Source: Paludibacteraceae bacterium
GTDB taxonomy: Bacteria > Bacteroidota > Bacteroidia > Bacteroidales > Paludibacteraceae
Direction: 5' to 3'
Length of the DNA stretch: 64,000 nt
NCBI GenBank assembly: GCA_017477325.1
Contig: JAFUWV010000001.1
Span: 1 to 64,000 of the forward strand
How positions within the stretch are numbered: the first letter of the stretch is position 1; each line of letters begins with the position of its first letter. Positions 1 to 64,000 of the stretch are shown here, piece by piece. The translations under genes were made by a program, and so were the position numbers. A model generated the notes under the pieces. The model saw nothing but the letters and a program-made list of their open reading frames with translations, did not search any database and was not told the DNA's origin.

Positions 1-60
1 TACCAGGCAGGGAACTGATAGCCCGCAGGATATATAAAGCAAATAATATTAACCACATAA

Positions 61-1548
61 ATGCGCGCAATTATGAAGAAAATTTTACTCATGGTTGTCA
101 TGGTAGCAATGATGATGCCCTCCATGGCACAATTGGCAAGTAGCGGCAAACTCGGCACATGCGACTGGACATTCGACTCTGCTACAGGTCTGCTCACTAT
201 ACAAAACTCGGAAGGAGTAGAGAATGGTGAACTGAAGATTAATAATCCATTGTCCTCACCTTTTGTTGGGAAGGATGAGATCAAAGAAGTGATGATAGAA
301 GAAGGAGTGTTTGAGATAGGGACCGGTGCTTTCTACGGTTGCAGGAACCTGAAGAAAATCACCTTTCCTTCGACCATAGGAATGATAGGTTTCTCTGATG
401 ATTATTCTGACGATGTTTTGCTTCAGATGCCGTTCGCTGCATGTATCGGATTGGAGACACTCATCTTCAAGAGTAGATATTCGCCCGATATTAACAATGC
501 CATATATGAGAGGACTACAGCTGTTGAGATGTGGGGAATAGAGGACCCGTCTAAAGTAAATCTGTATCTTTATGACGAGAGTATCCGCAGTTTCCTGGAT
601 GCGGGTTGGGGCGTGTTCCATATATGCTCGCTGCCGGCAGTAGCAGAGGGTACTTTCGGCGAAGGCTTCTCGTGGAAACTCTCCGGACAAGGCAAACTCA
701 CAGTCATGGGGCAAGGTGCGATGCCTGATTTTGTAACAGTAGACAAGCAACCATGGGTAAAGGACATAGTAGATGTAAAAGAGCTTGTGGTGGCAGAAGG
801 CATCACTCATATTGGAGCTGCAGCTTTTGCTTTCGGTGCAAACATAAAAAGTGCTTATCTGCCTGCTACGCTGAAGTCAATAGGAGAGAATGCATTCAAT
901 TTTTGCAACGGACTGGAAGAAGTTATATGTGCTGCTACCGAAGTGCCGACACTCGACAAATATGCATTACCTACTTTTCTTAACGATGAGAAGATAGATA
1001 TCTATGTATGGGAATATATGGCAAATGATTTCAATGCAGATGCTGAATGGGGTAAGCAAAATATCAAGACGTTCGGTGCAGATACGGAATGGTTGGCATT
1101 CACAGATGACGTCGATGTGGACTTAGTGAGTGAGAATGCGATATACCTGCTATGGCCTCAGGTTGCAGGTGCAACAGCTTACGTGATAAGTATAGTAAGC
1201 GAAGACCCTTGGTTCGGCTATGAGATTACAATAGCAGCTGATGGAAAGGTAACGTACGTAAAGAAATCTCCAGGATTAGTTCCTCAATACGACACAGACG
1301 ATCCTACGAAAGGATTTGGCTTTGAGATCAATGGTTTGGAGCCGGGTAAGAACTATACCGTTACAGTTACTGCCAAAGACGAGACAAAGGTTTTAACCAC
1401 CTATACGAAAACCATTACAACCATCACTACCGATGTGGAGAAGGTGGCAGCAGATAAAAATACTCCGCTGAAGTTCATGCATAACGGACAACTGATGATA
1501 CGTTATAACCAATCTGTGTACAATATGCTTGGTACAGAAGTGAAATAA
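61..1548 (+). CDS. BspA-type leucine-rich-repeat surface protein with fibronectin-like domain
   Basis: Exported protein of 495 residues. A signal peptide covers about residues 5-24 (basic start, hydrophobic core, MAQ cleavage). Two blocks of BspA/LRR_5-type repeats follow, around residues 75-105 (EIGTGAFYGCRNLKKITFPS) and 245-300 (IGENAFNFCNGLEEV). A fibronectin type III-like domain lies at about 360-470. The chain stops in NGQLMIRYNQSVYNMLGTEVK-type sequence, a short tail seen on many Bacteroidales surface proteins that resembles the first strands of a T9SS sorting domain. BspA-type LRR proteins commonly act in adhesion; that role is inferred here. The start could equally be the ATG at 73, which gives a tighter signal peptide. 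A terminator hairpin follows at 1578-1605, so the gene ends its transcription unit. Confidence 0.8.
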   Translation: MRAIMKKILLMVVMVAMMMPSMAQLASSGKLGTCDWTFDSATGLLTIQNSEGVENGELKINNPLSSPFVGKDEIKEVMIEEGVFEIGTGAFYGCRNLKKITFPSTIGMIGFSDDYSDDVLLQMPFAACIGLETLIFKSRYSPDINNAIYERTTAVEMWGIEDPSKVNLYLYDESIRSFLDAGWGVFHICSLPAVAEGTFGEGFSWKLSGQGKLTVMGQGAMPDFVTVDKQPWVKDIVDVKELVVAEGITHIGAAAFAFGANIKSAYLPATLKSIGENAFNFCNGLEEVICAATEVPTLDKYALPTFLNDEKIDIYVWEYMANDFNADAEWGKQNIKTFGADTEWLAFTDDVDVDLVSENAIYLLWPQVAGATAYVISIVSEDPWFGYEITIAADGKVTYVKKSPGLVPQYDTDDPTKGFGFEINGLEPGKNYTVTVTAKDETKVLTTYTKTITTITTDVEKVAADKNTPLKFMHNGQLMIRYNQSVYNMLGTEVK

Positions 1549-1577
1549 AAGATGCACTCATATCTTTTATTATCAAT

Positions 1578-1605
1578 AAAAAGCAGCCGTAACGACTGCT
1601 TTTTT
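1578..1605 (+). terminator. Rho-independent terminator
   Basis: Nine-base stem AAAAAGCAG (1578-1586) pairs with CTGCTTTTT (1596-1604) and runs into a T tract. It sits 30 bases after the stop of the LRR gene and just before the next promoter. Confidence 0.8.
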
Positions 1606-1614
1606 GTTTATATG

Positions 1615-1645
1615 TTGCTTATTCAAAAAATAATTACTATCTTTG
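1615..1645 (+). promoter_or_regulatory. Bacteroidota-type promoter of the phosphohexomutase gene
   Basis: TTG at 1615-1617, 20-base spacer, TATCTTTG at 1638-1645. This matches the primary sigma consensus of Bacteroides (TTTG, about 19-20 nt, TAnnTTTG). The start codon lies 60 bases downstream. Confidence 0.75.
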
Positions 1646-1705
1646 CAAACCTATTTATATACTATAACAACATCTAAGCATTTTAATTTCTAACACTATA
1701 ATATC

Positions 1706-3493
1706 ATGAACGAAGAACTGAAAAAAGTAATGGCTGTAGCTGAGCAATGGACTCGCGAGCCGTTTGACGCTGAGACACGCGCACAAGTAAAAGCAATGAT
1801 GGAAGCAGAAGACAAGACAGAACTCGTTGATGCTTTCTATCGTACACTGGAGTTTGGCACAGGCGGTCTGCGTGGAATCATGGGTCCCGGTACTAACAGA
1901 ATGAACAAATACATAGTTGCCCAAGCTACTCAAGGCTATGCCAACTACCTTTTAAAAGTACAAAGAGAAGGCGGTTTTGAGCATGTTCAGAACGGCAGAG
2001 TGGCAGTAGTGATTGGTCACGACTGCCGCAACAACGGCAGACTATTTGCGGAAACAGTGGCTAACATTTTCTCCGCCAACGGCATACAAGTATATCTTTT
2101 CGAGAGTCTGAGGCCAACACCAGAGGTTAGTTTTGCAATTCGTCACCTTAAAGCACAAGGTGGTGTGAATGTAACAGCAAGCCACAACCCGAAGGAATAT
2201 AACGGCTACAAGGCTTATTGGGAGGACGGTTCACAGGTGCTTCAGCCGCATGACCAAGGTATAATAGACGAAGTGAACAAAGTGACTATGGCTGACGTAA
2301 AATGGGAAGCCAACAAGGATTTGATAGAGATTATTGGCGGTGAGATGGACTATGACTACATGATGGCCGTAAAAAGCGTAATGATAGACCAGGAGTCAAT
2401 CCTTCGCCAGAAAGACCTCAACATTGTATATACACCGATGCATGGTGCCGGCCGTCAGATAGTTCCTATGTGTCTTCGCTCATGGGGATTCCAGAATATA
2501 CACGTTGTTCCCGAGCAGATGGTGATTGACGGCAACTTCTCAACAGTAGTCAGTCCTAATCCGGAAAACGCAGAGGCTATGACAATGGGAATGAATCTGG
2601 GAACCAAACTCGGAGCAGACCTCGTCATTGCCAGCGACCCTGACGCTGACCGTATTGCTATCGTATGCCGCAACGACAAAGGTGAGTGGGTGATCATCAA
2701 CGGCAACCAGACCAACATCATGTATCACTACTACATCATCAACAACATGAAACGGCTGGGCAAGATGCGCGATGACATGTATATTGTTAAGACAATCGTT
2801 ACATCTGAACTTATCAGGAAGATTGCCGATGCACAGGGTGTGACACTGACAGACGAATACACAGGCTTCAAGTGGATTGCCAACCGCATCCGTATGTGGG
2901 AAGGCAAGAGGAAATACATAGGTGGCGGCGAGGAGTCATTCGGGTTCCTACCCTATGATGCAGTTCGCGACAAATGCTCGCCTTCGGCAATATGCCTGAT
3001 ATGCGAAATAGCAGCCTATGCCAAAGACAACGGCATGACGCTATACGACTATCTGCTGAAGATTTATCAGGATTACGGCTTCCAACGTGAGACTACCATC
3101 AACGTGGTTCGTCCAGGCAAAACAGGAGCCGAGGAGATTCAAGCAATGATGAAGAACTACCGCGAGAATCCTCCAATGGAGATTGCCGGTGAAAAGGTGA
3201 TAAAGATAAAAGACTTCAAGACCCTGAAACAATGTGAGCAGAAAGATGGCAAGTGGGCAGAGTCAGACATCGAGATGCCGCTAAATGCCACAAGCAACGT
3301 ACTGCAATACTTCACGGATGGCGGTCTTAAAGTGAGTGTACGTCCTTCCGGAACAGAGCCTAAGATAAAGTTCTACTTCGAGATTCCTGTGAAGACCGAA
3401 ATAGGCAAGCCATTCACCGGCAAAGATTATGAGCGATGCACCGCAGAAGCAGAAGCTCGCGTGCCCGAGATAAAGAAATCACTGGGACTGTAA
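1706..3493 (+). CDS. Phosphoglucomutase/phosphomannomutase (alpha-D-phosphohexomutase)
   Basis: Cytoplasmic enzyme of 595 residues interconverting sugar 1- and 6-phosphates, feeding glycogen/starch metabolism and nucleotide-sugar synthesis. All four family signatures are visible: the phosphoserine loop TASHNP with catalytic Ser159, the metal loop DPDADR at 311-316, the sugar-recognition loop GGGEESFGF at 406-414, and the phosphate-binding loop RPSGTEPK starting at Arg546. The length fits the long PgcA-like branch of the family. It has its own promoter at 1615-1645, and radA follows after 46 bases. Substrate preference (glucose or mannose phosphate) cannot be settled from sequence alone. Confidence 0.93.
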   Translation: MNEELKKVMAVAEQWTREPFDAETRAQVKAMMEAEDKTELVDAFYRTLEFGTGGLRGIMGPGTNRMNKYIVAQATQGYANYLLKVQREGGFEHVQNGRVAVVIGHDCRNNGRLFAETVANIFSANGIQVYLFESLRPTPEVSFAIRHLKAQGGVNVTASHNPKEYNGYKAYWEDGSQVLQPHDQGIIDEVNKVTMADVKWEANKDLIEIIGGEMDYDYMMAVKSVMIDQESILRQKDLNIVYTPMHGAGRQIVPMCLRSWGFQNIHVVPEQMVIDGNFSTVVSPNPENAEAMTMGMNLGTKLGADLVIASDPDADRIAIVCRNDKGEWVIINGNQTNIMYHYYIINNMKRLGKMRDDMYIVKTIVTSELIRKIADAQGVTLTDEYTGFKWIANRIRMWEGKRKYIGGGEESFGFLPYDAVRDKCSPSAICLICEIAAYAKDNGMTLYDYLLKIYQDYGFQRETTINVVRPGKTGAEEIQAMMKNYRENPPMEIAGEKVIKIKDFKTLKQCEQKDGKWAESDIEMPLNATSNVLQYFTDGGLKVSVRPSGTEPKIKFYFEIPVKTEIGKPFTGKDYERCTAEAEARVPEIKKSLGL

Positions 3494-3539
3494 GTATTTC
3501 TATTTGTTCTATTCTTTTTTGTCTTTATAAGAAGAGAAG

Positions 3540-4898
3540 GTGAAATCCTCAACAATATATATATGCCAGAATTGCGGAGCAAAGGCGCCCAAGCTACTTG
3601 GGCGCTGCCCGCAATGTGGCGAATGGGGCACATACATGGAGGAGATAGTTGCAACTCCGCAGAAAGGTAAGACTCTGTCTACTCATGCATCAGCCAACCC
3701 TCCACAACTCATAAATCAAATACAGACCACTCAGGAGCTGCGCATAGATATGCACAATGGGGAACTCAACCGTGTACTCGGCGGAGGGCTGGTTCCCGGG
3801 AGTCTTGTATTAATAGGCGGAGAACCGGGTATTGGCAAGTCCACACTGGCGTTGCAGGTGCTGATGCAGATGGGAGAGAGAAAGACCTTATATGCCTCAG
3901 GTGAGGAGAGCGCCAAACAGTTACGACTACGAGCTGACCGACTGGCAGGCGAACCTGAAAATCTATATATATTGAGCGAGACATCACTGGAGAAGATACT
4001 TGACACTGTCAAGACATTGGAGCCGGAAATCGTAGTCATTGATTCTATACAGACCATCTCACTTGAAGCGCTTGAGAGCGCTACTGGAAGCATAAGTCAG
4101 GTACGCGAATGTGCGTCACAGATAATGCAGGTAGCCAAGCAGACCGGCATACCATTTATAATTGTGGGACACATAAACAAAGAGGGGTCCCTGGCAGGTC
4201 CGAAAGTTCTGGAGCATATTGTTGATACTGTGCTTCAGTTTGAAGGCGATCAGCACTATATGTATCGCATCTTGAGAGCACAAAAAAATCGTTTTGGCTC
4301 AACATCTGAGTTAGGCATTTTCGAGATGCGTCAAGATGGACTTCGTGAGGTAAGCAACCCGAGCGAACTTCTTCTTAGCCACAATCATCAAGACCTGTCA
4401 GGCATCGCAATAGCAGCTGCAATAGAAGGCATACGACCTTTTCTGATAGAAGTGCAGGCGCTTGTCTCGACCGCTGCATACGGGACGCCACAGCGCTCAA
4501 GCACCGGTTTTGACGCCCGAAGACTGAATATGCTGCTGGCAGTACTTGAAAAACGCGTAGGTTTCCGGTTGCTACAAAAAGACGTATTTCTCAACATAGC
4601 AGGCGGAATCCGCGTAAATGACCCTGCAATTGACCTTGCTGTGCTTGCTGCTGTTCTCTCATCAAACATGGATATAGCCATTGAAGACGGCATCTGCCTG
4701 ACCGGAGAAGTAGGATTAGCCGGCGAGTTGCGTCCGGTCAACCGAATAGAGCAGAGAATAATGGAGGCACAGAAACTAGGATTCCAGAAAATCATCATTC
4801 CAGATGGTCAGAAGATACAAATCTCACAACCAAAAATCCAAATCATTCCTGTACGAAAAGTGTCTGAAGCTTTCCGCGAATTGATAATTAAAAAGTGA
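3540..4898 (+). CDS. radA: DNA repair protein RadA (branch-migration ATPase)
   Basis: RadA processes recombination intermediates by branch migration. The 452-residue product opens with the four-cysteine zinc finger (C9, C12, C23, C26) directly after the start. A RecA-like ATPase core follows, with Walker A GGEPGIGKST from residue 93 and the RadA-specific KNRFGS motif near 248. The C-terminal Lon-protease-like domain lacks protease activity in this family. The start is GTG, placed just ahead of the zinc finger; no in-frame ATG would keep the finger. It probably shares the transcript of the upstream mutase gene, because the gap is only 46 bases and holds no clear promoter. Confidence 0.95.
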   Translation: MKSSTIYICQNCGAKAPKLLGRCPQCGEWGTYMEEIVATPQKGKTLSTHASANPPQLINQIQTTQELRIDMHNGELNRVLGGGLVPGSLVLIGGEPGIGKSTLALQVLMQMGERKTLYASGEESAKQLRLRADRLAGEPENLYILSETSLEKILDTVKTLEPEIVVIDSIQTISLEALESATGSISQVRECASQIMQVAKQTGIPFIIVGHINKEGSLAGPKVLEHIVDTVLQFEGDQHYMYRILRAQKNRFGSTSELGIFEMRQDGLREVSNPSELLLSHNHQDLSGIAIAAAIEGIRPFLIEVQALVSTAAYGTPQRSSTGFDARRLNMLLAVLEKRVGFRLLQKDVFLNIAGGIRVNDPAIDLAVLAAVLSSNMDIAIEDGICLTGEVGLAGELRPVNRIEQRIMEAQKLGFQKIIIPDGQKIQISQPKIQIIPVRKVSEAFRELIIKK

Positions 4899-4903
4899 AA
4901 TTC

Positions 4904-4934
4904 TTGCATATTTGAGTTTTTTATTGTACTTTTG
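4904..4934 (+). promoter_or_regulatory. Promoter of the porG-uppS-bamA-skp operon
   Basis: TTG at 4904-4906, 20-base spacer, TACTTTTG at 4927-4934. It lies directly after the radA stop codon and 30 bases before the ATG at 4965. Confidence 0.7.
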
Positions 4935-4964
4935 CAAGTTATTTTACATATTCCCTAATTGCGG

Positions 4965-5657
4965 ATGCTAAGGAAACACGTCATAACTATGTCCACTATG
5001 TTGATAACGTTCTTGTTATCAACCATGTGTATATATGCCGAAGACAGACCATATCTGTGTGAATTTGGCGTGCAGGGCGGTTTGAGCTACTATGTGGGTG
5101 ATGCCGTGCCACACATTTTCATGTATCCACAATACGCAGCAGGTGGCCAATTCCGTTACAAGTTCACACCTCGTTGGGCACTACAAGTGAAAGGTCAGTG
5201 GCAACAGATAAAATACCCTGCTCCGGATGAGCAAGGTGTGCCCGTAAAAGACAACATGCTGAAGAATCAGATGATTAACATTGACGTAGTGGCAGAGTTC
5301 AATTTCTTCCGTTTTGGCCAGAAACAATACGACACACGCATCAAACCTATAACCCCATATATATTCCTTGGAGTGGGTATGGGAGTATATAACGACTACT
5401 CGAAAGTTGGAGCATACATGCCGTTTGGTTTTGGAATGAAATGGAAATTTGCACCTCGATGGGGCTTAAACATCGCATGGCAACATCAGCTATTCTTTGC
5501 TGATAATCTGGAGAATAATCCGTTATACGACAACTATCCGAATGAGTACAAAATGAATGGAAGCAATATTTTAAAAAATGATTTGACTTCAACACTCACT
5601 CTCGGCATAGTTTTTGAATTTGCCAGACAGAAAGCCGTTTGCCGAAGATGTCAATGA
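4965..5657 (+). CDS. porG: PorG-like outer-membrane beta-barrel protein (DUF6089 type)
   Basis: An outer-membrane protein of 230 residues with an N-terminal signal peptide and alternating, aromatic-rich strands typical of a small barrel ([41 protein letters not shown]). PorG is a T9SS component of Porphyromonas gingivalis, and there the gene precedes uppS, bamA and two ompH genes. The same order is seen here, and that synteny is the main reason for the call. The ATG at 4965 is preferred over the TTG at 4959 because it follows a good promoter. The 3' end is 14 bases before the uppS start. It might instead be a generic barrel; a profile comparison with PorG would settle it. Confidence 0.75.
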
Positions 5658-5670
5658 TAAATGTGAATTA

Positions 5671-6426
5671 ATGTCAGGAATGAACGAAATAGATAAATCA
5701 AAAGTACCACAGCATATTGCCATCATTATGGATGGCAACGGACGATGGGCAAAGCGGAAAGGTTTGAGCAGGATATTCGGACATCAAGCCGGTGTGACTG
5801 CTGTGCGCCGTATCACCGAGGCTTGTGCCGAGTTCGGAGTTAAGTACCTGACACTATACGCTTTTTCGACAGAGAACTGGAATCGACCCAAAGAAGAAGT
5901 TGATGCACTGATGACTTTGCTTGTTGACTCAATAGAGAAAGAGACTCCGGACCTCATGAAGAACAATGTAAGACTATTGGCAATAGGTGACCTTGGTCGT
6001 CTGCCGGAAAAAGCTGAGCAGAAGTTCAGAAATTGCATGAGCCAGACAGATGGTAACACCGGAGTCAACCTTGTGCTAGCATTGAGTTACTCTTCTCGCT
6101 GGGAGATAACAGATGCAGTAAAACAAATAGCCAAGCAGGTGAAGGAGGGAAGCATAAACATAGACAAAATTGACGAAGACACCATAAGCAAACACTTAAC
6201 AACAAATCACATACCAGACCCTGACCTATTGATACGTACAAGTGGAGAATTGAGAATAAGCAATTTTCTAATGTGGCAATTGGCATACTCAGAACTATAT
6301 TTTACTGATGTCTATTGGCCTGACTTTGACAAAGAAGAGTTGAGAAAAGCGATTGTCGACTATCAACATAGAGAAAGAAGATTTGGAAAGACAAGCGAGC
6401 AGATAACTGAGAATTCGAAGATTTAA
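5671..6426 (+). CDS. uppS: Undecaprenyl diphosphate synthase (cis-prenyltransferase)
   Basis: Condenses isopentenyl diphosphate onto farnesyl diphosphate to build the C55 lipid carrier for peptidoglycan and O-antigen. The hallmark [12 protein letters not shown] is at residues 15-26, with catalytic Asp21. The substrate loop around Arg189 reads [20 protein letters not shown]. Length 251 residues, normal for the family. An open frame extends upstream to 5614 but overlaps porG and adds an unrelated leader, so the ATG at 5671 is chosen (5680 is a further option). The gene lies between porG and bamA in one envelope-biogenesis transcript. Confidence 0.95.
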
Positions 6427-6453
6427 AAGATTAAGAAATCGAAATTTAGAAAC

Positions 6454-9129
6454 TTGAAACGATATATAACATTCATATTATTTATCATCAGTGCATTGGC
6501 ACAATTATCAGCACAAATAGCTGATTCACTTTCGGTGGATAGTAGTGTAGCAGACGTTGCTGTCATCAAGGATACAGCTTTCACGGCAGATGCGACACCT
6601 GCTTCATTGCCAAAGATTGAGTACACAATGCAGAGGAAAACTTATGAAATACAAGACATAACGGTAAGCGGTGCTGACAGTTATGAAGATTTCGTCTTGA
6701 TAGGTTTCTCAGGTTTGGCAGCCGGTGATAAGATAGAGGTTCCCGGTGATCAAATAACGAAAGCAATACGCAGATTCTGGAAACAAGGGTTATTCTCCGA
6801 TGTAAAAATAGAAGCGACAAAGATAGAGGGTAACAAGATATGGCTCAACATTGCTCTCAAGCAACGTCCAAGGATATCGGAATTAACGTACAATGGGTTG
6901 AAGAAGTCGGAAAAGGAAGACATTGAGGTGAAGGTAGGCCTATCAAAAGGAAATCAGATGACACCTAATGCCTCAGACCGGGCAAAGACTGTGATAAAGA
7001 AATATTTTGCAGAGAAGGGATATAAGAATGCAGATGTTGCCGTACTTCAGAAAGAGGATGAGCAACACCCGGGTTACGTAAAAGTAGCTATCAATGTAAA
7101 CAAGAAAGAAAAGACAAAGGTCAACAACATATATATCACAGGTAATGAATCGCTTTCGCATACGAAAATTAACCATGTGATGAAAAAGACCAACGATAGT
7201 CATATCACCAATCTGTTCCGCACAAAAAAGTTTGTACAAGAAGAATATGAGAAAGACAAGGTTGCGGTGATAGAGAAATACAACGAGCTGGGGTACAGAG
7301 ATGCATACATAGTAGCAGACTCAGTGGTGCCATCTCCAGAAGATCCGACTAAAGTGGATGTGTACATGACCATCAGCGAGGGAGAGAAATACTACGTTAG
7401 AGACATACGTTGGGTAGGAAATACTTTGTATCCATACGACTACTTGGATGCCATATTGGGCATAAAGAAAGGTGATACATACAACCTGAAGGAACTTAAC
7501 GAACGTCTGCAGACTGATGATGATGCCGTTGCAAAGCTCTATACAGACCGTGGTTACCTGTTCTTCAACGTGGACCCTGTTGAAGTGAACGTGGACGGCG
7601 ACAGCATTGACTTCGAGATGCGAATATACGAAGGAAAACCAGCTACTATTAATCAGATAAATATAGTAGGTAACACCAGAGTTTATGAGCACGTGGTAAG
7701 ACGCGAATTGTACACCAAACCCGGTCAGTTGTACTCACAATCAGACATAATGCGCTCGCTGCGCGAATTGGCTCAAATGGGACACTTCGATCCGGAGAAG
7801 TTGGTGCCTGACATTCAACCAAACCCTGAAGAAGGCACCGTGGACATCACATACAATTTGGAAACCAAGTCATCTGACCAATTGGAGTTGTCGCTTGGTT
7901 GGGGAGCCACCGGCCTGGTTGGATCAGTAGGTGTGAAATTTACGAACTTTGCAATACAGAACTTGTTCAACAAGAAGAGTTATAGGATTGTACCCCAAGG
8001 TGAGGGTCAAACGTTCTCTATCAATGCAAGAACCAATGGTAGATTCTACACCTCTGCAAGTATATCTTTCCTTGAACCGTGGCTTGGCGGCAAGAGACCT
8101 AATTCTCTATCTGTAAGTGCGTTCTTTGCTTCACAAACAGGTTATTCGCAGCGATACTATAACATGTACAACCAGCTTGCATCGTACAACTACGGATACT
8201 ATAACTCAGGCTATGGATACAATGGTTACAACAGTTACTATCAGCAGCAGTTGGCAGAAGCAGAATCGGACCCGGACAAATATTTACGCACATTCGGTGT
8301 ATCAATAGGTTATGGTAAACGATTAAGGTGGCCTGATGATTATTTTCAATTCTATGGTGAACTAAGTTATCAGTTTTATCAGATGCACGACTGGCCATGG
8401 CTGATACTTTCCGATGGATTCTTCCACAATTTTGCATTAAACCTTGTGCTGAGTAGAAGTAGTATTGACAACCCTATATATACTCGTCGCGGTTCGCAAT
8501 TCTCTATAGGACTGAAAATAACTCCACCATATTCACTGATAAACGGGAAGAACTATGCGGAGCTTACAACTGCAGAAAGATACAAGTTTATAGAATATCA
8601 TAAGTGGAAATTCTCAGGAAAAGTGTTCACTCCACTGACAAAAGACTCGAAGTTAGTACTCATGGCTCGTGCCGAGTTTGGATATTTGGGACACTACAAC
8701 AAAGATGCCAAGTCACCATTTGAAACATACTACATGGGTGGTGACGGTATGACAAGTTACTCCAGTTTCTCAACCGAGTATATAGCTATGCGTGGATATT
8801 CGTCCGGCAGTCTTACTCCATATGACCCATCTTCCGGCAGAAACAATGGTTACTTATATAACAAGTACACATTGGAGTTACGTTATCCTATCTCACTTGA
8901 GCAGAACGCAACTATATGGGCACACGTGTTTGCCGAGGCAGGTAACTGCTTTGCCGACATAAAAGACTATAATCCATTCAACTTGAAACGTTCGCTTGGT
9001 GTAGGTGTGAGAATCTTCCTTCCGATGTTCGGACTGATGGGTATTGACTGGGGCTGGGGCTTCGACCAGGACGTGAATGGCACACGCGGAGGAAGCCAGT
9101 TCCACTTTGTGCTCGGACAAGAACTTTAA
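6454..9129 (+). CDS. bamA: Outer-membrane protein assembly factor BamA (Omp85)
   Basis: Inserts beta-barrel proteins into the outer membrane. The 891-residue protein has a signal peptide (1-21), consecutive POTRA domains to about residue 480 (for example PATINQINIVGNTRVYEHVV), and a 16-strand-type barrel to the end. The start is TTG, the first plausible initiation codon after uppS. Two oddities: a Tyr/Gly/Asn-rich insertion at about residues 568-605 in the barrel (YNYGYYNSGYGYNGYNSYY), and a C-terminus FHFVLGQEL whose last residue is not aromatic, unlike the usual BamA beta-signal. It is followed by two periplasmic chaperone genes, the standard Bacteroidales arrangement. Confidence 0.95.
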   Translation: MKRYITFILFIISALAQLSAQIADSLSVDSSVADVAVIKDTAFTADATPASLPKIEYTMQRKTYEIQDITVSGADSYEDFVLIGFSGLAAGDKIEVPGDQITKAIRRFWKQGLFSDVKIEATKIEGNKIWLNIALKQRPRISELTYNGLKKSEKEDIEVKVGLSKGNQMTPNASDRAKTVIKKYFAEKGYKNADVAVLQKEDEQHPGYVKVAINVNKKEKTKVNNIYITGNESLSHTKINHVMKKTNDSHITNLFRTKKFVQEEYEKDKVAVIEKYNELGYRDAYIVADSVVPSPEDPTKVDVYMTISEGEKYYVRDIRWVGNTLYPYDYLDAILGIKKGDTYNLKELNERLQTDDDAVAKLYTDRGYLFFNVDPVEVNVDGDSIDFEMRIYEGKPATINQINIVGNTRVYEHVVRRELYTKPGQLYSQSDIMRSLRELAQMGHFDPEKLVPDIQPNPEEGTVDITYNLETKSSDQLELSLGWGATGLVGSVGVKFTNFAIQNLFNKKSYRIVPQGEGQTFSINARTNGRFYTSASISFLEPWLGGKRPNSLSVSAFFASQTGYSQRYYNMYNQLASYNYGYYNSGYGYNGYNSYYQQQLAEAESDPDKYLRTFGVSIGYGKRLRWPDDYFQFYGELSYQFYQMHDWPWLILSDGFFHNFALNLVLSRSSIDNPIYTRRGSQFSIGLKITPPYSLINGKNYAELTTAERYKFIEYHKWKFSGKVFTPLTKDSKLVLMARAEFGYLGHYNKDAKSPFETYYMGGDGMTSYSSFSTEYIAMRGYSSGSLTPYDPSSGRNNGYLYNKYTLELRYPISLEQNATIWAHVFAEAGNCFADIKDYNPFNLKRSLGVGVRIFLPMFGLMGIDWGWGFDQDVNGTRGGSQFHFVLGQEL

Positions 9130-9170
9130 TTATTACTATTTTAATATCGACCATTTACCATTGGAATATT

Positions 9171-9677
9171 ATGAAGAAGACTCTGTTAATATTACTCGCT
9201 TTTGTAAGTTGCTCAATTGCAGCACAAAAGACTGCGTATGTCGATATGGCATACATTTTGAAGAATCTACCACAGTATGAATCGGCAAATGACCAACTAA
9301 GTATGATGTCGCGTCGTTGGCAAAAAGAAGTAGAGGCTGTGACGGAAGAAGCCAGAGTGATGAGTACGAACTATCAGACAGAGCAGATATTTTTGTCAGA
9401 AGAATTGCGACAGAAGCGTGAAGACGAGATACTGCAAAAAGAGCGAGAGGCATTGGAATTGAAGCACAAGTATTTCGGTCAGGACGGAGAGTTATTCAAG
9501 AAACGCGAGAGTCTGATAAAGCCTATACAAGATGAAATATACACCGCAATACAAGAGATAGCCCAAGAGAAACACTATGAGATAGTGAAAGACAGAAGTG
9601 CTGAGCCAAGCCTTATATATATGTCTAACAAACTTGATATCTCAGACCAAGTGCTTCAAAAATTAGGAGCTAAGTAG
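9171..9677 (+). CDS. Skp/OmpH periplasmic chaperone, first copy
   Basis: Periplasmic holdase that keeps unfolded outer-membrane proteins soluble on their way to BamA. It has 168 residues: signal peptide 1-19, a short beta region with the family-typical AYVDMAYILKNLPQYE start, then a long charged coiled coil at about 40-130 rich in Glu, Lys and Gln. It starts 41 bases after bamA. A second, divergent copy follows, as in most Bacteroidales, where the paralogs are called ompH1 and ompH2. Confidence 0.9.
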   Translation: MKKTLLILLAFVSCSIAAQKTAYVDMAYILKNLPQYESANDQLSMMSRRWQKEVEAVTEEARVMSTNYQTEQIFLSEELRQKREDEILQKEREALELKHKYFGQDGELFKKRESLIKPIQDEIYTAIQEIAQEKHYEIVKDRSAEPSLIYMSNKLDISDQVLQKLGAK

Positions 9678-9751
9678 AGAATCACATTTGAAGGGAGTTA
9701 TACTCATATTTAAAGATTAGTAGAAATATAAACTTATAAAACAATACAACA

Positions 9752-10243
9752 ATGAAAAAGATTATTATCGCATTGGCACTAGTGTTGCCATTGGCAGTAA
9801 GTGCACAGAAGTTCGGTCACATCAACTCACAGGAGATTTTCCAACAGATGCCTGAACGCGCACAAGTTCAGCAGAAGATGGACACACTGATGTCGCAGTA
9901 TGAGTCGCAGATGGCAAACATGCAGGAGGAGATTAACAAGAAGATTACCGACTATCAGCAAAATCAGGCCACAATGGCAGAAGCTATCAAGCAAATCCGT
10001 GGTCAAGAGATAACGGAGATGCAACAACGCTATGAGTTGTTTGTTCAAACTGCTCAGCAAGACCTTCAGAAGAAACAACAAGAGTTGCTGACCCCTGTAT
10101 ATGAGAAGATGCAAAAAGCAGTTAAAGCAGTAGGCGATGCTAATGGCTACACTTATATCTTCGATGCTGCTGCCATGACATACATCTCACCTGAAGCAGA
10201 CGATGCCACCCCACTCGTAAAGAAAGAACTGGGAATAAAATAA
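9752..10243 (+). CDS. Skp/OmpH periplasmic chaperone, second copy
   Basis: Second Skp-like chaperone, 163 residues. Signal peptide 1-18 (MKKIIIALALVLPLAVSA), the QKFGHINSQEIFQQMPE start motif typical of OmpH, then a Gln/Met-rich coiled coil at about 40-120 and a C-terminal beta segment with YIFDAAAMTYIS. Divergent from the first copy in the helical arms, which may reflect different client proteins (inference). Its stop codon overlaps the start of a 39-codon frame. Confidence 0.9.
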   Translation: MKKIIIALALVLPLAVSAQKFGHINSQEIFQQMPERAQVQQKMDTLMSQYESQMANMQEEINKKITDYQQNQATMAEAIKQIRGQEITEMQQRYELFVQTAQQDLQKKQQELLTPVYEKMQKAVKAVGDANGYTYIFDAAAMTYISPEADDATPLVKKELGIK

Positions 10244-10362
10244 TGGCAGACAACTATTTGGAACGACACTATGCCGAGTATGAAGAACGCAAAAAAAAGT
10301 GGCTTCAGAAAAAAGGCAAGACTACCGCTTCACGGGCAGAACAAAACCCGTGGAGCGATTGA
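10243..10362 (+). CDS. Small conserved-looking protein of 39 residues
   Basis: A short frame whose ATG overlaps the stop of the preceding ompH gene (TAATG), so translational coupling is likely. The product MADNYLERHYAEYEERKKKW continues with a Lys-rich stretch and ends in NPWSD. It is highly charged and helical, with no signal peptide or membrane segment. Similar tiny charged proteins are widespread in Bacteroidales; the function is unknown. Coding status rests on the coupled start, the balanced composition and the clean stop. Confidence 0.55.
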   Translation: MADNYLERHYAEYEERKKKWLQKKGKTTASRAEQNPWSD

Positions 10363-10424
10363 GTTTGATATATATATACTATTTTAAGATGAAAGATTCA
10401 AAAATATTAATGATTTAAAGATTT

Positions 10425-11915
10425 ATGGTAGCAACTATACAAAATACACTTCGCGACAAAGCGTGGGCACGCTGGACGGTGCTGGTTCTGGTGGCATCAA
10501 TGATGTTTTTTGCCTACATGTTTGTTGATATTCTTTCTCCTTTGGCATCGCTGCTCGAACAGACCCTTGCTTGGGACAAAGGCGATTTTGGCACATACGC
10601 AGCCGGTGAATACTTACTTAATGTATTCGGATTCTTGATACTTGCCGGTATAATACTTGACAAGATGGGAGTCAGGTTTACAGGTTTGCTGTCAGCATCG
10701 TTGATGGTGATAGGTGCAGGAATAAAAGTGATAGGTATATATTGGGCAGAGGCAAACACAGTAGGTTGGCTCAACTCTTGGTGGACTGACATGCCCGGTT
10801 CTGCCAAACTTGCCATGTTCGGTTTCATGATATTCGGCATGGGTTGCGAGATGGCAGGTACCACTGTTAGCAAGATTCTTGCCAAGTGGTTCAAGGGCAA
10901 GGAGATGGCATTGGCAATGGGACTCGAGATGGCAATTGCCCGTGTAGGTGTGTTTGCAGCGATGTGGCTCTCACCAATTATCAGCGAGCGTTTTGCCGTG
11001 AATGGTGTCAATAGTGTAGCTGCTCCACTGATATTTGCTGCACTACTACTTGTAGTAGGTCTGCTTAATTTCTTCGTATTCACCATAATGGACACACGTT
11101 TCGACAAGCAACTTGTGGCAATAGGTGAAGCTCCAAGCACAAAAGATCCTGAAGACGAGTTCCACGTAAGTGACCTCAAACAGATATTTACATCGAAGAT
11201 GTTCTGGATTGTGGCTCTGCTTTGCGTGCTCTACTATTCAGCTATCTTCCCCTTCCAGCGTTTTGCCACCAACTACCTTGAGTTGACACTTAACATTGAT
11301 GCTGCAGAAGCTGCAGGATTGTTCAAATGGTTCCCGATATTGGCAATGGTGCTTACACCTTTCCTTGGCTTGTTTATCGACTACAAAGGCAAGGGGGCCT
11401 CAATGATGTTGATAGGTGCAATAATAATGGTAGTTTGTCACTCTGTGTTTGCTTTTGTACTGCCGGCATATCCGAGTAAAGTATTGGCAATGATAACGAT
11501 ATTGGTTCTTGGCGTAAGTTTCTCACTTGTTCCAGCATCAATGTGGCCCAGCGTACCTAAAATAATAGACGAGAAGGTGCTCGGAAGTGCCTATTGTCTC
11601 ATTTTCTGGGTGCAGAACATCGGCCTTTGCCTTGTACCACTGATGATAGGTAAACTATATGAGGCAACTGGCGGCTATCTTGTCCCGATGATAGTGTTCA
11701 CCTCATTCGGTGTGTTAGCATTCATTCTGTCACTGTTCTTGAAGGTGGAAGATAAGAGAAAAGGTTATGGTCTGGAACTGCCAAACAAGAAGAAGACTAC
11801 AGAAGAAACACCTGTGTTTGCAACGGCTGCTGAAACAGCAAGTGCTGCAAAGCAAAACCAGATAGTAGAAGAATCTGACGAGAAAGGGTATAGACAAGAG
11901 AGCGCTGAAAAATAA
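10425..11915 (+). CDS. Major facilitator superfamily transporter
   Basis: An inner-membrane transporter of 496 residues with about 12 hydrophobic segments in two halves, split by a charged loop at about 225-255. The N-half shows the MFS-type LDKMGVRFTG loop after the second helix and GCEMAGTTVSKILAKWF near 145. The C-terminal 60 residues are cytoplasmic, charged and low-complexity. The general pattern is closest to nitrate/oxalate-type (NarK/OFA) MFS proteins, but the substrate cannot be assigned. The stop overlaps the murF start (TAATG), so the two genes are co-transcribed. Confidence 0.88.
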   Translation: MVATIQNTLRDKAWARWTVLVLVASMMFFAYMFVDILSPLASLLEQTLAWDKGDFGTYAAGEYLLNVFGFLILAGIILDKMGVRFTGLLSASLMVIGAGIKVIGIYWAEANTVGWLNSWWTDMPGSAKLAMFGFMIFGMGCEMAGTTVSKILAKWFKGKEMALAMGLEMAIARVGVFAAMWLSPIISERFAVNGVNSVAAPLIFAALLLVVGLLNFFVFTIMDTRFDKQLVAIGEAPSTKDPEDEFHVSDLKQIFTSKMFWIVALLCVLYYSAIFPFQRFATNYLELTLNIDAAEAAGLFKWFPILAMVLTPFLGLFIDYKGKGASMMLIGAIIMVVCHSVFAFVLPAYPSKVLAMITILVLGVSFSLVPASMWPSVPKIIDEKVLGSAYCLIFWVQNIGLCLVPLMIGKLYEATGGYLVPMIVFTSFGVLAFILSLFLKVEDKRKGYGLELPNKKKTTEETPVFATAAETASAAKQNQIVEESDEKGYRQESAEK

Positions 11916-13150
11916 TGTTACAGGAAATACTTGATAGAGGCTATAAAGCAGAGGGAGGAATAGTTGTGTCAACCGACACAAGAAATCTGCCCGAAGGTTG
12001 CATATTCTTTGCATTGCACGGAGCAAACTTCAATGGTAACAAGTTTGCCATGCAAGCCCTGGAGATGGGCGCACGACTTGTTGTTGTGGACGAAGTGATA
12101 CCTGCCACCTGCTCGCAGAATGCGTGTTTTGATAAGCAGATAATACATGTGGATGACACTCTGAAAGCATTACAGGAGTTGGCTAGAGAGTGGCGCAGAA
12201 AATGGGGAAAAACCATAATTGGCATTACAGGTACAAACGGCAAGACTACCACGAAGGAATTGACGGCAGCTGTACTGAAGACCAAGTACAACATTCATTA
12301 TACCCAAGGCAACCTCAACAACCAAGTGGGAGTACCGCTGACACTACTACAACTGACAGACAAGCACGAGATGGCCATTGTGGAGATGGGAGCCTCACAC
12401 CCCGGAGACATACGAGAATTGGTGGAAATTGCAGAACCGGACTGCGGCTTGATTACAAATGTAGGTAAGGCTCACTTGTTGGGTTTTGGCAGTTTCGAAG
12501 GTGTAATGCAGACAAAGGGAGAGTTGTACGATTACCTGAGAGAGCATAACGGATTCTGCTTCCGCAATCTTGACAACCAATATCTATGCAAATTAGCTGG
12601 TGATTTGAAGACAATAGGTTATCACACCGGAGTCATGCCGGATGGAACACACCTTGTTGGAGGATACAACTCTGAGAACGTACAGGCTGCTTTGTGTATA
12701 GGCAAGTATTTCAACGTAGGTGAAAGTGAAGCGATGGAAGCAATAAGAGAATATATTCCTTCTAACAATCGCTCACAACTCAAGAAAACAACGAAAAACA
12801 CACTTGTAATAGATGCATACAATGCCAATCCAACTAGCATGCAGGCGGCAATAGCGAATTTCACAAGCCAATATTCAGCAAACAGAATGTTCATACTTGG
12901 CGACATGCTTGAACTGGGAACGTACTCGCACACTGAGCACCAAAACATCGTCAACATGCTGCTGGAAAGGAAAGAGAAAGACGTACTGCTTGTAGGAGAA
13001 GAGTTTGAGAACACGACTGCACCCTACCATGTGTTTAAGAATACTGACGAGTTGATGACATACATCACCGAGCACCCTATAGAAGGCAAGACAATACTCT
13101 TAAAAGGATCACACAGCATGCATCTTGAAAAATTAATAGATATACTCTAA
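11915..13150 (+). CDS. murF: UDP-MurNAc-tripeptide--D-Ala-D-Ala ligase
   Basis: Adds D-Ala-D-Ala to UDP-MurNAc-tripeptide, the last cytoplasmic step of peptidoglycan precursor synthesis. The 411-residue protein has the Mur N-terminal domain (STDTRNLPEGCIFFALHG), the ATP loop GITGTNGKTT at 103-112, the substrate segment TQGNLNNQVGVP, VEMGASHPGDI, and the C-terminal DAYNANPTSM motif that distinguishes MurF from other Mur ligases. Slightly shorter than the E. coli enzyme but complete. The start overlaps the MFS gene stop by one base. Finding murF away from the main dcw cluster is common in Bacteroidales. Confidence 0.95.
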   Translation: MLQEILDRGYKAEGGIVVSTDTRNLPEGCIFFALHGANFNGNKFAMQALEMGARLVVVDEVIPATCSQNACFDKQIIHVDDTLKALQELAREWRRKWGKTIIGITGTNGKTTTKELTAAVLKTKYNIHYTQGNLNNQVGVPLTLLQLTDKHEMAIVEMGASHPGDIRELVEIAEPDCGLITNVGKAHLLGFGSFEGVMQTKGELYDYLREHNGFCFRNLDNQYLCKLAGDLKTIGYHTGVMPDGTHLVGGYNSENVQAALCIGKYFNVGESEAMEAIREYIPSNNRSQLKKTTKNTLVIDAYNANPTSMQAAIANFTSQYSANRMFILGDMLELGTYSHTEHQNIVNMLLERKEKDVLLVGEEFENTTAPYHVFKNTDELMTYITEHPIEGKTILLKGSHSMHLEKLIDIL

Positions 13151-13198
13151 GAAACGCTAACAGAATTTAAAATATAATCCCAACAACCCCTTACAATC

Positions 13199-14077
13199 AT
13201 GAAAAAGACTACACTTTATGCATTAATCGCAGTCATTGCAGTGTTGCTTGTGGCAGCAGTATGGCTCTTTGTCAGCAACCGCCAGACAAAAGAAGAGATG
13301 CAAGAGATGGTTGAGCAAATGACTTTTGAGAAAGAGCAGTTGGAGGATGAATATGAGGACCTTGCTCTCCAATTTGACGGCTACGGAAGAAACCTGCAGA
13401 ACGACTCGCTTGCAGACAAACTAGCACATGAACAACAGCGAGTACAAGACCTTTTGGAAGAACTGCGCATAACGAAAGCCACTAATGCACGCCGTATCTC
13501 CGAACTAAAGAAAGAGTTGGCTACAGTGCGTGCCGTGATGGTTGAATATGTACGTCAGATAGATTCACTTTCGCAAACCAATCAGCGTCTAACGCAAGAG
13601 AACATTGTTGTTCGTCAGCAGTATCAGGAAGTTTCTGAGCGTGCGACACAACTTGAGGAAGAGAAAGTGAAACTTACTGAGGTAGTGAACCGTGCACAGA
13701 TGCTCGAGGTGGCAGATTTTGCCATGATTCCACTCAACAACCGTGACAAGAAAACTTCACGTTACAGCAAGATACAAAAACTGCAGTTTGACTATAGCAT
13801 TCTGAAGAATACTACAGCCCAGACCGGAATAAAACGACTCTATCTCAGAATAGTTCGTCCAGACGGAGAAGTGATGACCAAAGACGGCAAGACATTCCCA
13901 TACGAAAATAGTGAAATTGAATACTCACTGACAAAAGAATTTGAATACGGAGGCGAGAAGATAAGCGACGTAATGTTCTGGAATGTGGAGGAGATACTGC
14001 AAACGGGCATCTACAATGCAGACTTCTTCTGTGATGGAAACCTGATTGGTTCATTCCCATTTGCAATAGAAAAATAA
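13199..14077 (+). CDS. Membrane-anchored coiled-coil protein of unknown function
   Basis: A 292-residue protein with one transmembrane anchor at about residues 7-26, then a long coiled coil at about 30-185 rich in Glu, Gln and Lys with regular Leu spacing. A compact C-terminal beta-type domain at about 190-292 follows (IKRLYLRIVRPDGEVM, YGGEKISDVMFWNVEEIL). Proteins with this layout are common in Bacteroidales but have no assigned role. The C-terminal domain is probably periplasmic. It follows murF by 48 bases and ends at a strong terminator. Confidence 0.75.
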   Translation: MKKTTLYALIAVIAVLLVAAVWLFVSNRQTKEEMQEMVEQMTFEKEQLEDEYEDLALQFDGYGRNLQNDSLADKLAHEQQRVQDLLEELRITKATNARRISELKKELATVRAVMVEYVRQIDSLSQTNQRLTQENIVVRQQYQEVSERATQLEEEKVKLTEVVNRAQMLEVADFAMIPLNNRDKKTSRYSKIQKLQFDYSILKNTTAQTGIKRLYLRIVRPDGEVMTKDGKTFPYENSEIEYSLTKEFEYGGEKISDVMFWNVEEILQTGIYNADFFCDGNLIGSFPFAIEK

Positions 14078-14137
14078 TAGTAAGTGATTAAGACTAATAA
14101 GTGCTGCTTAATTATCTAAACAGTTGTAAGAAATATA

Positions 14138-14171
14138 AAAAGAAGAGGCGCATAAATGCGTCTCTTCTTTT
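14138..14171. terminator. Bidirectional terminator between convergent genes
   Basis: A long stem, AAAAGAAGAG (14138-14147) with CTCTTCTTTT (14162-14171), is extended inward by GCGCA/TGCGT with one wobble pair. T tracts lie at both ends. It separates the + strand coiled-coil gene from the - strand GH13 gene ending at 14215. Confidence 0.85.
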
Positions 14172-14214
14172 GTCTACTATATCAAGAACTCAACGAAACA
14201 TATATTATATTGTG

Positions 14215-16875
14215 CTATTTAATTTTCTGTCCAAGTGCGTTATACTGACTTCCATCGGGGAGGATTATGCAGAATTTGCCGTCACGAATCATTTTAATTA
14301 TTGCCGATTTTTGTGGATTAATGACGGATAAATCATCAACATCAGTAGTTATCTCATATGAGTCAGGGACATAAGGCAGAGCGTATTGCTTGCCTGTAAA
14401 GATTAACAATTCTCCGGGGAAGATATACATTGTTTGAGCCGTTTGCTGGCGACCTTCGTAATAGTTATACCATGCGCCATCTGGCAACGTGAATGCCTTC
14501 ATCTTAACCGCAGAGAAATTACCGACCACAAGAACAGCATTCTCCCCCTCACCCCAAAGTATAGTGCGGATTTCTTTGCCTCCGCCAATATTTACTGACT
14601 TAGGATTACCAGCAAAAACTTCAGGTGCGAGTTCAGTGCGAAGACGTATGGCCTGAGCAATCTTCCGATACTGATTCATACGTACCCCCTGGGCAAAATA
14701 GCCATGAGAATATGGTTGCTCTTTGATGGATGTACGATTGCCATCGGATATAGTACTGCTTCCACGGGTGGAGTTGATAGAATAGTCATATCCCACTTCT
14801 TCGAACTGCCATATCATGTGAGGTCCATTCAGCAACACATTGAAGGCAATATTCATCGCAATACGGCTCAAGCGGAAATTCTCATCTGTCTTGACAAAGC
14901 CATTACCCCACTCTTTTGCTTTGTAGAAGTTACGTTCCTCATCATGGCTCTCACAATATGAGACATATCCATCGCGGTTAGCGTCGGTAAAGCCATCTCC
15001 ATCCTTTAGCCACCCCATAGCAGTTTGCGAGTACGCATTATTAGTATTTTGCCAGCATAACATACCTTGTTCGACAAGTTTTGGACGCTGGGATCCCATA
15101 TCCTGACCCCAATGTTCAAGAATGAAATACGGTTCTCCGTGCTTCTCAGTATCACCGGCTGCAAGTACTCCGTTCCGGTAGTAGTGAGTGAGGTTGTCCA
15201 TAGTCTTCTGATGGTCGTAGGAAGAAGGCAGTCCGCAGCCACACAGTCCATGACTGAGGTCCATACGGTAACCATCCACATGGAACTCACGAAGCCAATA
15301 TTGCAATGCACGAGTGAACATCTTACGTGCCGGCTCAAAATCGTGGTTCCAATGCTCATAGACATTGTCTCCATGCGGTACTTCTACGCAGAACCAAGGA
15401 TTCTGACTGAGGTCTGCTCCGTATGGATAGATTTTATTCATAGGATTGAGACCTGTAGCATGATTGAAGACCATATCCATAATGACAGCCATACCTCGCT
15501 TGTGACACTCATCAATGAGAGTACAGAAATCATTCTCACTACCATAAGCTTTGTCCACTGCGAAATAATGATTAGGAGAATAACCCCAGTTATAATTACC
15601 ATCAAACTCGCAGACAGGCATCAGTTCAATGGCATTGACGCCAAGATTCTTTATGTAATCAAGGCGATTGATCAGTCCGCGGAAGCTACGCTCCGGTGTA
15701 TAGTCATATACCCAAAGTTCGTAAATGATAAGATTGTTTTTGTCAGGGCGTTGGAAATTAAGTGTGGCATCGCTCCACTGGTACTCTGGCTTCTGAGTCT
15801 GCACTACCGTCACATAACTATCACCCTCGGAAGGATATGCCATTAGAGACGGATCAAGTTGCTTTGGTTCATATCGGTCATCCGGATGAAGCAGTTTAGT
15901 CGAATAGAGATCAGATATACGCTTTATCGTGCCATCAGAGCGAACTACTGCATACTGGAAAGCATACTCCTTCTGCGGTTCGAGATTGTCGATTATGAGC
16001 CAAAAATAGTTACCATCGCGTTTCATTTGATAGTCGGACGAAAGTTGCCAAGAGTTGAAATCTCCAACCACGAAAACTGCTTTTGCAGGTTCAGTTTTCG
16101 AGGCAGCAAAGGTAGAGAGCGTAAGTTTGGTAGGGTCGTTCTCATCGTAGTATATACCCATATCAATGCCTTCAGGGCGTACCTGTTGAACAGTTTGTTT
16201 CATAACACTTACTGTAAGTTCGTCTGTTTTCTCATCATCAGCAGTCTTGGCAGTGAGAACTATACGATAGTCTCCCGCATGCTCGCACAGAAGGTCATAC
16301 TGTATCTCGGTGCCGGAAACAGATTTCACTTCATTGCCATTGACCATAAGCGTTAGAGTTGCATTCTCAGAAGTGGCGCCTAAAATATGCACTGTCTCGC
16401 CCTGCTCCACAAGTTGACTACTTGACGGAGCAATAAATTTCGCATATAGTCCTGCATCAATAAGATCAACAAATATATCACCTCCTGAAGCCGTTTTACC
16501 TTCCAACGAACCGTTAGGACCATCGTTGAAGACGAAACTGAGTTGAGTGACCAATTCATCAGCAGTACAGCCATAGTATGTGTTGATATCCGGTGTTATC
16601 TTCAGTTCCCAATTACCGTCAGCATTTTTGGTCATCTGGTGCTTGCCATCACGCCATGATGGTGCATGCTGCCATTGCTTGCCGTTGACCGTCACCCCTG
16701 TGTGAGCATAGCACTTAGTAGCGCTCTTCATGCCACCATTACCTTCGTTGGGATTGAAAATGACGGTCACTTCACCTTTGTAGCCCTTCTGCACAAAGGC
16801 CGGTATAGTAGTGACTTGCGCTGAAATATACACTGCACATAGAACAGTAACAAATAGAGAGAAATGTCGTTTCAT
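14215..16875 (-). CDS. Secreted multidomain GH13 alpha-amylase family enzyme
   Basis: Extracellular starch/glycogen hydrolase of 886 residues. Layout: signal peptide (1-19), an N-terminal carbohydrate-binding-like module (about 20-140), an Ig-like module (about 150-235), a CBM48/early-set module (about 250-340, AVFVVGDFNSWQL) and a GH13 barrel (about 370-790). All catalytic residues are visible: nucleophile Asp539 in GYRMDLSHG, acid/base Glu587 in FILEHWG, and Asp645 in ESHDEE; region I is DMVFNH. The tail ends in DGSQYNALGQKIK, the same short ending as the LRR protein at 61-1548. Debranching versus alpha-1,4 activity is undecided; the CBM48-like module points toward branched glucan. It is the last gene of the amylolytic locus and has its own promoter at 16905-16935. 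Confidence 0.9.
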   Translation of the reverse strand: MKRHFSLFVTVLCAVYISAQVTTIPAFVQKGYKGEVTVIFNPNEGNGGMKSATKCYAHTGVTVNGKQWQHAPSWRDGKHQMTKNADGNWELKITPDINTYYGCTADELVTQLSFVFNDGPNGSLEGKTASGGDIFVDLIDAGLYAKFIAPSSSQLVEQGETVHILGATSENATLTLMVNGNEVKSVSGTEIQYDLLCEHAGDYRIVLTAKTADDEKTDELTVSVMKQTVQQVRPEGIDMGIYYDENDPTKLTLSTFAASKTEPAKAVFVVGDFNSWQLSSDYQMKRDGNYFWLIIDNLEPQKEYAFQYAVVRSDGTIKRISDLYSTKLLHPDDRYEPKQLDPSLMAYPSEGDSYVTVVQTQKPEYQWSDATLNFQRPDKNNLIIYELWVYDYTPERSFRGLINRLDYIKNLGVNAIELMPVCEFDGNYNWGYSPNHYFAVDKAYGSENDFCTLIDECHKRGMAVIMDMVFNHATGLNPMNKIYPYGADLSQNPWFCVEVPHGDNVYEHWNHDFEPARKMFTRALQYWLREFHVDGYRMDLSHGLCGCGLPSSYDHQKTMDNLTHYYRNGVLAAGDTEKHGEPYFILEHWGQDMGSQRPKLVEQGMLCWQNTNNAYSQTAMGWLKDGDGFTDANRDGYVSYCESHDEERNFYKAKEWGNGFVKTDENFRLSRIAMNIAFNVLLNGPHMIWQFEEVGYDYSINSTRGSSTISDGNRTSIKEQPYSHGYFAQGVRMNQYRKIAQAIRLRTELAPEVFAGNPKSVNIGGGKEIRTILWGEGENAVLVVGNFSAVKMKAFTLPDGAWYNYYEGRQQTAQTMYIFPGELLIFTGKQYALPYVPDSYEITTDVDDLSVINPQKSAIIKMIRDGKFCIILPDGSQYNALGQKIK

Positions 16876-16904
16876 GGTAATAAAATTATATATGTTTGCG
16901 GCTG

Positions 16905-16935
16905 TAAAGATACAAAGAATATTTCACTCTGCAAA
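16905..16935 (-). promoter_or_regulatory. Promoter of the GH13 gene 14215-16875
   Basis: Read on the - strand: TTTG (16932-16935), 19-base spacer, TATCTTTA (16905-16912), one base off the TAnnTTTG consensus. The predicted transcript begins about 20 bases before the start codon. Confidence 0.6.
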
Positions 16936-16938
16936 CAA

Positions 16939-16972
16939 AAAAGCGGAGAATGCTTCAACATCCTCCGCTTTT
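16939..16972 (-). terminator. Terminator of the giant starch-binding protein gene
   Basis: AAAAGCGGAG/CTCCGCTTTT stem (16939-16948 with 16963-16972) with a T run on the - strand. It lies 22 bases past the stop at 16994 and immediately before the promoter of the next gene. Confidence 0.82.
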
Positions 16973-16993
16973 AACACGATCTGATAACCTTTG

Positions 16994-19900
16994 TTATCTT
17001 ACCAAATATTTCTTACCATTCTGGATGATGATACCCTTATACTGAGCATTGACTTTCTGCCCGAGTACATTGTACATTGGAGCAGCAGTGTCAAGCACTG
17101 ACTCAATGTTGTCAAGACCGCTACCAGTACCGGCAACATATGAGAGAGTGAGAGTGCCATCGTCGTTGACAACAAGTGTGAAGTTAACCTCAACACTGGC
17201 AGGAACAGGCAGTTTATCTGCGGTTTCACCAAGGTTCTGTGTATTATAAAGAACTGCCGAGGTAGCGTCATCTCCCGGATAACCATTGGTCATAAACCAT
17301 GCTGCATTGCCTGTAGTCTTAACAGCAACATAACTCTTCTCAGTGAAGGTAGCAGTGAGAGCACCATTAACAAACTTGTAGTCACCCATGTTCTGATAAT
17401 CGTCTTCGCAACCGTAGTTAGCGCCGTTGATATATCCGAACAGGTAGTAGTCAACATCTACAACTACAGGCTCGCCCAGTTTCTCAGCCACAGCACTTGC
17501 AGCCGGCTCTCCAATCACGTACGTGAAAGTCACCTTATAGTCGGCTTCCTCGTTGATGCTAAGAACAGAGTTGTTGCCAGTTCCATCGGGAATCCACTGA
17601 CCGCCATTCTTAACTACTTTGAACTCATAGTTGCCTGCAGACAGGCGTACAGAGTCAAGCACGAGGGTAGCAGTACCATCGGCAACCGTCATCTTGTTCT
17701 GTTCAGCAGTGCCACTCCAGTTAACACCGAGGAGTTTTTCATCACCTGCGATGACATAAATATCTTCGAATTCAGCAGGTTTCTCACAGTCAGCAGTTAC
17801 GCAGATAGCAAAGGAGGTGAGGTCCATTGCAATGGTCACATCTTGAACCTTATAAGTTGTGAACTCAATGTTAGAGCCATTGCCACCGGTTACACCCTTG
17901 CTAGAGCACTCTGTATCAAGAGCCGTGAACTCATGGCCTGTCTCGGTGTCGCTGTTCCAGTTGCCATCGGTAATCTTGAAGGCGTGTGCGCCAACAGGAA
18001 CATCCTTGATAGTGATAGAGCCGTTAGCATCGAGAGCACGTTCGGCATAGTCTTTCCACCAGCCGTGATCAGCGCCCATGAGTCCTTCGTCACCTGCGAG
18101 GTAGTAAACCTTGGGTGCTTCGCCTGTTACGACTTTCACGCAGATGAGGGAGCCGTCGAAGGTGATAGTCACGTCTTGTACAGTAGAGGTGGTGAAGACG
18201 ATATTCTGCCCGTTGCCTCCTGTGACGCCCTGGCTGGTGCACTCAGTGTCGAGAGTGGTAAACTCGTGTCCATCACCCCACTGGCCATCGGTAACTTTGA
18301 ACTCATGTTTGCCTGCAGAGAGGTCTGTGAAAGTAACTGTGCCATTAACAATTTCAGTACCATTAACAGTCCAACCGTTCATAGTGCCGGCGATATAGTA
18401 CTTGGTATCTACAATGGTGGTGTCGGTCTTGAGCAGAGTAGCATCGAGAACTACGTAATGACTTGCAATGTTAGCAGTGAAGTTGAGTTGGTATGAACCT
18501 ACTTGGCTGAATGCATAGTAGTAGTCACCTTGAGCAGGCAGTTCGTAAACGCCCCACTGGTGGTCAGCGGTGAGTTTGAAGTAAAGGGTGTCAGGAACTG
18601 CGGTAATAGCGAAAGTATCAATCTGATAAGTGTAAATACTGTCGTTCAGTTTGGTCATCTCAGGAGCATTGGCAGGTTCCCAACCCCAAGTGAAGAATTC
18701 TCCTACGAGTGAATAAACATGCGTGATAGGAGCAGCCTCACCGGTCTTCTCAAGTTGGATGCTCACTGCACCTGAAAGAGGATTGTAGGTGTAGGTGATA
18801 GTATAAATTGCTGTTTCCTCAGTAATCTCATATACAGCATTGCTTCCTCCTGCATTGGGGAATATCTCTTCATCGGTCCAACTATGACCCTTGATAATCT
18901 TATACTCAATCTTGTGTCCATTTTCAAGGGTTACGCCGGTTACTACGAGAGTATAGATACCGTCAACGAGTTGCATTTCGTTTTCGGTGTTGGTGATATC
19001 CCAGTTGTCGCCGTTAACTGCATTACCTGCAACGGTGTAAACCTCTTTTACTTCGATAGCCTCTACGAGGACACAAATCTTCTTGTTCTCCTGAATGGCA
19101 ATGGTAATGTTCTGCACCTTATCGGTAGTGAAGGTGATATTGCCGTTAGCGCTATGAGTAACATTAGCACTTACACAAGCGCTGTCAAGTTCAGTGAACT
19201 CGTGACCTGTTTCAGTATCGCTGTTCCAACGACCATCGGTAATCTTGAATGCATGAGTACCAGCGGGTACATCCTTGAGGATGATAGCTCCCTCAATCAT
19301 AGCGAGACTATCGGGAGCCCAGTTGTAACCGGTGAGTTCTTTGTTGCCTGCAAGGTAGTAAACAGTGGCTGTGGAGTCAACAGGTTCGAATGTAGCTTCT
19401 GCCATGTGACCATATCCGGCAATTTCTATGAATACGAATGCAACGTTGTACAGACCGTCTTTTGTAATGATGTTCTGGTAGTTGTTGTTGCCATTCTGAG
19501 GATCGCCATAATTTACATCCCAACTATGGTTCTTAACAACTTTCCATTCGATAGTATCATTTTCTTTGAGTTCGATATTAGCCTTAACCAAGACATATCC
19601 GGTAGTGCCTTCGACTGTCATCTCGGTCATATCGTTGTCTGTGTTGGTAGCATCCCAAGCAGTACCGAACAATGCTGTGGATGAGCCTGCAACTGTAAAC
19701 ACATCAGGTACGACAACAGGTTCTCCGAGCAGTTCAGCCACGGCAGTAGCAGCTTGTGAACCTTCGATAATATAGGTGAATGTAACTCTGTAGTAGCCTT
19801 CGGTATTGATAGAAACAGAGGAGTTGTTGCCTGTGCCTTCGGGAATCCACTCACCGCCGTTCTTCACTACTTTGAATTCATAGCTGCCTGCAGCGAGATG

Positions 19901-22072
19901 AACAGAGTCGAGCACGAGTGTAGCAGTGTCGTTTACAAGAGTCATCTTGTTCTGCTCAGCGGTGCCGCTCCAGTTTACGCCCAGCAGGTTCTCATCACCT
20001 GCGATGATATAAGTATCGACTGCCCCTTCAGGTTTTTCAGTATCAGCCTTGACGCAGATAGCGAAGGTGGTGAGGTCCATCGAGATAGTGATATCCTGCA
20101 CTTTATAAGTGGTGAACTTGATATTGCTGCCATTGCCACCAGTAACGCCTTGGCTTGAGCACTCGGTGTCGAGAGTGGAATATTCAGCACCGCCATCACT
20201 AGCCCATGCTCCGTTGGTAATTTTGAACTCATGAGTGCCAGCAGCAACATCTTTGAAGGTGATAGTGCCATTGACAAGTGCAGCGCCTTCGTAGTTAACC
20301 CACCAGCTCTTACCAGTGAGAGCCTCAGAGCCTGCCACATAATAGATAACAGGAGCCTCGCCTGTGACGACTTTCACGCAGATGAGTGAGCCGTCGAAGG
20401 TGATAGTCACGTCTTGAACAGTGGAGGTGGTGAAGACGATATTCTGCCCGTTGCCGCCTGTGACGCCCTGGCTGGTGCACTCAGTGTTGAGATTGGTGAA
20501 CTCGTGTCCATCGCCCCACTGGCCATCGGTAACCTTGAACTCATGTTTGCCTGCAGCAAGGTCCTTGAACGTAACTGTGCCGTCAACAATCTCTGTTCCG
20601 TCAACTGTCCAGCCGTTCATGGTGCCTGCAACGTAGTATTTGGTGGTGACGATAGGTTCATCTACAGGAGCCTTTATATTGGTAAGAGTAACTGTATTAG
20701 CTTCTGCATCGTAAACAAAGGTAACTGTATCGTTAAGATTAGCTTGCTCATAATTGACTATTTTTTTCTTCTCAATCCAAGCCGCATTGCTTCCTGCTGC
20801 ATTGTCTGCAATGTTGACTCCATTGTCTCCCCAAAGACCTGTAGCAGCATGAGTGAAATCAGCCTGCACGTCCATTGCTACCCAAGCCCAACTACCACCA
20901 CCGAAGGGGTGTTTGAGCCAATAGTTCTTTGTTGCAGGATAAGTAACAGAGAGAGCCTTAGTAGCGAGGTCGAGAGTGAACAGATATTCGCCTGCGGCAG
21001 CAGTCTGCAGTTTGCAGTTATCTTCAGAAGCGGAGAATACCCAACCTGTAATATCAGTTGTGATAGTACCATTGTTGCCAAGCCATGTACCATTGTCAAC
21101 AATCTTGAACTCATATTCTTTTGCTTTATCAAGCGTCAGTTTAGCAGCAGCCTTAGTGTTGTCGTCTGCCAGTTTGTTGAACTCAAGAGCATCGGTTGCC
21201 CACTCGTTGAAAGCGCCAACGAGGAAGATACCGGTAGCATTGGTATTAACATAAGGAGTGAGGCGGACTGCGCAAATATAAATCTTATCACCACTTGCTT
21301 CTAACCAGAGGTTTGCATCTGCACCCGTATAGTTATATTCGAAATACAGAATCTTTTCTTTTGCATCTTTGTGGTTGAAAGTAACCACTTCATTACCATC
21401 AAAAGCATTTTCTTTCAAACTAATATCTCTTGATGAAGAAGTGCCTGAATAAATCCACAAGCCAATAGTAGTATTCTTCTTAGTAGGAATAATGAGATCA
21501 CGATAAGTAGCACGTGAAGTACCACCGAGATTAAGCATATGGGTATAAGTGCTATCTCCATAGGTTGCACTTTTAGCCTCCACTTTCACTCCATGACTGC
21601 CTTCACTTACTATTGTCATACCACGAATAGTAGTATTAGTAGTGATTTCACCGAGGTCTTTGAGGTCGCTCTGGTCGAATTTCCAATAACCTGTGTTCAT
21701 TGGTTGAGGAGGTGTTTGCAACTCAGGAACAGCGTCTGCAGACGCATACCAGGTTTTGTCTTTCCAATAGTAGTAAACACCATCAGTTACTTTCAAGTCA
21801 GACGATTGATCACTGCCTTCGGTTTTGTTAGTAAAGATGATGTTCGGGTAGAGAGTTTCATCGACATCATAAGAATAGACATCGAAGCCATTGATCTGCT
21901 GAGCAGTTTTTGTCATTGCTTCGCCGGGCCAACCAGCCTTGTTGCCACTGTCGCCCCAGACGTAAGCATTTACTGTAGTCCATCCATCAGAATTGATGAA
22001 ATAGACTATTGTGGCAGCATTCAGAGCGAATGCACTAACGATTGCCACCAAAAGAGTAAGATACTTTTTCAT
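16994..22072 (-). CDS. Giant secreted protein of about 14 tandem starch-binding-like modules
   Basis: 1,692 residues with no catalytic domain. Layout: signal peptide (1-19); CBM26-type starch-binding module (20-120, AYVWGDSGNKAGWPGEAMTK); a jelly-roll-like region (125-285); a module with FLVGAFNEW (286-379); a KHPFGGGSW module (380-474); then a string of about 100-residue modules. Five A-type (near 478, 576, 904, 1224, 1322) resemble pullulanase X25 modules, with YEFKVTDGQW and DVTITFD patterns. Five B-type (687, 791, 1010, 1119, 1438) carry YEFKVVKNGG. One C-type is at 1541-1650. The tail MYNVLGQKVNAQYKGIIIQN is a T9SS-like sorting end. The likely role is to hold starch at the cell surface or scaffold the two amylases (inference). 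A1-A2-B1 and A4-A5-B5 are a recent internal duplication. An 87-base gap separates it from the preceding gene. Confidence 0.85.
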   Translation of the reverse strand: MKKYLTLLVAIVSAFALNAATIVYFINSDGWTTVNAYVWGDSGNKAGWPGEAMTKTAQQINGFDVYSYDVDETLYPNIIFTNKTEGSDQSSDLKVTDGVYYYWKDKTWYASADAVPELQTPPQPMNTGYWKFDQSDLKDLGEITTNTTIRGMTIVSEGSHGVKVEAKSATYGDSTYTHMLNLGGTSRATYRDLIIPTKKNTTIGLWIYSGTSSSRDISLKENAFDGNEVVTFNHKDAKEKILYFEYNYTGADANLWLEASGDKIYICAVRLTPYVNTNATGIFLVGAFNEWATDALEFNKLADDNTKAAAKLTLDKAKEYEFKIVDNGTWLGNNGTITTDITGWVFSASEDNCKLQTAAAGEYLFTLDLATKALSVTYPATKNYWLKHPFGGGSWAWVAMDVQADFTHAATGLWGDNGVNIADNAAGSNAAWIEKKKIVNYEQANLNDTVTFVYDAEANTVTLTNIKAPVDEPIVTTKYYVAGTMNGWTVDGTEIVDGTVTFKDLAAGKHEFKVTDGQWGDGHEFTNLNTECTSQGVTGGNGQNIVFTTSTVQDVTITFDGSLICVKVVTGEAPVIYYVAGSEALTGKSWWVNYEGAALVNGTITFKDVAAGTHEFKITNGAWASDGGAEYSTLDTECSSQGVTGGNGSNIKFTTYKVQDITISMDLTTFAICVKADTEKPEGAVDTYIIAGDENLLGVNWSGTAEQNKMTLVNDTATLVLDSVHLAAGSYEFKVVKNGGEWIPEGTGNNSSVSINTEGYYRVTFTYIIEGSQAATAVAELLGEPVVVPDVFTVAGSSTALFGTAWDATNTDNDMTEMTVEGTTGYVLVKANIELKENDTIEWKVVKNHSWDVNYGDPQNGNNNYQNIITKDGLYNVAFVFIEIAGYGHMAEATFEPVDSTATVYYLAGNKELTGYNWAPDSLAMIEGAIILKDVPAGTHAFKITDGRWNSDTETGHEFTELDSACVSANVTHSANGNITFTTDKVQNITIAIQENKKICVLVEAIEVKEVYTVAGNAVNGDNWDITNTENEMQLVDGIYTLVVTGVTLENGHKIEYKIIKGHSWTDEEIFPNAGGSNAVYEITEETAIYTITYTYNPLSGAVSIQLEKTGEAAPITHVYSLVGEFFTWGWEPANAPEMTKLNDSIYTYQIDTFAITAVPDTLYFKLTADHQWGVYELPAQGDYYYAFSQVGSYQLNFTANIASHYVVLDATLLKTDTTIVDTKYYIAGTMNGWTVNGTEIVNGTVTFTDLSAGKHEFKVTDGQWGDGHEFTTLDTECTSQGVTGGNGQNIVFTTSTVQDVTITFDGSLICVKVVTGEAPKVYYLAGDEGLMGADHGWWKDYAERALDANGSITIKDVPVGAHAFKITDGNWNSDTETGHEFTALDTECSSKGVTGGNGSNIEFTTYKVQDVTIAMDLTSFAICVTADCEKPAEFEDIYVIAGDEKLLGVNWSGTAEQNKMTVADGTATLVLDSVRLSAGNYEFKVVKNGGQWIPDGTGNNSVLSINEEADYKVTFTYVIGEPAASAVAEKLGEPVVVDVDYYLFGYINGANYGCEDDYQNMGDYKFVNGALTATFTEKSYVAVKTTGNAAWFMTNGYPGDDATSAVLYNTQNLGETADKLPVPASVEVNFTLVVNDDGTLTLSYVAGTGSGLDNIESVLDTAAPMYNVLGQKVNAQYKGIIIQNGKKYLVR

Positions 22073-22159
22073 GATTGATTTGATTGGGTTATTGATTATT
22101 ATAATTATTACTTAAGTCATCACTTAACACTACTTGATTATCAGTAATTCAAGGAGGCA

Positions 22160-23179
22160 TTATTTGATTATTACTTTGTGTGCTTTACCATTGAGTTGGA
22201 GGATGTAGAGTCCGTGGAGCGAACCGTTTTGAGAGGTTACATCCTGTCCTGCGATGTTGAGAATGCGGAGGTTGGCATTGGTAATGACAGTGCCATTGCG
22301 GACCTCATACTGAGGATTGGAGAGGTTTTCTACAGCAGACACTTCACCACAGCTGTGCGCAGCATAGGTTGCGTCATCAACGAGGGAGAGCTGAACTTCG
22401 TGGTCGTTAACGACTGTGAGGACGATATTGAGGGGAGTGTTGGTAGGTACAGACCATCGATTGGAGAGTCCGTCATGACCTATCTGATAGAGATAGTCGG
22501 CACTATAGAGAGTGACAGTCTTGTTACCATCGCCCTGCCAACCGTCTGTGGAATAGAACATCCAACCTTCGCCACCATTGAGCATCATCTTTACCCGGAT
22601 CCAGCATGCCGATCGCTGAGGGTCAGAGTCAGTGAACGTCTTCTGTATCTTACAGTCAACGAACTTGTTTTCTTCGATAAAGTTAGCATAATCGTCGCCG
22701 TCCCCATAGGCTTTGCCATCCCATTCGCCGATGAGATAGAAGTCGCCTGTAGCACCCGGGGTGACGGGAGGAGTGACCGGTGTAGAGGAATCGTAGTTGC
22801 TCCACTCGCCTCCGAAACCTTTGCACTGCTCGTTCCACTCCATATTGGGAGTATAGAGGTCGAAGTCAGAGAGGGTTAGGTCACATGTCTGCCCCCAGGA
22901 AGCATTATCATTGTTCTCTGTCCACTTTGGTGCAGCAAGGTCGGGGTTAAAACGTACGAAGAGGAGATTGGGGCCTGTAACATCAACTGACCAGATGTGT
23001 TCAGCCACAGAGGTCATGAAACCGGTGAAACTACCTTCCTGTCCGTCAGCCCATTGCCAGACGGCAAACTTGTTGCAGCCACCATCTTCCCACCCGTTAG
23101 AGGTGTTCAAGTATATGGTTTTGGCATTGAGAGTGAAGGCTGATATGAGAATGATGAAAGAGAGTAAATGTTTTTTCAT
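22160..23179 (-). CDS. Secreted starch-binding-like protein with T9SS sorting domain
   Basis: A 339-residue exported protein. Signal peptide 1-19. The N-terminal module (20-130; KTIYLNTSNGW, FAVWQWADG, NLLFVRFNPDLAAPKW) matches the pattern at the start of the amylase at 23480-26329. The second module (about 150-275; FYLIGEWDGKAYGDGDDYAN) resembles the C-type module of the giant protein. A type A T9SS sorting domain occupies the last 60 residues (LRILNIAGQDV, LHGLYILQLNGKAHKVIIK). No catalytic motif is seen. It is probably co-transcribed with the giant binding protein 87 bases downstream and would act with the amylases outside the cell. Confidence 0.8.
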   Translation of the reverse strand: MKKHLLSFIILISAFTLNAKTIYLNTSNGWEDGGCNKFAVWQWADGQEGSFTGFMTSVAEHIWSVDVTGPNLLFVRFNPDLAAPKWTENNDNASWGQTCDLTLSDFDLYTPNMEWNEQCKGFGGEWSNYDSSTPVTPPVTPGATGDFYLIGEWDGKAYGDGDDYANFIEENKFVDCKIQKTFTDSDPQRSACWIRVKMMLNGGEGWMFYSTDGWQGDGNKTVTLYSADYLYQIGHDGLSNRWSVPTNTPLNIVLTVVNDHEVQLSLVDDATYAAHSCGEVSAVENLSNPQYEVRNGTVITNANLRILNIAGQDVTSQNGSLHGLYILQLNGKAHKVIIK

Positions 23180-23448
23180 GATGATTATTGATTAGAGATT
23201 AATTGTGTTGGTAAACGTGATTGAAAAGTTTACTATTGTTAAGATTCTGTATAAATATACAATATTGAAGAGATTGCTTACACTTTGCTTAGAGTATGCT
23301 TGACGAGTGCTTACCGAAAAGTGCGTTTTTTTAAGATTTATGCATAAATATACAGAAAAGTGAATAAAACTTGTATATCGGTTTTTTGGAGTGTGTTTTT
23401 GAATTTTTGTTTACTTGGTATTTGGTTTGTGGTTATTACAGGGAGAAA
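23180..23448. other. AT-rich intergenic region with repeat array
   Basis: No gene is seen. It holds two TGYATAAWTATACA-like palindromes (23247-23262 and 23339-23356) around a four-unit 11-bp array (23276-23319). No TAnnTTTG promoter was found on the - strand, although this is the only region from which the 22160-23179 gene could be started separately. Confidence 0.6.
23276..23319. repeat. 11-bp repeat array, four units (locus 1)
   Basis: Four head-to-tail 11-mers, each starting GCTT: GCTTACACTTT, GCTTAGAGTAT, GCTTGACGAGT, GCTTACCGAAA. Related arrays of the same length occur at 45013-45056 and 62431-62474. Confidence 0.75.
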
Positions 23449-23473
23449 CGGACACGGCATGAAGCCGTGTCCG
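23449..23473 (-). terminator. Terminator of the alpha-amylase gene
   Basis: Perfect ten-base stem CGGACACGGC/GCCGTGTCCG with a five-base loop, followed on the - strand by a T-rich stretch. It lies 6 bases after the stop of the gene at 23480. Confidence 0.82.
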
Positions 23474-23479
23474 CATAGA

Positions 23480-26329
23480 TTACTGCTTGATGAAGAGACG
23501 GGTAGTCTGCTTACCGTTCTTGAGCTGAAGATTGAGTATATACATACCGCTATTCAAGCCTTCAACACTAATCTGGCGTACATCGCCGAACTCCATCATC
23601 CGGCACTGACCAGTGACATTGTAGATGTAAGCAGCGGAGACTGTTTCTTCGGTCTGAATATTGAGTGTTGAGTGCACAGGGTTGGGATAGATATTGAGTT
23701 CCGGCTCTGCAGTTTTTCTCAAATCTTCGACGCCAGTGGGAGTCTCGCACTCAGGTTCGAGTTTCTCAGCTCCACCGGACCAAGAGTAGCAAACATCCTC
23801 GTCGGTGAGAAGGTCGCTGGTCTGGTCGCAACCGCTACCGCAGTTGAAGATAAAGTTGACTTGCTTAATGGCAGCATCGAACTGGTAGAAGTAATAGCCA
23901 TTCTCGTCCTGGTCGGTGAGTTCTTTTCCGGGCCATTTGCCAAGCAGTTCGCCGTCAGAGGTCCAAGCATAGAGATTGACTTTCTTCCAAGAGAAAGGTT
24001 TGTAGAACTTAACGATGATAGGAGTGGTCTGCGGCTCTTTGTAAGTGTAGGTGTAAGTCTGCACGGGTGTCTGAGTAGAGCCGTTGACAGCCATAATTTT
24101 GAGAGTGGTAGTCTGCTTGAAATTAAGTTTCGAACCTGAGAGTTTAGTAGAGGAAGTGGTAGGCTCGGAACCATCGGTGGTGTAGTAAATGGAAGGAGTT
24201 CCACTGAGAGCGACAGCCTTGATGGTGACATCGATACCTGCAGTAGCGTCTTTGAAGACAGTGTTGCCGGGAGAAACGATGAGGCTGAGGTCGTTGGTAG
24301 TACCCGAGGCAGCCTTGTAGTAAACAGCATAGCCTGAGCCTTTGACAGCGAGTTTGTAGTCAGAGCCAATGGTCTGGCTGACACGATTGCCAAGAAGGAG
24401 GATGAGCGAGCCACCGTTTTTGCCTGTTACGACAGCCTTATAGCCACTGGCATCGGCTTCGTCGGAAACAGCAGACTCGCTGTGAACCTGAGCAGCATGA
24501 CGAGCCATGACCATCTTGCCAATTTCTTCTTTATACTTATACCAGTGAGGATAGAAGACGCAGGGGATACCGGGCATACAAAGAATGTAGGCATTGGCCT
24601 GCAGGAGTTTGTCTTTGTTGGCAGCCTTAAGACTATTGTCTTTGCCCATGAACTCGTTTACATCGCGCTCGAAAGTGTCGTGACTATCGACGAAGGTGAC
24701 AGCATACTTGGACAAACCGATACCGGGGAGACCTGCAGCCTTGAGGGTGGAATAGTTGCCACCTGCAATACCCTTGCTGCTGTTATCTGGGTCGTTGATA
24801 GCGGTATATTTGGTAGCAAAGTCGAAGGTCATAGTGTTGTTGCCTGCATCAGCGATACGGCTTTGGAGCACCTGAGGATTGCCATCCCAATACTCCATGA
24901 CCGAGAAGTATGCGCCGGAAGCTTTGTTATAGTCGTTGATATGTCCGTTCCAGAAGCCTTTGCAGTAGTCATATCGCCAGCCATCGTAGCCTATCTCGTT
25001 GTACATCCACTGCAGATAAGCGCGGCACATCTGCTGCACGCTGGAGTTCTGGTGGTCCCAGTCGCGAGCGTCGGCATAGTTGGCATCGTTACCATAGCCA
25101 TCGTCATCCTTACCAGTGGCTTTGCCCTGGCACGAGCCGGCTTTGGAATTACCGTTAACTTCGTCAGTCTTGCATATCCAAGAAGCCTCAGGAGCGAACT
25201 TGCCATAAGAGCCGAAGTCGTACTCGAAGAAGTCACACCAAGTGGACTTGTTGTTAGCATGATTAACGACGATGTCGGCTACGACTTTGGTTTTGAGAGG
25301 CGAGTTGTGCATGGCAGTGATGAAGGCCTGGAGGTCGGCGCGGCTACCCCAGTCGCTATTCTGATTGGAGTACTGCGAGGGGTGGTAACCTGTTCCACCA
25401 CTGGATTTAGCCGATGGCGGGAGCCAGATAAGGTCGAAGAAAGAGCCCAGTTCGGAAGCCTGCGAGAGAAGTGTTTTCCACTTGGTGTTGGGGAAACTGC
25501 CTGCATTTGTATATTTGCGGTCAGCATAGGAGTCGTAGTAGAACGCCTGCAGCATGACGTCGGTAGATTGAGAAGGAACGGCGCTTGCATACTTGGTTTT
25601 CTGAGGAACGACCACATCGCTACCACCTTCGGCGGAGATACAAACCTTACTACCATCGAAGGTGAAAGTGACTTTGGTAGCCTTTGCGAGAGTGAAGACG
25701 ATGTTGCCATCATCATCACTACCGGGTTGCACATTGGTACAATCAGCGCCAACAGCCGAAGCGCCCCAGTTGCGGTTCCATGTGCCATTGGTGACTTTGC
25801 ACTTATATGTGCCTTCAGCGAGGGAGAGAGTGAGCGTGCCATCTTTGAATTCAGCAGCTTTAGGGTCCCATTCAGCTCCACCAGTCCATGTACCGTCACC
25901 AGTAAGATAGTAGCCGGCAGGAGTGACAGCAGAGCCATCGTAGGTAGTCCATACAACGCCGGTCAGCCCATCCCACGACTTATCAGCATTCGGGACAAGC
26001 TCCATACAGTCTTTGGTATCGTCCCACTGGAGGTCACCGGTAGAGTTCCAAATAGTGACGCCCTCCCATGCAGGAGTAGTGCCACCCGGGAAACGAACGA
26101 TCTTGCCTCCTGTTCTACCATCGGCGATATCGGTTGAGGAGTATCCATCATTGGCTGTAGGCTGGAATGTGGACCATGCGTCAGCACTTGAGCCTCCCCA
26201 AGTCCAGATAGCAACGACAGCACCATCAACAGTGAAGTCCACTTCACCTGCCTTCAAATAAAGAGTTTTGGCATTAACAGTTGCATATGCACACAACAAA
26301 GCAACAACATAGAGAAATGTTCTTTTCAT
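23480..26329 (-). CDS. Secreted GH13 alpha-amylase with starch-binding modules and T9SS tail
   Basis: 949 residues. Signal peptide (1-20); an N-terminal module shared with the 22160-23179 protein (21-135); an A-type X25-like module (140-235, TYKCKVTNGTWNRNWG); a GH13 barrel (about 250-640); a chitobiase-type beta domain (about 700-765, IYYTTDGSEPTTSS); a CBM26-like module (about 775-870, KVNLYAWTSDGELLGKWPG); and a type A T9SS sorting domain (about 880-949, IYNVTGQ, GMYILNLQLKNGKQTTRLF). Catalytic residues: nucleophile Asp454 (GWRYDYCKG), acid/base Glu479 (VMEYWDG), Asp551 (VDSHDTFE); region I is DIVVNHAN. The barrel resembles plant-type liquefying alpha-amylases. The promoter is at 26372-26402 and a strong terminator follows the gene. 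Confidence 0.92.
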   Translation of the reverse strand: MKRTFLYVVALLCAYATVNAKTLYLKAGEVDFTVDGAVVAIWTWGGSSADAWSTFQPTANDGYSSTDIADGRTGGKIVRFPGGTTPAWEGVTIWNSTGDLQWDDTKDCMELVPNADKSWDGLTGVVWTTYDGSAVTPAGYYLTGDGTWTGGAEWDPKAAEFKDGTLTLSLAEGTYKCKVTNGTWNRNWGASAVGADCTNVQPGSDDDGNIVFTLAKATKVTFTFDGSKVCISAEGGSDVVVPQKTKYASAVPSQSTDVMLQAFYYDSYADRKYTNAGSFPNTKWKTLLSQASELGSFFDLIWLPPSAKSSGGTGYHPSQYSNQNSDWGSRADLQAFITAMHNSPLKTKVVADIVVNHANNKSTWCDFFEYDFGSYGKFAPEASWICKTDEVNGNSKAGSCQGKATGKDDDGYGNDANYADARDWDHQNSSVQQMCRAYLQWMYNEIGYDGWRYDYCKGFWNGHINDYNKASGAYFSVMEYWDGNPQVLQSRIADAGNNTMTFDFATKYTAINDPDNSSKGIAGGNYSTLKAAGLPGIGLSKYAVTFVDSHDTFERDVNEFMGKDNSLKAANKDKLLQANAYILCMPGIPCVFYPHWYKYKEEIGKMVMARHAAQVHSESAVSDEADASGYKAVVTGKNGGSLILLLGNRVSQTIGSDYKLAVKGSGYAVYYKAASGTTNDLSLIVSPGNTVFKDATAGIDVTIKAVALSGTPSIYYTTDGSEPTTSSTKLSGSKLNFKQTTTLKIMAVNGSTQTPVQTYTYTYKEPQTTPIIVKFYKPFSWKKVNLYAWTSDGELLGKWPGKELTDQDENGYYFYQFDAAIKQVNFIFNCGSGCDQTSDLLTDEDVCYSWSGGAEKLEPECETPTGVEDLRKTAEPELNIYPNPVHSTLNIQTEETVSAAYIYNVTGQCRMMEFGDVRQISVEGLNSGMYILNLQLKNGKQTTRLFIKQ

Positions 26330-26371
26330 GATATAAGATTAAATTAAAAGTTGTTTTCTGTTTTGAGCTTG

Positions 26372-26402
26372 CAAAGATAGTATTTTATTTCATAAAATGC
26401 AA
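26372..26402 (-). promoter_or_regulatory. Promoter of the alpha-amylase gene 23480-26329
   Basis: On the - strand: TTG (26400-26402), 20-base spacer, TATCTTTG (26372-26379), a full consensus match. The amylase therefore has its own start within the locus. Confidence 0.75.
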
Positions 26403-26475
26403 GAGGGGGAAAGCAGTTTTTTTACTTTAATTATGTAGGTTGTTGATATAGTTTAACTTTGGAAATGTACATATT

Positions 26476-27396
26476 TTAATCCATGAGGCATCTGCAAGGA
26501 TATTTTTTGCTATGAGAATGGCTATGTTTGGTTGTTTTGAGTACATATCTGATACCCAGTTCAAGTCCGACATTAAGGAGCTTACTGTTCTTGAGATTAG
26601 CAATGTCGGTGTCGAGCACAGAGGTATAATCGGGCATGAAATAGTGAATGTTCTGCATTCCTTCTTTGTCGTTTCTGACTCCGATGGCTGCGGGTGAGTC
26701 AACGGTTTTGAAGATATTGGTTAAGGAATAGTCTGCATAAAGATTAGCGATAAAATACAGTTTGCTTGTCATTGGCACTGCGACACCTGCCTTAGCGAAT
26801 ATGTGCCAAGTGCCGTCAGTAGCTGTCTTCAGTTGGTTTTTGCTTCTGAAATCAGCGGTATAGAATCCGTATTGCTCCATATCTTGGAGAGTGAGGTGCC
26901 AGGGAGCATAGTAGCCAGTGTGCAGGGTTGTTCCGTTGGTATTCACATTTGCTCCGATTTTCACTGCATATTTGGCTCCCACTTGGATGAGAACAGAGAC
27001 TTTTTCTGTAGGAACAATAAACTGTAGAGCGACAGGTATCTGCAAGAGACACAGCTGTTGTCTTTCTTTCCAATTGACAAGTTGGAGAGAGTGGTCATAG
27101 TTCTCGCCATCGGTATCGGTGACACTGTTCCATGTTCTCATGAGGTTTCCTCTCGCCATTGCTCCATCGCACTCAAAGTCAAGTCCGACTCCAAGACTCA
27201 TCCAACTGACGGGGTGAAAGTTGTAGCCAACATGAAAGAGCGCGCCGATGTTGCCTGTCTGTTGGAGTTCTGTGAGCTTATACCCTATATTGCTCCAGCC
27301 CACTCCGCCGGTAACATCGAAGGAATGGAGGGCATTACTTTGGGCATAGACCAAAGAGTAGCAAAAGAGCAATAAACACAGGAGGTACTTACGCAT
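26476..27396 (-). CDS. Outer-membrane beta-barrel protein paired with a T9SS surface protein
   Basis: A 306-residue exported protein: signal peptide 1-19, then barrel-type strands throughout (FDVTGGVGWSNIGYKL, WMSLGVGLDFE, LNVGLELGIRYV). It is a paralog of the barrel part of the STN-OmpA protein at 29778-31544, sharing the DTDGENYDH plus NW-ERQ block and the following layout. The start codon directly abuts the stop of the upstream gene (TAAATG), so it is translationally linked to the T9SS protein. By analogy with SprF/PorP partners of gliding adhesins it may anchor or chaperone that protein (inference). The C-terminus is His/Ser/Lys-rich. Confidence 0.75.
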   Translation of the reverse strand: MRKYLLCLLLFCYSLVYAQSNALHSFDVTGGVGWSNIGYKLTELQQTGNIGALFHVGYNFHPVSWMSLGVGLDFECDGAMARGNLMRTWNSVTDTDGENYDHSLQLVNWKERQQLCLLQIPVALQFIVPTEKVSVLIQVGAKYAVKIGANVNTNGTTLHTGYYAPWHLTLQDMEQYGFYTADFRSKNQLKTATDGTWHIFAKAGVAVPMTSKLYFIANLYADYSLTNIFKTVDSPAAIGVRNDKEGMQNIHYFMPDYTSVLDTDIANLKNSKLLNVGLELGIRYVLKTTKHSHSHSKKYPCRCLMD

Positions 27397-29769
27397 TTAT
27401 CTTACAATCAATTGTTGTGAGAAAGTTTCGTCGGCAGTCAGAATCCTAAGTTGATATACTCCAACGGGCAGTATTGCCTCAAAGGTATTCGCATTGCTTT
27501 TAAGGACCATTATTCCCAACATGTTATAGACTTCTACGCAGGTATTGTTGTCTGTATTGTCAATTTTGACTATTCCTCTTTTGGCAACAGGATTAGGATA
27601 GGCGACAGGAGTCTGCCTATCAGTCCCCGGATTGAGTTCCGCACTACGCTTTGCCTCAGAGAATGCCTGCTCGCAACTACGCATGGTAGTACCATCTTTG
27701 CATGTGAGGACTACATAATAGCTACCTGTGAGGGGCTGATCTCGGTAGAGATACTGCCCAGTTTCGCCCTCGAGCAGTTCGCCGTTTTCATACCATTGGT
27801 AAGCTGAATAGAGGTCTTCATGATTGTCAACGAAGAGCACATTGTCCCACTTGGCATAAATACCAACCCCCTCAGTGAGATCAAGCGTGAAGGCGGTAGT
27901 GGTAGAGCAATGCCCTGTCCGTTCAGTAAGAGTGAGCGTAGCCTCAACTTTGCCACCAGCACCCTCAGGGAGAGGGATGACGAACTCACTTGAAGGCATA
28001 TTCTGCTCAGTTATCTGCTCAAACCTTGAGTCGGAGAATGAGATTGAATAGACAGAGGGACGCCCCTGTTCAACAGTGAATGGCACAGCAATAGAGCCTT
28101 TGGCATCACAGAGGCCGGAAGGTATAGTTAGAGCGACCTGAGGAGGGGTAATGACGATAAGGTCAACAGAGTCGGCCCCTTCGTAGAGTTGATAGACTCC
28201 GGGTTGATCGTAGGTAACATCGTAGCCGTAACCGGTATAGTGCTCACCGGGACAGACGGTGTCGGAGTGCTGTGCACAATGTCTGACATCGAGAACGAAA
28301 ATATCGGTCTTAGCAAGTTGGTTTCTGCCATAGGTAGTCTTCTGAAACATGATATCATCAAGTCCGAAGTCATTGCCAACACCATAGTAGTTTGTCAGGT
28401 TACGGACTGAGATAGTTACATTGCTGCTGCTGGCTTTTGCGGTATAGACTACTTCTTGATAGCACCACTCATTGTCGGTTGTAGGCGTGAAAGCAGAACC
28501 GAGATTCTCGGTTATTCCATCGTAAGAAATAATAAACTGCAGAGAGGCAGGATGACCTTGCTCTTTCGAAGTGTTTATGTTGGCAGCCCAATAGCTGAAG
28601 ACATAGTTGCTATCCTTCTCCAGTTGGAGAGCAGGATTGTCAGCAGTCTTTGCCCTCCATGCATCACCAGACTTATCACCATCGAAGAGCGCGAAGTAGT
28701 CACCTGAATGAGGGAGCACATCTGCATAAGAGGGTGCGGTACGCTTAGCAGAAGATGAAATGACATACAACCCACTCTTACCCGACCCTGAGCCTGAGTA
28801 GATGTTCTGCGGATCGAATCCATAATAGTTGTAGTCGCTTTCGAAACCGACAGGCGGATTGCTCTCGAAGTCGCCATTAGCCATAAGGTTGTTGATGACA
28901 CTGAGTTCGGATGAGTAGGTGCGGACAGAATAGGTGGCATCAGCAGTAGGAAGGAGGCTAATCTCACGAGTATCTTGCCCTGAGCTCCAAGTATAGCTAT
29001 CACCCTCAAGACCAGCACGAAGCACAACGGCATCGCCTTCGCAGACTGTTATCTCATGAGTCTCAATACACTCGGGCACAGGTGAGAAGAAGGTGGTAGA
29101 GTAAGAGTCGATTTCCGCAGTCATAGCGGCATCACCATAGAGGACAACTGAGACATTGTGCTTAATATCGGCCGGCTCTTTCAGTCCTTTGATAGTATAA
29201 GAATAAGGAGATGAGGCACTTTGTTTTATACGCGGAGAGGGCAGAAGGTCACTCTCGAGCTTGAGAGCACACGCCACTCCTGTAAATTCGACATTGATAG
29301 TAACACTATAGGTGCTGTCAATGCAACTCATTCCTCCGATATCAACAGTCACCTCACCGAGAGCCGTTTGTTCGCTGATATTGGGTTCTGCGGCCCAATG
29401 TCCTCCACCTCCCTCATCGTCAACGACATAGTATGGTTTGGCAGCCGTCCACCCTTTCTCATCGCTTGTGCAAGTGTAGCCTTGCCAGCCACTGAGGACA
29501 GGAGTCTTAGTGTCTGCATAACAGAAGCGGATATTCTCTTGGGGGAAAGCAGATGTGGCAACATACTGATAGACTCCGTCCTTGCCCGGAACGGGGTCCA
29601 TCAGGACATATTTACCTCCATCGCTGGAGAAATAGATGAGATAGGTAGCTTTGCAGCACCAATGTCGTGTAACATCGAGATAGACAACACCTCCGGCCGG
29701 TACCTTGGAGGCATAAGCAAAGCTGAAGAGTGATAGCAGCAGTGCAGAGAGTATGAGGACTTTTTTCAT
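27397..29769 (-). CDS. Large T9SS-secreted surface protein with galactose-binding-like module
   Basis: 790 residues. Signal peptide (1-20). A beta-rich N-terminal region (21-125) is followed by Ig-like segments to about 280. A CBM4/9-like module sits at about 290-480 (NLMANGDFESNPP, HSGDYFALFDGD, YVFSYWAANIN). Further Ig-like modules follow, then a type A T9SS sorting domain (about 715-790; AYPNPVAKRGIVKI, VEVYNMLGIMVL, VGVYQLRILTADETFSQQLIVR). No catalytic residues were recognised. It sits between two related barrel genes in a four-gene operon led by a starch-binding protein, so an adhesin or polysaccharide-capture role is likely but inferred. Confidence 0.8.
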   Translation of the reverse strand: MKKVLILSALLLSLFSFAYASKVPAGGVVYLDVTRHWCCKATYLIYFSSDGGKYVLMDPVPGKDGVYQYVATSAFPQENIRFCYADTKTPVLSGWQGYTCTSDEKGWTAAKPYYVVDDEGGGGHWAAEPNISEQTALGEVTVDIGGMSCIDSTYSVTINVEFTGVACALKLESDLLPSPRIKQSASSPYSYTIKGLKEPADIKHNVSVVLYGDAAMTAEIDSYSTTFFSPVPECIETHEITVCEGDAVVLRAGLEGDSYTWSSGQDTREISLLPTADATYSVRTYSSELSVINNLMANGDFESNPPVGFESDYNYYGFDPQNIYSGSGSGKSGLYVISSSAKRTAPSYADVLPHSGDYFALFDGDKSGDAWRAKTADNPALQLEKDSNYVFSYWAANINTSKEQGHPASLQFIISYDGITENLGSAFTPTTDNEWCYQEVVYTAKASSSNVTISVRNLTNYYGVGNDFGLDDIMFQKTTYGRNQLAKTDIFVLDVRHCAQHSDTVCPGEHYTGYGYDVTYDQPGVYQLYEGADSVDLIVITPPQVALTIPSGLCDAKGSIAVPFTVEQGRPSVYSISFSDSRFEQITEQNMPSSEFVIPLPEGAGGKVEATLTLTERTGHCSTTTAFTLDLTEGVGIYAKWDNVLFVDNHEDLYSAYQWYENGELLEGETGQYLYRDQPLTGSYYVVLTCKDGTTMRSCEQAFSEAKRSAELNPGTDRQTPVAYPNPVAKRGIVKIDNTDNNTCVEVYNMLGIMVLKSNANTFEAILPVGVYQLRILTADETFSQQLIVR

Positions 29770-29777
29770 AATGATGA

Positions 29778-31544
29778 TTATTCGTTAACAGGTATTATCT
29801 CCACACGGCGGTCAAGAGAAATCTCATGTTTGCCTTGTGAAGGTTCGTATGAAACGGATGAACTATATCCTTTAGTTTGAATCTGCGAGTCGGAGACACC
29901 CTCTTTGAGTAGTAGTTGGCGAATGGCTTCTGCCCTTCGTTCGGATAGTTCCTGATTGTGCTGCTCAGAGCCTTCAGCACTGGCGTGACCGTTAACCAGG
30001 ACTTTCTGAGCGGGATTCTGCTTCAGCACTTCAGCTATCTTTACAATGATATCAGCAGGTTTGAGTTTGGGTTCAGCAGAATCGAGGTCGAACCAGATGA
30101 CAGATTTCTCCATCAGTTGTCTAATTATCTTTTCAGCAGGTCGCTCTATCTTTATGGTGTCGTACCGCAACGTGACGGAGCAAACGGTGTCGTTCACTAT
30201 CACGCGCTCATATTGCTTTGCAGCTTTCTTAGTCTTGGGTTGATGATGCCAAAGAATACCAACTGACAGTCCAACACCCCAAGGTCTGGTACCCTTGCGG
30301 GTATATTCAGAGCCGACGATTCCGGCATACTCTTTTTCCATGAAGGCATGCTGACGGAAGTCGTCATATTGCGGTTGCATCCAACCCATAGGTTCGGAAG
30401 TTTTGGGACCAATATTGTTGCAAGTGTAGTTGAACCAGAGTCCGAGGCTTATGTCCAGTTGTCTTGCAATAGGCAAGAGGACACCCGCGTCTGCCATTAC
30501 TCCTACTGCAGGCATTCTCCAAGAGAGTGAGTATCTGTCTTTGGAGAAGTCTTCACCTATGTTTTCCGTGTAGAAATCATGCCCTTTCATATCTAACAAC
30601 AGATGCCATGGGTCGTACCACCCTTCGTGTTTAAGACTACCACTCACGAGATGTCTGCTACCATAAACAGGGATTCCTATCTTCAGTCCTAAATCAGCAA
30701 ACAGATGCATTTTCTCGCCCACAGGCATCTGCCAAGCCGCAGCAATAGGTATATCAACCATCCAAACGGACTGTCGCTCTCTCCAATTGAGAGTGGTAGC
30801 GCGGTGGTCATAGTTCTCGCCATCAGTGTCAGTCTGACCGTCCCACTGCTTGGTATGATTGAGAATGCCATCGGAGAAATAATTGCCGGCTCCAATACCT
30901 GTTGTTATACCCCAATTTTCATTGAAGAAATAGGCATATCTGAGTTGCATCATACCTGAAAAGCCTCCGGCATTGCGCCCTGCTTTATTGTTATCTGCAT
31001 CAAGGAGGCGGTATCCCAGACTGCCATAGCCACCTCCGAGCATAGCTCCGACATAGTGCCCTTTGCGCAAGGTTTGTGAGGTCTTGGCAACCGGTTGTTG
31101 TGGCAAGAGACGCATCTCAGCTTTAGATGTTACTCGGCAAACAGTGTCGGCATAAGTATAGATGATAGAGGTGTCTGTTTCCAGTGTTTCAGTTGGTTGA
31201 GTGGCGACAGTAGTATATTGCTGTGCTTCAGAAGGTTTACGATTGATAAACACCACTCCTCGTTGCAACTTATATTCCACCTCTTTGGGAAGAACTTTCT
31301 TGAGGACAGTACGCAGACTTGCGTCTTTGAAAACAGCAGTAACCGGCGTAGAGAGATCAACATCGTCATCACTGACGCGAATGGTGTAACCCATGCGTTT
31401 CTCGACATCGGTCAGCACCTGACTAAGGGGTGCAGATTCGTATTTTTTGCTGAGAGTCTTTGCCTTGCGTGATGCTCCGCTGATAGAGGGACAGAGCAAC
31501 AGCATAGAGAAAAGAATCAAAGCAATGCGGAGTCGGTTGCTCAT
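29778..31544 (-). CDS. STN-domain / beta-barrel / OmpA-like fusion protein
   Basis: A 588-residue exported protein with an unusual order of domains. After a signal peptide (1-24) comes an STN-type domain (about 32-100; APLSQVLTDVEKRMGYTIRV, ASLRTVLKKVLPKEVEYKL), normally found at the start of SusC/FecA-type transporters or secretins. A barrel of about 16 strands (about 150-430) is paralogous to the protein at 26476-27396. A C-terminal OmpA-like domain (about 475-588; VNGHASAEGSEQHNQELSERRA) should grip peptidoglycan. The usual GHTD is GHAS, as in other Bacteroidales OmpA domains. The start overlaps the upstream stop by four bases. A surface anchor that senses or docks the neighbouring secreted proteins is possible. 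Confidence 0.8.
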   Translation of the reverse strand: MSNRLRIALILFSMLLLCPSISGASRKAKTLSKKYESAPLSQVLTDVEKRMGYTIRVSDDDVDLSTPVTAVFKDASLRTVLKKVLPKEVEYKLQRGVVFINRKPSEAQQYTTVATQPTETLETDTSIIYTYADTVCRVTSKAEMRLLPQQPVAKTSQTLRKGHYVGAMLGGGYGSLGYRLLDADNNKAGRNAGGFSGMMQLRYAYFFNENWGITTGIGAGNYFSDGILNHTKQWDGQTDTDGENYDHRATTLNWRERQSVWMVDIPIAAAWQMPVGEKMHLFADLGLKIGIPVYGSRHLVSGSLKHEGWYDPWHLLLDMKGHDFYTENIGEDFSKDRYSLSWRMPAVGVMADAGVLLPIARQLDISLGLWFNYTCNNIGPKTSEPMGWMQPQYDDFRQHAFMEKEYAGIVGSEYTRKGTRPWGVGLSVGILWHHQPKTKKAAKQYERVIVNDTVCSVTLRYDTIKIERPAEKIIRQLMEKSVIWFDLDSAEPKLKPADIIVKIAEVLKQNPAQKVLVNGHASAEGSEQHNQELSERRAEAIRQLLLKEGVSDSQIQTKGYSSSVSYEPSQGKHEISLDRRVEIIPVNE

Positions 31545-33658
31545 TTGAGTGAGATATATTTTTTGCCCTTATGAATGATTATTCCTTTATAGTCGGCATC
31601 CACCTTTTGTCCAAACAAGTTATAACTCTCCTCATCATAGGTGTTGATATGAATATCGTATAGTGCGGAATGTGTGCTTATCAACTCTACACTTACACTA
31701 TTGGTTGTCGGCATATATATGAATAATGCAGAATCGCCCAATTGAAGCGCCTGAGCCCCCTGTACAGTCTCGAAGTATTGCTTGTTGTCTCCCTTGTCTT
31801 CGGGTTCGGTATTGATATCGACTCCTGTGCCTCCCCAGATGCCACGATAAGTCCAGTCACCATTGTCTTGTTTGACCATCGGTTGCCAAGTCCAACTTGC
31901 GTCTTGCCCATCAGCCCAACCATGCTTTATATAGTACGATACTTCGGGTGTAGGCGGCTCGCCATGGTCGGGTACATCTGTGATAGTTACTTTGTTTTCT
32001 TTCGGGTAATAGACAAAGGTAACCGTATCGCCTAACTCAGCAAGTTCGTAGTTGACGATATCCTTCTTGGTTATCCAGTCAGCATCATTCCCTGCTGCAT
32101 TGTCGGCAATGTTAACACCATTGTCTCCCCATACGCCTCGATAGGTCCATGTGCTGTCAGCCTGCAGCTCAAGCTTCTGCCATTCCCAGCTACCACCACC
32201 CCAAGGATGCTTGATGTAGTATTCCTCCACATAGTTCTCAGGATTCTTGATATTGGTTAGTGACACTTGCTTGGTGTCGGGGTCATAAACGAAGGTGACG
32301 GTAGCTCCGGTCTTGGCAAGAGAGGCATTCTGTATTTGGGATTTTTCTATCCAATCAGAGTTGTCTCCTGCTTCATTGTCGGCTATGTTAACTCCATTGT
32401 TTCCCCAAATGTCGGTAAGTGTATAAGTGAAGTCAGATTGTAGTTCCAAAGGTTTCCATTCCCAACTGCCTCCACCGAAGGGGTGTTTGAGCCAATATGA
32501 TTTCTCAGGGGGATATGCAACTGAGAGAGCCTTCGTAGCGAGGTCGAGAGTGAACAGATATTCTCCTGTGGCAGCAGTTTGCAGTTTGCAGTTACCTTCA
32601 GAAGCAGAGAATGCCCAACCGGTAATATCAGTTGTGATAGTACCATTGTTACCAAGCCATGTACCGTTGTCAACAATCTTGAACTCGTACTCTGTTGCCT
32701 TAGCGAGAGAGAGAGTGACAGAAGCCTTAGTGTTGTCGTCTGCCAGTTTGTTGAACTCAAGAGCATCGGTTGCCCACTCGTTGAATGCACCAGCGAGGAA
32801 GATGCCGGTAGCATTCTCGTTAACATAAGGAGTAAGGCGTATTGCGCAAAGATAGCAATTGCTACTACTTACAGAGAGCCAAATGTTTGCATCCTCGCCT
32901 ACATGATTATATTCAAGGTGGTCAACAATCTTTTCTTTTACAGAGCATTTCAGATCTGCCAAGGTTTCTCCTCCAAAGGCATTTTTCTGAAGAGAGAATA
33001 TACGTTCGCTATTAGTCTTTTTATAAACCCATAATTCAATTTTGGTATTTTTCTTTGTTGGTATAACTACCTCACGATAACCATCTCTTGAAGTGCCATC
33101 AAAATTGAGCATATAAGTGTATGTGCTATCTCCCAACGTAGCAGGCCCTACACTTTCGACCTTCATCTTATTATCTCCACCGACCAAAGTCAGACCACGA
33201 ACAATTACATTTCCATTGATAGTACCAAGGTTTTTCAAATCTTCTTGGTCGAAGTTCCAGTATGCCTCATTCATAGGGTCTATCACTACAGATGGATTAT
33301 CGTCCAAAGCAGGGACAGCATCTGCAGTGGCATACCAAGTTTTATCTTTCCAATAGTAATACTTGCCAGGTTGAACTATCAGGTCTTCAGTCTGATTACT
33401 GCCCTCTTTTTTATTTGTAAAGATGATGTTGGGATAGATAGTCTCATCGACATCATAGGAATAGACATCGAAGCCGTTGATCTGCTGAGTCGTCTTAGTC
33501 ATTGCTTCGCCGGGCCAATCAGCCTTGTTACCACTATCGCCCCAGACGTAAGCATTTACGGTAGTCCATCCATCAGAATTGATGAAATAGACAGTAGAAG
33601 AGTAAGATACAGAAATTAGACACGTTATACAAAGTGCCAAGAGATAGAAGCGTTTCAT
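31541..33658 (-). CDS. Secreted starch-binding protein with CBM26 and KHPxGGGSW repeats
   Basis: 705 residues, a paralog of the giant protein at 16994-22072 over its first about 475 residues. Layout: signal peptide (1-20), CBM26-type module (21-120), jelly-roll-like region (130-285), FLAGAFNEW module (286-380), and then three copies of a roughly 90-residue module starting near 384, 476 and 571 (KHPFGGGSWEWKPL, KHPWGGGSWEWQKL, KHGWADGQDASWTWQPM). The tail is YNLFGQKVDADYKGIIIHKG, the same T9SS-like end as the giant protein. No catalytic domain. It heads a four-gene operon with the STN-OmpA fusion, the T9SS surface protein and the barrel protein. Binding starch at the cell surface is the likely role. 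Confidence 0.85.
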   Translation of the reverse strand: MKRFYLLALCITCLISVSYSSTVYFINSDGWTTVNAYVWGDSGNKADWPGEAMTKTTQQINGFDVYSYDVDETIYPNIIFTNKKEGSNQTEDLIVQPGKYYYWKDKTWYATADAVPALDDNPSVVIDPMNEAYWNFDQEDLKNLGTINGNVIVRGLTLVGGDNKMKVESVGPATLGDSTYTYMLNFDGTSRDGYREVVIPTKKNTKIELWVYKKTNSERIFSLQKNAFGGETLADLKCSVKEKIVDHLEYNHVGEDANIWLSVSSSNCYLCAIRLTPYVNENATGIFLAGAFNEWATDALEFNKLADDNTKASVTLSLAKATEYEFKIVDNGTWLGNNGTITTDITGWAFSASEGNCKLQTAATGEYLFTLDLATKALSVAYPPEKSYWLKHPFGGGSWEWKPLELQSDFTYTLTDIWGNNGVNIADNEAGDNSDWIEKSQIQNASLAKTGATVTFVYDPDTKQVSLTNIKNPENYVEEYYIKHPWGGGSWEWQKLELQADSTWTYRGVWGDNGVNIADNAAGNDADWITKKDIVNYELAELGDTVTFVYYPKENKVTITDVPDHGEPPTPEVSYYIKHGWADGQDASWTWQPMVKQDNGDWTYRGIWGGTGVDINTEPEDKGDNKQYFETVQGAQALQLGDSALFIYMPTTNSVSVELISTHSALYDIHINTYDEESYNLFGQKVDADYKGIIIHKGKKYISLK

Positions 33659-33678
33659 GATAATTAGATTTTTGCCTG

Positions 33679-33686
33679 CAAAGATA
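33679..33686 (-). promoter_or_regulatory. Probable -7 element of the 33658-26476 operon
   Basis: TATCTTTG on the - strand, 20 bases before the start codon. The -33 region reads TTTCG rather than TTTG at the right distance, so it is a weaker match than the other promoters in the window. Confidence 0.5.
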
Positions 33687-33730
33687 ATATTTTTTCAGAA
33701 AATACGAAATATTTATGCAAAAAAATCTTC

Positions 33731-34465
33731 TTAATTATCACTGATATTATTAACTTCTAAAACAATTAAATGCCTATCTTTAACCTTGAATTTTATATTC
33801 CAGCCTGCGTAGGTAATGCCATAGACTTGTTCGCTATCATCTTTATATGCAGGTCGGGGGTCTTCGGAGAGTATTTCTGTAAGTTCACGGACAAGCGCAG
33901 ACGAAAGCCCCTTCTTTGTACCCTTGCCCCACTCAACCTGAAGGCGGTAGTCTCCGGCATCGGAAGTGAAGCCTGCAGTGGCGTCATGGTGAATATCGGT
34001 ATAAGGCAGGTATGGCTTGATATCGTAGATGGGGGTGCCATCCATAAGGTCTGCTCCGGAGACAAGTAGCACCAGTCCTTCGGTTGCAGTTTTCTCCACA
34101 CGCTCCAGACGTACAGACGAGAGACCCAGGCCGTTAGGGCGGAAAGGAGAGCGTGTAGCAAAGACCCCCATGCGCGTGTTACCTCCGAGACGTGGAGGGC
34201 GTACGGTGGGTGAGAAATGAGGAGCCCGTGCCCCTTCCGACTCCCCCTCGACGGGCAGAGAGGGATGAGCCGGTGAATTGGCAGAGAAACCCCATATTAG
34301 CCACAGGTGTGACCAGTCTTCGATGCCACGGAGAGCTTCAGGCGAGCGGAACCCGGGACAGAAGACTATGCGCGTAAGTACAGAAGGGGCACACCCCGAC
34401 TGACGGGGTATGCCGAACTTCTCAGAAAATCCATTATGCGCTATGGCAATAGGAGTGATTTCCAT
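33731..34465 (-). CDS. trmO: tRNA N6-threonylcarbamoyladenosine methyltransferase TrmO
   Basis: SAM-dependent methylation of t6A37 in tRNAs. The 244-residue protein shows the family blocks: GIPRQSG and TRIVFCPGFRSPEALRGIEDW at the N-terminus, SPTVRPPRLGGNTRMGVFATRSPFRPNG-type core (written here in part), GLSSVRLE, and DIKPYLPYTD. About 20 extra residues (HPSLPVEGESEGARA) interrupt the segment between FSANSP and SPTVRPP, where relatives are short. Their Pro/Gly/Glu/Ser-rich, GC-rich coding is like that of palindromic repeat insertions. The catalytic core looks intact. It closes the rnf gene string, 44 bases after rnfA. Confidence 0.88.
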   Translation of the reverse strand: MEITPIAIAHNGFSEKFGIPRQSGCAPSVLTRIVFCPGFRSPEALRGIEDWSHLWLIWGFSANSPAHPSLPVEGESEGARAPHFSPTVRPPRLGGNTRMGVFATRSPFRPNGLGLSSVRLERVEKTATEGLVLLVSGADLMDGTPIYDIKPYLPYTDIHHDATAGFTSDAGDYRLQVEWGKGTKKGLSSALVRELTEILSEDPRPAYKDDSEQVYGITYAGWNIKFKVKDRHLIVLEVNNISDN

Positions 34466-34470
34466 AAGGA

Positions 34471-34500
34471 AAGTTACTTAAGTTACTTAAGTCTCTTAAG
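34471..34500. repeat. 9-bp tandem repeat between rnfA and trmO
   Basis: AGTTACTTA, AGTTACTTA, AGTCTCTTA, then a decayed AGTAAAACG. It fills most of the 44-base gap. Confidence 0.65.
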
Positions 34501-34509
34501 TAAAACGAT

Positions 34510-35109
34510 TTACACCACTCCCGAGAATCCCATGAATGCCATTGCAAGGAGTCCTGCCGTAAGCAGAGCGATAGGAGTACCCTCCATAGCCTTAGGCACT
34601 TTGTTCATACTCAGTTGCTCGCGAATACCAGCGAAGAGGATAAGTGCGAGAGCAAAACCGAGAGCAGTAGCGAAAGCAAATACAGTACCCTGGAGCAGGT
34701 TAGCCTCTGCGCCCGGCACCTTGCTAGCCCATGTGCCGTCTGCCACGAGTATAGCCACACCGAGGATGCAGCAGTTGGTGGTGATAAGCGGGAGGAAGAC
34801 GCCGAGAGCCTGATAGAGACTCGGAGAGATTTTCTTGAGAACAATCTCTATCATCTGCACCAGCGCAGCGATGACAAGGATGAAAAGAATAGTCTGCAAG
34901 AACTCCAGGCCGAAGGCTGCAAGCACATACTTCTGAAGCAGATAGGTAACAACAGTTGCCAAAGTGAGCACAAAGGTAACCGCCGCACCCATACCGGCTG
35001 CAGTGTCAATCTTCTTACTTACTCCCAAGAACGGGCATATACCGAGGAACTGGGAGAAAACGATATTATTAACAAATATCGCACTGATTATTATAAGGAA
35101 ATAAACCAT
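34510..35109 (-). CDS. rnfA: Rnf/Rsx electron transport complex subunit A
   Basis: Integral membrane subunit of the Rnf complex (ferredoxin:NAD+ oxidoreductase coupled to ion transport). 199 residues with six predicted helices. Family sequence is visible throughout: NNIVFSQFLGICPFLGVSKK near the N-terminus and LPLITTNCCILGVAI in the middle, with conserved cysteines (C25 in the first helix and the CC pair) that may ligate a membrane iron-sulfur site shared with RnfE. It is last of the rnf genes, 53 bases after rnfE. Confidence 0.95.
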   Translation of the reverse strand: MVYFLIIISAIFVNNIVFSQFLGICPFLGVSKKIDTAAGMGAAVTFVLTLATVVTYLLQKYVLAAFGLEFLQTILFILVIAALVQMIEIVLKKISPSLYQALGVFLPLITTNCCILGVAILVADGTWASKVPGAEANLLQGTVFAFATALGFALALILFAGIREQLSMNKVPKAMEGTPIALLTAGLLAMAFMGFSGVV

Positions 35110-35162
35110 GATTATTGACTATTTGATTGTTGAATATTGACTATTTAGATTACCTTTATCCA

Positions 35163-35750
35163 TTATTGCTTGCGAAGGCGATTAACTGCCGCCATGAGGT
35201 ATGCAAGAGCAATGAAGGCACCCGGTGCAAGCACGAAGATAAGCATGCCATAGTACTCGGGGAAGACCTTGAGTCCGAAGCACATACCTGAGCCAAGGAG
35301 TTCACGGATAGCACCTAGTACTGTCAGAGAAAGCGTGAAGCCGAGTCCCATGCCGAGTCCATCGAGTGCAGAGAGACCAACACCATTCTTAGCAGCGAAA
35401 GCTTCTGCACGTCCGAGAACGATACAGTTGACCACAATCAGAGGAATGAACAAGCCAAGAGTCTCGTAGATGGCAGGCACGTAGGCTTGCATAAGGAGTT
35501 GCACCATAGTAACGAAAGATGCAATAACCACAATATATGCAGGAATATGCACTTTGTCAGGGATGAGGTTGCGAATGAGAGAGATTACCACATTGGAACA
35601 TACAAGTACGAAAAGTGTGGCAAGACCCATTGACATACCATTGATAGCGGATGTGGTGGTGGCAAGTGTGGGACACATACCGAGCACCAGTCCGAAGGTA
35701 GGATTCTCCCGAAGGAGTCCGTTAGTGAATGTATTGAGCGGCTTATTCAT
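35163..35750 (-). CDS. rnfE: Rnf/Rsx electron transport complex subunit E
   Basis: Membrane subunit homologous to RnfA with opposite topology; 195 residues with six helices. Motifs: NPTFGLVLGMCPTLATTTSA and LFIPLIVVNCIVLGRAEAFA. The ATG at 35750 overlaps the 3' end of rnfG by eight bases. An open frame upstream of that ATG only re-reads rnfG and was ignored. Together with RnfA it forms the core through which electrons cross the membrane. Confidence 0.95.
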   Translation of the reverse strand: MNKPLNTFTNGLLRENPTFGLVLGMCPTLATTTSAINGMSMGLATLFVLVCSNVVISLIRNLIPDKVHIPAYIVVIASFVTMVQLLMQAYVPAIYETLGLFIPLIVVNCIVLGRAEAFAAKNGVGLSALDGLGMGLGFTLSLTVLGAIRELLGSGMCFGLKVFPEYYGMLIFVLAPGAFIALAYLMAAVNRLRKQ

Positions 35751-36405
35751 CTTTTTCTTCTGTTTGAGGTTCAACATTATCAGGATAAATCTCCTGCAGT
35801 TCTGCGTTCTCAGAGATAGTAGTTGCCGAGGAAGCAGCATCTACAGCGGGCTTTGAATAGGTATCATAGGCTGCCTGCACAGCTTTGAGGAAAGCACGTG
35901 AGGATATGGTGGCGGCAGTGATAGCATCGACCTCACCACCATCTTTGGATACAGTGAAATTGCTTGTAGCAGGACTACGGCCGATGACAGACTGCTGATT
36001 CTTGTCAGTCTTGAACCAAGTAGTCATGTGGTCTCCCAGACCGGGAGTCTCCTGATGCTCCAGCACCTCGTAGTTGACAACATTGCCATCTTTGTCGAAG
36101 CCCACCATCAGGCGGAACACGCCACCGAAGCCGTTTTCCTGAGTCTGTACAGCGGCACCGACAAGCTGATTGTCAACGTATGCTTTGTATATTGTCATTC
36201 CGTCAGCCTCTTCAGCATCAGCCACCTCAAGTCCCTCCAACTGCGGGAGAACAGAAGTGATAGCTTTCTGCTGTTTCTCAGCCTTCTGTTTAGCGATAGG
36301 CTCTTCGGTCAGGACATACAGTCCTCCGAGCAATGCTGCTGCCGCAAGAGTGACAATAGTAAGCGACAGCGCCATATTAAGTAGGTTGGATTCTAATCTT
36401 TTCAT
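35743..36405 (-). CDS. rnfG: Rnf/Rsx electron transport complex subunit G
   Basis: Periplasm-facing flavoprotein, 220 residues. One N-terminal transmembrane helix (about 8-30), then an FMN-binding domain. The covalent FMN attachment segment reads VDAITAATISSRAF, where a Thr replaces the more usual SGAT spacing but the attachment Thr is kept. Supporting blocks are GFGGVFRLMVGFD and HQETPGLGDHM, which is strongly diagnostic. It overlaps rnfD by four bases (ATGA) and rnfE by eight. The C-terminal 30 residues are acidic. Confidence 0.93.
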   Translation of the reverse strand: MKRLESNLLNMALSLTIVTLAAAALLGGLYVLTEEPIAKQKAEKQQKAITSVLPQLEGLEVADAEEADGMTIYKAYVDNQLVGAAVQTQENGFGGVFRLMVGFDKDGNVVNYEVLEHQETPGLGDHMTTWFKTDKNQQSVIGRSPATSNFTVSKDGGEVDAITAATISSRAFLKAVQAAYDTYSKPAVDAASSATTISENAELQEIYPDNVEPQTEEKDE

Positions 36406-37391
36406 TTTTTCTTCTCTCCAAATCGTTTAGGACGTATATACATATTCAAGAGCGGAGTAACCGCATTCATAATCAGAATAGCGAACGACATTCCCTCGGG
36501 GTAAGCTCCCCATGTACGGATAATCACGACAATGAGACCGATGCCGATACCATATATTATCTGTCCCCAGCCGGTCATAGGAGAGGTCACATAGTCGGTA
36601 GCCATGAAGATGGCTCCAAGCATAAGACCACCGGTAAGCAGATGGTGCAGAGGAGATGCAGCTCCAGGCAGAGCGAGACAGAGGATACCAGAGAAAGCGG
36701 CAACAGTACAGATAATGCTTACAGGTATGTGCCATGTGATGGTCTTAGTGCAAAGCAGATAGACACCACCGATGAGCAAAGCGATTGCACTTACTTCGCC
36801 AAAAGATCCTCCGACATAACCTGCCGCCAGGTCCCACAAGTCGGGCAGCTGGTTGAGCAAGGAGCTGTCACCCGCCTTGATTGCATTCTTCATGATGGCA
36901 AGCGGTGTGGCACCTGTCTCAGCATCCACGAAAGGCATAGCACTGTGGAAGCCGAGCGGACGAGGCCACGTAGTCATCTGTACGGGGAAAGAGATAAGCA
37001 GGAACACACGGCCAACGAGAGCAGGGTTGAACGGGTTTTGTCCCAGACCACCGAAGGTCATTTTTCCTACTCCGATAGCGACCAATGCACCAATGATTAC
37101 GATCCAGAGAGGCAAGTTGCTTGGCAGGTTGAGTGCAAGCAGCAGACCTGTAAGGATAGCTGAGCAGTCGCCAATGGTCGGTTGCTGCTTCAGGATAAAC
37201 TTGGCTATCAGCCATTCGAAAAGCACACATGCCACAACAGAGGTAGCACTCACCATGAGAGCGCCCCACCCGAATGCCACTATCGACACCACGTAAGCCG
37301 GCACGAGGGCGATAATCACGTTTAGCATGTTTCGGCGCACGCTGTCCTTCGAGTGGACATGCGGTGCCGGAGAAACAATTAGTTTTGTCAT
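36402..37391 (-). CDS. rnfD: Rnf/Rsx electron transport complex subunit D
   Basis: Integral membrane flavoprotein of 329 residues, related to NqrB. The N-terminus SPAPHVHSKDSVRRNMLNVI is typical. Covalent FMN attachment is predicted at Thr162 in ETGATPLA. There are about nine helices, and the C-terminal MATDYVTSPMTGWGQIIYG is conserved. In most Bacteroidales rnfD follows rnfC directly; here about 2 kb of other genes intervenes. Confidence 0.95.
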   Translation of the reverse strand: MTKLIVSPAPHVHSKDSVRRNMLNVIIALVPAYVVSIVAFGWGALMVSATSVVACVLFEWLIAKFILKQQPTIGDCSAILTGLLLALNLPSNLPLWIVIIGALVAIGVGKMTFGGLGQNPFNPALVGRVFLLISFPVQMTTWPRPLGFHSAMPFVDAETGATPLAIMKNAIKAGDSSLLNQLPDLWDLAAGYVGGSFGEVSAIALLIGGVYLLCTKTITWHIPVSIICTVAAFSGILCLALPGAASPLHHLLTGGLMLGAIFMATDYVTSPMTGWGQIIYGIGIGLIVVIIRTWGAYPEGMSFAILIMNAVTPLLNMYIRPKRFGEKKK

Positions 37392-37440
37392 ATCATTATT
37401 ATTTTTGTTATTTATTCAAATGTGTCAGTTTTTGCAAAGT

Positions 37441-37593
37441 TCAGACCTCAACCGAGTTAGGGTCAACCAGTTTCACTTCGCCGTTCTCACTGAAAATAAG
37501 CATCTCGCCAGTCCGGCGTTTTTGCAGTACAATCTGCCGGTAGGTTTCCTGCAGACCCTGCTGAATCTTTTTAGAAAATGCTTTATCTGTCAT
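37441..37593 (-). CDS. Small partner protein of the zeta-like kinase (50 residues)
   Basis: A short frame whose ATG overlaps the stop of the kinase gene (ATGA), giving tight translational coupling. The product begins MTDKAFSKKIQQGLQETYRQ, has a helical Lys/Gln/Arg-rich N-half and a short beta-type end (EMLIFSENGEVKLVDPNSVEV in part). Similar small proteins accompany zeta-like kinases in Bacteroidales and may act as antitoxin or regulator, although here the gene lies downstream rather than upstream of the kinase. Function inferred from position only. Confidence 0.65.
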   Translation of the reverse strand: MTDKAFSKKIQQGLQETYRQIVLQKRRTGEMLIFSENGEVKLVDPNSVEV

Positions 37594-38168
37594 ATTGATT
37601 CAAGTAATTTGTTCCACATATCAGCACTGAAGATATTCACTTCTGCCGAGCGTGAGTTTTTCTCTGCAATCACACATGCAGGGGCAAGTGTGTTGTTCAC
37701 CACCTGCACATTGTCGCATATCGGTATATAGAGATTTATCAGGTTATCAATGCCACGCACGTAGCGTCGTTCTATAATTTTGTTGTCAATATCGTGCCCT
37801 CCTTCCCGAACTCGCTGAGCCACACGCTGACGCGCCTGTTCCACACTCTCTATCCAGAAGAAGAGCAGAAAGACCTTGTAGCCCGCCTTGTGGGCACGAT
37901 GAACGAGGCTGACGTAGGAGCGGGTGGCAAGAGTAGTTTCGAGTGCGAAGTCTTCGCCCATAATCAGCAGTTCTTCAATACGGTGCAGCATCAGTCTGCC
38001 AGCCTGCACGGAAACCGCGGTAGGATTGAATGGCGAGAGACCACGGGCGATTTCATCGGCATTGACAAAATTCTTGCAACCGAGAATCTCGGGCAGAATA
38101 GTGAACGATGCAGTAGTCTTTCCTGCTCCGTTGCAGCCTGCTATAATATATAGGTTTCGTTTGGGCAC
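37590..38168 (-). CDS. Zeta-toxin-like P-loop kinase
   Basis: A 192-residue cytoplasmic protein. Walker A GCNGAGKT at residues 11-18 follows the LYIIAG strand. The block NADEIARGLSPFNP resembles the substrate-binding segment of zeta toxins, and FALETTL is typical of the family. An Arg-rich lid follows (RVAQRVREGGHDI, ERRYVRGI). Zeta toxins phosphorylate UDP-N-acetylglucosamine, but chromosomal zeta-like kinases of this size in Bacteroidales are not shown to be toxic. It is coupled to a 50-residue downstream partner and lies two bases after a small lipoprotein gene, inside the rnf gene string. Confidence 0.8.
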   Translation of the reverse strand: MPKRNLYIIAGCNGAGKTTASFTILPEILGCKNFVNADEIARGLSPFNPTAVSVQAGRLMLHRIEELLIMGEDFALETTLATRSYVSLVHRAHKAGYKVFLLFFWIESVEQARQRVAQRVREGGHDIDNKIIERRYVRGIDNLINLYIPICDNVQVVNNTLAPACVIAEKNSRSAEVNIFSADMWNKLLESI

Positions 38169-38170
38169 TA

Positions 38171-38374
38171 TTAATCAAGTTCTGTTGTTTGTTCGGTACT
38201 CTCTTCTTGCGGTTCCGGTTCTTCGTACTCAGTATATGGCACTCCATATTTATCTTCAATGGGTTCTTCGTATGGAGGACCGTATTTGACTTGCTGGTTG
38301 CAAGCAGAGAATCCCATTGCAGCCAACAATGATACAATCAGGATATTGATGCGGGATAGTAGTCGAGTTTTCAT
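38171..38374 (-). CDS. Small lipoprotein with YGPPY/YGVPY motifs
   Basis: A 67-residue lipoprotein. The lipobox FSAC places the lipidated Cys at position 25. After it come YGPPYEEPIEDKYGVPYTEY and an acidic Glu/Gln/Thr tail. The N-terminus (MKTRLLSRINILIVSLLAAMGFSAC) matches the style of the second lipoprotein at 38967-39419. Both resemble Bacteroidales putative lipoproteins described as associated with radical SAM enzymes, but no such enzyme is encoded nearby. Its start overlaps the thioesterase stop by four bases. Confidence 0.7.
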   Translation of the reverse strand: MKTRLLSRINILIVSLLAAMGFSACNQQVKYGPPYEEPIEDKYGVPYTEYEEPEPQEESTEQTTELD

Positions 38375-38925
38375 AATCTAAGAGATTTATATGTTGGTTG
38401 TTTTGCTGCCTCAATGATTTGCTCGAGGGTATAGTCTTCATCCGAGAGTTTGGCTTCCAAGAATCCCATCTCGCGTGCTTTGGCTTCGGGGAAAGAGAAG
38501 TAGGTACACTCACATTGCGTGAGCAGTTTGCCATCTTTATCACACAACTCGCCTTCCACGACAGCCACACGATGGTTGTTGCTCTTGAGTCTGGCACGAA
38601 GGATGACGGGTCCGCTGACGGTGCTGACAGCATTCTTGTAACGCAGGTCCATCTTGGCGGTGACGCCACTGGTGCACAGCTTCTTGAAGACTACCCAACC
38701 GCACACTTCGTCAAGCAGAGTAGCCTGCATGCCACCATGCAGAGTGTTGATCCAGGACTGATGATTCTGTGTGGGAATCCACACGGACACGATGTCAGAC
38801 ATCATGTCGTCAGGATTCTCCTCGAAGAAGCGCATGTGTGCACCCAGAGGATTGTCAGGACTGCAACCAAAACAGTTGTAACCCGTCATCTTGACCCACG
38901 GATTGAGAATTTCTCTCATAAACAT
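38371..38925 (-). CDS. PaaI-type hotdog-fold thioesterase
   Basis: A 184-residue cytoplasmic protein of the hotdog superfamily. The diagnostic block is NTLHGGMQATLLDEVCGW, where the HGG turn and the Asp/Glu of the central helix form the acyl-CoA thioesterase site. NCFGCSPDNPLGAHMRF at the N-terminus is typical of the subgroup. Acts on an unknown acyl-CoA. A second ATG at 38919 could also serve as start. It lies between two small lipoprotein genes in the region that separates rnfC from rnfD; any link to Rnf is unproven. Confidence 0.85.
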   Translation of the reverse strand: MFMREILNPWVKMTGYNCFGCSPDNPLGAHMRFFEENPDDMMSDIVSVWIPTQNHQSWINTLHGGMQATLLDEVCGWVVFKKLCTSGVTAKMDLRYKNAVSTVSGPVILRARLKSNNHRVAVVEGELCDKDGKLLTQCECTYFSFPEAKAREMGFLEAKLSDEDYTLEQIIEAAKQPTYKSLRL

Positions 38926-38966
38926 TCTTGTTAAATTACTTCAGACATTCCAACACTTACAAGTTA

Positions 38967-39419
38967 TTACTTCTTATTCAAGCGAAAATCAGCCCTAGCA
39001 CATACAAGATTCCAATCATTCCATTTGGATTCAACTTTAACAGAGTCAGAAAGATAAACATCTGTAGTATCACTTGCTACAACCATTACAGAATCCTCAC
39101 AATTGTAATCTCTTATAAAAGCACTATAATGACCTAAAGCAGCTTCATTATAATACCCTGTTTCGCTTGAATATCCATCATCTGTATATACTACACTTAG
39201 AACATTATTATCTTTCTTAACAACAATCTGGATATTAGGAAGTGGTTCTCCATCATTATTGGTCACAACACCACTAACATCGAGATTATCATGTTCATGT
39301 CCATAATCATCTATAGGTGGACCATAAGCATTACAACACGTCATTACTGCTGTGAAACCTAATAATGACAAAAAGAATGATAATAATCTGTTAATTCTAT
39401 ATCGGAGAAATCTTTTCAT
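38967..39419 (-). CDS. Putative lipoprotein with a carboxypeptidase-regulatory-like domain
   Basis: A 150-residue exported protein. The hydrophobic leader ends near VMTCCN, a poor but plausible lipobox with Cys at 29 or 30. NAYGPPIDDYG follows, then a compact beta domain (VSGVVTNNDGEPLPNIQIVV, TDVYLSDSVKVE) of the CarboxypepD_reg/transthyretin-like kind. The leader and the YGPP block resemble the small lipoprotein at 38171-38374. The ATG at 39419 is chosen, because upstream in-frame sequence only re-reads rnfC. The coding region is more AT-rich than the genes around it, which suggests separate acquisition. Confidence 0.72.
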   Translation of the reverse strand: MKRFLRYRINRLLSFFLSLLGFTAVMTCCNAYGPPIDDYGHEHDNLDVSGVVTNNDGEPLPNIQIVVKKDNNVLSVVYTDDGYSSETGYYNEAALGHYSAFIRDYNCEDSVMVVASDTTDVYLSDSVKVESKWNDWNLVCARADFRLNKK

Positions 39420-39493
39420 ATTGTCTTGTATTAGGGTACATTTGACAATTTTATATCGTCTTGATCGTCTTGATGTTGCATAGCAACACGACT

Positions 39494-40828
39494 CTATTTT
39501 TGTGCACGAGCGCGAATGATACCTCCCACAGTGGCTTTGCCTGCACGAATGTAGTCGAGCAGCGGACGATTGCTGGGGCAGGTGAACTGGCAGCAACCGC
39601 AGTCGATACAATCCATCACATTGTGCTTCTCCATGTCGTCCCAACGCTCAAGATACGAGAGTTTGCTGAGCAGATAAGGCTCAAGCCCCATAGGACAAGC
39701 CTGAACGCATTTGCCGCAGCGGATGCAATTCTCGGGTTCGCAGCGTTTAGACTCCTCACGGTTGAGGAGCAGCGCGCCTGACATACGTTTGTTGCACGGC
39801 ATATCGGTATTGTTCATGGCACGCCCCATCATAGGTCCGCCTCCGATAATCTTACCAGTGGACTCAGGAACACCTCCTGCCATCTCAAGCACATCGGTGA
39901 GAGGAGTACCAAAACGAACAAGGTAGTTGCCGGGGTTCTTTACATCTTTGCCGGTCACGGTCATGACACGCGAGACAAGAGGTTTGTTCTTCTGAACAGC
40001 CTCATACACTGCAAAGATAGTAGCGACATTGTCGACCACTGCGCCCACTTCGATGGGCAGTGCCCCGCTTGGCACCTGACGACGGATACATGCGTCAATG
40101 AGCTGCTTCTCACCGCCTTGAGGATAACGGAGGTTGAGAGGTTGCACGCTGACACCAAGGGTATGTGAGGCAAGGCGCGTCATCTGCTCGATAGCATCAG
40201 GTTTGTTCTTCTCAATACCAATGATGGCCTTGTTGATACCAAGAGCCTTCATCAGAATCTGTATGCCCACCATAATCTCCTCGCCATGTTCAAGCATCAA
40301 CTGATGGTCGCATGTGAGATACGGTTCGCACTCCACACCGTTGACAATAAGCACTTCGGGAGTCTTGCCCGGAGGAGGCATGAGTTTTACATGAGTGGGG
40401 AAGCAAGCACCACCGAGTCCGACTATACCGGCCTGCTTGATCTTTTCGATTATCTCTTTCGCTTCGAGTTTGCACACTGTGTTGAGAGTGTCAGTGCGGT
40501 CGATTTCCGGCATCCACTCGTCGCCTTCGACATCAATAAAGATGGCAGGCATAGAAAGTCCCCAAGCGTCTTTTGCAGTATCAATCTTTGCGACCGTGCC
40601 GCTTACAGGAGAGTGTATATTGGCACTGACGAAACCTCCAGCCTCTGCGATAAGCTGTCCCACTTTCACCTTGTCACCTTTAACCACCAGCGGTTTGGCA
40701 GGAGCACCAATGTGCTGCACCAAAGGTATGACTGCTTTCTTTGGCAGTGGTACGGCAGTAATCTGCTTGTGAGCTGAATATTGCTTGTTGTCTTGCGGAT
40801 GAACACCGCCTATACGAAATGTTTTCAT
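39494..40828 (-). CDS. rnfC: Rnf/Rsx electron transport complex subunit C
   Basis: Cytoplasmic NADH/FMN-binding subunit, 444 residues. The N-terminal biotin-like barrel (GGFVSANIHSPVSGTVAKI) is followed by the NADH/FMN-binding fold (GLGGACFPTHVKL, NGVECEPYLTCD), an SLBB domain and two 4Fe-4S motifs near the C-terminus (CIRCGKCVQACP and CIDCGCCQFTCP). Overlaps rnfB by four bases. Shorter than proteobacterial RnfC because the long C-terminal repeat tail is absent, as usual in Bacteroidota. Confidence 0.96.
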   Translation of the reverse strand: MKTFRIGGVHPQDNKQYSAHKQITAVPLPKKAVIPLVQHIGAPAKPLVVKGDKVKVGQLIAEAGGFVSANIHSPVSGTVAKIDTAKDAWGLSMPAIFIDVEGDEWMPEIDRTDTLNTVCKLEAKEIIEKIKQAGIVGLGGACFPTHVKLMPPPGKTPEVLIVNGVECEPYLTCDHQLMLEHGEEIMVGIQILMKALGINKAIIGIEKNKPDAIEQMTRLASHTLGVSVQPLNLRYPQGGEKQLIDACIRRQVPSGALPIEVGAVVDNVATIFAVYEAVQKNKPLVSRVMTVTGKDVKNPGNYLVRFGTPLTDVLEMAGGVPESTGKIIGGGPMMGRAMNNTDMPCNKRMSGALLLNREESKRCEPENCIRCGKCVQACPMGLEPYLLSKLSYLERWDDMEKHNVMDCIDCGCCQFTCPSNRPLLDYIRAGKATVGGIIRARAQK

Positions 40829-41802
40829 TCTTTTACCTCCTTGTTAGCGGGTTCAACATTCTGTGGAGCAGCCTCTGTCTTAGGTTCTTCAGCGGGCTTG
40901 GGGGTCTCTACCTTAGGCTCAGCCACCTTTGCTGCAGGCTGCGTAGCCTCAGAAGCGGGCTCTGCTGCAGGTTTGGGAGCAGGTTTGGGCGGGAAATTGA
41001 GTTCGTGAATAGCACCTGTCGGGCAGGCAGCTACGCACTTACGGCACAGTCGGCATTTGGTGAAGTCGATATATGCCACATTGTTCTCGACGGTGATTGC
41101 CTCAAACTGGCATTCTTTCTGACACTTTCCGCATCCGATACATGCATTGAGACATGCCTTGCGAGCCACAGCACCTTTGTCCTTGTTGACACACTGAACA
41201 AACACACGGCGGTTCTTGGGACCTTTCTTGCGGAGTTCAATAATGTGACGCGGGCAAGCCTTGACACAGGCACCGCAAGACGTACATTTGTCATCATCAA
41301 CTTCGGGCAGGCCGGTCTCAGGATTCATCTTGATTGCACCGAACTGACATGCACTGACGCAATCGCCACAACCGAGACATCCGAAGGCACACCCTGTCTC
41401 GCCCACATAGAGGCTGTTAAGAATCTTGCAAGAGCGGGTACCATCGTACTCACTGGTGCGCGGACGAGCCTCACATGTGCCATTGCAACGTACGACAGCA
41501 ACCATAGGGTCGGATACTGCCGGCGCAAGACCGAGAATGTCACCTACTTGTTTCATTACTTCCTGACCTCCGACAGGACAGAGCAGTCCGTCAAGGGAGT
41601 CAGCCTTACAGCAGGCCTCGGCAAGAGCACGACAACCTGCAAAACCACAACCACCGCAGTTGGCACCAGGCAAGACTTCTTGCACAAGGTCGATACGGGG
41701 GTCTTCCTCCACCTTAAAACGTTGGGCTACGAAATACAGGATTACTGCTGCCAGCAGACCTGTCACACCCAAGGTGATAAGAGCAATTAAAATCAGATTC
41801 AT
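40825..41802 (-). CDS. rnfB: Rnf/Rsx electron transport complex subunit B
   Basis: Ferredoxin-like electron entry subunit, 325 residues. An N-terminal helix (1-26) anchors it. The RnfB-specific cluster uses C49, C52, C57 and C74 (NCGGCGFAGC). Four further 4Fe-4S motifs follow: CLGCGDCVSACQ, CTSCGACVKACP, CIGCGKCQKECQ and CRLCRKCVAACP. After residue about 265 comes a low-complexity tail rich in Pro, Ala, Glu and Lys, typical of Bacteroidota RnfB. It starts the rnf subunit genes, 48 bases after a YD-type lipoprotein gene. Confidence 0.96.
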   Translation of the reverse strand: MNLILIALITLGVTGLLAAVILYFVAQRFKVEEDPRIDLVQEVLPGANCGGCGFAGCRALAEACCKADSLDGLLCPVGGQEVMKQVGDILGLAPAVSDPMVAVVRCNGTCEARPRTSEYDGTRSCKILNSLYVGETGCAFGCLGCGDCVSACQFGAIKMNPETGLPEVDDDKCTSCGACVKACPRHIIELRKKGPKNRRVFVQCVNKDKGAVARKACLNACIGCGKCQKECQFEAITVENNVAYIDFTKCRLCRKCVAACPTGAIHELNFPPKPAPKPAAEPASEATQPAAKVAEPKVETPKPAEEPKTEAAPQNVEPANKEVKE

Positions 41803-41850
41803 TGTGTTTTATAATATATTTTTTGTTTCTTTCTATATTCCGGTTCAACA

Positions 41851-43380
41851 TCACTCGTAATAATCAATCCGCCTTGTCACTACGCCGGTTGACAGCTCTT
41901 CATACTTGTCGCGTGTCTCACCTTTGGCCTTAGTGAAATCTTCGTCCGCAATAATGGTATTGAAATATTCCTGCTTAATCCAGTTGCCATGGCTGTCATA
42001 CGTGTAGACCAGTCTTTCCACCAGACGCTCAGGCGCCTTACCTTTGCCACAGAACTGTTCCTCCAATTGAGAAGTCTCGTAGGTGCGCTGCTCACGAAGA
42101 AGACCGTCGGACGTATATTCAGACGTGGTGCGAATGCGAACATTGCCACGCTCACTCGACTGGAAGATACTCTCCACGCAGTCACCGTTTTTATTGTATT
42201 TGTACATTGAGAGCGTAGATGTTGTGTCAGAGTAAGACTCATAATCGGTATAATATTCATTGGAAGAGAAGATAACAAGCCCTCTGCTGTCGAACTGATA
42301 CCGTTCGATCATCTCCAGTTTACCTTTATAATAATTCTCAGACTTTATGCAATTACCTTGCTTGTCATATTGCATCACAACGTGAGACAACTCTTCCCCT
42401 TCGGGCTTGTCGAGGAAACTTGTCATTGTTCTCTCCACGTTGTTGCCAAGATTATCATACTTATAGGTTGTGATATTCTGCACACTGCCGTCCAGCTTGA
42501 GTTGTGTCTCCTTTACCACTTTGCCTTCTGCGTTGTACTCAGAAAGCTGCGTAAAGGAGTAGCCACGACCTTCGGAATGGTTATAGACAGTGTTTCCTTT
42601 GTCGTCGTACTTATATTCGCGAAGACTCACTTGCTTGCCCAGCACTGTTGTTACAGCATTCAGCAGGTTACCTTGCTGATTGTATGTAGAACGGGTCTTC
42701 TGGACTTCGCCATCGTTATAACCCATAGCAAAACTTTCATTATATATCTCATTGCCAAGCGAATCGTACTCCATCTTGTTGGACATAGAGATATTTCCGT
42801 CTTCATCGAAATATTGCTGAGAGAGCATGCGGTGATCATCGTCGTACTTATATACCTCTTTTCTTACTGCTGAACCTTCGTCGGCATAATAACGAACTTC
42901 GGTATAGTCGCCTTTCTCATCGAACCACATGTGAATGAGAGGTGTCTCTTCTTCGGCAGAGGTGTATCGGTAATACAACTCCAAGTCCGGCTCGTCATAA
43001 TACAAGTCTTCTTCAGACTCTTCACCCTCCGCTTCTTCAACGGGAAGAATCACTTCACCGTTTTCGTCAACAAGGAACTCATCGTCAGACGGTGCCTCAG
43101 CATACTCGGTTGTCTCATCATCAAACACAAACTGCTCAGGAGCAAATCCTTGTTCTTCGGATGCATAAAAGAAGTGATATGTAGTTTGCCAATCCACGTC
43201 GTTGCTTATTGCATCTTCATAGGACTCAATCACCAGTCTGACCTTGCCTTTGAGGTTCATGCTCTCAGCCTGAGAATAATGTTTTTCAGTTTCAGACTCG
43301 GCATTGTTATCGCCATTCTGTGAGTTTTGGTTGCATGCCACAAGCACGAGTAGCATCAGCAAGTAGGAAAGTTTTTTCAT
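41851..43380 (-). CDS. Lipoprotein with RHS/YD-like repeats
   Basis: A 509-residue lipoprotein: lipobox LVAC with Cys16, then Asn/Gln-rich linker, a strongly acidic stretch (about 95-130), and many degenerate YD-type repeats from about 165 on (YKYDDKGNTVYNHSEGRG, YKYDNLGNNVERT, YTYDSHGNWIKQEYF). Such repeats form beta sheets and occur in many Bacteroidales exported proteins of unknown role. Its start overlaps the rseC-like stop by four bases, so it is locked into the rnf transcript between rseC and rnfB, a place usually without a gene. A small YD-type protein also occurs at 53462-53887. Confidence 0.75.
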   Translation of the reverse strand: MKKLSYLLMLLVLVACNQNSQNGDNNAESETEKHYSQAESMNLKGKVRLVIESYEDAISNDVDWQTTYHFFYASEEQGFAPEQFVFDDETTEYAEAPSDDEFLVDENGEVILPVEEAEGEESEEDLYYDEPDLELYYRYTSAEEETPLIHMWFDEKGDYTEVRYYADEGSAVRKEVYKYDDDHRMLSQQYFDEDGNISMSNKMEYDSLGNEIYNESFAMGYNDGEVQKTRSTYNQQGNLLNAVTTVLGKQVSLREYKYDDKGNTVYNHSEGRGYSFTQLSEYNAEGKVVKETQLKLDGSVQNITTYKYDNLGNNVERTMTSFLDKPEGEELSHVVMQYDKQGNCIKSENYYKGKLEMIERYQFDSRGLVIFSSNEYYTDYESYSDTTSTLSMYKYNKNGDCVESIFQSSERGNVRIRTTSEYTSDGLLREQRTYETSQLEEQFCGKGKAPERLVERLVYTYDSHGNWIKQEYFNTIIADEDFTKAKGETRDKYEELSTGVVTRRIDYYE

Positions 43381-43811
43381 ATCACGGTATTTGTTAAGTT
43401 AGTTGTTTTCCTTGCCACGAAGCGGAATTTCTTCTTCAGTCTGCCTCGGAACAGTGCTACCACAGCGTAGTACGGCAGCAGCGAGCAGAGGGCTATAGTG
43501 CCTGCCACAGGCTCGGAGAAGAACATTCCCATAAGCCAGAGCATGAGCATAAGCAGAAGAAAAGGCAGGACGAAGGCTATTAATACTGCAAGCCAGCCCA
43601 GACTCTGACGAATCTCCACGACTACTTCATCACCAACAGAAAGAGGCTCCTCGATGATGCAGTCGATATACTTCTCACGAGCATCGGCAGCCATGCAATT
43701 CTTGGCTGCATGACACGCACTGCAAGCCGAAGCCTGCACTATACGCACATGAGCCTGCTGCTCGCTGACCGATTCGACTATGCCCTTATGTTCGATTGAT
43801 TCACTCATCAT
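43377..43811 (-). CDS. RseC/MucC family protein, first gene of the rnf string
   Basis: A 144-residue membrane protein. The N-terminal domain carries the cysteine pattern ACSACHAAKNC typical of RseC/SoxR-reducing-system proteins, then two adjacent helices (about 70-90 and 95-115) and a basic C-terminus. In Bacteroidales this gene normally heads the rnf operon, and its product is thought to support Rnf or redox sensing. A second ATG at 43808 is equally possible. A promoter element lies at 43853-43883. Confidence 0.85.
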   Translation of the reverse strand: MMSESIEHKGIVESVSEQQAHVRIVQASACSACHAAKNCMAADAREKYIDCIIEEPLSVGDEVVVEIRQSLGWLAVLIAFVLPFLLLMLMLWLMGMFFSEPVAGTIALCSLLPYYAVVALFRGRLKKKFRFVARKTTNLTNTVI

Positions 43812-43852
43812 GTTTCCTGACCGACATATTCCGCCATTTTAATATTAGCGTG

Positions 43853-43883
43853 CAAAGTTACGCAAAATATTCTATATACAAAA
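43853..43883 (-). promoter_or_regulatory. Promoter of the rseC-rnf-trmO gene string
   Basis: On the - strand: TTTTG (43879-43883), 18-base spacer, TAACTTTG (43853-43860). The spacer is one base short of the usual range. It lies back to back with the promoter of the CDF gene. Confidence 0.6.
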
Positions 43884-43965
43884 GAAAAATCAACATTTGC
43901 TCCCTACAAAGGGTAATTCACGCAGTGCAAATGCATCACAAAAATTAGGTAATTTCGCGCCTATG

Positions 43966-43997
43966 TTTGCCCACAACGATTGTTTTACATACCTTTG
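43966..43997 (+). promoter_or_regulatory. Promoter of the CDF exporter gene
   Basis: TTTG (43966-43969), 20-base spacer, TACCTTTG (43990-43997); start codon 29 bases further on. Confidence 0.75.
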
Positions 43998-44025
43998 CAC
44001 CGGTAACCGATAAGCACAAACCATT

Positions 44026-44922
44026 ATGTCGCATCATCACCATCATCATCATGCAGAGCCGGCTAACGGGCTCAGTTGGATATTCATTCTGTCGATAATA
44101 CTAAACTTGAGTTTTGTCATCATAGAGGCCGTAATAGGCTTTTGGCAGGACTCATTGTCACTATTGAGTGATGCAGGGCACAACCTGAGCGACGTGCTTA
44201 GTCTGGTGCTCGTGCTCGTAGCTTTCAGGCTTGCCAAAGTACACTCCAACAACCGTTTCACCTACGGATACAAGAAGAGCACGGTATTGATATCGCTGCT
44301 TAACGCCATCATACTGCTTGTGGCGGTCGGCGCTATCATTGTCGAGAGTATTCACAAGTTCAGAACTCCGGTAGAGGTGAACGGAGCAGCCATCTCCTGG
44401 ACAGCCGCCGTGGGAATAGTAATCAATGGCGCTACTGCACTGCTGCTGATGCGAGGGCAGAAGCACGACCTGAATGTGCGTGGGGCATTCCTCCACATGG
44501 CAGCCGACACACTGGTATCCGTGGGAGTCGTTGTCTCAGGCATAGTGATTTACTACACCGGTTGGTACGTCATCGACCCTATAATAAGTCTCGTTATCGC
44601 TGCAGTCATTCTTGTATCCACATGGGAACTGCTCTCGGACAGCCTGCGACTATCGCTCGACGGTACACCTGAGGGGATTGAAGTTACCGAAATAAGAGAA
44701 CTTATGCTTAAGCAACCACACGTCGAGGATGTTCATCACATACACATCTGGGCTATAAGCACAACAGAGAATGCTCTCACGGCGCATATCGTAGTGGACG
44801 AACTGCAAAACGAAGCAGAAGTCAAACACATGCTCAAGCACACTCTTGCTGACGCCGGAATCACACATGCGACACTCGAAACAGAGACGGACGGCTGCGT
44901 CTGCGAAGAACTGAGTTGCTGA
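44026..44922 (+). CDS. Cation diffusion facilitator (CDF) metal exporter
   Basis: Inner-membrane exporter for zinc or related divalent metals, 298 residues, six helices. Transport-site motifs: SDAGHNLSDVLS in helix 2 and HMAADTLVSVG in helix 5, the paired H/D sets of zinc-type CDF proteins. The cytoplasmic C-terminal domain has HVEDVHHIHIWAI and ends in a Cys-containing CVCEELSC tail. The native N-terminus MSHHHHHHHAEP has seven consecutive histidines, likely a metal-gathering arm. Divergent from the rnf string, with its own promoter. Confidence 0.93.
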   Translation: MSHHHHHHHAEPANGLSWIFILSIILNLSFVIIEAVIGFWQDSLSLLSDAGHNLSDVLSLVLVLVAFRLAKVHSNNRFTYGYKKSTVLISLLNAIILLVAVGAIIVESIHKFRTPVEVNGAAISWTAAVGIVINGATALLLMRGQKHDLNVRGAFLHMAADTLVSVGVVVSGIVIYYTGWYVIDPIISLVIAAVILVSTWELLSDSLRLSLDGTPEGIEVTEIRELMLKQPHVEDVHHIHIWAISTTENALTAHIVVDELQNEAEVKHMLKHTLADAGITHATLETETDGCVCEELSC

Positions 44923-45012
44923 GATGACAGGCAACGAAAAGTTGAATATCCGTGATGTGCAAGGGCTAAGGGAGATTGTTCTATTTTTCACATTGGAGTC
45001 ATGGAGGAGATT

Positions 45013-45056
45013 GCTTACACTGAGCTTGGGGTTCGCTTACCGAGAGCTTGGAAAAA
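45013..45056. repeat. 11-bp repeat array, four units (locus 2)
   Basis: GCTTACACTGA, GCTTGGGGTTC, GCTTACCGAGA, GCTTGGAAAAA. Same unit length and copy number as loci at 23276 and 62431, but without the flanking palindromes. Confidence 0.7.
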
Positions 45057-45162
45057 TTGTTCTATTTGGTAGATTCGGAAGTATATTCTCGCGCCGATAA
45101 CGCTGATTTTTTGTTTCTCCGTGCACTTCGTGCATTCAGACGATTGGGACGATTTTATTTTG

Positions 45163-45237
45163 AGAGACATATTTTCATATGTCTCTACAAGCGGGTGATG
45201 GTTTGCTGATGGGAGACGTTCCGGTGCAACGTCTCTA
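45163..45237. repeat. Two REP-like palindromes ending in GTCTCTAC
   Basis: First: AGAGACATAT (45163-45172) with ATATGTCTCT (45177-45186). Second: GAGACGTT (45213-45220) with AACGTCTC (45228-45235). Both are followed by TACAA. A third member, GTAGAGACGCA/TGCGTCTCTAC, lies at 51018-51045. Confidence 0.65.
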
Positions 45238-45245
45238 CAATGCTT

Positions 45246-45292
45246 AATTCATAATGCATAATGCATAATTATTATTTAATGCATAATTGTGG
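45246..45292. repeat. AATGCAT-type heptamer repeats
   Basis: AATTCAT, AATGCAT, AATGCAT, AATTATT, then a further AATGCAT at 45279. The same heptamers follow rpsO at 50194. Confidence 0.6.
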
Positions 45293-45354
45293 GGAGGTGA
45301 TGAGGGGGAAAGTAAGGTATTTGGGGGCAAAAAGATGAGAAAGTCGTTTTTTTC

Positions 45355-45385
45355 TTGTCTATGCGGCGGAAAAGTCGTATCTTTG
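45355..45385 (+). promoter_or_regulatory. Promoter of ftsK
   Basis: TTG (45355-45357), 20-base spacer, TATCTTTG (45378-45385). Transcription would begin near 45392, past the upstream in-frame codon at 45387, which supports the ATG at 45450 as start. Confidence 0.78.
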
Positions 45386-45449
45386 CATGCTTATTGTGCA
45401 ACCTTGCAAGTTATATTGCGTAACCTTAACTTTTAAAATTAAATCAGAC

Positions 45450-48020
45450 ATGGCAACAAGACGACCGACACGCCCTACACGGCAAAGCGACATTGAAGTA
45501 GTAAACGAGGACAACAAGAAGAAATTCAGTTTCTCCGACCTTAAGAAGGCAGGTGAATTCTTTCAGGATGAGCGGGTGCAACTGGTATGCGGCATTCTGC
45601 TCGCAGCACTCACGCTATACCTTTTCATATCCTTTATCTCCTTTTTCTTCACAGGAAGCGCGGACTTCTCTCTGATGGAGCAACCACACGAGAACTCACG
45701 CGCACTGAGGCATGACATTCAGAACTGGGGAGGTCTGGAAGGTGCGAGAATATCAAGATTTTTCATTGATTCCAGTTTCGGCATTGCCTCTATTGCAATA
45801 CTGGTATTCATGTCTTTATGGTCAGTAAGGCTCATCTATCACGAGTTCAGTTTCAGAGGCTGGAGGCTGTTTTTCTGCTCAGCCTTCTGGCTGATATGGG
45901 GGAGTCTGATACTCGGTTTTGTCCAGCAGTGGACAGGCATCGACAGTTTCTTCCGCTGGGGAGGCAGACATGGCGAGACACTGAGTCTGTGGCTCACATC
46001 GTACATACAGATAATAGGTGTGCTGATACTGCTCATTGCAGGTACATTCATCTTCTTCGTCTGCATTGACAAGAACACCATACCCAACCTGCTTAGGTTT
46101 GAGATATGGGTAAAGTCGCTCTTCAAGAAGAAAGAGAAGCCTACAGAGATTGACAATCCTGAGGCTCCGGAGGATCCTGAGACACCCGACATCAACGAGG
46201 AAGACCCACAGGACAACCCTGACATAGTGGTGATACCTGACAATACGGGAGACGACAACTTCACAATACGTGTCGGCGGAGAGGACGACCCTGAGACCGA
46301 GCCTGACGAGCCTGCAGCAGATACAGAACCCGAAACCCTGCCGCATCAACCCGACTCACCCGTCTCTGACCCCGAACTTGACATCAACGAGACAGAGGAG
46401 ACCGAACTGTCGGAAGACGACCCTGAGTATCTCTTGAAGAAACTGGGCCCCTACGACCCGCGCCTTGACCTGAGCAACTTCAAGGCACCTTCGCTGTCGC
46501 TGCTGAAGACATACGACAACGAGACCCGTCCCGTCATCGACGCCGAGGAGCAGCAGGAGAACAAACAGCGTATCATTCAGGCTTTCCGCAACTTCGGCAT
46601 CGAGATAGTGAGCATCTCGGCTACTGTAGGTCCGACAGTCACATTGTATGAGATAGTTCCCAAAGAGGGCGTGAAGATAGCACGTATAACGAGTCTGGAG
46701 AACGACATCATGATGTCGATTGCCGCCAAAGGTATACGTATCATTGCTCCTATGCCCGGCAAAGGTACGGTGGGAATAGAAGTGCCTAACAAGAAACCAC
46801 AGATAGTGTCGATGCACTCTGTGGTTGCAAGCCGGAAGTTCCAGGAAGACCAGAAGATGCGTCTGCCTGTGGTGCTTGGCAAGACTATCACCAACGAGGT
46901 GTTCATGTTCGACCTTGCCAAGGCTCCTCACCTGCTGGTGGCAGGTGCAACGGGTCAGGGCAAGTCGGTTGCCCTGAATGCCATCATCACCTCCCTGCTC
47001 TATAAGAAGCACCCTGCAGAGCTGAAGATGGTGCTGGTTGACCCCAAGATGGTAGAGTTCAGTATATATGAGCCTCTGCGCCGCCACTACATGGCAGCCA
47101 TGCCCGACTATGACCCCACAGAAGACAAGATAATCATCACCGACTGCGCCAAAGTCATCAACACTCTCAACTCCCTCGTCATAGAGATGGAAGAGCGCTA
47201 CACACTCCTGATGGACGCACGCGTTCGCAACCTTGAGGACTACAACGAGAAGTTTGTCAACCGACGTCTGAACCCGGAGAAAGAGGTGAAAGACAAGGCC
47301 GGCAAAGTGCTTCACCACCGTTTTCTGCCATATATCGTGATAGTGATTGACGAGTATGGCGACTTCATCATGCAGGCAGGCAAGGAGGTGGAGCGGCCTA
47401 TAGCACGTATCACCCAGAAGGCGCGTGCCGTAGGCATGCACATGATTCTCGCCACACAACGTCCGGAGGTGAAGATAGTGACAGGTCTTATCAAGTCGAA
47501 CATACCTACCCGTATTGCTCTCCGCACCCAGTCTGTCATCGACTCGCGCACCGTGCTCGATGCCAAAGGCGCAGAAGGTCTGACAGGCAAAGGCGACATG
47601 CTGTATGCCGCCAATGCGGAGCTGACACGTATACAGTGCGCCTTTGTGGACACACCCGAGGTGGAGCAGATAGTGGATTATATAAGTGCACAGCAGTCAT
47701 ACAGTCTGCCATACCAGTTGCCCGAATATGTAGGAGAGGACGGAGGCGAAGGAGAGGCACTGGCTCCGGGCAGCGTGGACCTGAAGAAGCTCGACCCGAT
47801 GTTCAAAGACATAGCCACATACGTGGTCTCCAAGCAGGAAGGCTCTACAAGCAAACTACAACGCGCCTTTGAGATAGGCTATAACCGGGCCGGCAAACTG
47901 ACCGACCAACTGGAGGCTGCAGGCATAGTAGGACCCAACAAAGGACCTAAGGGAAGAGACGTACTGGTGCAAGACCTTGGCGAGTTGGCACAGATTTTGG
48001 AGAGTCTGGGAGTGAGGTGA
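45450..48020 (+). CDS. ftsK: DNA translocase FtsK
   Basis: Septum-located DNA pump for chromosome segregation and dimer resolution, 856 residues. Four N-terminal helices (about 45-210), a linker rich in Asp, Glu and Pro (about 225-340), then the alpha/beta RecA-like motor with Walker A GATGQGKS at 499-506 and Walker B IVIVIDEYGDF, and the C-terminal winged-helix gamma domain that reads polar sequences (about 785-856, STSKLQRAFEIGYNRAGKL). The ATG at 45450 is preferred over 45387. Followed by lolA-like and trxB genes, a usual Bacteroidales order. Confidence 0.96.
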   Translation: MATRRPTRPTRQSDIEVVNEDNKKKFSFSDLKKAGEFFQDERVQLVCGILLAALTLYLFISFISFFFTGSADFSLMEQPHENSRALRHDIQNWGGLEGARISRFFIDSSFGIASIAILVFMSLWSVRLIYHEFSFRGWRLFFCSAFWLIWGSLILGFVQQWTGIDSFFRWGGRHGETLSLWLTSYIQIIGVLILLIAGTFIFFVCIDKNTIPNLLRFEIWVKSLFKKKEKPTEIDNPEAPEDPETPDINEEDPQDNPDIVVIPDNTGDDNFTIRVGGEDDPETEPDEPAADTEPETLPHQPDSPVSDPELDINETEETELSEDDPEYLLKKLGPYDPRLDLSNFKAPSLSLLKTYDNETRPVIDAEEQQENKQRIIQAFRNFGIEIVSISATVGPTVTLYEIVPKEGVKIARITSLENDIMMSIAAKGIRIIAPMPGKGTVGIEVPNKKPQIVSMHSVVASRKFQEDQKMRLPVVLGKTITNEVFMFDLAKAPHLLVAGATGQGKSVALNAIITSLLYKKHPAELKMVLVDPKMVEFSIYEPLRRHYMAAMPDYDPTEDKIIITDCAKVINTLNSLVIEMEERYTLLMDARVRNLEDYNEKFVNRRLNPEKEVKDKAGKVLHHRFLPYIVIVIDEYGDFIMQAGKEVERPIARITQKARAVGMHMILATQRPEVKIVTGLIKSNIPTRIALRTQSVIDSRTVLDAKGAEGLTGKGDMLYAANAELTRIQCAFVDTPEVEQIVDYISAQQSYSLPYQLPEYVGEDGGEGEALAPGSVDLKKLDPMFKDIATYVVSKQEGSTSKLQRAFEIGYNRAGKLTDQLEAAGIVGPNKGPKGRDVLVQDLGELAQILESLGVR

Positions 48021-48024
48021 GGAG

Positions 48025-48135
48025 AGTCTTTTAGTTGAGAGTTGAGAGTTCTTATCCTCGCTTAGCTCGGAACGATCGGCAGAGCCGTGGAGAGTTTAGA
48101 GTTGAGAGAAGTTTGTTAGTTGAAAGTTTAGAGTT
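48025..48135. repeat. Heptamer repeats between ftsK and lolA
   Basis: Runs of AGTTGAG/AGTTTAG-type heptamers begin within about 10 bases of the ftsK stop. They are broken by an unrelated stretch (48053-48090, containing GAACGATCGGCAGAGCC) and resume up to the lolA start. Confidence 0.6.
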
Positions 48136-48137
48136 TA

Positions 48138-48734
48138 ATGAATAGACTGATAAAAATATTAATACTGATGATGGCGGTGCCTGCTCTGTGTTTTGCCCAG
48201 AGCGATGTCTTGCAGACATTCTTCAGCAACATCGAGAAGCAGACTCTGGAGTCGGACTTCACCTTCACCATCACCGAGCAAGGCGGTCAACCGACCAACA
48301 TCGCAGGCAAGATAACGATGCGTGGAGAGCGGTTCACAGCCAACCTGATGAACACAGAGGTCGCCTTCGACGGCAAGACACTCTACACGTACAGCGAAGA
48401 CAACGACGAGCTGACCCTCTCCACGCCAACGATGGAGGAACTGCGGGAGTCCAACCCGCTGCTGTTTGCGAAGGCACTGACTGAGACTTACAAGCCGACA
48501 GTAACACAGCAGGGCAGCAACTGGCTCGTCAGCATCAAACCCGATGCCCAACAGACAGGGGTAAGAGAATTCACACTGATTCTTCGCAAGTCAGACCTAA
48601 TCCCTCTCAGCGCTACCATGCGGGAGACCAACTTCAACACCACGACTCTCACACTGCGTAACCAACACCTGAGCACTACCCTGCCCGACTTTATGATAAA
48701 CAAACCCGGTGCGTTCATCAACGACCTGAGGTAA
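48138..48734 (+). CDS. LolA-like outer-membrane lipoprotein carrier
   Basis: Periplasmic lipoprotein carrier family, 198 residues: signal peptide (1-20, ending CFAQ), then the LolA beta fold with family-like ESDFTFTITEQGG, IAGKITMRGERF, DGKTLYTYSEDNDELTLSTP and a C-terminal FMINKPGAFINDLR. Sequence conservation in this family is low, and Bacteroidota homologs between ftsK and trxB are usually annotated LolA-like. Gene context supports the call. The closely packed heptamer repeat before the start codon leaves little room for a promoter, so it is probably read with ftsK. Confidence 0.8.
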   Translation: MNRLIKILILMMAVPALCFAQSDVLQTFFSNIEKQTLESDFTFTITEQGGQPTNIAGKITMRGERFTANLMNTEVAFDGKTLYTYSEDNDELTLSTPTMEELRESNPLLFAKALTETYKPTVTQQGSNWLVSIKPDAQQTGVREFTLILRKSDLIPLSATMRETNFNTTTLTLRNQHLSTTLPDFMINKPGAFINDLR

Positions 48735-48735
48735 A

Positions 48736-48763
48736 GGTTTCAGGTTTCAAGTTTCAGGTTGGG
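48736..48763. repeat. Heptamer repeat after lolA
   Basis: GGTTTCA, GGTTTCA, AGTTTCA, GGTTGGG, starting one base after the stop codon at 48732-48734. Confidence 0.65.
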
Positions 48764-48813
48764 GGAGTGACTATTTGATATAACAACTATAACAATATAC
48801 CAACAGAACAAGA

Positions 48814-49743
48814 ATGGAACATGTTAAATGCTTAATTATAGGCTCAGGTCCTGCAGGCTATACGGCAGCCATCTATGCTTCACGAGCCAATCTCAGTCCG
48901 GTACTCTACGAGGGTCCTCAAGCAGGAGGGCAACTCACCACCACTACCGAGGTGGAGAATTTCCCCGGCTACCCTGACGGAGTGGAGCCCTTCCAAATGA
49001 TGGACGACATGCGTAGGCAGGCAGAGCGCTTCGGCACAGAGATACGCTCAGGAATAGTCACGAAAGTGGACTTCTCAGTATCTCCCAAGCACGTATGGGT
49101 GGAAGACACCGAAGAACTGACAGCCGACACCGTCATCATTGCCACAGGTGCCAGTGCCAAATATCTCGGTCTGCCTTCAGAGAAAGAATACAAAGGCAGA
49201 GGAGTGAGTGCCTGCGCCACATGCGACGGCTTCTTCTACAGAAAGAAGACAGTTGCCGTAGTAGGCGGAGGCGATACGGCATGCGAAGAAGCACTATATC
49301 TCTCAGGACTATGCCAGAAAGTATATCTGATAGTGAGAAAGCCCTATCTGCGTGCATCAGAGATTATGCAGAAGCGTGTGCGTGAGGCGGAAAACATAGA
49401 GATACTGTTCGAGCACAACACTCTGCAACTGACAGGTGAAGGCAAAGTAGAGGGTGCAGACCTCGTCTTCCGCAAAGGCGAGGCAGACGAGCGACAAGTG
49501 CATATCGACATCAACGGATTCTTCCTTGCCATAGGGCACCACCCCAACAGCGATGTGTTCAAAGACTATGTTCAGACCGACGAGCAAGGCTATATAATAA
49601 CCCAGCCCGGCACACCGCTGACCAACGTGGAGGGCGTGTTTGCTGCAGGTGACGTGGCAGACCCGCACTACCGCCAAGCCATCACCGCCGCTGCATCAGG
49701 CTGCAAAGCTGCAATAGAAGCAGAGAAATATCTGAAGAGATAA
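48814..49743 (+). CDS. trxB: Thioredoxin-disulfide reductase
   Basis: NADPH-dependent flavoenzyme that keeps thioredoxin reduced, 309 residues. FAD-binding GSGPAGYTA near residue 10, active-site CATC with Cys134 and Cys137, NADPH-binding VVGGGDTACEEA, and the C-terminal FAD block GVFAAGDVADPHYRQA. Length and motifs are those of the low-molecular-weight family. Shares the ftsK-lolA transcript or has a weak own start; no clear promoter lies in the 79-base gap. Confidence 0.97.
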   Translation: MEHVKCLIIGSGPAGYTAAIYASRANLSPVLYEGPQAGGQLTTTTEVENFPGYPDGVEPFQMMDDMRRQAERFGTEIRSGIVTKVDFSVSPKHVWVEDTEELTADTVIIATGASAKYLGLPSEKEYKGRGVSACATCDGFFYRKKTVAVVGGGDTACEEALYLSGLCQKVYLIVRKPYLRASEIMQKRVREAENIEILFEHNTLQLTGEGKVEGADLVFRKGEADERQVHIDINGFFLAIGHHPNSDVFKDYVQTDEQGYIITQPGTPLTNVEGVFAAGDVADPHYRQAITAAASGCKAAIEAEKYLKR

Positions 49744-49778
49744 GAAGTTGGAAGTTGGATGTTAGAGGTTGGATGTTA
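49744..49778. repeat. Heptamer repeat after trxB
   Basis: GAAGTTG, GAAGTTG, GATGTTA, GAGGTTG, GATGTTA: five units starting at the base after the stop codon. Confidence 0.7.
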
Positions 49779-49808
49779 GAAAGATTCTGAAAAAAAGTAC
49801 GGTAGCAC

Positions 49809-49839
49809 TTGTGTAATTCAGAAAGTTATATTACCTTTG
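49809..49839 (+). promoter_or_regulatory. Promoter of rpsO
   Basis: TTG (49809-49811), 20-base spacer, TACCTTTG (49832-49839). The roughly 75-base leader contains a small hairpin (GCTTTC..GAAGC near 49844) and could carry S15 autoregulation, which is inference only. Confidence 0.75.
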
Positions 49840-49922
49840 CAGCCGCTTTCGAAAAGAAGCATAATAAATGTGGGAGAGGGACACCTTGACCATTATCGTT
49901 TAACTTAATTACAACTATTGCG

Positions 49923-50192
49923 ATGTATTTGACATCAGAGAAAAAGGCTGAGATCTTTGCTCAATACGGCAAAGACGCCAAGAACACCGGTAGTGCAGAA
50001 AGCCAGATTGCACTCTTTACTTATCGTATTCAACACCTGACCGAGCACCTGAAGAATAATCAGAAGGACTTCGGTACAGAGCGCGCACTGACACGCCTTG
50101 TAGGTAAACGTCGTCGCCTGTTGGACTACCTGAAAGAGCAAGATATCGAGCGTTACCGCGCTATCATCAAAGAATTGGGTATCCGCAAATAA
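49923..50192 (+). CDS. rpsO: 30S ribosomal protein S15
   Basis: Binds 16S rRNA in the central domain during early 30S assembly. 89 residues, the standard length, with the family sequence FAQYGKDAKNTGSAESQIAL, RIQHLTEHLKNNQKDFGTER and GKRRRLLDYLKEQDIERYRA. Single-gene unit: own promoter at 49809-49839 and terminator at 50244-50270. Confidence 0.98.
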   Translation: MYLTSEKKAEIFAQYGKDAKNTGSAESQIALFTYRIQHLTEHLKNNQKDFGTERALTRLVGKRRRLLDYLKEQDIERYRAIIKELGIRK

Positions 50193-50193
50193 T

Positions 50194-50228
50194 AATGCAT
50201 AATTCATAATGCATAATTTATAATTAGG
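50194..50228. repeat. Heptamer repeat after rpsO
   Basis: AATGCAT, AATTCAT, AATGCAT, AATTTAT, AATTAGG: five units starting two bases after the stop codon. Confidence 0.68.
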
Positions 50229-50243
50229 ATATTCATCTTGCAG

Positions 50244-50270
50244 GAAGGACTCTGTTAGGAGTCCTTTCTT
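50244..50270 (+). terminator. Terminator of rpsO
   Basis: AAGGACTC (50245-50252) pairs with GAGTCCTT (50259-50266) across a six-base loop, then TTCTT. Confidence 0.75.
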
Positions 50271-50313
50271 ATTGGGAATATAATACTACCAAACATAAAA
50301 CGAGGAAACGACC

Positions 50314-50982
50314 ATGCAAGTCCGTATAGACGAGAGCTGGAAACAAGTATTACAACCAGAGTTTGACAAGCCATACTTTGAGTTGCTGACTGAGTTTGTG
50401 AGGCAGGAGTACAAGACAAAACAGATATTTCCTCCCTCGGGGCTTATCTTCAATGCTTTTGACAGTTGTCCGTTCGACAAGGTACGTGTTGTGATAATAG
50501 GTCAGGACCCGTATCATGATGTCGGCCAGGCTCACGGACTCTGCTTCTCAGTGCAAGACGGAGTGCGTGTCCCCCCTTCGCTGCAGAATATATACAAAGA
50601 GATAGAGAGCGACCTCGGTCATGCTTCTCAGTGTGCACCTTCAGGCAACCTGCAACGCTGGGCGGAGCAAGGAGTATTGCTGCTAAACGCCACTCTGACA
50701 GTAGAAGCCCATCGTGCAGGCAGTCACCAGAACAAAGGTTGGGAGATATTCACAGATGCAGCCATAAAAGCTCTCTCTGACAAGCGTGAGAACATAGTGT
50801 ATATGCTGTGGGGCAGCTATGCCCAGCGGAAAGCGTCATTTGTAAACAGTCAGAAGAACCTTATACTGAAAGCCGCCCACCCTTCCCCGCTCTCTGCTTA
50901 CAACGGTTTCTTTGGCTGCAAGCACTTCTCCAAAGCCAATCAGTATCTGCAACAGCATGGCCAGCAGCCTATAGAGTGGTAG
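50314..50982 (+). CDS. ung: Uracil-DNA glycosylase, family 1
   Basis: Removes uracil from DNA to start base-excision repair; 222 residues, normal for the family. Water-activating loop GQDPYHD at 63-69 with catalytic Asp65, GVLLLNATLTVE, and the minor-groove loop HPSPLSAYNGFFGCKHFS with catalytic His189. Convergent with the DUF2490 gene; the shared GTAGAGACGCA hairpin at 51018-51045 lies between them. Confidence 0.97.
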   Translation: MQVRIDESWKQVLQPEFDKPYFELLTEFVRQEYKTKQIFPPSGLIFNAFDSCPFDKVRVVIIGQDPYHDVGQAHGLCFSVQDGVRVPPSLQNIYKEIESDLGHASQCAPSGNLQRWAEQGVLLLNATLTVEAHRAGSHQNKGWEIFTDAAIKALSDKRENIVYMLWGSYAQRKASFVNSQKNLILKAAHPSPLSAYNGFFGCKHFSKANQYLQQHGQQPIEW

Positions 50983-51017
50983 AGACTGAATATAAAAACA
51001 GAGCGGTAAGAATACAA

Positions 51018-51045
51018 GTAGAGACGCACCGGAATGCGTCTCTAC
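51018..51045. terminator. REP-like hairpin between convergent genes, likely bidirectional terminator
   Basis: GTAGAGACGCA (51018-51028), CCGGAA loop, TGCGTCTCTAC (51035-51045), then T-rich sequence on the + strand. Same palindrome family as 45163-45237. Confidence 0.65.
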
Positions 51046-51071
51046 TCTTTTCTTCCACAACCTGCTACTGC

Positions 51072-51908
51072 TTACCAACCGAAGTTGTAGGTTATACCAA
51101 TAGCATGCTGGTAGCCTAATTCCTCAGTGAGTTCTATGTTGCCGGCTTTCTTGGTGATATTGATATCACGGTCGTAACCATAGTTGAATCGATAGTAGAA
51201 GTCGAGTCCGTTATTCTTGTTAATCTTATACTTAACACCAAGTGCAGTACGCACACGCCTTATATACTGATGTCCATTCTTCTGCTGATACTCGGGGACA
51301 TTGAGTGTGTTGACCACTTCAACCCATGCATAGGGTTTAACAGGTTTGCTGAAGCTTGAATACTCGACTCCCAACTTACTACGGAGCATGAAGTTGTATT
51401 TATTCTTCTCGAGAGGGTTGACTGAGTCAGTACGCATCTCACACATAGCGCGCTCTCTGAGATACAGCTTGACACGATTGACCTTCACCGAGCCTGTAAC
51501 ACCCACGAACACACGATGACGAAGGAACTCGTCAGGGTCGCTCCAGTCTTTGGTGCCCATCAGTTTGAGAGTGTATCCTGCATCGAGTTTGAGATATTTG
51601 AGGGGTGAATAGGAGAATGTGAGTGTAGTGTAAGACTTGTTGAATGCCATACCAAAGTCGGTGAAGGCATTGTTTACCGGAGTAGTGCTGAACATATCGA
51701 AGCGCAGATCTTCAGATATACCCAGATGAATGCCATTATTCCATTTTTTAGTGAATTCAGCTCCTGCACGCAGTTGCACACTATGCCAGACATTCTTTTC
51801 CTGAGATGCATATTCCCAAGCATAAGATGCAATAGGTGTCAGCAACATCAGAGATAGACAGAGGAGACCTCTAACTATCAACTTTTGACTTTGAGGCATC
51901 ATAATCAT
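51072..51908 (-). CDS. DUF2490-like outer-membrane barrel protein
   Basis: A 278-residue exported protein: signal peptide within about 1-29, then barrel strands typical of DUF2490 (VWHSVQLRAGAEFTKKWNNG, RRVRTALGVKYKINKNNGLDF, YQHAIGITYNFGW). DUF2490 proteins are outer-membrane proteins of unknown function. Its start overlaps the DUF4956 stop by four bases, and it ends the eight-gene operon. The barrel could give the VTC/DUF4956 pair access to the cell surface (inference). Confidence 0.78.
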   Translation of the reverse strand: MIMMPQSQKLIVRGLLCLSLMLLTPIASYAWEYASQEKNVWHSVQLRAGAEFTKKWNNGIHLGISEDLRFDMFSTTPVNNAFTDFGMAFNKSYTTLTFSYSPLKYLKLDAGYTLKLMGTKDWSDPDEFLRHRVFVGVTGSVKVNRVKLYLRERAMCEMRTDSVNPLEKNKYNFMLRSKLGVEYSSFSKPVKPYAWVEVVNTLNVPEYQQKNGHQYIRRVRTALGVKYKINKNNGLDFYYRFNYGYDRDINITKKAGNIELTEELGYQHAIGITYNFGW

Positions 51909-52654
51909 TTGAACTTAGTTATCATGTCAATAGTGCTTTCCTCGTTTTTAGGAAGCGTATATGTAACTTTGATGTATGCCACATCACGAAGGAAGTCGAT
52001 ATGACCGACTTCAAGACGCTGTATATCAAGTCCTGTGCGAGTCTTGAGATCTTCAAGCAATTCGGCACGACGTTCAGGCACAACATTCTCTATTTTCTCA
52101 TAGAGAATAATCTTGGTGCTTGTACGGTGACGATTAGACCACAACTCAAAGCCAAAGGTAAGTACGATAAACAGGATGTTAGCAAGTAGCAACTGATACC
52201 ACGCGAGGTCGTCCGCCTTAAGAGAAAGAGAGTTGATGACAGAGATGGAGATGATTATAAACAGGTAGGTCATCTCGCGAATAGGCACTGTCTCAGTACG
52301 GTATCGTATCATACCGAAGATGGCAAACAGACCAAGTACGAAGCCGGTCTGGATGTCAAGAATCTGCATCAACCATAGGAGCAGGAACATTGCACTGGAG
52401 AAGAGCATGAAAGTGACGTAATAGTCACGACGATGGCTGATACGATAGTAGATAAAGTACACAATAACCCATGTTATGAGGAAGTTGAAGAGGAACATGA
52501 GCGGCAGTGTAACGAAACTCTCGCTTACGTGCAGGAAGTCTGCAATAGAGTTCATAAGATAGGAGATGCTGTCTGATTTGCCATACTGGGCGGCAATTGT
52601 GGGATCTACATCGAGGAACTCGAGTGTAGGATTGGTTAAATCTGGTTGTATCAT
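51905..52654 (-). CDS. DUF4956 membrane protein
   Basis: A 249-residue inner-membrane protein with four predicted helices at about residues 50-70, 80-102, 112-128 and 135-170, and a soluble C-terminal domain (about 180-249). The block FVLGLFAIFGMIRYRTETVPIREMTYLF is diagnostic of DUF4956 (shown here only in part: GMIRYRTETVPIREM). DUF4956 genes recur next to VTC-domain genes in many phyla, and the pair is suspected to make or handle an anionic polymer. The ATG at 52654 is chosen over a TTG at 52678. Confidence 0.85.
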   Translation of the reverse strand: MIQPDLTNPTLEFLDVDPTIAAQYGKSDSISYLMNSIADFLHVSESFVTLPLMFLFNFLITWVIVYFIYYRISHRRDYYVTFMLFSSAMFLLLWLMQILDIQTGFVLGLFAIFGMIRYRTETVPIREMTYLFIIISISVINSLSLKADDLAWYQLLLANILFIVLTFGFELWSNRHRTSTKIILYEKIENVVPERRAELLEDLKTRTGLDIQRLEVGHIDFLRDVAYIKVTYTLPKNEESTIDMITKFK

Positions 52655-52683
52655 ATAATTGGATTTTAGAGTATTCAAGAATG

Positions 52684-53469
52684 TTACTTGGTGGCAAGCA
52701 GTTTCTCTATCTTGCGTATTTTAGCCTTGAAGCGATTGCGTTTGAGAGCGGGAGAGGTGAGGGCTGTTCCCACACAATACTTACTAATCTTGAGTGGAGT
52801 GATCCGCAGAGTCTGCATTATGCCAAGCATAGGTGAAGGTACATTGCCGTCGCGTTTGAGTTCGACAATGACAAGGTCGGGATAAGTTTTTTTCAAGCCT
52901 GTCAATTCGTTTTCCCATGTCAGATTGAGGTCGATGGTGAGACGCTCCGTCTTCTGCTTATTGACAAGAGTGATACGGCGGAAGCAGGTACGCAGTTTGG
53001 GAGAGATTGAATCCCAAGTATATCGACTCTTCTGAGCAATGAAGTCTTCCACAGAAATATCCTGCTTCTTGCTATGCCCTACGATATCACCTGTAAGTGC
53101 AAATCCAGGCACAGTAATACGTTTTTTCTTTGTTCTGCCTTTATTGTTTTTCCGCTTTATCTCCAAGAAAGTCAAGTCGGAGTCAACATACTGGCGTACA
53201 CGAATCTTCTGTCTGACAAGTTGCCTGTCATGGTGACGAATGTACATATCAAGCGAATCGGTATCGTAATACACGGTATCGTAGGTAGCAAGCCGCTGAC
53301 GATTTATCTCCTGGGCAAAGTAGTCGTGCTTTGCCATATTGAGAATAAGGGGCAGTTGGCGTATTGTTACCACGAACTTGGTATCAATACGATTCATAAG
53401 TTTGACAGACTCCATCTCCTCAAGAGAGATAGGTTCAAACTGCGCCAGAAGTAGTTCGTAATCAGTCAT
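52684..53469 (-). CDS. VTC-domain (tunnel-fold) protein, polyphosphate polymerase-like
   Basis: A 261-residue cytoplasmic protein of the VTC family, the tunnel fold whose yeast member Vtc4 makes polyphosphate from ATP. The expected basic and acidic tunnel residues are visible: NRIDTKFVV, TVYYDTDSLDMY, RQKIRVRQY, FLEIKRK, ERLTIDLNL, VIVELKRDG and KISKYCVG. No membrane segment. ATG at 53469 overlaps the 3' end of the YD-type gene by eight bases; a TTG at 53484 is less likely. Bacterial VTC proteins of this type, encoded beside DUF4956, have no settled product. Confidence 0.85.
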   Translation of the reverse strand: MTDYELLLAQFEPISLEEMESVKLMNRIDTKFVVTIRQLPLILNMAKHDYFAQEINRQRLATYDTVYYDTDSLDMYIRHHDRQLVRQKIRVRQYVDSDLTFLEIKRKNNKGRTKKKRITVPGFALTGDIVGHSKKQDISVEDFIAQKSRYTWDSISPKLRTCFRRITLVNKQKTERLTIDLNLTWENELTGLKKTYPDLVIVELKRDGNVPSPMLGIMQTLRITPLKISKYCVGTALTSPALKRNRFKAKIRKIEKLLATK

Positions 53470-53887
53470 TGAACAGGTATTCAAAAACCTTCACGGAATA
53501 GAGTTTTCCGTTTGGCAGGTAGTTGTACTGCTTAGCCTTAGTGCCGTCCGCATTCCATTCATACTTACGGATACGGACAGGGCGGTTGCGGTCGTTATAT
53601 ACAACTTCTTTCACCACCTTGCCTGTAGCATCGTCATACTCGAAAGTAACACGCTCGCGCTGTCCATAAGTGGCATACTCAATTTCTTCTATCTTGCGGC
53701 CTTTGGCATCATAAACGTTAACGTGGTCAAGCCAGCGGGTTTTCGTACCGCTGTCAGTATTCCATTCTTTAACCGTAAGATTTTTACGTTTCTCACGCTT
53801 AGCCAGTTCCTCCGGGCTGAGAAGCGACTGTGCAGATGCTCCCATGACGAAGAGCAAGAGACAGAATAGAATGTTTGTCCGTTTCAT
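53462..53887 (-). CDS. Small secreted YD-repeat-like protein
   Basis: 141 residues with signal peptide (1-20, ending ASAQ). Then Lys/Arg-rich sequence and about three short repeats of the YD/MORN kind (VNVYDAKGRKIEEIEY, VTFEYDDATGKVVKEVVY, KYEWNADGTKAKQYNY). Related in style to the lipoprotein at 41851-43380. ATG at 53887 chosen over a TTG at 53893. It lies ten bases after the third beta-helix gene and overlaps the VTC gene, so it is firmly part of the operon. Confidence 0.7.
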   Translation of the reverse strand: MKRTNILFCLLLFVMGASAQSLLSPEELAKREKRKNLTVKEWNTDSGTKTRWLDHVNVYDAKGRKIEEIEYATYGQRERVTFEYDDATGKVVKEVVYNDRNRPVRIRKYEWNADGTKAKQYNYLPNGKLYSVKVFEYLFND

Positions 53888-53897
53888 ATACAATTGA

Positions 53898-55616
53898 TTA
53901 TTTTGTTACAGTTCCGTTTATATTACCCATACCATTGAATATGGTTGTTCCGCCTGATACGGTCACACCTGATGTGAGAGTTGGCGCAGACTTGGTGCAA
54001 ACAGTCATAGAGTTGGCACCTGAGGCGGGAGTCTTGAATGCAAAAACGAGAGTTGAATTGTCGTAGAGTGCATACCAAGTATTGTTGCTATATGTAGCGG
54101 ATGTTGACTTGATACTTACACTTGAACCTTTCTCGAGTCCTCCTATTGCTACTACAGAACCGCCGGAGACAGTCAGTTGCTTACGTTCCTCGGAGTTGGC
54201 ATCTATACCCACTTCTGCACCTCCTGCCGCGATGGCATAGACGATGCCTCCCTTGATATAGCAGTCGCCATTGGCATCCATTCCATCGTTGCCGGTACTA
54301 TAAGCACATACATATCCGTCAGTAATGGTCAGGTCACCACCGGAATTGATTGCATCGTCGGAGGACTGTGCATAGACAGTGCCACCGGAGATAGTCAGCG
54401 CAGACTTGCTCTCAATACCTTCAGGACCGGAAGCCTCGTTTCCTCCCATACCACCTGGCTGAGTGCCTCCACCCATACCACCTGGCTGAGTGCCACCTCC
54501 CATACCACCTGGCTGAGTGCCACCTCCCATGCCTCCACCGGGACCTGCTTGTGGAGCAAAGGATGCAGAAGAGCTACCACCTTCACATATAACATTGATG
54601 GTGCCTCCACTAATATTGATATTGCCCTGAGCCTTGATACCTTTGGCAGAAGATCCCACCGTATTTACATTGATGACGCCACTGGTTATATTGATTTGTC
54701 CGAGTTTGGCAAGGATACCTTTGCCATCATCGCCAGAGGTAGTTATATCTATAGAGGCACTACTAACGGAGATATTGCCTGCCTTACTTTTGATACCCTT
54801 ATCAACACTCTTGATGGTGATAGTACCACCAGAGATATCTATGGATGAGTAGGCAAGGATGCCCTTGTCACCTGCAGCAGTGATATTGACAGTACCAGCA
54901 GTGATGACGACAGAACTTGTGTCACATTGAATACCTTCGCTTGCAGCATTTATGGAGAGCGAGCCACCATTGATGATGATGCCATCGTTAGCATGGAGAC
55001 CATCGGAGCCAGTGGCTTTAAGTGTGAGTTCACCTTCACGAATGCGGATATAATCATCAGAAGCAATAGCGTGCTTAAAGTTGCCATTGACAGTAAGAGA
55101 GCCGTCACCTGTAACAATGATTTGTCCCTCAGAGAAGAGGGCAGCCTTCTGGTCCTCTGAAGAATCAGCATAGGTGCTGCCATCAGAGAGAGTACTACTA
55201 CCATCGAGTACAAGATAGAGCGACTTGCTTGACTGATTGTTGATTGCAGGTCCATTGGAGCAAGTGAGTGTAAGAGAGTTAAGCGTGAGTTTGTACTTAT
55301 AGTCGCTATAAACTTTCAGTTGTCCTGAGCCAGAGCCACTAAGTACATATTCGATATTCTTAACGGTAGAAGTTATTGTAACATAACCACTCTCATTAGT
55401 TGCAGTGACTCCATCAGGAAGTTCACTGATAGTAGCAGTGGATCCGCTCCATGAGACAGAGACCGAAGAATTCCATGTTTGCTCTTCTACGAAATCAGAA
55501 GAGTCATCACCTGTGTTAGTTGTTGTATCGGTTGTCGTAACGGAAGTAGTGCTGTTACAAGCCGGCAATAGAAATATTGCCGCTGTAACTGCTGTAATCA
55601 AAATGATCTTTTTCAT
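53898..55616 (-). CDS. Cthe_2159-type beta-helix lipoprotein
   Basis: A 572-residue lipoprotein (lipobox LLPAC, Cys20). After a Thr-rich linker comes a right-handed beta-helix with repeated ISGGTI/NISGGTINV rungs, matching the Cthe_2159 carbohydrate-binding family, whose founder binds acidic polysaccharide. A glycine-rich insert at about residues 363-396 (GGMGGGTQPGGMGGG) breaks the helix and is coded by a 27-bp tandem repeat. The protein is a paralog of the two genes upstream, with the same HAIASDDYIRI-type rung. No T9SS domain is seen, so lipid anchoring replaces it. Confidence 0.82.
   Translation of the reverse strand: MKKIILITAVTAAIFLLPACNSTTSVTTTDTTTNTGDDSSDFVEEQTWNSSVSVSWSGSTATISELPDGVTATNESGYVTITSTVKNIEYVLSGSGSGQLKVYSDYKYKLTLNSLTLTCSNGPAINNQSSKSLYLVLDGSSTLSDGSTYADSSEDQKAALFSEGQIIVTGDGSLTVNGNFKHAIASDDYIRIREGELTLKATGSDGLHANDGIIINGGSLSINAASEGIQCDTSSVVITAGTVNITAAGDKGILAYSSIDISGGTITIKSVDKGIKSKAGNISVSSASIDITTSGDDGKGILAKLGQINITSGVINVNTVGSSAKGIKAQGNINISGGTINVICEGGSSSASFAPQAGPGGGMGGGTQPGGMGGGTQPGGMGGGTQPGGMGGNEASGPEGIESKSALTISGGTVYAQSSDDAINSGGDLTITDGYVCAYSTGNDGMDANGDCYIKGGIVYAIAAGGAEVGIDANSEERKQLTVSGGSVVAIGGLEKGSSVSIKSTSATYSNNTWYALYDNSTLVFAFKTPASGANSMTVCTKSAPTLTSGVTVSGGTTIFNGMGNINGTVTK
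54447..54527. repeat. 27-bp tandem repeat, three units
   Basis: Three in-frame 27-mers (54447-54473, 54474-54500, 54501-54527), the last two identical and the first differing by a few bases. They code for the GGM-GGGTQP repeat, so copy-number change would keep the frame. Confidence 0.85.
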
Positions 55617-55673
55617 ACGTATTTTACTTGTAAGTTTATAGTTATATCGGAATACATAAATTGTGCCAAAGTG

Positions 55674-57740
55674 CTACTTGAGAATAGAGTATGGTGTTGA
55701 CACCGAGGACACAGTGACAGAAGAAGAACCTGTAGAGGAGATTGCAGGCGAAGTATAGAGTCCGTGCCATGTCTCGCCAGAGACCGTTGCTCCGGAATAA
55801 AGAGTAGCAGAAGAGCCTTTGGTAAGAGACGGAGAAGAGAGCATAACGAAATACTGGTTGCCTCCCATACCGCCTCCCCCACCTGGTCGTCCACCTCCAG
55901 AAGAGGAAGATGAGCCACCTGACACTTCCGGCTTAAAGGCCATGATGTTGGTTGAACCGGATTGGAGGACATAGTTAGTGGAAGACACAGTGCCTATAGA
56001 GAATACAGAAGGCTGTGTGCTACTGCTATTGGGATAGGGTGTCATGCCGGAATTATAGAGACCTGCGCAGAGAACAGTACCTCCTGTAATTTGCAGGTAA
56101 CCCGGCGAATCCACGTCAATAGGTGTTTCCGGTGTGGTAGTTGCATAGGCAATAGTAGTTCCGCCAGAGATAAGGACACTGGCATTACTGTCGATAGCAT
56201 CGTTATTGGTTGCCCGAGCATATATTGTGCCACCATTAATAACTATATTACCGGTAGCTTGGAGTGCGTCGTCGTAGGAATAAGACTCAACAGTGCCACC
56301 ACTAATGGCGAGAATCTTCTTACTTTCGATACCCTCGCTACCTTCTCCACCTGTAGCACTTATGTTGATAGAGCCACCAGAGATATTGATATTACCATCT
56401 ACTTTGATACCTTTAGCAGATGAGCGGTTGTTGCTTGAAGAGGAAGAAGAGCCTCCGCCACCCCAGCCTCCGCCGCCTCCGCCGGAACTTCCATAGGTGT
56501 AACGTGAGCCGGTAGTAGTGATATCGAGAGTGCCGCCAGTGATATTTAGTTCAGAATCACAACTAATACCCTTACCTCCAGTGCCGGTACTCTTCATGGT
56601 AAACGTACCTGCGTTGATAGTCATCACACCATCAGACTTGAGACATGCAGAGGCTTTAGTCTTCTTCTCTGAAGTATCATACTTGCCTCCACCTGCAGTT
56701 GTAAGTGTGAATGTGCCACCATTGATGACCATATCGGTGCCAGCCGCTATGGCTTTCGCAGCAGTAGCCGCCGAAGTGCAGGTAATATTGATGGTAGTAT
56801 TATATCCAAGAGCATCGCTGATGACAAGCAGACTATCAGTCTTTATACCTTTGACAGTGGAGGTATCGTTGCCCGCGGAAGTGACAGTCAGGTTGAGAGT
56901 ACCTCCGTATATCATTGCTCTACCATTGAGTTCGTCTGTGGAGTCATCGGTCTTTTCTATCTGTACACAATCATCCCCTGCCTTTTCTACAGTGATATTG
57001 CCATTATTCATCTCAAGATACTGACCTATATGCAAACCATCACCTACAGAGTTTTTAACAATTATAGAGCCTGTGAACTTTTTCTTCAACTGCATATACT
57101 CGTTGCATTTGAGAGCATGTTTGGTGTTGCCGGTGAGAGTAAGAGTGCCTGAGCCGGTGATTTCAGGATGCCCTTTGATACTGAGGCATGCATTTTGCGA
57201 GCCATTCTTCCCATCCGTGAGCGTATTTGCACCTTCTATAGAGAGGGCTATGCGCTTTCCATTACGGATATTGACAGCAGCACTGTCAGAGCAAGCAAGA
57301 GTCAGAGAAGAGAGATTGACAGTGCACTTATACTGTCCGACAAGATAGAACGAGCCATTGGCTGATGAACCTGAGAGTGTATAGGTAATTTCTTGAGCAA
57401 CAGTAGAATCCTGGGCGATATTGACATGTGCCCCATTGACTTTGGCTGTAATATACTTTGCTATGTTGCCAGCGACAGTGACAGCAGCGGAAGATGAGGA
57501 ATAAGCAACAGTGACAAGGCTGCCGGTAACAGATGTCCGGTCAACATACATACGGTCGATGTCAGTCAAGGCAAATGTTTTGTCCATGATGGTGAGTGTG
57601 GAGCCAGACGTATAGTTCATGTTGCCTGTCTGAGATGCAGGGAACTGCCATGTGACAGAGCCTGTCTGCACATTGAGAGTCTGAGCGGAAGCAAAGACAG
57701 AACAAAGCAGAATAATCAATATAAAAGGAGATTTATTCAT
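55674..57740 (-). CDS. Large Cthe_2159-type beta-helix protein
   Basis: 688 residues. Signal peptide (1-19, ending ASAQ), an N-terminal region shared with the 57737-58726 protein (SVTGSLVTVAYSSSSAAVTV, VNGAHVNIAQDS), then a long beta-helix with many rungs of the ISGGTV/INGGTI kind and two glycine-serine-rich inserts (near 415-430, GSSGGGGGGWGGGG, and near 620-640, GGGRPGGGGGMGG). Asp-rich turns such as AGDDCVQIE and NNDAIDSNA could bind calcium, as in the Cthe_2159 structure. No clear T9SS domain at the end. Start overlaps the preceding stop by four bases. Confidence 0.82.
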   Translation of the reverse strand: MNKSPFILIILLCSVFASAQTLNVQTGSVTWQFPASQTGNMNYTSGSTLTIMDKTFALTDIDRMYVDRTSVTGSLVTVAYSSSSAAVTVAGNIAKYITAKVNGAHVNIAQDSTVAQEITYTLSGSSANGSFYLVGQYKCTVNLSSLTLACSDSAAVNIRNGKRIALSIEGANTLTDGKNGSQNACLSIKGHPEITGSGTLTLTGNTKHALKCNEYMQLKKKFTGSIIVKNSVGDGLHIGQYLEMNNGNITVEKAGDDCVQIEKTDDSTDELNGRAMIYGGTLNLTVTSAGNDTSTVKGIKTDSLLVISDALGYNTTINITCTSAATAAKAIAAGTDMVINGGTFTLTTAGGGKYDTSEKKTKASACLKSDGVMTINAGTFTMKSTGTGGKGISCDSELNITGGTLDITTTGSRYTYGSSGGGGGGWGGGGSSSSSSNNRSSAKGIKVDGNINISGGSINISATGGEGSEGIESKKILAISGGTVESYSYDDALQATGNIVINGGTIYARATNNDAIDSNASVLISGGTTIAYATTTPETPIDVDSPGYLQITGGTVLCAGLYNSGMTPYPNSSSTQPSVFSIGTVSSTNYVLQSGSTNIMAFKPEVSGGSSSSSGGGRPGGGGGMGGNQYFVMLSSPSLTKGSSATLYSGATVSGETWHGLYTSPAISSTGSSSVTVSSVSTPYSILK

Positions 57741-58726
57741 TGTATATAAATCTTTTTAGAATTGTTAGTACCAGTCAGAATATACATACCCTTAGGGAGA
57801 GACAGTAGTTTCTCGGCGGAGTACTTGCCGAGACAGGATCCCGTAGAAGTATAAATATGAGTATAATCAGGATCAGAGAAGAGGACATCAGAGAGTGCTG
57901 TCGTCTGATTGGTAACAGTGAGAGAGCCGCTATTCTTAGTGACAGATCCTTCAGTCTTTACGCTTCCTCCGGCAGATCCTTGCATATTGATGCTAATAGC
58001 ACCACCGTTGAGAATGAAGTTGCCTGTGTTTTCTGCAGACGTATCATCGGTTTTCTTAGATACCTGAATGCCATCGTCTGCGAATCCGCTGAGGTTAAGA
58101 ACCCCACTATCCATTTGGAAGTACTGGTTACAGTTGACTGCATCTTTCTTTGCGGAGAGGACATTGATAGTGCAGTTTTTCATTTCGATATATTCTTTTG
58201 CCCAAATAGCATGAGCATAGTTACCATAGACATTGAGTGTTCCTTTTCCTTTGAACTCGATATGCCCTTTGCATTGCAGACACCCCTTCCATGCGGCAGT
58301 GTCGGTGCTGGTGCCATCACGAAGGGTAGAGACGGTTTCCTTCTTGGCACTTATCTCTATTCGTTTGCCATTTTGGATATCTATAGCCGGTCCGGAGGGA
58401 TTGGAAAGAGTGAGTCCGAAAAGTTCGACGGTAGATTTATAAGAGCCTGCGAGGACGAAAGAGCCGTCGGAGGTATTGCCCAAGAGCTGATATATGATTT
58501 CTCCACAAGTAGATTCGCTGACGAGAGAGTCCTGAGTGATAGTGACATGCGCCCCATCCTCAACTACAGAAACATAGTCTTTGATGTTGCTTGCAATAGA
58601 AACAACAACAGAGGCGGAACTATACGTGACTGACACGAGATTGGTTGTGTCGGTGCGATAGTTGACTGAGGCCGACGCTACTACAGCACTCAGCACACCT
58701 AATATGACAGAAAGTAAGCGTTTCAC
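57737..58726 (-). CDS. Cthe_2159-type beta-helix protein with T9SS tail
   Basis: 329 residues. Signal peptide (1-19), short beta-helix (about 60-265; rungs such as GTLNVYGNYAHAIWAKEYIE and GVLNLSGFADDGIQV), then a T9SS-type tail (about 285-329; YTHIYTSTGSCLGKYSA, LPKGMYILTG). A shorter version of the next gene's product. The start is GTG overlapping the previous stop (GTGA). Confidence 0.8.
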   Translation of the reverse strand: MKRLLSVILGVLSAVVASASVNYRTDTTNLVSVTYSSASVVVSIASNIKDYVSVVEDGAHVTITQDSLVSESTCGEIIYQLLGNTSDGSFVLAGSYKSTVELFGLTLSNPSGPAIDIQNGKRIEISAKKETVSTLRDGTSTDTAAWKGCLQCKGHIEFKGKGTLNVYGNYAHAIWAKEYIEMKNCTINVLSAKKDAVNCNQYFQMDSGVLNLSGFADDGIQVSKKTDDTSAENTGNFILNGGAISINMQGSAGGSVKTEGSVTKNSGSLTVTNQTTALSDVLFSDPDYTHIYTSTGSCLGKYSAEKLLSLPKGMYILTGTNNSKKIYIQ

Positions 58727-59127
58727 CTGATAAGTATTTGTTCTGACTGTGAACCTTGACGAAGGATATATGCTCCCGGCTGCAGAGAAGTGACAGCCTC
58801 GCGAAGAGATGAGTACTGCCCCACGGCCTGTCCTGCAAGTCCGTAAACAGCAGTTTCAGCATCCGCAGAGAGAGCCGCAGTGATCTCAAGTGATGTTGAA
58901 GAACCAGCACCCGAGAAGTACATGGTCTGCAATTCACTGAGATTGAACGACAGTGTCTGCTCTCCATTTGTGACTTTGAGAGTAGTGTTCTCTACTGTGA
59001 GGACAAGATTGGATACTGATATCCGCTCAGAACCGGCACTTGTGACGAATGTCAGACAGGAGTAAGTATCTGCATAGGATGCACATAAGGGGAGTAATGC
59101 AACAAGTATTGACAATAGATGTTTCAT
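58723..59127 (-). CDS. Small secreted protein with T9SS-type tail, first gene of the operon
   Basis: 134 residues: signal peptide (1-19), a short beta domain (20-85; LTFVTSAGSERISVSNLVLT, LSELQTMYFSG), and a C-terminal sorting-type region (about 92-134; TAVYGLAGQAVGQYSSL, LQPGAYILRQGSQSEQILIR). It is nearly all sorting domain, so the cargo part is tiny. The ATG at 59127 is chosen because a promoter element (59146-59153) lies inside the longer frame that starts at 59181. Confidence 0.72.
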   Translation of the reverse strand: MKHLLSILVALLPLCASYADTYSCLTFVTSAGSERISVSNLVLTVENTTLKVTNGEQTLSFNLSELQTMYFSGAGSSTSLEITAALSADAETAVYGLAGQAVGQYSSLREAVTSLQPGAYILRQGSQSEQILIR

Positions 59128-59145
59128 ATAAATTAATTTTGGCTG

Positions 59146-59153
59146 CAAAGGTA
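59146..59153 (-). promoter_or_regulatory. -7 element of the VTC/Cthe_2159 operon
   Basis: TACCTTTG on the - strand, 18 bases before the start codon at 59127. A TTG at 59172-59174 with an 18-base spacer is the likely -33 element. Confidence 0.6.
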
Positions 59154-59244
59154 GGGAATATTTAACAAATACAATTATCATATTTCAGCAAAATATGTGC
59201 AATTATTCACTAATTGTTAAAAATACTCTCATTATCTATCACTT

Positions 59245-59260
59245 TATGCATAAATATACA
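59245..59260. promoter_or_regulatory. TATGCATAAATATACA palindrome-like box
   Basis: One of five TGYATAAWTATACA-type boxes in intergenic DNA of the window (others at 23247, 23339, 62385 and 62478). It lies about 70 bases upstream of the predicted -33 of the operon starting at 59127. The form resembles ARG-box-type operators, but the regulator is unknown. Confidence 0.45.
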
Positions 59261-59262
59261 AA

Positions 59263-59290
59263 AAGAAGTGACATTTTGACATCACTTCTT
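59263..59290 (-). terminator. Terminator downstream of queA
   Basis: AAGAAGTGA (59263-59271) pairs with TCACTTCTT (59282-59290); on the - strand the hairpin is followed by a T-rich tract. Confidence 0.7.
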
Positions 59291-59353
59291 CGATTGAGAA
59301 TTCTTCTGTTGAGAAGATTATCAGCAGAGGGCTGAGTGCAGAATAATATATCA

Positions 59354-60424
59354 TCAGTCAACGATAAGGAGTGCATCTCCGTAGTCACCGAAATGCAACC
59401 CTTCTTTGACAGCGACTTCGTAGGCGTGCATAACCTCGTCATATCCACCGAATGCCGCAGTCATCATGATTTGTGTAGACAGAGGCATATAGAAATTACA
59501 GAGCATAGCATTTGCCACTGAGAAGTCGTAGGGCGGGAAGATGAACTTGTTAGTCCATCCGGAATATGCTTTGACATGTCCGTTAGTACCTACGACGGTC
59601 TCAAGTACACGCATAACATCGGTACCAACAGCGCAAATACGCTTCTCCTGTTCATGGAGGCGCTCGATAGTATCGACTACCTTTTGTGAGATCTCCATCT
59701 GCTCAGAGTCCATCTTATGTTTTGTCAAGTCCTCCACATCGATTGGTTTGAAGTTACCGAGACCGACATGCGAGGTTACGAAACTCCATTCGATACCGTG
59801 AATCTCCATACGTTTGAACATTGACTTGGAGAAATGCAGTCCAGAAGCCGGCACAGCGACAGCGCCTTCTTTCTGTGCAAAGATAGTCTGGTAGCGCTCA
59901 GCATCTTCTGCGTCACGTTCGTTAGGATTCTCCATGTCACGATGAATATACTTAGGCAGAGGGGTATGGCCTATAGCAAATAGCTTTTCGCGGAACTCTT
60001 CATTAGTATAGTCAGTAAGGAAACGGAGGGTACGTCCACGCGAAGTAGTGTTGTCGATGACTTCGGCAACGATGCTGCTATCCCCTGCAAAATAGATTTT
60101 ATTACCTATACGAATCTTACGCGCAGGGTCAACAAGAACATCCCAATAGCGGTTCTCGTGGTTAAGTTCACGAAGCAGGAACACTTCGATGGCGGCTCCT
60201 GTGCGCTCTTTAGTACCATAGAGACGTGCAGGAAAGACCTTGGTATCGTTGAAGATAAAGTGGTCACCATCGGAGAAATAGTCGAGCATGTCGGGAATAG
60301 ACTTTATCTCTACATCTCCAGTCTTCTTATGAAGCACCATGAGCCGCGCTTCGTCACGATAAGGAGCGGGATACTGAGCAATAAGCTCTTTGGGAAGATT
60401 GAATTTGAATTGTGAGAGTTTCAT
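59354..60424 (-). CDS. queA: S-adenosylmethionine:tRNA ribosyltransferase-isomerase
   Basis: Transfers and isomerises the ribosyl part of SAM onto 7-aminomethyl-7-deazaguanine in tRNA, the penultimate step of queuosine synthesis. 356 residues with the family blocks [12 protein letters not shown] at the N-terminus, [21 protein letters not shown] (given in part), [17 protein letters not shown] and [15 protein letters not shown]. It lies 24 bases after truB and ends in a terminator at 59263-59290. Confidence 0.96.
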
Positions 60425-60434
60425 ATTATGAATG

Positions 60435-60488
60435 GTTTGAATAGTTTACTAAGTTTGAGAGGTTTGACAAGTTTGAGAAGTTTCCAGG
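60435..60488. repeat. 9-bp tandem repeat spanning the truB-queA junction
   Basis: GTTTGAATA, GTTTACTAA, GTTTGAGAG, GTTTGACAA, GTTTGAGAA, GTTTCCAGG. Units from 60449 on lie inside truB and code for its last residues. Confidence 0.75.
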
Positions 60489-61162
60489 AGAGTTTCGAAC
60501 TGTGTGAAATCAAGGCAGTCTTCCACTCGAATATCCCCTACCCGTGTGCGCCTGAGTGCAACAAGGTGTGCACCAGAGCCAAGGGCCTGCCCTATATCCC
60601 GCGCTAGTGCACGGATGTAGGTGCCTTTGGAGCATACAATACGCAAGGTCAGCTGCTTTGCATCATCATTATAGCCGAGTATCCCGATTTCGTCAATGAC
60701 CAGAAGTTTAGGTTTCAGTTCGATATCTTCGCCTTTGCGTGCATAGGCGTAGGCGCGTTTGCCATCGACCTTAACAGCAGAGAAGGTGGGAGGGACCTGC
60801 CATATCTCACCTTGGAAACGCGGTATTACCTCCTGAATGAGCGAGAGGTTGATATGCTCTGTTGGATAAGTAGCATCTATAGGCTTCTCAAGGTCGAAAC
60901 TGGGAGTGGTTGCACCAAGCTGAAGTGTGGCAATGTATTCTTTCGTGTGCTGCTGCAGTTGGTCTATGAGTTTGGTTTTCTTGCCCGTACATACAACTAC
61001 GACTCCTGTAGCGAGAGGGTCAAGAGTACCTGTATGACCAACCTTGAGACGCTTTACTCCGAGTTTGCGGCAAAGCATCCAGCGGGTTTTACCAACTACG
61101 TCGAACGAAGTCCAACGGTAAGGTTTGTCAAATGCAAGTATTTCTCCTTCGATAAAGTCCAC
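60449..61162 (-). CDS. truB: tRNA pseudouridine(55) synthase
   Basis: Makes pseudouridine 55 in the T-loop of tRNAs. 237 residues. Family motifs: FDKPYRWTSFDVVGK, the catalytic loop GHTGTLDPLATG with Asp48, YAYARKGE, and CSKGTYIRALARDIG. The last ten or so residues (ETSQTCQTSQT) come from the 9-bp repeat at 60435-60488 and are outside the conserved fold. Lies between uppP and queA, as in other Bacteroidales. Confidence 0.96.
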   Translation of the reverse strand: MDFIEGEILAFDKPYRWTSFDVVGKTRWMLCRKLGVKRLKVGHTGTLDPLATGVVVVCTGKKTKLIDQLQQHTKEYIATLQLGATTPSFDLEKPIDATYPTEHINLSLIQEVIPRFQGEIWQVPPTFSAVKVDGKRAYAYARKGEDIELKPKLLVIDEIGILGYNDDAKQLTLRIVCSKGTYIRALARDIGQALGSGAHLVALRRTRVGDIRVEDCLDFTQFETLLETSQTCQTSQT

Positions 61163-61163
61163 T

Positions 61164-61254
61164 GTTAGTTAGTTGAAAGTTGAGAGTTGAAAGTTGAGAG
61201 AAGTTATTAAGTCAAAAAGTTTAAAGTTTAACGTTTAAAAGTTTAAAGACTTTG
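61164..61254. repeat. Heptamer repeats between uppP and truB
   Basis: AGTTGAA, AGTTGAG, AGTTGAA, AGTTGAG units near 61171-61200, then AGTTTAA-type units near 61215-61250. They fill the whole gap between uppP and truB. Confidence 0.62.
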
Positions 61255-61256
61255 GT

Positions 61257-62066
61257 TCAACAGAAACTGTAGATTATAGCGAAAGTGCCTGCACAGAGGC
61301 AGTAGATAGCGAAATATATAAGTTTCTGCCGTTTGACGATTTCTATCATAAAGCGGCAAGCGAAACAACCGGTAAGAAAAGCTGCGAGGAAACCTACGAC
61401 AAGCGAAAGGACAGGTATGCCAGAGAAGTCGGCAGGGTTGTTTAGGGCTTTCAGCAGGTCGAGGAAGGCCTCTCCAAGGATTGGAACAAGCACCATGAGG
61501 AAGGAGAACTGGGCTATCTTATCTTTCCTCACACCGCAAAGGAGTCCTGTAGCAATGGTAGTGCCGGAGCGAGAGAGGCCCGGAAGAACAGCGAGCGCCT
61601 GCGCACAGCCTATTATAGCAGCATCGCGGTAGGTGACTTCATGCCCTTCGCCTTTCATCCGCTTAGTGAGAAACTCGCTTAACCAAAGGAGGAAAGCAGT
61701 GAGAAGAAGGCAGATGCCTACAAGAAGCAAACCGTGCCCAAAGAGCTGCTCAACATAGTCCTTGAAGAACATGCCAACTATGAAAACAGGAATCATGGAG
61801 ACAAGAATCTTTGCCACATAGTCTTTCTCAGCATTCCAGCGGAGAGTGGTGAACGTTCCTTTGAACAATTGTGCCACTTCGCGCCAGAGTATGACGAGTG
61901 TAGAGAGGACAGTAGCAGTGTGAACGACGATGGCAAAGGTGAGATTGTCTTCACCTGCAGTGCCGAGTAGAGCCTGCCCTATCTCCAGATGCCCACTACT
62001 GCTGACAGGAAGGAACTCAGTGAGTCCCTGGATAACACCAAGAATAAGTGCTTGAAGCCAAGACAT
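61257..62066 (-). CDS. uppP: Undecaprenyl-diphosphate phosphatase
   Basis: Membrane phosphatase that recycles the C55 lipid carrier; also called BacA. 269 residues, about eight helices. Signature [11 protein letters not shown] at 17-27 and the second active-site motif [14 protein letters not shown]. It works with UppS (5671-6426) in the same lipid cycle. The DUF3098 gene precedes it by 12 bases. Confidence 0.96.
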
Positions 62067-62078
62067 AAGCGAGGAGTA

Positions 62079-62321
62079 TTAGTCTTTTTTGATTTCGTTA
62101 CTGTCTTTCTTTTTCGGTTTGTAGAGGATGGCAAAGACCATAGCCACAAAGCCGAAGAGGGCGATCATGGGGCCTAAGGTTATACGACGGAAAGAGAATA
62201 TGTCGGGATTGTACTCTGTTGCGCCGGAAGGAGCACCAACCATGAGTGCGAATCCAACGATGATAATACAGAATGAGGCCAGAATGAGCCAGAGGTTTAA
62301 CTTAGGTAAATTGAAATTCAT
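62079..62321 (-). CDS. DUF3098 small membrane protein
   Basis: 80 residues with two helices (about 8-28 and 46-66) and a basic Lys/Glu/Asp tail. The sequence LNLWLILASFCIIIVGFALM followed by GAPSGATEYNPDIFSFRRIT is the DUF3098 pattern. In Bacteroidales this gene normally follows ftsX and precedes uppP; here ftsX is not adjacent. Function unknown, probably linked to envelope or division. Confidence 0.85.
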   Translation of the reverse strand: MNFNLPKLNLWLILASFCIIIVGFALMVGAPSGATEYNPDIFSFRRITLGPMIALFGFVAMVFAILYKPKKKDSNEIKKD

Positions 62322-62384
62322 GATGATTATGTTTGTATAGTATATATTATTGTTGAATGTATTATTCAGGTTTTATTCATTTTC

Positions 62385-62493
62385 TTGCATAATTATACAG
62401 AAATCTTAAAAATCGGCAATTTCAGAGTATGCTTAGAGATTGCTTACACTTTGCTTGACGCTTGCTTGACGGGAGTATTGTATAATTATACAA
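62385..62493. repeat. 11-bp repeat array (locus 3) with flanking palindromes
   Basis: The array itself is 62431-62474: GCTTAGAGATT, GCTTACACTTT, GCTTGACGCTT, GCTTGACGGGA. It lies between TTGCATAATTATACAG (62385-62400) and the perfect 16-base palindrome TTGTATAATTATACAA (62478-62493). The whole element is in the gap upstream of the DUF3098 gene. Confidence 0.75.
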
Positions 62494-62538
62494 AATCTTA
62501 AAATTTGACATGTTTTTCGGCATTTCAATAATAGTAGT

Positions 62539-63168
62539 TTACAATGATTTATTTATTTGTTTCAGGAGCCACACTTTATTATTTGAGACATCTATATACT
62601 TAGTGAGTCCTCTATTGGCGACAATCTCAGCAATTATATCATTTTTATAGAAATCATCATCTTCGTATGTGATTCGACTTAGTAACACCGTATCGGGCAA
62701 AAGGTTAAACATTGCGTTATAATCCTGTTTCTTTACAATATCAGAATAGTTGTATTCAGTTCCTGCAAAAACGGGAGAATAATCATAATTAAATAAAAAC
62801 AAATAATCATTTCTAATACAACGATATTCGATTATCATATTATTCTTATTCTCTTTCTCTACTGCGAGTAATTTAACTATTTTTTCAGCAATCTCAGCGG
62901 CTACTTGGTGATTCGTGAACACTGGTTGAGAGCCAACAGGTTCAAAAGGCTCAAAAAATACATTAACATCCGAGACGACAAGGATATTTTGATTATTGGA
63001 GTCATTCTCATCACACATAATAAGAGTATCACCAACACTATATGGGAAATAGTCAGGCACTGACTCCCAGGGAAAATCACCTAACTGCTCTGCAATCTTA
63101 TGGTCATCCAACGTACACCCAATAAAAAGCGGTATTACCAATAATATAAGAACAAACTTCATTTTCAC
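62539..63168 (-). CDS. Putative lipoprotein of unknown family
   Basis: 209 residues with lipobox FIGC (Cys18). No recognised domain. Features: GDTLIMCDENDSNNQNILVV, a helical region at about 85-105, and the block KKQDYNAMFNLLPDTVLLS that recurs in the partial gene at 63709-64000. The DNA is clearly more AT-rich than in the housekeeping genes before it. The two related genes suggest a small tandem family of accessory exported proteins. Confidence 0.65.
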   Translation of the reverse strand: MKMKFVLILLVIPLFIGCTLDDHKIAEQLGDFPWESVPDYFPYSVGDTLIMCDENDSNNQNILVVSDVNVFFEPFEPVGSQPVFTNHQVAAEIAEKIVKLLAVEKENKNNMIIEYRCIRNDYLFLFNYDYSPVFAGTEYNYSDIVKKQDYNAMFNLLPDTVLLSRITYEDDDFYKNDIIAEIVANRGLTKYIDVSNNKVWLLKQINKSL

Positions 63169-63175
63169 ATGCGTT

Positions 63176-63691
63176 CTACCCGTAATATTTAATTGAATAT
63201 TGATTATTTTCTGTCCTTATACTGAGTATATATAACCCTCTTGCAAAGGAATCTTGTTCTATAGATGCCATGTTTGAAAATTCTTTTAGGAGTTTTCCAG
63301 ACACAGAGTATAAGTTAATTGCAATAATATTCTCGTCTTCAATTTGATTAAACAAATCATTAATATCACTAATATGAGTTTCCGGAGCTTCATTATATTC
63401 TTTCATTCGCCGTGGATGACTAACACTATTGCCATGAATCATGAGACTTGGATATCCAAAAAATATCATCTTCTTATATTGATTTCTACGGTAAGCAACT
63501 TTATCGGCATGATAATAATTAGATCCCCCATTGCACTCAATAGTATCATTGATTATATGAATGTAAGGACATTCATAGTGAATAGTATAAGAATAATCAG
63601 AGTGTGACAATGATATTGATTGAGAATACACAGTCATACTTACTCCCCAAAGAGTAAGTAATAAAATGATGTAGCGAATAGTATTACTCAT
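63176..63691 (-). CDS. Secreted protein with T9SS-type tail
   Basis: 171 residues from the ATG at 63691. Signal peptide (1-24, ending VYSQ), a beta-rich core, then a T9SS-like end (about 125-171; INLYSVSGKLLKEFSN, FARGLYILSIRTENNQYSIK). A start at 63730 would overlap the upstream gene and spoil the signal peptide. Sits between two paralogous lipoprotein genes, AT-rich like them. No function can be proposed. Confidence 0.68.
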   Translation of the reverse strand: MSNTIRYIILLLTLWGVSMTVYSQSISLSHSDYSYTIHYECPYIHIINDTIECNGGSNYYHADKVAYRRNQYKKMIFFGYPSLMIHGNSVSHPRRMKEYNEAPETHISDINDLFNQIEDENIIAINLYSVSGKLLKEFSNMASIEQDSFARGLYILSIRTENNQYSIKYYG

Positions 63692-63708
63692 AAGAAGATA
63701 TATTACTA

Positions 63709-64000
63709 TTAATAGTCTATAACTGTCCAATCCTGTTTATAAAACGCATCCCAAAAATGAATAATTCCAATGCCTTTAACTATAGTAGCTTTTGCGGAAT
63801 CCCCTTTAGAAGAACACCATTTTGATGATTCAACAGTATCAGGAAGCAAGGCAAACATAGCATTGTAATCCTCACTTTCTACCTTATCTTTAAAATTATA
63901 ACCTTTATAGGTGTTAATGCCTTGATTACCGACGGCAAAACTCATGCCGTATTCCATACGATGACACGTCCAACTCATAGAAAAATAGACTCCATCTTCA
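63709..64000 (-). CDS. Partial gene, paralog of the 62539-63168 lipoprotein
   Basis: The reading frame is open to the window edge, so the 5' end is missing; 97 codons are visible, of which 89 follow an internal Met. The block SEDYNAMFALLPDTVESS matches QDYNAMFNLLPDTVLLS of the gene at 62539-63168. The C-terminus reads FYKQDWTVIDY. Likely another exported protein of the same tandem family. Confidence 0.6.
   Translation of the reverse strand, partial: EDGVYFSMSWTCHRMEYGMSFAVGNQGINTYKGYNFKDKVESEDYNAMFALLPDTVESSKWCSSKGDSAKATIVKGIGIIHFWDAFYKQDWTVIDY

Follow-up and report, generated by a model that had tools for sequence, protein, structure and literature searches.

Bacterial polyphosphate is usually ascribed to the cytoplasmic enzyme PPK1. 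In the yeast VTC complex (Vtc1/Vtc3/Vtc4), a polyphosphate polymerase is coupled to a membrane channel. The families of the yeast polymerase and of DUF4956 also meet in Gram-positive bacteria, where genes for CotH, a polyphosphate polymerase and DUF4956 (in some cases followed by DUF4832) are contiguous with pel genes in Streptococcus and Clostridium, as described in an extract of PMC7112168; the VTC-DUF4956-CotH trio in Pel loci is thus already published. On the outer-membrane side, the phosphate/pyrophosphate porins OprO and OprP (Porin_O_P family) are described as uptake channels in an extract of PMC9769906.

The locus reported here consists of eight co-directional genes at 59127..51072 (minus strand, ORF coordinates) on a contig of a Paludibacteraceae bacterium whose genome is 71% complete. 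It lies in the window, by which we mean the whole stretch of 64,000 nucleotides that was analysed. The genes run in the order small secreted protein, three Cthe_2159 proteins, YD, VTC, DUF4956 and DUF2490, which agrees with the eight ORFs, their position and their order as given in a preliminary description of this DNA. The features are as follows.

59262..59291, minus strand: terminator-like hairpin after queA, 13-pair stem then T-rich tail, by consensus scan only
59146..59153, minus strand: candidate -7 box TACCTTTG, 18 bases upstream of the ATG at 59127, fitting TAnnTTTG
58723..59127, minus strand: small secreted protein with a possible T9SS tail (TIGR04183 E 0.033, sub-threshold); frame open from 59181
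57737..58726, minus strand: Cthe_2159 beta-helix protein 1 (PF14262 E 4.9e-35); signal peptide and T9SS-like C-terminus by eye
55674..57740, minus strand: Cthe_2159 beta-helix protein 2 (PF14262 E 6.5e-49); signal peptide by eye
53898..55616, minus strand: Cthe_2159 beta-helix protein 3 (PF14262 E 1e-50); lipoprotein-type signal (LLPAC) by eye
53462..53893, minus strand: "YD" protein, secreted, with DUF2963-like repeats (PF11178 E 3.1e-6); pI 9.3
52684..53484, minus strand: VTC protein, polyphosphate-polymerase-type tunnel enzyme (PF09359); likely ATG start at 53469
51905..52678, minus strand: DUF4956 membrane protein (PF16316 E 2.4e-44)
51072..51908, minus strand: DUF2490 protein, probable outer-membrane barrel (PF10677 E 5.8e-16); pI 9.5
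51016..51047, both strands: terminator-like hairpin at the operon end, 14-pair stem

Most gene junctions had been described as overlapping by 4-8 bases. Four of the seven do overlap, by 4, 4, 4 and 8 bases (the 8 applies if VTC begins at its first internal ATG and becomes 23 when counted from TTG), but the remaining three are gaps of 57, 4 and 5 bases, the last becoming 29 if DUF4956 starts at its first internal ATG. The hairpin after queA probably sets the operon apart from the upstream genes, and that at the operon end is common to the operon and the convergent gene 50314-50982; the scan gave 8 terminator-like sites against 6.0 expected. The -7 box follows the Bacteroidota motif, a match that is weak by itself because the window holds 65 such matches versus 38.5 expected, and the number of sigma-70 promoter matches in this region, 23, is close to that expected by chance (mean 16.0, sd 3.8). 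The arrangement suggests that the eight genes share one transcript.

The VTC protein is a firm member of the polyphosphate-polymerase family by its profile, modelled fold and catalytic residues, and here the preliminary description was right. The Pfam match (E 3.3e-31) takes in positions 1-233 of 235, that is, the whole domain. The best matches of the predicted fold are yeast Vtc polyphosphate-polymerase structures, and the tunnel fold resembles the Vtc proteins more closely than it does other enzymes of the tunnel type. R95, R97 and E208 are invariant across 28 VTC sequences and align with R264, R266 and E426 of Vtc4, residues whose mutation impairs yeast VTC. The product of the enzyme would be polyphosphate. 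The likeness to the yeast complex thus comprises the tunnel-enzyme fold, the catalytic residues and a constant membrane partner; the differences are that the bacterial protein (266 aa, with VTC as the sole Pfam match at E up to 1) has no matched SPX or fused membrane domain, that its partner is DUF4956, and that the destination would be the cell exterior rather than the vacuole. An apparent VTC fusion in another locus (778 aa frame) was taken on visual inspection for a long overlapping reading frame in DNA rich in GC, and was dropped.

The preliminary description had called for a co-occurrence survey, and VTC and DUF4956 were found together beyond chance in 101 relatives (Fisher p 7.6e-23) and in 247 phylum genomes (p 1.0e-30), both p values being too small because related genomes are not independent. 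In the 247 Bacteroidota genomes, all 43 that bear VTC also carry DUF4956, which lies within 1.5 kb of 45 of the 48 VTC matches. DUF4956 is found without VTC in 25 of the 68 DUF4956-bearing phylum genomes, so that polyphosphate translocation cannot be its only role. Matches to PPK1 and PPK2 were absent from the same-genus genomes searched (0/61 and 0/37, respectively), so VTC is the sole polyphosphate-synthase candidate found in the genus. Its proposed product is that of PPK1, while the enzyme family is different; VTC is not simply a PPK replacement, because 14 of the 19 VTC-bearing families also have PPK1.

In other phyla, phosphate genes adjoin the VTC-DUF4956 pair, a phosphate-selective porin among them. 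A probable outer-membrane protein or porin recurs as the next gene. In Pseudoalteromonas, the gene after DUF4956, in the place held here by DUF2490, encodes a Porin_O_P family member like OprO/OprP, although DUF2490 is a separate, uncharacterised family. HlyD-like partners accompany the pair in some loci, as found with a profile seeded with a protein (L042) whose own Pfam HlyD match falls below the cut-off. Phosphatase and transporter genes also neighbour the pair; these are common genes, counted without a chance rate. In Nonomuraea, neither VTC nor DUF4956 was found among the four ORFs scanned.

We tentatively predict that the operon encodes a module for polyphosphate synthesis and export, a reading to which we give slightly less than an even chance. 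VTC, as a cytoplasmic tunnel enzyme, would transfer gamma-phosphates of ATP to a growing chain, like yeast Vtc4, and the chain would be fed at once into the inner membrane via DUF4956, past arginines at its cytoplasmic mouth. DUF4956 would play the part that the membrane channel has in yeast, with the same coupling of synthesis to translocation, and its C-terminal domain may regulate passage of the chain. Once in the periplasm, the anionic chain would be bound or guided by YD, which is basic, and would cross the outer membrane through the DUF2490 barrel, likewise basic. Surface partners (Cthe_2159 here, CotH elsewhere) may then fix it at the cell surface, probably by divalent cations.

The predicted translocator, DUF4956, is matched by PF16316 over its full length (1-169 of 169), with about five predicted membrane helices followed by a C-terminal alpha/beta domain. 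Its predicted model is middling (pLDDT 78.6) and has no Foldseek match at E 0.001; no solved relative was listed by sequence or by fold, which does not establish a new fold. From the model and the positive-inside rule, we propose that invariant arginines lie at the cytoplasmic mouth. The protein as a whole is acidic (pI 5.6 here; median 5.69, n=117). By fold, the C-terminal domain weakly resembles small alpha/beta domains, including aspartate kinase ACT domains, without reaching significance, and 3 of 27 DUF4956 proteins weakly match MgtC (best 8.9e-5). These matches would suit a regulatory pair, in which VTC makes short polyphosphate or handles triphosphate as a cytoplasmic signal, DUF4956, with its membrane part and sensor-like domain, reads that signal, and the two control another surface polymer or surface proteins. 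Data from Streptococcus intermedius point in the same direction: an extract of PMC12345266 reports that Pel level or aggregation is altered when the DUF4956 or CotH gene is deleted, with more Pel in the absence of the DUF4956-type gene SIR_1592, and does not list the deletion of SIR_1593 (VTC) among those with such a change. However, such a pair leaves unexplained the recurrent outer-membrane protein or porin gene, the HlyD-like partners and the basic secreted YD protein, and we consider it rather unlikely. Two of the window's beta-helix proteins have a pI close to neutral, that of DUF4956 is acidic, and support for the DUF2490 barrel is weak; these points slightly weaken the export reading, in its broader form too, and slightly strengthen this regulatory one.

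The proteins proposed to follow DUF4956 in the export route are distinguished by their charge. A pI of at least 9 is found in 92% of 83 YD proteins and 90% of 105 DUF2490 proteins, against 15% of 171 secreted-looking controls. The "YD-type" label of the preliminary description has to be replaced, for the best profile is DUF2963 (PF11178) and RHS_repeat reaches only E 0.33. YD relatives are present in 60 of 80 related loci; in loci of other families, YD occurs in 7/19 and DUF2490 in 10/19. Sequence features suggest, though weakly, that DUF2490 is an outer-membrane barrel: the OMP_b-brl family is weakly matched by 4 of 22 aligned DUF2490 proteins, the best PDB match is OmpG (weak, E 0.87), and the last residue is F, W or Y in 75 of 105.

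The beta-helix proteins vary far more between loci. PF14262 was matched by 48 of 50 proteins of the clusters sampled (L079-L158). In the genus, 21 of 33 loci have a gene of this family no more than 8 kb from VTC, versus 1 of 19 loci in other families. In 34 of 80 related loci, some of them truncated at contig ends, the co-directional cluster yielded no beta-helix gene, and neither did 18 of the 19 other-family loci; meanwhile, 15 of 29 VTC-less same-genus genomes carry Cthe_2159 genes. We therefore rejected the beta-helix genes as a fixed core and regard them as a frequent, swappable accessory. A candidate case of Cthe_2159 beside VTC in another phylum, the Acetoanaerobium locus that was the sole plasmid-collection match, was also rejected, as neither VTC nor DUF4956 showed up in the five ORFs scanned there (Cthe_2159 included). 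Small secreted proteins of the kind encoded by the first gene number eight in seven loci, the window counted. The T9SS tails described earlier were not confirmed by profile, TIGR04183 giving the sub-threshold value listed above for the small protein and no match on beta-helix protein 1; a T9SS core gene is present in the genome (SprA_N, E 2.1e-190).

Cthe_2159 proteins are described as binders of cellulose and polygalacturonic acid in an extract of PMC6712302, and the titles of many named relatives point to a rumen or gut origin. Both points fit an operon by which a rumen-type bacterium adheres to plant polysaccharides, with pectin or cellulose as the ligand of the beta-helix proteins and with VTC-DUF4956 as passengers. 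Since the pair stays together in the many loci that lack beta-helix genes, we hold this to be very unlikely. The beta-helix set is acidic (median pI 4.69, below 5 in 85% of 73), which weakens a role as direct anion binders, less so for the first two of the window (pI 6.1 and 6.0). The earlier proposal that the polymer is held on these proteins thus fares poorly: the set is mostly acidic and accessory, and it is YD and DUF2490 that are basic. Any part of the beta-helix proteins in polyphosphate export would accordingly be that of surface partners, as suggested above.

CotH, noted before as missing from the locus, is indeed absent there; the genome has five CotH matches, all elsewhere. CotH (PF08757) adjoins the VTC-DUF4956 pair in Deinococcus, by annotation, and at least 6 of the 19 Bacteroidales loci from other families have it no more than 6 kb from VTC, in five cases on the same strand. 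Pfam confirmed CotH in five of seven neighbours called by our home-made profile, the other two being arylsulfotransferases; that profile thus also takes in arylsulfotransferases with T9SS tails and, by annotation, a lamin-tail protein. Such proximity might be seen as a sign that the product is a phosphate donor or polyphosphate on which CotH-type kinases draw, beyond the cytoplasm, to phosphorylate surface proteins, with the beta-helix proteins as stand-ins or substrates. However, the present locus lacks CotH, and among 11 same-genus genomes (incomplete ones) without a CotH match, five (G021, G041, G057, G059 and G060) keep VTC-DUF4956. In addition, no use of polyphosphate by CotH was found in the literature consulted, and we judge this explanation decidedly unlikely.

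The contiguity with pel genes in Streptococcus and Clostridium would also allow the operon to serve as Pel polysaccharide accessory genes. PelG did not exceed the cut-off in any of 101 genomes of the order, this one included (a partial match in G067, E 7.2e-4, is below it), and on PelG we rejected a Pel accessory operon for this order, its probability being negligible. Compared with the Gram-positive pel loci, the VTC and DUF4956 families and their contiguity are shared; the differences are the order without PelG over the cut-off, Cthe_2159 in the place of CotH at the locus, and the addition of YD and DUF2490 for a two-membrane envelope.

The cytoplasm-to-surface system of the preliminary description is therefore supported as a conserved cluster whose products comprise inner-membrane and secreted proteins and a probable outer-membrane one, but retention on beta-helix proteins is not supported. 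More broadly, VTC-DUF4956 may be a dedicated polyphosphate synthase-translocase with interchangeable conduits (DUF2490, a phosphate-selective porin, or an HlyD-like/outer-membrane efflux pair) and surface partners (Cthe_2159 or CotH), and the sole polyphosphate system in PPK-less gut Bacteroidales; we regard this as possible though clearly short of probable. The occurrence of the pair, sometimes with CotH nearby, in an order without PelG over the cut-off bears on how CotH-VTC-DUF4956 of the Pel loci are viewed. If the export reading is true, the operon would give bacteria an equivalent of the yeast VTC complex, functions would be suggested for DUF4956 and DUF2490, and a VTC route coupling synthesis to export would explain surface polyphosphate in PPK-less bacteria.

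Eight open reading frames, all on the minus strand, occupy 59127 to 51072 in the order given in the preliminary description (a small protein, three Cthe_2159 beta-helix proteins, and a YD-type, a VTC, a DUF4956 and a DUF2490 protein), and the domain assignments made there hold, with corrections, in Pfam. A same-strand gene upstream of the operon, at 59354-60424, is presumably queA, as named from its sequence. The operon boundaries below are consensus matches, not measured ends.

59291-59262, minus strand: terminator-like hairpin of 13 pairs, between queA and the first ATG at 59127
59153-59146, minus strand: TACCTTTG box, between queA and the first ATG at 59127
51047-51016, both strands: hairpin scoring terminator-like on both strands, between the operon and the convergent gene downstream

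The genome containing the window is 71% complete, and the closest named locus among the matches listed is L079, which belongs to a Paludibacteraceae bacterium sampled from roe deer rumen (DUF4956 identity 84%).

The 101 relatives surveyed comprise 61 same-genus genomes and 40 genomes representing as many other families in the order. VTC was detected in 51 of them, DUF4956 in 54 and both in 50, and DUF4956 lies within 1.5 kb of 49 of the 52 VTC matches; of the remaining three, two are at contig ends and one is partial and below the cut-off. Of the 40 other families, 19 carry VTC, and DUF4956 is present in every one of these (p 1.2e-8). In a phylum sample of 247 genomes, VTC was found in 43, DUF4956 in 68 and both in 43; thus, VTC was never seen without DUF4956 in this sample, with 45 of 48 VTC matches within 1.5 kb of DUF4956, and DUF4956 occurs without VTC in 25 genomes. 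VTC matches occur in 16 records of named plasmids, seven of which were inspected. An annotated VTC adjoins DUF4956 in five of the seven (two from Deinococcus, and those of Nitratireductor, Aminobacter and Shinella), the order of the pair being reversed in the last three genera. On a Pseudoalteromonas plasmid, the VTC match adjacent to DUF4956 is only partial. In the Nonomuraea record, the four ORFs scanned included neither VTC nor DUF4956.

Loci with DUF4956 but no recognised VTC include L189:8272-10167, where the convergent gene encodes a pyruvate phosphate dikinase nucleotide-binding domain, and the Bacteroidota locus L186:5412-9611. At L186, an unknown 341-residue protein and then a purple-acid-phosphatase-type protein follow DUF4956, and upstream, on the opposite strand, is a CotH-like gene (E 6.1e-6).

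The structural model of DUF4956 (pLDDT 78.6) predicts five long helices within residues 53-183, followed by a C-terminal alpha/beta domain. Y77, G116, R125, R127 and F140 are invariant in 27 sequences, and the arginines would lie on the cytoplasmic side. Three of the 27 members show a weak MgtC match, in accord with the MgtC and ACT features that PMC12345266 describes for the streptococcal homologue. From PMC7112168 and the description of SIR_1592, we read this Streptococcus intermedius gene as encoding a DUF4956 protein.

The 80 named loci compared were those whose DUF4956 most resembles that of the window; they are therefore biased to near relatives, and some lie on contigs of genomes already sampled. 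The co-directional cluster includes VTC at 77 of them, DUF2490 at 72, YD at 60 and a Cthe_2159-type protein at 46. Pfam confirmed PF14262 in 48 of the 50 Cthe_2159-type proteins. The corresponding counts are 20, 19, 15 and 15 in 20 further same-genus loci, and 19, 10, 7 and 1 in 19 other-family loci. VTC has Cthe_2159 within 8 kb at 21 of 33 same-genus loci versus one of 19 other-family loci, and Cthe_2159 is present in 29 of 32 VTC-bearing versus 15 of 29 VTC-less genomes of the genus (p 0.0013). At least six of the 19 other-family loci have CotH no more than 6 kb from VTC, in five cases on the same strand. Among 40 phylum loci (20 best DUF4956 matches and 20 picked among weaker ones, counts read by eye), VTC adjoins DUF4956 in 31 and DUF2490 is nearby in 14; in a second clade of these loci, an HlyD-like gene, detected with our own profile, stands beside the pair in 12. 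HlyD or biotin-lipoyl matches were found by Pfam in three further phylum loci, and an outer-membrane efflux protein follows DUF4956 at L041, a label shared by L207.

Close to the YD gene, 16 loci (L109:4838-5548 and 15 others) encode members of a lipoprotein family (median 238 residues), and the one member scanned has a carboxypeptidase-regulatory-like domain. The window's own genome also has a weaker Cthe_2159 match (40.2 bits) off the operon, in a 1088-residue open frame at G000:C10:49085-49771 (L036, L058); VTC was not found by our own profile in the stretch fetched around it.

The YD and DUF2490 proteins are basic (median pI 9.38, n=83, and 9.37, n=105), and the beta-helix and DUF4956 proteins are acidic (4.69, n=73, and 5.69, n=117), the window's three beta-helix proteins having pI 6.10, 6.02 and 4.49. 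For comparison, 171 other proteins of the same loci that look secreted by a crude signal-peptide rule have a median pI of 6.01, with 15% at 9 or above; the pI shares are not independent, because the sets consist of related sequences. By the same crude rule, 92 of 105 DUF2490 proteins look secreted; the C-terminal residue is aromatic in 75 of 105, and weak matches to an outer-membrane barrel family were obtained for four of 22. Comparison of DUF2490 with solved structures gave no significant relative (OmpG, E 0.87). As in the preliminary description, we expect that DUF2490 is an outer-membrane barrel.

According to PMC12345266, its authors did not find the syntenic CotH-VTC-DUF4956 trio outside the Pel locus. 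Deinococcus taeanensis has this trio with no pel gene annotated within the 16.6 kb seen. Six Bacteroidales genomes in which PelG did not exceed the cut-off have CotH close to the pair; in one of them (G067), CotH is on the opposite strand and PelG gives a weak, partial match. These cases suggest that the trio also exists outside the Pel locus. In the window's own genome, five CotH-kinase matches were observed by profile, two of them adjacent and none near the operon.

G000:C2:96162-98362: CotH-kinase profile matches
G000:C2:322141: CotH-kinase profile match
G000:C2:382442: CotH-kinase profile match
G000:C8:67571: CotH-kinase profile match

Genes related to phosphate adjoin the pair in several lineages outside Bacteroidota, although phosphatases and transporters are common genes. 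In Nitratireductor, the genes after DUF4956-VTC encode a phosphate transporter and a phytase-family esterase, and in Aminobacter and Shinella such an esterase comes after the pair; these three loci probably represent one lineage. On the plasmid of Deinococcus sp. QL22 (L161:5635-12475), an acid phosphatase and phnDCE (a phosphonate/phosphate ABC transporter) adjoin VTC-DUF4956; neither adjoins the pair of D. taeanensis, which has CotH upstream. A phosphate-selective porin follows DUF4956 in Pseudoalteromonas, and a protein of that porin family does so at the Bacteroidota locus L190.

PPK1 was found in 26 of the 40 other-family genomes and accompanies VTC in 14 of the 19 VTC-bearing other families. 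Within the genus, where many genomes are incomplete, PPK1 was found in none of 61 genomes and PPK2 in none of 37, so VTC is the only polyphosphate-enzyme candidate found there. Titles and abstract openings, in a search of open-access journal papers, yielded no paper linking VTC-DUF4956 with Cthe_2159 or DUF2490, nor one proposing polyphosphate export by these proteins. In PMC12345266, the deletions reported to alter the Pel phenotype do not include that of the streptococcal VTC gene, an observation that counts against export. Export is proposed because the membrane partner is constant, envelope proteins of unrelated families recur beside the pair, basic secreted parts are present, and phosphate genes neighbour the pair. 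On these grounds, VTC-DUF4956 may export polyphosphate.
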